From Syncephalis fuscata (taxonomy: Eukaryota > Zoopagomycota > Zoopagomycetes > Zoopagales > Piptocephalidaceae), in assembly GCA_025786725.1 (NCBI GenBank), contig JAHLTZ010000169.1, positions 1-20,090 of the forward strand: a stretch of DNA of 20,090 nucleotides, read 5' to 3'. Position numbers and translations under genes: made by a program. Shown one piece after another: positions 1 to 20,090 of this stretch. Each line of letters starts with the position of its first letter. Within the stretch, counting starts at the first letter, position 1. The notes beneath the pieces are model-generated. The model had not been told where the DNA came from and made no database searches. It saw only the letters and a list, made by a program, of their open reading frames with translations.

Positions 1-1155
1 TTCATTGCTGTAGTCTTCTTCTGTTTGGTGTTGACTTGTCATCTCTACGTCTTCTCCGTCTTCTACCTCTACCTCTCCCTCTTCTCTCTCTCCCATTGCT
101 GGCTCATCTTCCAGCGCCATTCCTTCTTCCATGTCACACACCATTGTCTCTACTGCTCCTTCTTCCGGCTTTTTGGCCGCTGCCGCTACTATGGCTAGCT
201 GCTTCGCTGTCTTCTCTAGCTCTTCCGTTTGGCGTCGCGTTTTCACACCCCCGCTAGCTAGATTTATTCCTGCTACTGGTCTTGTCTTTCTTTGTCTTCC
301 CTTCTTTGCTGGTGGTGGTAACTCTTGTTCTTCTTGTTGTTCTTGTTCTTCTTCTACTACTACTACTGCTACTGCTACCTCTCCTTCTTCTCTTTCTTCT
401 TCCTCCACCATTTCATTTTCTTCGTCTTCGTTCACATCTGTTGCTTCTGGCGTTTGCTGTTCTTCTTGTTGTTTTTCGTGTTCAGCTGTCACTGTATTGT
501 TGGCTGGTGCTGTGTTTCTCTGCTGCCAGCTTCCCGATGTACAGTCAACTGCGATATGTCCCACCATGTGGCACCTAAAGCACGCGTCTCTTCTTCCGAT
601 CTTCAGCATCATCGCCCCCACTCTTATTCTTGTCGGTATTTTCTTCTCGTCTGTTTCGACTTTACACACTACTATTGGAGACTCTAATACGCAGTCATAG
701 AATCTCTTTTCTAGTCTGTGTATCGCCCAGACTTTGCTGTTTGGCCCCAATTCTTCTCTTAATTTTTGTGCCACGTGCTCCAACTCTGTTGCCGCGTCCA
801 CCCCTATCACTTTCAGTGGTATTGGTGCTGGCCCTTCATAGCTTCTTACTTTGATGTGCTCTTCTCCAATATAAAAGCCTTCTCTCACCATCAAGTTTAC
901 TTGTTGTTTAGAGAATAAGCTAAACACATATTCCCCTGCTGCATTATCAATACTGTACTTGATTTTTTTTCCTTCTTTTAATTTCTTAACAATCGCCTGC
1001 GCGACTTCTGCTATTCTGTTAACATTTGTCATCTGTACCCCGATACAATGCTTCAATACTCTTTCCTTTCTTAATTTCTCCGCTTCGCTTTCCATCGTTT
1101 TCACAATGTTGTTTGTTACTTTTTCTGAGTAAAGCTGACGCTGCTGGGTTGTCAT
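1..1155 (-). CDS. Partial CCHC zinc-knuckle protein, probable Gag/ORF1 of a retroelement
   Basis: The frame is open from an ATG at 1155 to the window edge, 385 codons without a stop, so the protein is cut off by the window. Residues 1-60 are Lys/Glu-rich and helical-looking. Residues about 65-165 look like a compact alpha/beta (RRM-like) module. A single zinc knuckle of the form C-X2-C-X4-H-X4-C lies at C192, C195, H200 and C205. After it comes a long Glu/Gln-rich low-complexity stretch (about 220-265) and a Lys/Arg-rich patch. One CCHC knuckle behind an RRM-like module is typical of nucleic-acid-binding ORF1/Gag proteins of non-LTR retrotransposons; a host zinc-knuckle protein is the alternative. 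The reverse transcriptase expected next would lie outside the window. Base composition is clearly more GC-rich than the flanking array, which fits a mobile origin. The start codon is 45 bp from the divergent ATG at 1201. The coding frame is seen directly; the retroelement assignment is inferred. Confidence 0.6.
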   Translation of the reverse strand, partial: MTTQQRQLYSEKVTNNIVKTMESEAEKLRKERVLKHCIGVQMTNVNRIAEVAQAIVKKLKEGKKIKYSIDNAAGEYVFSLFSKQQVNLMVREGFYIGEEHIKVRSYEGPAPIPLKVIGVDAATELEHVAQKLREELGPNSKVWAIHRLEKRFYDCVLESPIVVCKVETDEKKIPTRIRVGAMMLKIGRRDACFRCHMVGHIAVDCTSGSWQQRNTAPANNTVTAEHEKQQEEQQTPEATDVNEDEENEMVEEEEREEGEVAVAVVVVEEEQEQQEEQELPPPAKKGRQRKTRPVAGINLASGGVKTRRQTEELEKTAKQLAIVAAAAKKPEEGAVETMVCDMEEGMALEDEPAMGEREEGEVEVEDGEDVEMTSQHQTEEDYSNE

Positions 1156-1200
1156 TTTTCTTGATGTCTTTTTCTTCTTTTTTCCTTTGAAAAAATATAA

Positions 1201-3310
1201 ATGGAAAGAGTCGTGGAATTGTATATTAGCTGATTATACACTAATTATATCCATGTATTGCATGTGCATTAATAATTTGATATTAACAGAAAGTAAGTTA
1301 TATTTTATATTAGTTATTTACTTACTAATCATATTCATGTACTATGTATAAACAAATATTAATAGAATGTAAGTAGCATTATATATTAATTGATTACTGG
1401 TCAACTATATACCGTGTATTGTCTGTATTAATAATTTACTATTAATAGGCAGTAGGTGATATTGTACATTAATTAAATATGCGCTAATTATGTGTCGTAT
1501 GTTGTGTGCATTTATAATTTAATATTAATAGAGAGTAAGTTGTATTGTATATAAATTGACTATAAATTGACTATACTATTTACTGGTGGTATTAATTATT
1601 TGATATTAATAGAGAGTAAGTGGCACTGTATATTAATTGACTATACATTAATAATGCTATTTATTGCTAATATCAATTATTTAATGTTAATAGATTGTAA
1701 GTAATATTGTATATTAATTGGATATACATTAACTATGCTATTTACTGATTGTATTGATTATTTAATATTAATAGGGAGTAAGTGGTGTTGTATATTAACT
1801 AACTATACATTAACTATACTATTTACTGATTGTATCAATTATTTAATATTAATAGACAGTAAGCTATATTGTGTATTAACTGCCTATACATTAACCATGC
1901 TATTTACCTATGATATTGCTTATTTAATATTAATAGGTCGTAAGTGATGTTTTATATTAATTAGCTATACATTAACTATGCTATTTACTGATTGTATTGC
2001 TTATTTAATATTAATAGCTGGTAAGCTATCTTGTATATTAATCGGCTATATATTAACTATGCTATTTACTAATTATATTAATTATTTAATATTAATAGTG
2101 GGTAAGTTGTATTGTATATTAATTTACTATACATTAACCATGCTATTTATTGATTGTACCAATTATTTAATATTACCAGCTTGTAAGTGATGTCTTATAT
2201 TATTTAATTATACATTAACTATGCTATTTACTGATGGTATTGCTTATTTAATATTAATAGGTCGTAAGTGATGTCTTATATTATCTGATTATACATTAAC
2301 TATGTTATTTACTGATGGTATTAATTATTCAATATTAATAGGTTGTAAGTAATATTGTATATCAATGATATTTACTAATAATACTAATTATTTAATATTA
2401 ATAGTCTGTAAGTGATATTGCATATTAATTTACTATACATTAATAATGCTATTTACTAATTGTACTAATTTTTAATATTACCAGCTTGTAAGTGATGTCT
2501 TGTATTATCTGATTATACATTAACTATGCTATTTACTGACGATATTGCTTATTTAATATTAATAGGTCGTAAGTGGTATTATATTATCTGATTATACATT
2601 AACTATGTTATTTACTGATGGTATTAATTATTTAACATTAATAGGTTGTAAGTTGCATGATATATTATCTGATTATACATTAACTATGCTATTTATTGAT
2701 TGTACCAATTGTTTAATAATAATAGTTGGTAAGTTATATTGTATATTAATTGGATATACATTAACTATATACTATGTATTGTGTATCAACAACTTAATAT
2801 TAATAGAATGTAAGCTGTACTGCATATTAATTGATTACTCACTAATTATATGTTATTTATTGGTTGCACTAATTATTTAATATAATAGGCGGTGGTAAGT
2901 GGTATTTTATATTAATTGGCTATGCATTAATTACATGCTGTCTATTATGTGTATTAATATATTAATATTAATAGTTCGTAAGTTGTACTGTGTATTAACT
3001 GACTTATACATTAACTATACGACATGTAATATCTTTATTTATAAATGCAGCCAACCCACAATCATAAAAGCATTAACATTGGTAGTGCAATCGGATCATT
3101 ATTCCAATACACTTTAGGTATATATTCGGTGAAATGCAAGACTATTTGACAACTACGCCGTCCAGTCTATTTATATATCAAGTTTTGGCCAATGCTCCGG
3201 TTTATCCAGTCTCTAATCAATGGAATCATTATTTTGCCAACAACTTTGCATTTAGTTGTTCCTATTCAACTGTGCAAGTTTATAGTAATAAACTTATGGT
3301 TCCATCTTAA
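1201..3310 (+). CDS. Candidate secreted protein whose signal sequence is encoded by 22 one-codon microexons
   Basis: Proposed model of 25 exons. Exon 1 is ATG at 1201 to 1209 (or 1212). Then come 22 microexons at 1290, 1366, 1449, 1532, 1613, 1694, 1775, 1856, 1937, 2018, 2099, 2180, 2261, 2342, 2405, 2485, 2566, 2645, 2726, 2807, 2889 (six bases) and 2975. The last two exons are 3051-3117 and 3183-3310 (TAA). Every microexon lies between an AG and GTAAGT (18 of 22), GTAAGC (3) or GTAGGT (1). Thirteen of the 21 introns between them are exactly 78 nt. All microexons are phase 0. The codons give KNARR, then IGTVLWLVVSLVVL, then NAVF: a basic n-region and a hydrophobic core, like a signal peptide or anchor. 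The downstream exons join in frame across a 65-nt GTATAT...CAAG intron and end in a Tyr/Asn-rich stretch. Total about 90 residues, no recognised family. The weakest point is the first donor (GTCGTG or GTGGAA). Without RNA data this is a strong hypothesis, not a fact. Confidence 0.55.
1210..3050 (+). repeat. Tandem array of about 81-bp units, about 23 copies
   Basis: The unit runs roughly GTAAGT-N5-TGTATATTAATTG, then CTATACATTAACTATGCTATTTACTGATTG, then TTATTTAATATTAATAG and three variable bases. Spacing between successive GTAAGT sites is 81 bp for most units, with a range of 63-85. The array is very AT-rich. The outer copies (before about 1530 and after about 2760) are more diverged than the central ones, as expected for an array that grows by internal unequal exchange. 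A 3-unit block is itself duplicated (see findings). Potential branch-point sequences (TTAAC, ACTGAT) recur in each unit about 27-45 nt before the AG. Reading frames through the array encode 27-residue repeats only because 81 is a multiple of three; they are interrupted and not proposed as genes. Confidence 0.97.
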
Positions 3311-4680
3311 TTATATACAATCAAATTGCTATATCTATAATTATATCATGTAAGCTATAAACATAGATTGGTATGGATAGTAGCAAAGCTATCATTATCA
3401 TATAGCCAAACAATATTATGCTGAAATTAGAATAAATACGCTTTTTAATAAAACACGACAATAAAGCATACAATATTATAAAACAAAATAAATAGACAAA
3501 ACAAATACGTGAATAGTAATAACAAAACTATACTGTATGCAATTAGCCAATAGTAATGAACGAAATGGATCAAGATCTGCTAAAAGAATACAGTTAGCAA
3601 TGAACTTTTAGCTTTTATTAATATAGTTTTCTACAATTTACAATATTAATGATATAGACGGACATATAGTATATGTATACAGAATAGATAAGTACAGTAC
3701 AACAATAATGATAAATAAATAGCTTAATAACCAATGACACTCAACAGCCAGTTTCATCTTCAATAAAGCGGATATTTTGTTTAAATGTGTGGCTATTATA
3801 GCTATTTAACTGCCAAATCACACTAAACAACCAATAGCATGCTCAATATTGTGGAAAAGTGATCTTTATTTAGTTAATAAAAATATCATAAGATTTGATA
3901 CAAATCAAGTGGTTTAAATGATCCGTCACAGCACCCTCTTAAGCTTCTTTCGCCATGTTCCACAACTCTTTTAAATTGGAACATTGGAGCGACTACTGCG
4001 ACATTTAAAATGAACGTTACAAGTAGATTGTTCTAGTTTATCAATGACAAATGCCATGTTGACGGTTTTATTTTGCACATCTTCACTCTTGCTTGATACA
4101 CCAACTAATTAATTTAAGTTGATCAAAGCAATAACACTTTTATGTAATTCGGAATTATTTAATTGCTATATCTGATATTCAAAATACTCTAAATCAATCT
4201 AATCTTATTTGTTGGTTAGATTTAAAATCTAAAAATATTTATTAATTAAATCATTTTTGTTTGCATTACACTTTATTTATTTTGATAGTTGTTTCATTAG
4301 TAGTTTGTGTTTGTTCAATAAAAACGGTTATTTAACATCAACTACTGTTTCAACACAATTAGTGCTAATTTCTACATAGCATATTTTTGTATTGTATTTT
4401 TTTGAGTTGCATTTGCCGTAAGTATATTATCGAAAGTCTTTTAACAAATAAATGCGATTGACATTACTGTTAATATTGCTACAATGAACTAAATTATGTA
4501 AATAAGCAAAGTTTTATAATCTAATTCATTTTAATTTATTATCAAAATTTATACAATTGTAACTATTGTTATAAGTTAAAGCCATTTGATACTAATAAGT
4601 ATTATTATTAAACTAATATTAAAACATCTAAGTAAGCTACTATTTCTATTTCTTTTTTTCCTTTAGTTACTTGGTCAAAG
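3311..4680. other. AT-rich intergenic region, no gene recognised
   Basis: About 1.4 kb of very AT-rich sequence with stops in all frames. I found no tRNA, no convincing exon chain and no continuation of the AG-NNN-GTAAGT pattern, although isolated GTAAGC/GTAAGT words occur near 3350 and 4420. It presumably holds the 3' end of the upstream gene. Confidence 0.6.
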
Positions 4681-4944
4681 CTACATAATTTTATTACTAG
4701 TGTTATAGCAATGCCATCCTTTTTTTAGCGAATCAAAAGCATACCAAATTTTGTAATGAGAAATAATCGCATCTATTGAGCTATTATAATTGCTAGTATG
4801 TATTAAATAATTAAATACGCATTTAATGCTTTTAACGTTGGATAACCATTTATACAGATTTAAAGTGTTATCAATTTTGATGGTTTGGCTAAGTCTAAAC
4901 AAATAGCCAATTGTTAATATCAAATAAAGCAAGGGGATACACAT
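4681..4944 (-). CDS. Small hypothetical ORF with hydrophobic N-terminus
   Basis: An 87-codon ATG-initiated frame. The first 17 or so residues are hydrophobic (MCIPLLYLILTIGYLF), resembling a signal peptide, and the rest is Tyr/Ser/Lys/Asn-rich with two Trp-containing segments and two Cys. I recognise no family. In such AT-rich DNA a frame of this length is only mildly unlikely by chance, and no neighbouring exons were identified. It could be an exon of a small secreted protein or noise. Confidence 0.2.
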   Translation of the reverse strand: MCIPLLYLILTIGYLFRLSQTIKIDNTLNLYKWLSNVKSIKCVFNYLIHTSNYNSSIDAIISHYKIWYAFDSLKKGWHCYNTSNKIM

Positions 4945-5084
4945 CCCTTACATATTTTGCTTAAATGAAATTAAGGAGATGTTTGTATTAAATAGATTAG
5001 CTGGCCAAATATGCCAATATTCATTATCTCTTTAAGTTTGCACAAATATCTATTTTTTCAATACGACTATATAATTGCTTAAAA

Positions 5085-5741
5085 ATGCAAGTGTTACACT
5101 TTATGTTTATTGCAGTATGGTGGCTGTTTTTAACCACAAACGAAGGACTGGCTCATGAAAATGAAAACACTGTCGATTTAATGAGCATTCCATTAAATGA
5201 AAAATCTACAACTACGGCAGAACCACACACTGCTTCCAATGCCACCACGGCTACAACTATGGCTGCACCACACAATGCTACCAATGTTGCTAATACTACT
5301 ATGGCCATCGTAGCTACCGCTAATAATACTAAAAGTATCATTAACACCAATACTAAACCAGCAGCTACTAGTATCAATGGCGGTAGTGCAACAATAGCCG
5401 TTAGCAATAACACAGCACTTGCAGCCAATACTACAAGCAAAGTTGGACAAGTTGCTATAGGTAATAGCTCTGTTAGTAATAGATCTAGTAGTCATAATAC
5501 AGATGAGCAATTCCTATTTCCTCTACCAACTCTGACTGCAGCTGATACCAGTCCAGCAAGTGCACCTGACACCAAAAATCAAACAGACCACAAATCAATA
5601 CCAACAAGTCGTAATGCTACACGTAGTCGTATACGTAACAATCGACAAGACTTGAATGATGCCAATAAATTTATGACTTATTGGTTTACTTGTTTAATGG
5701 CTGTATTAACCTCTAGTGCAGTTATATATTGGCATAAATAA
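5085..5741 (+). CDS. Secreted, N-glycosylation-rich mucin-like surface protein
   Basis: A 218-residue intronless protein. Residues 1-24 form a signal peptide (hydrophobic MFIAVWWLFL core, probable cleavage after GLA). The body (about 30-180) is low-complexity Thr/Ser/Asn/Ala with many N-X-S/T sequons (repeated NAT, NNT, NTT), as in heavily glycosylated wall or surface proteins. A short basic segment (about 175-192) is followed by a hydrophobic C-terminal segment (about 197-216) ending in HK. That end could be a single-pass anchor or a GPI-attachment signal. No catalytic domain is seen, and low complexity prevents a family assignment. The ATG follows an A-rich leader. The stop is only 51 bp from that of the convergent gene at 5793. 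The role as a cell-surface or wall protein is inferred from composition. Confidence 0.75.
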   Translation: MQVLHFMFIAVWWLFLTTNEGLAHENENTVDLMSIPLNEKSTTTAEPHTASNATTATTMAAPHNATNVANTTMAIVATANNTKSIINTNTKPAATSINGGSATIAVSNNTALAANTTSKVGQVAIGNSSVSNRSSSHNTDEQFLFPLPTLTAADTSPASAPDTKNQTDHKSIPTSRNATRSRIRNNRQDLNDANKFMTYWFTCLMAVLTSSAVIYWHK

Positions 5742-5792
5742 AATATTTTATTCACTAGAGTTAAATAAATGACAAATAAATGTTTTATTGTT
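5742..5792. terminator. Shared convergent 3' end / polyadenylation region
   Basis: Only 51 bp separate two convergent stops. AATAAA-like words occur on the plus strand (at the stop and near 5764) and on the minus strand (TTTATT near 5747 and 5783), so both transcripts probably overlap at their 3' ends. This is inferred from motifs only. Confidence 0.35.
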
Positions 5793-7097
5793 TTATATTG
5801 GCACTTGTTTCAGCGCTAGCATTGCACATCGCTCCTTTGCTTCCTCGGGATAAAAGTAAACAGTCGATCCAGTATCTACATATACCGCAACTCTTGGACT
5901 TCCTACAAAATACAGCTTAATGCTACAGCTGTACATGCCGTTGGTTGTTCGCGTTAAACTATAAACCGGTGGCGCATAATCTAAATCACTGCACCGTTCC
6001 TCTAGTATTTGACTATAGCTAAGGCTGTCGCTGTTATCTACGCCATTAGAAAAGCTTGTTGCATCGCTCGACCCATATTGCTGGGCAGTGGACGAGTAAC
6101 ATGTAGTATGGTTGCTGCTGTCTACCGAATGTGCTGGCTCTTTGCCACTCACAGTACCAGAAGCAATTTGATTATACATTTGCAACGCACAGTCATTTAG
6201 TGCATCAATAATACGCAAATGACTTGCTCTACTAAAAGCAATAATGCCATCTATTTCTTTCTCGTGAAGATGCATAATCGATGTAAATGAACGGCCACTC
6301 TGTTTGATGGTAAATTCAGCCACTTGCTTGAGAGTTTGAACCATTGCTATTACTACTTTCAGTGGCTGTTCTTCAAGTTGTGGTCGTAAATTTGACACAC
6401 AATCCCCTTTAACAATGCCTTCAAGCTCGTCGCTATCCATGTAGGCCAGTGTTGTATAGGCCAGATAAGCGCATTGTTCGCGTCCTACCGTTGGATCACC
6501 CGCTTGATCTGGAAAAACGGTTGGATCGAATGTATCTACTAGAAACTCGCATCGTCCAATTCTCAAGCTACTTTGATACTTGGCTAGCGATAAATTGGTG
6601 CATTTTGCAACCTCTAACGGTACTTTATTCGCTAAAGCATTATCCAGCTGTTGCGGATCGTCCAACACAAGGCGAAATATTATCATAAAGTTGTTAGAGA
6701 CTGGGAATATTGCTTCAGAATTTACATCTGGTTGGCCATTCACTAGTCTGTGGCCGTAAGAGGGAAGAGCTGGGCTATGCGGTAAACGTTTGTATAGTAC
6801 TTCATCTAACGCTGCGCTAAATGTAGCGTGGCCAGACGGTGGAATCAGTACTGTTTCTTCTAATTCATCATCAGGCGCCAGCTGAACACTTTCCAACAGT
6901 TGGCAGGTTAGCTTGATGTGTTCAGTGCCGCTAGAACCAAGACTAGGCGCTGACAGCACAGCAAGGTTTACTTCTGGCGTTTCTAGCAGCGGCTCGAGTC
7001 GTATAGCACCAAGCTCATCAAGAAGAGCTTCAAGCGCATCAGATGAAGGCAATATAGCATCTTCAGCTTGTATGCTGTCGAAATCACTAATAGTCAT
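5793..7097 (-). CDS. Unknown 434-residue protein with dsRNA-binding-like C-terminal domain
   Basis: A single-exon gene with an ATG at 7097 and a TAA at 5793. The first 100 residues are acidic and Leu/Glu/Ser-rich. The last 70 or so residues have the layout of a double-stranded RNA-binding domain: an opening helix with 'SYSQILEERC', then 'APPVYSL', beta strands 'GMYSCSIKLYF' and 'VAVYV', and a closing helix 'EEAKERCAMLALKQ' matching the usual EAK..AA..AL pattern. A second, weaker candidate lies around residues 165-230, where 'CEFLVDTF' is followed by a helix 'GREQCAYLAYTTLAYM'. Between them is a Ser/Asn/Thr-rich linker. No nuclease or helicase motifs are visible. It may be an RNA-binding accessory protein, for example in small-RNA processing or a mitochondrial ribosome, but the function is unassigned. 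It lies 116 bp downstream of the PEX11-like gene on the same strand. Confidence 0.75.
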   Translation of the reverse strand: MTISDFDSIQAEDAILPSSDALEALLDELGAIRLEPLLETPEVNLAVLSAPSLGSSGTEHIKLTCQLLESVQLAPDDELEETVLIPPSGHATFSAALDEVLYKRLPHSPALPSYGHRLVNGQPDVNSEAIFPVSNNFMIIFRLVLDDPQQLDNALANKVPLEVAKCTNLSLAKYQSSLRIGRCEFLVDTFDPTVFPDQAGDPTVGREQCAYLAYTTLAYMDSDELEGIVKGDCVSNLRPQLEEQPLKVVIAMVQTLKQVAEFTIKQSGRSFTSIMHLHEKEIDGIIAFSRASHLRIIDALNDCALQMYNQIASGTVSGKEPAHSVDSSNHTTCYSSTAQQYGSSDATSFSNGVDNSDSLSYSQILEERCSDLDYAPPVYSLTRTTNGMYSCSIKLYFVGSPRVAVYVDTGSTVYFYPEEAKERCAMLALKQVPI

Positions 7098-7213
7098 CGT
7101 GGATTCAACAAAGAAAAGACATATATATTACAAAGGAGGTAAAGAAAGATGGTGGTAAATTTATTGCCATTACAAATTAAAAATACTAAACGTTCATTTA
7201 AATGGCATCTACA

Positions 7214-8289
7214 TTATGCTGACGCTGTCTTGACCCATAGCTTGTGTGCACTAAGCATGCCTGACAATAGACCGGTCAAAGCTGGCCATCCGTCGGAGAA
7301 CTGCCAATGGAACATATCATATGTGCAGAATCCAAGATCACCTAAGAATTTACCGCATGAAACGCGTAGCCAATACTGCTTGTCATACAAAGTAGCCAGT
7401 GTCTTTTCGGCCACTTGGATTGTTCTATGATCGGCGTCGCCGTCTGTCACATCTTGTTGTAGCGTTTAATCATAAGCTTCTGCGTATCAATCTTATCTTG
7501 CAATGCTAATTGATCCTTAGCATTGGCATACAAGTCAAACCATATACCGGTAAACCAGAAGCGAAGTGACCATACTTCCGATGGATCTTCCATCCATTTG
7601 GTAGACAGTTGATGCGACATAGGCAGTATATATCGTCAAGAAGATCATTCATAAAACCAACTATAGGTGGCACACCACCCATAGCCAACGTAGTAGCATA
7701 GCCGTCGATATCTGCGGTGGATTCTTGCTACTTTGTCCGTCGGTCAATTTACGGCCTGGCATATCCGATAGCCACTCGACTATTTCATCGTAAGTTCCAA
7801 CCAGTGGCCAAGACGAATAATCTTGCGTGTTGTGCTAAATGCCTTGTCAATGCTGACAAACGTTCTCGTAACAATGCGTCCTTTGGGGTTTAAGTGCTTT
7901 CCATAACAGTACTTTAATAAATACTGTATCAACTTCATTGTTTGTCCCGACCATCTGTCTGACGAACAAAACGTATATAAAGTGCCAATAAAGGTACACC
8001 GGGTTTAATGGCTGCCTTGGCGTCGATAATGGCGCCGCAGTCATCGACTTGGCTAGAACTGGCGTACCATTAGATGTCATTGGATTACTTGCCAGTTTGC
8101 TCGTTGGCAACAAAGTATAAGTTTGATTTACGCTTTGCTTGTTATTACTTGCGCATTAATTGGTGTGGTAGCCAAGGTATTACCACTAGAGTTATTATTA
8201 TTATTATTATTACTGCTATTATCTCCAGCTACTTGGCTATCGATTGTTATTGTTGCTGTTGTTGAATCTTCAATAAAGTGAGGCCCCAT
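7214..8289 (-). pseudogene. PEX11-like peroxisomal membrane protein, frame broken by several single-base slips
   Basis: Piecing the three minus-strand frames together gives a PEX11-family protein. In order it has a 'VRQTDGRDK' then 'KLIQYLLKY' segment, 'STTRKIIRLGHWLE', 'DEIVEWLSDMP', 'MNDLLDDIYCLCRI', 'WSLRFWFTGIWFDLY', and a C-terminal 'SDGWPALTGLLSGMLSAHKLW'. PEX11 proteins elongate and divide peroxisomes. The N-terminal 90 or so residues are low-complexity with an Asn run. The frame slips near 7462, 7607, 7716, 7796, 7942 and 8034, and probably 8148. Every case is restored by one additional base, usually in or next to a short homopolymer, and no other stop interrupts the family motifs. 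This fits either local assembly undercalls or a very recent pseudogene. Start (ATG 8289) and stop (TAA 7214) are in the outer segments. Which PEX11 subtype this is remains uncertain. Confidence 0.7.
8192..8212. repeat. ATT microsatellite (Asn run in the PEX11-like N-terminus)
   Basis: About seven TTA/ATT units; on the minus strand these are AAT codons encoding a poly-Asn tract in the variable N-terminus of the PEX11-like gene. Confidence 0.85.
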
Positions 8290-8879
8290 GGTGCCACGTT
8301 GTACAAACGTACTGCAGATGAGTTGAAAAAAGTTTCAATTGAAGATGAGACTCTAACAACGAATTCAGTACTAGAGCTGAGACTGCCTCAATGTGAAAAT
8401 AGAATCTAGGCTATGCAGCGAATATGGTATGTTAATGCAAAGAAGGAAAGAGCTGTGGTGAGTTTAGAGATTAGCAACCACGTGGTGTGAGTAGAGTGAT
8501 AAGCAGGAGTGAAAGTGGTGAACAGTGCCAATGGCAGAAAATGTAAAGAAGCGTTAAAAAGTTTGACGCATATCAGTAGACTAATTTATTACCTCACTTT
8601 TAATTGTTCTATGATAGTAAATGGTTTTAGTGGTCAAGCGACTTTACATTCTATTTACTATGATAATGTCATTTTATCCTATATTCTAATTTCTTCAGCT
8701 GCAATTTATCCATTTATTATATTATCTATCAGTGCATTGGCTACTCATTGCATAAAACTAATAAAACTGCTTATTTATTGATGGTTGTATTTGTTGTAAA
8801 TAATGATTTATCCTCTGTTATGCACATTGTAATCTCTTCACTGGTATTCAGGCACTTTCTCTTGCCCAATTATAGCATT
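8290..8879. other. Intergenic region between the PEX11-like and kinase-like genes
   Basis: About 590 bp. It should include the promoter of the PEX11-like gene (right of 8289) and the 3' end of the kinase-like gene. A plus-strand frame (ATG 8611 to 8781, about 57 residues, very hydrophobic) is present but has no other support, so I do not call it. Confidence 0.5.
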
Positions 8880-10005
8880 CTATGTTATTTTGCTTTTTTC
8901 TGACTCTAATTGTATCCGACTGATTGCATTTGTAAAGTCTTCTATTAATCCTGAATTTCTATTATAGTTATTTGAAGGGCCAAGATAATCAGAAAGATCA
9001 TCCCACTTGTCTACATCTCCAGAACCATAAAGCTTTTTCGTTATCGCAACTTTTACATCGGCAGGAACAAGACGAAGACTTTCATTTGTGACAAACTCAT
9101 TTGTTTCACGAATGCTAATAATTCCTTTTTCTACTGGAATGGCATTATTGAAGTTGATGAAATATGGTACATATTCGCCAAGTTCATTCTTATCGATGCA
9201 AATATCTAGCAATGTCGTTAACATAAACATTAGTAATAAACATAATACCTGCCTTTAAAGTCCTTATGGGCATACCATCCCAATTTTTTAATAATATATA
9301 GACCTAATAGTAACTTAGTATACATTATATAGACAATAAAAGCCCGTACCGTCTGCAATCTTCCGCCAGAGAGTTTCTATTTTTTCCAAATCCTTATCAC
9401 TAATTAAAGTTAAAATAATGTATTTTATGTAAAATTAATATTGTTCGAGTTCAACATACCTGGTGAATACTTTAGTAAATTGTTTATATGTCTTTGCACA
9501 TTGGCCTGGTAAGACATAGCATTTATTTCCAGAAAATGTGATAATTTCTTTAGGTATGGCAATCAAAGAGCTATATTTTTCTAATAATTTGGAATTTTCC
9601 TTTAAAGACTGTTGATAATGATATTTGTTAGTTTTTGCATATCTATGTTATGCAAAACTTGCCTGATATACTTTAAACGCGCTATTTTCTACAATTGTAT
9701 CCGATTTACATGCAAGTGTAATAGGCCCTTTATTCTGTGTTCCTTTGATATAATATACGCCATTGACTTTGTATGGCGTGTTGGTAAACTTAATATTTTT
9801 TTGATAAACGGGCTATCTGTGTTTTTATTTTCTGGCCCATAAAGGCTACATGAATATATGTTAGTAAAATAAAATGAATAACATGGAGTAGATACTTGCT
9901 AATGGTTTTGAATGGATTTATAATGTTAGTGGGCGTGGCATAAGTAGCTGATACTAGCATGCATGCAGTAGCAGCGATAGCGAGAATGGATTTTATCGTG
10001 ACCAT
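8880..10005 (-). CDS. Secreted kinase-like (possibly pseudokinase) protein, about 290 residues, 6 exons
   Basis: Exons, 5' to 3': 10005-9896, 9845-9663, 9608-9460, 9399-9350, 9303-9253 (or 9249), 9205-8880. Residues 1-23 are a signal peptide (MVTIKSILAIAATACMLVSA, cleavage near TYA). The rest resembles a small protein-kinase fold: an N-lobe with 'GPITLACKSD' and 'ENSAFKVYQSL', a hinge-like 'KCYVLPG', a helix 'WRKIADGLYIIKKLGWYA', a catalytic-loop-like 'HKDFK', and 'YFINFNNAI' where kinases have the DFG segment. The DFG Asp is Asn here, suggesting a pseudokinase. Exon 2 needs one extra base in an A7 run (9796-9802) to stay in frame. The donors at 9662 (GCAAGT) and probably 9252 (GCAGGT) are GC-type, and the last junction is uncertain. 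The kinase relation is inferred from motif order and was not checked by search. Confidence 0.55.
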
Positions 10006-10778
10006 GTCTATGTCAAGGTTCAGTCGTCAAATAGAAGATGGTGCTTTCTATAAGATTAGTACGTAAAAAAGTGATGTGATAGTTAGACAAATGAACATTT
10101 TAAAATGCAGATATTTATAGTAAATATATCATGCAATGATCTTTGTATTTACTATGAGATTGGACAAGTACGAAATACATATTTCTGTGTAAAAAATGTG
10201 GAAGAGCACATGGAAATATACCGTAAACAACTATTCTATACATCTCAATACAGCTACTGAAACTACAAATGTTTTAAAATAGCATTCTCGTTTTTATTTG
10301 TATATATTGAGTGATAAAACAAGTAAAACAGCGACTCACTATAGTAATACAGGTGCGTTTGGTTTTATTCTTCAAGCGCCGATATTCGAAGCAAATTGCA
10401 AATTTGTTTGTAAACTCCGTAAATCAAAATTACTACTTTTGTTAATACTAATTGGAACTCAGAAATGTCATAATTTAAACACAGATTCTAGCAATATACA
10501 TTGTAATTAATCAACAATTCAATGGTTGTTTAGAACATATAAATAGTCACATAAACTGATATGCTGCGTTAATGATATATGATACAAACTATTTAAACTT
10601 TATTATTAGTTATGTTGACTATATAATAATTTAATTAGCATTAATAAAATTCAAAAGTTTTTAGTTTATTAGCAAATCACTATTCGTTTACTTGAATTAA
10701 GCGGAATTGGCATAATGCTGCTTTAATAAATAGCAGTAAAGACAGATGACGGTTTATTATTAAAAATTATAGGTTTAA
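10006..10778. other. Intergenic region upstream of the kinase-like gene
   Basis: About 770 bp of AT-rich DNA holding the promoter of the minus-strand secreted gene and the 3' end of ATP23. A plus-strand frame at 10298-10510 has no ATG at its start and no family resemblance. I see no RNA gene or mobile element. Confidence 0.5.
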
Positions 10779-11396
10779 TTATAATGTTTGTGAAGCACAT
10801 TCGTCAAATATTTGAGCAACAATTCGCTCGGCATTTGGGCAGTGTTGTCGGGTCGATTCAGTGGCATGACGTAATGCACAAATACGCTGCTCGTGCCTTG
10901 ATGGCATGTAGCTGCACTCCCCACGAAGACTTGCTCGTACCTCACCGCAAGCCAAAGCATAACAACTTGTAGTACTGTATTGTTTAGCGTCATAGGCATG
11001 CACCAACTCATGTACAAGTGCACCTTCAACTTCCCTCCTATCTTTTACTTTATCACTACAAATAACAACTCTAAACAACGACAACAATGACAATGATAAT
11101 AATAAATACGCATATACACATTCTTATCTATTTTAGTTACTTACCGTTGATAGTTTGAATCGTAATAAGCTATCGAGTTATTATCACGCGTTGTATTGCG
11201 ACAAACACGACAAGTTACACCTCGTCGTAAACTATCACGATTTTCGAAATAGATACGCGCAAGCAAGTGTCGCACGCGGGGTGACTCTACAATCTATAAT
11301 AGATCCATTGAGCAATTGATTAATTTAAGCAATGGTTATGATTATGGTGACTATTCATACCTCAGCCAATGCACTGGTACACTCGTGCTCTTGCAT
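10779..11396 (-). CDS. ATP23: Mitochondrial inner-membrane metalloprotease ATP23
   Basis: Three exons: 11396-11361, 11293-11145 and 11070-10779, separated by 67-nt (GTATGA...TAG) and 74-nt (GTAAGT...TAG) introns; the spliced product is 158 residues. Family features in order: a 'CRVC' pair (about residues 43-46) in the Cys-containing N-domain, 'VVICSDKV', the zinc-protease signature HELVHAYD with HExxH at H82-E83-H86, then 'CGEVRASLRGEC', a Cys/Arg-containing helix region and a C-terminal helix. ATP23 processes the mitochondrial ATP synthase subunit 6 precursor and assists assembly of the ATP synthase membrane sector; it sits in the intermembrane space. The protein is shorter than its yeast and human relatives (over 200 residues), mainly at both ends, and I do not see the usual acidic/aromatic C-terminal tail. 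An additional 5' exon cannot be excluded. Identification is strong; the exact start is less certain. Confidence 0.85.
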
Positions 11397-12081
11397 AATG
11401 AATAATCAAAAGTGTTTAAAATAAAGAAGCTATTATACTTTAACTTTCATTTTTTATCCATTTCACCCATCTTAACACCTTTAGTCACAATTAAACACTT
11501 GTTCATTACTATAACATGTATATATTACATCCAATATTAATTGATTGATGTGCAATTATCAATACAATAATGTAATTGATTAGTTATTTTTATTACTACT
11601 TCAATATATATATTGTCATTGTAATATTAATTGTTCAAATGCCATTTATTTAGTCAGATTGGCTATAAGAAAATTGCTGTTTAATAAACAACTTTTATAA
11701 TAATTATATTAATCTTGAGTTTACATCACAAATATGTCCAAAATGCAACAGTAGAATATTAGAAATAGAAGATACCATTCAAACGCAAGGATCCATGCGA
11801 TACGTAGATGCAATAACAACAAATGCGAAATGATATGGAGTTGCAATCATATGGTTTCTACTAATATTTAATCAATCTTTCTACACATGACCAATAACAA
11901 CAATCGGTCTCAAATATTTCAAAGAAATCAAATAGTATGTTACATTGCTTATTTAAATCAATTTATTAACAATATTTTAATAGGAGGTAATATAGCTATG
12001 TTGTGGATAACAGCACGACTTCAATTAGAACAAATTCTACTTTAGGGATCCAAAACGAGAAAGTTAAAGTAAAATTCGACT
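11397..12081. other. AT-rich intergenic region
   Basis: About 685 bp between the 3' end of TFIIE alpha and the start of ATP23, both on the minus strand, so it should contain the ATP23 promoter. Runs such as TATATATA near 11585-11615 are simple AT-rich sequence. No RNA gene was recognised. Confidence 0.5.
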
Positions 12082-13815
12082 CTAATCCACCACTTCAAAA
12101 TCATCCTCATCCTCATCCTCATTGACTATTTCAGTAACCATATTAATTTCCATAGCTTGATTAGATCCAGCTGGTGTAGCTTCTGAATCTTCATTCGTCT
12201 CTTCGTCTAATCGAGCCTTTTTCCTAAAGCAGCCATAATCAGTGATTAAATTGTATTTTTGACAATAGCCTATACATACTTCGTTTCTTCATTTGCCGTA
12301 TTATTATCCTGGTCTACCTCGACAAAGTCATCTTCATCGTCATCATCCTCGACTCCTTCAATATAATTGCCCTCTTCATGTAATTGAGCATAGTAGTTTT
12401 CGTAGTCTAATAGGAGAAATCGTTAGCGTTGATATCCAACACTATTTATATATCAGCTACTTACATGAATCGTGATCGATTGTGTTTCCATCGTGTGTGG
12501 CATCATTGGCATCATGGCCTGCATCCAAAGCATTTGCAGCAGCCGTGCTACCATGGGCTGCATTGCCTGTGCCAATTGCTCTACCTGTAACCGTACTATG
12601 TGTATGCCATACTGGCAAAGCATTCTGTAATCTATTTCATATCAATTTACACAAATGTTCAATAACCATAATCTAATCCATACGGTTCATTATTTGCACT
12701 AACCGTTTCTTCTCCTGCTCCATTGCCTTTTCACGTGCATTATCATCTTGAAAGAATACCACAATCTCTTCTTCATTCTGGCCTTCTTTATCCTTAGAGA
12801 ATGCAATCTCGCCTCCTTCTACACCCGATTCACGCATCTCTGCCTCTTCAGCCAACCGTGTCACGCGCTGTTCCATCTCTGGTGTATATCTATTCCACTA
12901 TCATTAATATTACCGTTATACAAGCAATCTATCAAACTTACGCAGGTAATATCATATTATCCGTCTGCTTCAATAAGTCAATAATTGGCTGTGTCTGTTC
13001 CGTCAATCTACATTGATAATGTACAGTATTAATATACGCTTTAATAGCATAATATTTAACGCTTCTTACCGAGCCAGCTTATCATTTGCTTTTCGTAGTT
13101 TTTCAGAGTTATCGTTCTCTTCTAATGGCAAATTACACTGATCGCATAGAAATTGACAAGTATACGGATCAACGTTCTTACAAGCATCCAATGCATCAAA
13201 TACACGATGACACATTGGACAGGCATAGCCTTTGTTTTCTTGTTCCTATAGCCATTATTAGATTTAATCATAACTAATACTTCTATTACTTACACCGCGT
13301 AGATCAGCCAACACACGTTTACGCATCTCATAAATTCGCCATTTAACAACATCCACAAATCGCTTATAATCAATCATATAATAGGTACGCCGAATCGTCA
13401 ATCCCTCCACTTTTTTTGTATCATAGCGAAATGCACTAATATAACATAGCATTATTAAATACATCTGTTCTTATTTACTTGTCCCTCTAACTAGCCCAGC
13501 CCATTGACTTACCTACGAATCAGATATTCATCTCTTAATTTAGCACATATTTTGTGCACATTACTAGAAGAGAGTTTAGTCACTTTGGACAATTGCTCAT
13601 CTCGATAACTAGGTAATGTATATATGATTAATCTTTAATATACGAGTGGCAATATAACACAATAGTCGTACGTACGTCTCTACTCTGCAAAGTGCGTCTA
13701 AGATGACCGTCCATTTGGGGTCGTAAAATGCGCGTGCTACTCTTGCTACCAATGTACGCAGTACTTGCTTTTCGCTAGGCGTTAATTGCTTTGGTGCAAC
13801 AATATGTGAGGCCAT
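12082..13815 (-). CDS. TFA1: Transcription initiation factor TFIIE, alpha subunit
   Basis: Nine exons with consistent phases: 13815-13676, 13608-13513, 13435-13294, 13245-13070, 13007-12942, 12889-12704, 12631-12465, 12406-12280 and 12223-12082, giving 413 residues. The N-terminal winged-helix (TFE/IIE alpha) domain spans about 10-110 with 'LVARVARAFYDPKWTVILDA' and 'KICAKLRDEYLIR'. A zinc ribbon follows with C135-X2-C138 and C160-X2-C163. The C-terminal half has the 'ALPVWHTHSTV' motif near 235, a 'YENYYAQL' segment, and a very acidic tail ending EDEDEDDFEVVD. TFIIE recruits and regulates TFIIH at the RNA polymerase II promoter; the alpha subunit is nuclear and partners TFIIE beta. Introns are 48-77 nt, with donors GTAAGT, GTACGT, GTATGT, GTTAGT and GTAAGA. 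The gene is divergent from DPH4 across 185 bp. Domain order and motifs make this a confident call. Confidence 0.93.
12101..12122. repeat. TCATCC hexanucleotide repeat (acidic tail of TFIIE alpha)
   Basis: Short tandem TCATCC/TCCTCA copies that encode alternating Glu-Asp on the minus strand in the acidic C-terminus. Confidence 0.8.
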
Positions 13816-14000
13816 AATAGACAGTAGGCCAATCTAGTAGAATGATAGACTGAGGTTGTAGTATATGGATTCAGTAAATGCTCCACAGATGAAGTTGAAG
13901 AAATATTTTCTAGCCAACTCAGAACACCAAATAAATTTACCACGAATGATCACTGATTGGTCGATTTTAAACATTTTTTATTCATTTTAGTTTAAAGCCT
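13816..14000. promoter_or_regulatory. Divergent promoter region, TFIIE alpha / DPH4
   Basis: The 185 bp between two divergent ATGs must supply both promoters and 5' leaders. It is AT-rich near the DPH4 start. No specific factor site was identified; the role is inferred from gene layout. Confidence 0.5.
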
Positions 14001-14643
14001 ATGAATGATTCTTCGTTGTATAGCTTGCTGGGAGTAGCCGAAGACGCATCTCGCGACACTATTCGAAAGGAATACCAGCGTCAGCTGCTATTGGTAAGAT
14101 AGTGTTGCTATTGTGTTGAGGTTGTTAGACTGATGATATCCGTTTAGTGCCATCCAGATAAACATGTAACAAAGCAAATAGATAGCAATGAACACGAACT
14201 ACGTATTCGGCTAGATACAATAAGACAAGCATGGGACGTACTAGGTGATGTTGTGAAACGCAAAGACTACGATAAAGAGCTGAAAGGTGATTTGATTATA
14301 ATGGATTGGTTCAATTCTGTGTTTAACCATAGTTGTTGTTGCTATTGCTGCTGCTATTGTTATTGTTTTAGCCGGTCGGCTACGCCAAACAGCGCCAATG
14401 GACATTGCCGTAGATTTGGACGACATGGTATTTACTAAAGGTATAAGTGGCTGGCCATGTACAAACGATGGCTTATATTAATTGTTGTAAATAGATACGG
14501 GCGTGTACACTTATGCTTGTCGTTGCAGCGGCGAATATCTATTAACTGAAGCAGATCTAGAGGCAGGCGCTGAGCTAGTTAATTGTTCGCAATGTTCATT
14601 GCGTATTCATGTTCTATATCAATGTATTGAAGAGATGGAGTGA
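14001..14643 (+). CDS. DPH4: DPH4-type J protein (diphthamide biosynthesis)
   Basis: Four exons: 14001-14093, 14148-14286, 14372-14440 and 14495-14643, with introns of 54, 85 and 54 nt; the product is 149 residues. An N-terminal J domain starts 'SLYSLLGVAEDAS' and has the diagnostic HPD tripeptide at 33-35, followed by the 'IRQAWDVLGD' and 'RKDYD' helices. A C-terminal CSL-type zinc finger has C109-X-C111 and C131-X2-C134 followed by SL, the layout of DPH4/DNAJC24. This protein helps in the first step of diphthamide formation on the His of elongation factor 2, working with DPH1-DPH3, and acts in the cytosol. Length matches the family (about 150-170). Intron 2 ends in an unusually long T-rich tract with TTG/CTG repeats just before its TAG acceptor. 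Confidence 0.92.
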
Positions 14644-14823
14644 ACTGTAGGCGATGGCGGCAATGACTCACATTGACCTATAGGTCAATCACCAAATCTT
14701 TAATAAGAAATTGCTTTATTGATATGAAAACATACGCTTCTTTCTCTTAAATAAATCGCATATTATTTTATTGTTATCAATTTTGCTATTACAGTTGCTA
14801 TTACAACAACTGCTAGGTTCAAC

Positions 14824-15402
14824 ATGAGTAGTGCATTCTTCTATGGATCTTTGATGCATCCCAAAGTGCTGACACGTGTTCTTTCAAAAAATGATTTGCC
14901 AGGTCCTGACGAAGGAGTACCAGCGGTGCTTATGGTAAATACGTCATTGTTCCAGTGTTTTCATACAATATTAATAAACACCTATCTATATTTACCTATA
15001 CTATAGGGATATAGAAGACATCCTATCATGCATGCTGCCTATCCAGCATGTGTGCCAGGACGTGACAAGGACACAGTGCAGGGTTTATTTGTGCAGGGAC
15101 TGACCGAAGAGCATATCCGTCTATTAGACTATTTTGAAGGCAATGTAGGTGAATACCGCTTATTCAATGTCCGTATAATAACCACACCTGATATGGCTAC
15201 TGTTTATTAGGAATATACACGGGAGCGTGTATTAGTAGTGATAGGCAATGAAGCGGATGGTACGGCAACAACAGTAGAAGCCGATACCTATATTTGGTGT
15301 GGAAACAACGACCTTTTATTAACAGATCGTGACTGGGATTGGGTGTATTTTAAAGAGCATAATATTGGTCGTTTCATGACAGAGGACGATGGATTTAACT
15401 AG
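14824..15402 (+). CDS. Gamma-glutamylcyclotransferase-like (AIG2-like) protein
   Basis: Three exons: 14824-14934, 15007-15144 and 15211-15402, 146 residues after splicing 72-nt (GTAAAT...TAG) and 66-nt (GTAGGT...TAG) introns. The unspliced frame meets a TAG at 15208, which is simply the acceptor of the second intron; removing it rejoins 'DYFEGN' to 'EYTRERV', the contiguous family motif. The substrate-binding 'FFYGSL' loop is at residues 5-10 and the likely catalytic Glu is E81 in FEG. Other family landmarks are 'MHAAYPACVPG' and 'VQGLFVQGL'. Family members release 5-oxoproline from gamma-glutamyl compounds, though many fungal AIG2-like proteins have no proven substrate. It ends 64 bp from the convergent gluconokinase stop. 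A start at ATG 14824 gives the standard N-terminus. Confidence 0.85.
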
Positions 15403-15466
15403 GGGATTGTTTGGTAGGATGGTGATATGTGTATTCAATAACCACCTGTCTATCAGCAATATATGT

Positions 15467-16105
15467 TTATTGAGCAAGTGTTTCTATAACAGTGTTTAAT
15501 AAAGTGTGTGGATTCAGTTCACCATCTACAGTGATCACGTCGGATTGATCCAATGGCTGTTCATCTTGTGTGGGTATTTCTAGTGTGGCAAATTGGCTGT
15601 CGACAAGGCTGGCAGGCATAAAATGATGAGTACGCATTGTGGCCCGCTGTTGAGCACACAGTTTACTAATATGTAAATAGAGAAAGCATACAGGATATTT
15701 TAGCTGATGGCGAAAAATGTCACGATAAGCACGCTTTAAACAGGAACAGGCCAAGTAAATATGGGTTGGCTTATGGTTTGTTGTTTGGTTTAGCGATGTT
15801 GTTAATTGTTGCGCTTGTTGGTTAACAGCCTGACAAAGTGCAGCTAGCCATGGCCAACGATCTTCATCCTCCAGAGCCACACCACTGGCCATTTTTACGC
15901 GATTGGCTGGTGGATGATAATCATCAGCCTCGATATAAAATGGATTTAAAAGATCGCTAGTGGCTATATTTTGCGCTGACTCGATAGTCTGTTGACTGGC
16001 TTCATATTGTGCAAGCTGCCTGGCCATTGTTGTCTTGCCACAAGCACTTACGCCCATAATAACGACAATAGATACTTTTGAATTGTCTATTGGTAGTGAA
16101 GCCAT
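15467..16105 (-). CDS. Gluconokinase
   Basis: A single exon of 212 residues from ATG 16105 to TAA 15467. The P-loop GVSACGKTT (residues 18-26) sits directly after the first beta strand 'SIVVIM'. Next come the gluconate-kinase signature 'YIEADDYHPPANRVKMASG', then 'LEDEDRWPWLAAL', the 'LACSCLKRAYRDIFR' segment, and 'RTHHFMPASLVDSQFATLE'. The enzyme phosphorylates D-gluconate with ATP to 6-phosphogluconate, feeding the pentose phosphate pathway in the cytosol. The frame extends upstream to an ATG at 16189, adding a hydrophobic 28-residue stretch that the family lacks, so I prefer 16105. Two inserts (around 38-48 and 108-118, Gln/Thr-rich) make it slightly longer than bacterial forms. It is divergent from the PPR gene and convergent with the cyclotransferase-like gene. 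Confidence 0.9.
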   Translation of the reverse strand: MASLPIDNSKVSIVVIMGVSACGKTTMARQLAQYEASQQTIESAQNIATSDLLNPFYIEADDYHPPANRVKMASGVALEDEDRWPWLAALCQAVNQQAQQLTTSLNQTTNHKPTHIYLACSCLKRAYRDIFRHQLKYPVCFLYLHISKLCAQQRATMRTHHFMPASLVDSQFATLEIPTQDEQPLDQSDVITVDGELNPHTLLNTVIETLAQ

Positions 16106-16357
16106 TATACAAAACACTAACTTGCCAAGTAACAAAGCAATCAAATAGTTGTAAAAGTGTCTGTAAAGTAAAAATAGTGCCATGTTCATTAATATTTATT
16201 TTATGATCTGTGGCGCACGTCATGAATTCTTTTCTTACTGCATGCTTGTTCATTCAATTCTTACTTAGATTGTCGCCTAATTTGTCATTATTTTACGTGG
16301 ACGCAGTTGTATAAGTTTGTGCTGTTAGTACGAGGATCGTGCGAGGTGAGAAGGCCG
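16106..16357. promoter_or_regulatory. Divergent promoter region, gluconokinase / PPR protein
   Basis: About 250 bp between the preferred starts of two divergent genes. The sequence next to the PPR start is GC-richer than usual here and keeps an open frame upstream of the ATG, so the transcription start of that gene is unclear. Confidence 0.45.
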
Positions 16358-18772
16358 ATGCAGCGAATGTTTCTAGTGCTGCGCCGGTGCGTCTTGGAAT
16401 GCGCGAATAACCGACGATCCTCTCGAGCCGCCGCTGCTGTCGATTGGGAGTTAGATCTTGCTAGTCACCGGGTACCTTCTTGTACTAAACGATCGTTGGC
16501 CAGATCGCGCTGTTTAACTAACGTAAAAGTCGTCATTGGCATTCGATCTTTGCATACGAGTACGCTGTTGGTTAATAGAGCCGGAATTCCTTCAATAGCG
16601 ACAACACAAGTAGATACGGCCATGTGTGCAGTGCAGGATATAGCATCACCAGACAGTGCAAAGGAGAAGCAATGCAACGATGAAAATGCTACTGCAACAT
16701 CAAATGCAGCAACAGCAGAGGTAGCAAAGAACAATGAAGATGTACAGCTACCAAGGACTACTCGGAAAGTTTTAAAGATTGATAGGCATGGTCAAGAGAA
16801 GGGCGATATATCGCGTCAATTACATCATACTAAACCGAAACCGACTATTAAAACAAAATCGTGTCATTATGCTCATACTGGAGTAGCGCCAGCTAGACTA
16901 AAGAAGGGTACATTTCAGAAGGCGCAAACAAAATGCCTACATATACCCATAGCCGTAGACAATGCGTATACAAAGCTTGCATGCGAGCTTACTGCGGCTT
17001 TGCATGGTGCATATCCAGTATCAGCTGATCATGTATGGCAGATATACGCCAAAGGACATCAATCAGTTGATTTTCTGTACGCTATTGATATTTCGTCATT
17101 TCGCAGGCTATTACGGGTGCTAGAGTGGCGCTATGATGTAAAACACACTGCCGCTTTACCAGCCAATGCGAGCTTTAAAGAAAAGCAATCAACCGATATT
17201 GATATAGCAAACAACGAGGTGCTGGCTATAGATCCACGCGATTCAAGAGCACAACAGGCAGAGCGTATTCTTCAGGTCATTAAAGATATGCGTAGACGCG
17301 GATTAAAGCCGCCCGACAATGCTTATAGAGCATTAATGCGCGATGCTATTTGGCTGACTAATGCTGGCAATACAACATGGACAGTACCACGTCACGATAT
17401 AATATTGCGCAAAGAATTATTACGTGCTCATTTAACGATATTCCGATTAAAGCGCGATACATTACGTGTTATACTAGACGATGCAGCCGAAGCCATTGCT
17501 GCCATCGATCAGCCATCAACATCCAAAACGAAGCGTGGCTATGAACGGTATGAATTTGATATGCCAGCAATAACTAAGGGACGGATTACCTATCAACAAA
17601 TTATCGAGTCTGCTGCCAATTCATTGCAGCGTCCGTTGGCATTATTGGCCTATAATGATATCCGATATAATGGTCATAGTATTAGCGTTGCTACTGAACG
17701 TCTTTTATGGCAGACACTTGCTTCACGTCGTAATCCATACCGCGATATTAGTACATTTGTTGCTATGCGACAGCTTCTAATTAACCGTGACAAAAATAAT
17801 ACCGAAAATGATGCAACAACAACATCTAACGCCATGTTGTATAGTTATCGCGATGCTACAGCACAACTAGTATCTAGCAATAATTTAATGGATGCAACAA
17901 AACTTGCTATATCATTTTATAATGACGGCATTCAAGTGCCCATTCATTTACTTAATCAGCTATTAGCGCTGCTATGTGAAGCTTATTTATTAAAAACAGC
18001 GGTTGTGCTACTTAGATGTGTATGTTTATCTAAATTAACCGACTCTTCAACACCTAAAAATGATTTACAGCAAACAGCACAGCACAACAATAGCGTTTGG
18101 TTAGCACCAACCCGTCCCGATACCGTTAGTTTTAACACCGTAGCCAACGCATTTGTTGATCAAGGTGACTGGGAAGCAGCCCATGACATCGTTTGTCTCG
18201 CCACTGATATGGGAATTAAACCAACAGGCGTTACTATCAACGTCCAACTTAAAGCTGAACTGGCCCGTGAAATAAAAGAAACACAAGCCGCTATTGATAG
18301 CACATCTAATTCTGGATGGCCAGCCAATGCTTACTGGGCACAGCATCAGCCGCAACCCGCACAACAACGCCACCCATCTGTAGCCACCTCTTCATCGTTA
18401 ACGATTGTAGAACGCGCTCTAAACAATCTGATACGGCAAAATGATCTAGTAGAGTCGCAGCTTAATGTTAGCACGTACAATCTATGTCTAACTACGTTAA
18501 TGGCCAATGATTATCCGGAACACGATAGCTACACAGGTGGTTTAGCCGCCTATCGACTTGTAAACCGTATGGAAGCCGCCAATATTGCCCCCAATCTTGT
18601 CACTTGCCATACACTTTTACGAATCTATGGTCGTAAAAAGGACCGCAAATCATTTGTCCGTGTGCTTAAAATGATGGCCAAACACCAGCTAATGCCTAAT
18701 CGTACTACTCAAGCGATTATTCTCCAGTACAGTGACCCCCATACTTGGCGATGGCGCCCCTCGCCTATTTAA
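16358..18772 (+). CDS. Mitochondrial pentatricopeptide-repeat (PPR) protein
   Basis: An intronless 804-residue protein from ATG 16358; the frame stays open upstream to 16307 without an ATG. The first 80 or so residues are rich in Arg, Ser and Ala and contain 'IRSLHTSTLLVNR', typical of a mitochondrial targeting sequence. Residues 90-170 are low-complexity and charged. PPR-like helical pairs are clearest in the C-terminal third: 'DTVSFNTVANAFVDQGDWEA', 'MGIKPTGVTIN', 'NVSTYNLCLTTLM', 'MEAANIAPNLVTCHTLLRIY' and 'KMMAKHQLMPNRTT'. Weaker repeats occur around 400-560. PPR proteins bind organellar RNA in a sequence-dependent way for processing, stability or translation. No extra catalytic domain is seen, so the likely job is a mitochondrial RNA-binding factor; the target transcript cannot be told. 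Composition is more GC-rich than the surroundings, as expected for a long coding exon. Confidence 0.85.
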   Translation: MQRMFLVLRRCVLECANNRRSSRAAAAVDWELDLASHRVPSCTKRSLARSRCLTNVKVVIGIRSLHTSTLLVNRAGIPSIATTQVDTAMCAVQDIASPDSAKEKQCNDENATATSNAATAEVAKNNEDVQLPRTTRKVLKIDRHGQEKGDISRQLHHTKPKPTIKTKSCHYAHTGVAPARLKKGTFQKAQTKCLHIPIAVDNAYTKLACELTAALHGAYPVSADHVWQIYAKGHQSVDFLYAIDISSFRRLLRVLEWRYDVKHTAALPANASFKEKQSTDIDIANNEVLAIDPRDSRAQQAERILQVIKDMRRRGLKPPDNAYRALMRDAIWLTNAGNTTWTVPRHDIILRKELLRAHLTIFRLKRDTLRVILDDAAEAIAAIDQPSTSKTKRGYERYEFDMPAITKGRITYQQIIESAANSLQRPLALLAYNDIRYNGHSISVATERLLWQTLASRRNPYRDISTFVAMRQLLINRDKNNTENDATTTSNAMLYSYRDATAQLVSSNNLMDATKLAISFYNDGIQVPIHLLNQLLALLCEAYLLKTAVVLLRCVCLSKLTDSSTPKNDLQQTAQHNNSVWLAPTRPDTVSFNTVANAFVDQGDWEAAHDIVCLATDMGIKPTGVTINVQLKAELAREIKETQAAIDSTSNSGWPANAYWAQHQPQPAQQRHPSVATSSSLTIVERALNNLIRQNDLVESQLNVSTYNLCLTTLMANDYPEHDSYTGGLAAYRLVNRMEAANIAPNLVTCHTLLRIYGRKKDRKSFVRVLKMMAKHQLMPNRTTQAIILQYSDPHTWRWRPSPI

Positions 18773-19479
18773 ATCATTTAATAATAGTCAATTGTATACT
18801 ATGCTTATTATCATCATTTAAATTGTTATTTTGATTGCTATTACTAAAAACGGTTATAGTGTCGTTTATTCATGTATGCCTTTATGTTCTGCCTAATACT
18901 GATATCAATAGACCAAATACGGCTAATGATTACGCGACTTTATTACAGTTGCCATGTGTGCCAGTACCCGATCCATATATACACGCAATTATAGATGTAT
19001 ACACAATACAACGCAATGGGTGTTGCTTGCCCAGGTCTACCCATTCCTGTGCATTTACGTCATTCCTATGTCACCCGCCCTTTACATCTGCGCCCAATTT
19101 GAGAATCATTTCTTCTATTCATTTTATTTGCATACCCAATACACAGGGGCTCAAGGCGCCGTCACATTACATCCTTGCCCGTAAATTACCGATAACAGCA
19201 AATATTGCTACTCAATTTAATCTACGCTCATCTATCATTCCTCCCCCCTCCCTAACACCGATACTAATAAACGATTCTAAAACAATACTTTATGCCAAGT
19301 GTGTACCAATACAGATACATATACACACACACTACATTATCGATATCATGAACACATAAATATTAATGTATCCACTCTACACATTAATGATTCCTATCAA
19401 TCTATAGCACAAACAACAAGCCATCTAGATTCATGCTGGTAGTACGATGGTAACCAAATTCACAAGTAGATTAGTTGCT

Positions 19480-19555
19480 ACACAGCCACAGCCACATACA
19501 TAGACACAGACATATACATGCATTCACACACGCACTCTCTGTCTCTCTGTCTCTA
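19480..19555. repeat. CA-rich and CTCTGT microsatellite
   Basis: A stretch of degenerate ACA/CACA words followed by CTCTGTCTCTCTGTCTCT. Confidence 0.8.
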
Positions 19556-19948
19556 TCATTGATAACATCCATTCACATTGCTATTAATGCACGTGCTTTA
19601 TCACAAGCAATTCTATTCTTCTATCGCTGCCTCCTTTTACGGATGATCATTGATAATACCTGCTGATTGGTAGAGCGGAGTAAAGGCATATCTGGCCAGG
19701 GCTTATATCAGTCTATAGCACTAAGCAGAGTGAACAACACATGCCTCAACGCCCAACATCAGTCACTGATTGTTCGTTTATTTGGTAGTTTGCGCGCGCG
19801 TCAATACAACCTCCTTTGCTTTATCTTTTTATTCTTCTACACTGCAACTTTTTATTTCTCTATAGTAGTCCGTTCTAGCTGTGGTCTAAACCTAGCTAGG
19901 AACGTGCATCTATCCTCTATTCTAACCACACTACATACGCGCACGTGT

Positions 19949-19976
19949 AGGTGTGTGCAGTGTGTGTGTGTGGTGT
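19949..19976. repeat. GT microsatellite
   Basis: A GTGTGTG-rich run with a short pure (TG)n core. Confidence 0.8.
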
Positions 19977-20070
19977 AAACTAGCACCTATTCTCTGTGTC
20001 ATCTTTACGATGAATATATGTCCATTCGTATATATCTATATTGCTGCCTTTTCAATCGACGTTAGTCGTT

Positions 20071-20090
20071 GTAGTATAGTAGTAGTAGTA
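20071..20090. repeat. TAG/GTA triplet run at the right edge
   Basis: GTAGTATAG followed by GTA units up to the last base; the run may continue past the window. Confidence 0.7.

What the first reader, a model, noticed from the sequence alone, without database searches (positions are those of the whole stretch)
1210..3050. Tandem array in which each unit carries AG-NNN-GTAAGT: a possible train of 22 three-nucleotide exons
Seen directly: in 22 successive units an invariant AG (TAATAG in most) is followed by exactly three bases (six once) and then GTAAGT, GTAAGC or GTAGGT. The flanks are strongly conserved while the three bases differ from unit to unit. A plain satellite should not vary only at one triplet exactly between an acceptor and a donor. 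Intervals between donor and acceptor are 60-80 nt, 13 of 21 being exactly 78, matching ordinary introns of neighbouring genes (43-85 nt; GTAAGT donors in TFIIE alpha and ATP23). Inference: the units are intron plus one-codon exon, making a gene of serial single-codon microexons. Microexon-rich secreted-protein genes are known in some parasites and gall insects, but I know of no such array of 3-nt exons.
Basis: partly seen in the sequence, partly recalled or inferred. Interest (0 to 1): 0.96.

Follow-up and report, generated by a model that had tools for sequence, protein, structure and literature searches.

The report
Fungal peptide genes, one-codon exons
A parasitic fungus appears to encode families of small secreted proteins in genes where almost every amino acid sits on its own three-letter exon, separated from the next by a near-identical short intron.

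Summary
In detail: 22 units of AG-NNN(NNN)-GTAAGT/C or GTAGGT, 60-80 nt apart. The window is from Syncephalis fuscata (Zoopagomycota), whose genome holds 2897 such unit pairs (reversed pattern: 4), roughly 160 arrays. Exons are 3 nt (2897) or 6 nt (84), rarely 4 or 5.

Relatives show the gene plan: exon 1 encodes a signal peptide ending in RR, then about 27-70 one-codon exons in phase 1, then a last exon with an early stop. In phase 1, codons split across ~78-nt introns avoid stops (0 in 576; 27 in order shuffles) and favour cysteine (102 against 52); phase 2 shows neither. Intronless paralogues with the same leader mostly encode the same kind of Cys-rich peptide, with matching codon use (r=0.83). 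One public gene model already needs two consecutive 3-nt exons.

Copies differ by whole units, that is, single residues. No RNA data were available. Ten literature searches found no such architecture.

The parts
1..1211 (-). 5' part of a non-LTR-like retroelement inserted in an array intron; ORF at 1155..1 (open at the contig edge) with a CCHC zinc-knuckle-like motif
   Evidence: ORF; no Pfam match; homology to L031 starts at 1212; the copy on C168 lacks this insertion. The element class is inferred from the knuckle (seen by eye) and the A-rich tails of relatives.
1212..1228 (+). CGTGGAATTGTATATTA, likely target-site duplication; the same 17 bases precede an element-like tail at the end of contig C158 (L100)
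1229..1289 (+). 3' remainder of the array intron into which the element inserted, ending TTAACAG
1290..1292 (+). microexon AAA
1366..1368 (+). microexon AAT
1449..1451 (+). microexon GCA (donor GTAGGT)
1532..1534 (+). microexon AGA
1613..1615 (+). microexon AGA
1694..1696 (+). microexon ATT
1775..1777 (+). microexon GGA
1856..1858 (+). microexon ACA (donor GTAAGC)
   Evidence: TGG in the copy L031
1937..1939 (+). microexon GTC
2018..2020 (+). microexon CTG (donor GTAAGC)
2099..2101 (+). microexon TGG
2180..2182 (+). microexon CTT
2261..2263 (+). microexon GTC
2342..2344 (+). microexon GTT
2405..2407 (+). microexon TCT; the block TCT CTT GTC GTT is absent from the copy L031
2485..2487 (+). microexon CTT
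2566..2568 (+). microexon GTC
2645..2647 (+). microexon GTT
2726..2728 (+). microexon TTG
2807..2809 (+). microexon AAT (donor GTAAGC)
2889..2894 (+). six-nt microexon GCGGTG
2975..2977 (+). microexon TTC (last of the array)
3051..3067 (+). coding start of the last exon; stop TAA at 3065-3067. Phase-1 reading of the exons present here: KCKKNWNSPVACRFSCRFECGVPNPQS*
   Evidence: early stop in the last exon as in relatives
3068..3292 (+). 3'UTR up to an AATAAA at 3287-3292; related sequence follows the stop in array and intronless relatives

Best explanation
The array is the 3' part of a protein-coding gene in which nearly every codon of the secreted product has its own 3-nt exon. The whole gene type has four parts: exon 1 (5'UTR, signal peptide, short propeptide ending in RR, one leftover base); about 27-70 units of [~78-nt GT-AG intron + 3-nt or occasionally 6-nt exon], all in phase 1; a last exon with an early stop codon; and the 3'UTR. 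Shown from sequence: the structure, the phase, the stop and cysteine patterns across splice junctions, the matching intronless paralogues, a public gene model with two serial 3-nt exons, and unit-level differences between copies. Inferred: the spliceosome removes the introns one after another by intron definition, because the 5' splice site of one intron and the 3' splice site of the one before lie only 3 nt apart and can hardly both be bound. Each step adds one codon to the upstream exon, as in recursive (ratchet) splicing. Also inferred: the leader is removed at RR and the peptides (often with six cysteines, some helical by eye) are secreted by this mycoparasite. The homogeneous introns should let unequal recombination add or remove single residues in frame.
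For: (1) Exon calls that do not forbid stops: 607 exons in 24 loci (582 of 3 nt, 25 of 6 nt). Phase 1: stops 0 of 576 codons vs 27.2 (sd 3.9, lowest 17) in 500 order shuffles; Cys 102 vs 51.7 (sd 5, highest 64). Phase 2: stops 35 vs 38.4. (2) Genome-wide, T|RR junctions number 110, of which 102 are T|GG, Trp, leaving 8 stops. Non-T|RA junctions number 373; with T at 27% of last bases in the sample about 138 T|RA alone would be expected. (3) 25 of 47 examined leader loci read straight to a stop without an array; 23 of them have at least 4 Cys after the leader. Exactly 6 Cys: 14 of these 25 and 9 of 12 array models. (4) Codon frequencies, array phase 1 vs intronless: r=0.83 (phase 0: 0.07; phase 2: -0.09). 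(5) C..C...C in 6 of 12 array models vs mean 0.19, highest 3, in 2000 shuffles; in 11 of 25 intronless. (6) The public protein P0011 (BDF19DRAFT_453770) fits its locus only as exon 1 + CCA + AAG + read-through, with the sites and phase predicted here. (7) L103: 62 of 63 exons are 3 nt with 1-9 allowed. (8) In 561 array introns the 40 nt before the acceptor hold 11 AG but 1249 CT.
Against: No RNA or peptide data were available, and whether P0011 rests on transcripts is unknown; it leaves the microexon plan at the third unit. The other public models tested against their loci do not show the train: P0002, P0003 and P0004 use other introns or read on from the first unit, and P0005 and P0013 could not be fitted in the stretch held. 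Phase 0 is also poor in stops (2 of 632 codons; 14 of 2897 genome-wide), and order shuffling cannot test phase 0. Not every array is intact: L037 has a frameshift in exon 1, L083 and L086 have altered start regions, and six arrays carry a retroelement. About 8 junction stops exist genome-wide. No array parent of the intronless L043 was found. CxxCxxxC is absent from half of the models. My chaining script made some artefacts (small exons in L088 and L092; ends of L034, L090, L097).
Confidence: 0.95

Rival explanations
1. A non-coding satellite whose repeat unit happens to look like an intron; the triplet is only the variable spot of the repeat.
For: Units are tandem repeats of ~81 nt and introns are alike across loci.
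Against: A satellite cannot know codons split over ~78 nt: 0 junction stops of 576 vs 27 in shuffles and Cys at twice expectation in phase 1, neither in phase 2. Exons are 3 or 6 nt, rarely 4 or 5. Leader and Cys pattern match intronless genes.
Confidence: 0.015
2. Once-coding arrays that are now mostly skipped: splicing joins exon 1 to the last exon and the triplets are relics.
For: Skipping any number of 3-nt exons keeps the frame; exon 1 joined to the last exon would give a near-immediate stop in several models; some arrays are broken.
Against: In 24 loci no junction stop was seen in 576 codons, and donors and acceptors are nearly invariant (the donor partly by selection of the calls). Relics would decay.
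Confidence: 0.025
3. The units are removed in another way than by the spliceosome (DNA elimination as in ciliates, or ribosome bypassing).
For: Intronless members of the family exist in the genome.
Against: GTAAGT...TAG borders, AG exclusion before the acceptor and a length like that of an ordinary intron in the window (by eye) point to the spliceosome; the best blastn matches of spliced array CDS to intronless genes, in the 40 rows shown, cover only the shared leader end and the 3' end.
Confidence: 0.01

Closest known systems
Micro-exon genes (MEG) of Schistosoma mansoni
   Same: Secreted proteins with a signal peptide, built mostly from very short exons in multiples of three; automatic annotation was challenging (PMC10526429, passages seen).
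   Different: There exons run from 3 (abstract) or 6 (text) to 81 bp, most 15 bp, 10-20 per gene, with introns of 0.1-5 kb. Here nearly every exon is 3 nt, introns are ~78 nt and alike, and the organism is a fungus.
Bicycle genes of aphids
   Same: Rapidly evolving secreted effector candidates with many small exons that nearly all start at codon position 2, as here; one 'megacycle' gene has more than 100 microexons (PMC9168663, passages seen).
   Different: About 17 exons on average; single-codon exons or tandem like introns are not mentioned in the passages seen; no sequence kinship found here.
Recursive splicing / ratchet points; single tiny exons (1-nt exon of Arabidopsis APC11)
   Same: Adjacent acceptor and donor that must be used one after the other (PMC8605326 and PMC4674806, passages seen).
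   Different: Those are isolated sites; here 27-70 in series, each adding a codon.
Introners
   Same: Many near-identical introns in one genome (PMC9860276, passages seen; no match for Syncephalis or Zoopag- in its main text).
   Different: Introners are dispersed among genes; here like introns are tandem within one gene family and carry a codon each.

Membership tests
Schistosome MEG | N-terminal signal peptide and most coding sequence in short exons of multiples of three | tested here: met
   (signal peptide recognised by eye, no predictor run)
Schistosome MEG | long introns, 0.1-5 kb | tested here: not met
   561 array introns, median 78 nt
Schistosome MEG | sequence homology to MEG proteins | tested here: not met
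   profile search returned 15 proteins at E<=10, all S. fuscata; the search needs shared 5-residue words
Aphid bicycle genes | many small internal exons of one phase | tested here: met
   phase 1 junctions
Aphid bicycle genes | sequence kinship with bicycle proteins | tested here: not met
   only S. fuscata proteins; same limit of sensitivity
Introners | like introns dispersed at many unrelated genes | tested here: inconclusive
   array loci examined carry or adjoin the same leader; introns of other genes were not surveyed
Recursive splicing | stepwise use of adjacent acceptor and donor seen in intermediates | not testable with these tools
   no RNA data
Satellite DNA | no coding constraint on the unit | tested here: not met

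The most novel reading that the evidence does not exclude
Each amino acid of a secreted peptide is a separate recombinable cassette. Because every unit is one codon plus a near-identical intron, unequal exchange and gene conversion in the introns insert, delete or swap single residues without ever shifting the frame. Exon skipping would add combinatorial variants from one gene. The fungus would thus own a built-in residue-by-residue diversification engine for peptides aimed at its fungal hosts, with the spliceosome ratcheting through up to about 70 three-nt exons.
Probability: 0.5. Interest if true: 0.98.

Novelty: categorically new. Interest (0 to 1): 0.96.

Why it matters
It takes gene fragmentation to its coding limit: one residue per exon, in an estimated 160 arrays. 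The spliceosome would have to resolve dozens of consecutive splice sites only 3 nt apart, which makes the questions of how short an exon can be, and in what order introns go, directly testable in one organism. It also suggests a new way to evolve proteins by whole-residue insertion and deletion. And it shows that much of a large secreted-peptide family in a public genome is missed by standard gene prediction: the profile search found 15 annotated proteins, against at least 150 leader matches in the DNA.

Tried and rejected
I first read the window triplets in phase 0 from the ATG at 1201. That gives a sequence that looks like a signal peptide (note). I rejected it once relatives showed exon 1 ending in phase 1. 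Phase 0 has two stops in 632 codons and no codon-use match to the intronless genes. The low phase-0 stop count (14 of 2897: 13 TGA, 1 TAG) does not decide the frame; in L098 such TGA triplets are sense in phase 1. Checking showed that P0011 contains two of them, so I mended that and raised my confidence from 0.94 to 0.95.

A search for an array parent of the intronless L043 found nothing. The direction of change (retrocopies from arrays, or arrays from intronless genes) is not settled. tRNA and Rfam searches of the window were empty. Pfam gave nothing convincing for 13 intronless peptides and P0001 (14 scanned, best E 0.0096). PDB sequence and fold searches gave no match. The AlphaFold2 model of the L066 mature peptide is modest (mean pLDDT 74.8, pTM 0.46, helical).

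Rows dropped before counts: of 18 loci given to the chaining script, two gave no model (L033, L037). L035, L091, L093 and L094 stopped early and were left out of the 12 used. The script forbids in-frame stops, so the stop-free result is built in; one search is not so constrained. One search includes the near-duplicate arrays C1a and C1b. The intronless codon table leaves out 5 near-identical copies of 25. The 47 leader loci were chosen mainly for long open frames, not at random. In one search (first sample, 215 pairs) phase 1 had 0 stops vs 10.7 expected and phase 2 had 14 vs 17.6. L077 was set aside only because my filter missed it.

Full report
WHAT WAS CLAIMED AND WHAT IS THERE. The window holds 22 units in which AG is followed by three bases (six once) and a donor. 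Exon coordinates and intron lengths are; 13 of 21 intervals are 78 nt. Tandem Repeats Finder sees the ~81-nt periodicity. The same two-unit pattern occurs 2897 times in the assembly to which the window belongs (G000, 28.95 Mb, 299 contigs) and 4 times when read backwards. At 18.1 pairs per fetched array locus (24 loci) this suggests about 160 arrays (an estimate, since the fetched loci were not a random sample).

ORGANISM. A PPR protein of the window is 99% identical to a Syncephalis fuscata protein on a contig of 428078 bases, the length of C168. The family searches returned S. fuscata proteins, several on contigs whose lengths match contigs of G000. The lineage is Zoopagomycota, Piptocephalidaceae. 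That Syncephalis species are mycoparasites is recalled.

GENE PLAN. Array loci fetched from the genome show a common plan. Exon 1 encodes MKLSIAVVCTIVVALVANTAVVDAKPALVRR or a close variant and ends one base into the next codon. The array follows. In most models the last exon has a TAA or other stop within its first bases or few codons; the ends of L034, L090 and L097 are uncertain. The triplets must therefore be read in phase 1. Read so, L036 gives GLEECWACMDECTTIYTTAECRKNNYCAKQCRK, L039 gives GSYEECKACMVVCKDRGELSKEQCQGKCYNQCKADNPQP and L099 gives GDPAQCAACVENCKRRTGLDWGKCRNGSCRTIC after the RR. L103 gives a protein of about 75 residues, helical by eye, from 70 microexons; its runs called without forbidding stops read SFRPSCSEDIQKL and QADKLHDELLVKLNKFLNEYIK. 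Of the 15 models listed, 12 have a 6-nt exon as unit 3 and two more have one at units 2 and 4; L098 has none.

TESTS OF CODING ACROSS INTRONS. Without forbidding stops, 56 runs of units in 24 loci hold 607 exons, 582 of 3 nt and 25 of 6 nt. Phase 1 has 0 stops in 576 codons, while 500 shuffles of exon order within runs give 27.2 (sd 3.9, lowest 17). Cysteines number 102 against 51.7 (sd 5, highest 64). Phase 2 has 35 stops against 38.4 and 18 Cys against 12.6. Phase 0 has 2 stops in 632 codons and 2 Cys; order shuffling leaves it unchanged and so cannot test it. Genome-wide, a triplet ending in T followed by one starting RR occurs 110 times, of which 102 are T|GG, tryptophan (many lie in repeated blocks on C19 and C24). 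That leaves 8 stops, against 373 sense pairs with A, C or G before RA. Bases that lie ~80 nt apart on the DNA are thus arranged as codons. Splicing plus translation predicts this and a satellite does not. Exon lengths behave the same way: 3/4/5/6 nt = 2897/22/3/84.

INTRONLESS PARALOGUES. The leader search scored 150 of 333 candidates, and all 150 are listed as matches. Of 47 leader loci examined, 25 read straight through to a stop, 18 show array units, 3 were set aside by my filter and 1 is undecided. Of the 25, 24 have RR at residues 30-31 and 23 have at least 4 Cys after the leader; exactly 6 Cys occur in 14 of the 25 and in 9 of 12 array models. L043, for example, reads GAQECEDCVHICASAKDRYGNRNSADWCRSERGNCAIPCR, then TAATCGATGGTTTCAAGACATCAGC, nearly the same sequence that follows the last acceptor of the array genes L038 and L095. 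Codon frequencies of the arrays in phase 1 correlate with those of the intronless mature regions at r=0.83; phases 0 and 2 give 0.07 and -0.09. C..C...C occurs in 11 of 25 intronless proteins and in 6 of 12 array models, against 0.19 on average and at most 3 in 2000 order shuffles. The profile search found 15 proteins, all from S. fuscata.

A PUBLIC GENE MODEL WITH SERIAL 3-NT EXONS. The annotated protein P0011 (BDF19DRAFT_453770, 60 aa) was fitted to its locus L061 by a search over GT-AG introns of 45-419 nt. There is one solution: exon 1 in phase 1, then exons CCA and AAG, then reading on from the third unit to a stop. The annotators' model thus holds two consecutive 3-nt exons at the sites predicted here. 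What evidence it rests on is unknown. Four other models were tried the same way. P0002 and P0004 fit with other introns; P0005 and P0013 did not fit in the stretch held. P0003 fits as exon 1 joined to the first unit and then reading on.

SPLICING SIGNALS. In 561 array introns (median 78 nt) the ends are near-invariant, GTAAGT and TTAATAG (the donor is partly fixed by how units were called). The 40 nt before the acceptor contain 11 AG but 1249 CT, an AG exclusion zone. An apparent intron in the ATP23-like gene of the window (minus strand, 11144-11071, by eye) also starts GTAAGT and is of similar length. CTRAY branch-like motifs occur in 485 of 561 introns at several distances, so the branch point is not fixed by these data.

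THE WINDOW COPY. From 1212 on, the window matches L031 (contig C168): the 3' side is 96.4% identical over 1965 bp. Left of it lies the 5' part of a retroelement. Contig C158 (L100) is 99.8% identical to the 5' part of L031 over 1386 bp and ends in the same 17 bases followed by an element-like tail. So the window is probably one haplotype or copy whose array is interrupted by the element, and C168 lacks this insertion. The exons present in the window read KCKKNWNSPVACRFSCRFECGVPNPQS* in phase 1.

HOW COPIES DIFFER. Window and L031 differ by whole units: CTG AAC added in one, TCT CTT GTC GTT in the other, and ACA against TGG. L097 and L101 differ by one added unit and changed triplets; the two C1 copies differ by several units. 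Base divergence in introns is 3.6, 1.4 and 1.9%; in aligned microexon sites it is 12 of 66, 3 of 123 and 2 of 69, the first inflated by alignment around unit gains. Single-residue gain and loss is thus a main mode of change in these three pairs. They cannot say whether selection favours it.

MECHANISM. Inferred, not shown: intron-definition splicing of short introns, one after another, each joining one codon to the upstream exon. The same logic was proposed for the 1-nt exon of Arabidopsis (PMC4674806, passages) and resembles recursive splicing (PMC8605326, passages). Skipping any unit would keep the frame. RR suggests Kex2-type processing (recalled). Function of the peptides is unknown; secretion towards fungal hosts is an inference from the leader, the cysteines and the recalled lifestyle.

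NOVELTY. Ten literature searches on tiny exons, microexon effectors, introners, Syncephalis, recursive splicing and bicycle genes listed nothing that describes trains of single-codon exons or such genes in Zoopagomycota. I saw the listings and, for six papers, passages. The library is limited to open-licence papers. Nearest kinds are schistosome MEG and aphid bicycle genes; the first has exons mostly of 15 bp and long introns, the second about 17 exons on average, small and of one phase. A fungal gene with two 3-nt exons is mentioned in PMC5639578 (passage). A gene family with one exon per residue, carried by near-identical tandem introns, differs in architecture from all of these, so I rate it categorically new, while granting that it seems to work with the ordinary spliceosome and sits within the wider theme of microexon-rich secreted proteins.

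Noticed in passing
L031:1022, L032:2704, L033 (minus):3133, L091 (minus):1595, L094 (minus):209, C1 array near 477522: Copies of one retroelement (tail rich in TTTTA, then GAAAAGCTTGTGAGCCCC or close) lie at nearly the same spot of an array unit, shortly after GTAAGT..ATTGTATATTA or a shorter form, in six arrays: a possible site preference for the microexon-array introns.
   Followed up: partly
window 1-1155 (-): 385-aa open frame, open at the contig edge, with a CCHC zinc-knuckle-like motif and acidic stretches, no Pfam match; probably ORF1 of the retroelement.
   Followed up: partly
L102 (C24:514300-518000, minus): Higher-order repeat of ~313 bp in which a block of microexon units (TTT GGA AAC or TTT GGA CTC) recurs seven times; probably a peptide with an internal repeat. 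Similar on C19:4968-8204.
   Followed up: partly
L037 exon 1 (C236): Frameshift in the signal-peptide exon relative to the family, while the array still reads openly in phase 1; recent loss or assembly error.
   Followed up: no
window 5085-5741 (+): 218-aa Thr/Asn/Ala-rich open frame with hydrophobic ends, like a surface mucin by eye; no Pfam match.
   Followed up: no
L046 (C1:523550): Leader-bearing intronless gene without cysteines after the leader, with a His/Lys-rich, helical-looking product, so the leader family is not only Cys-rich peptides.
   Followed up: no
L031, L036, L039 upstream of ATG: Shared TATAAATAGC box about 145 nt upstream of the start codon; similar AAATAGC in L034 and L037.
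   Followed up: no
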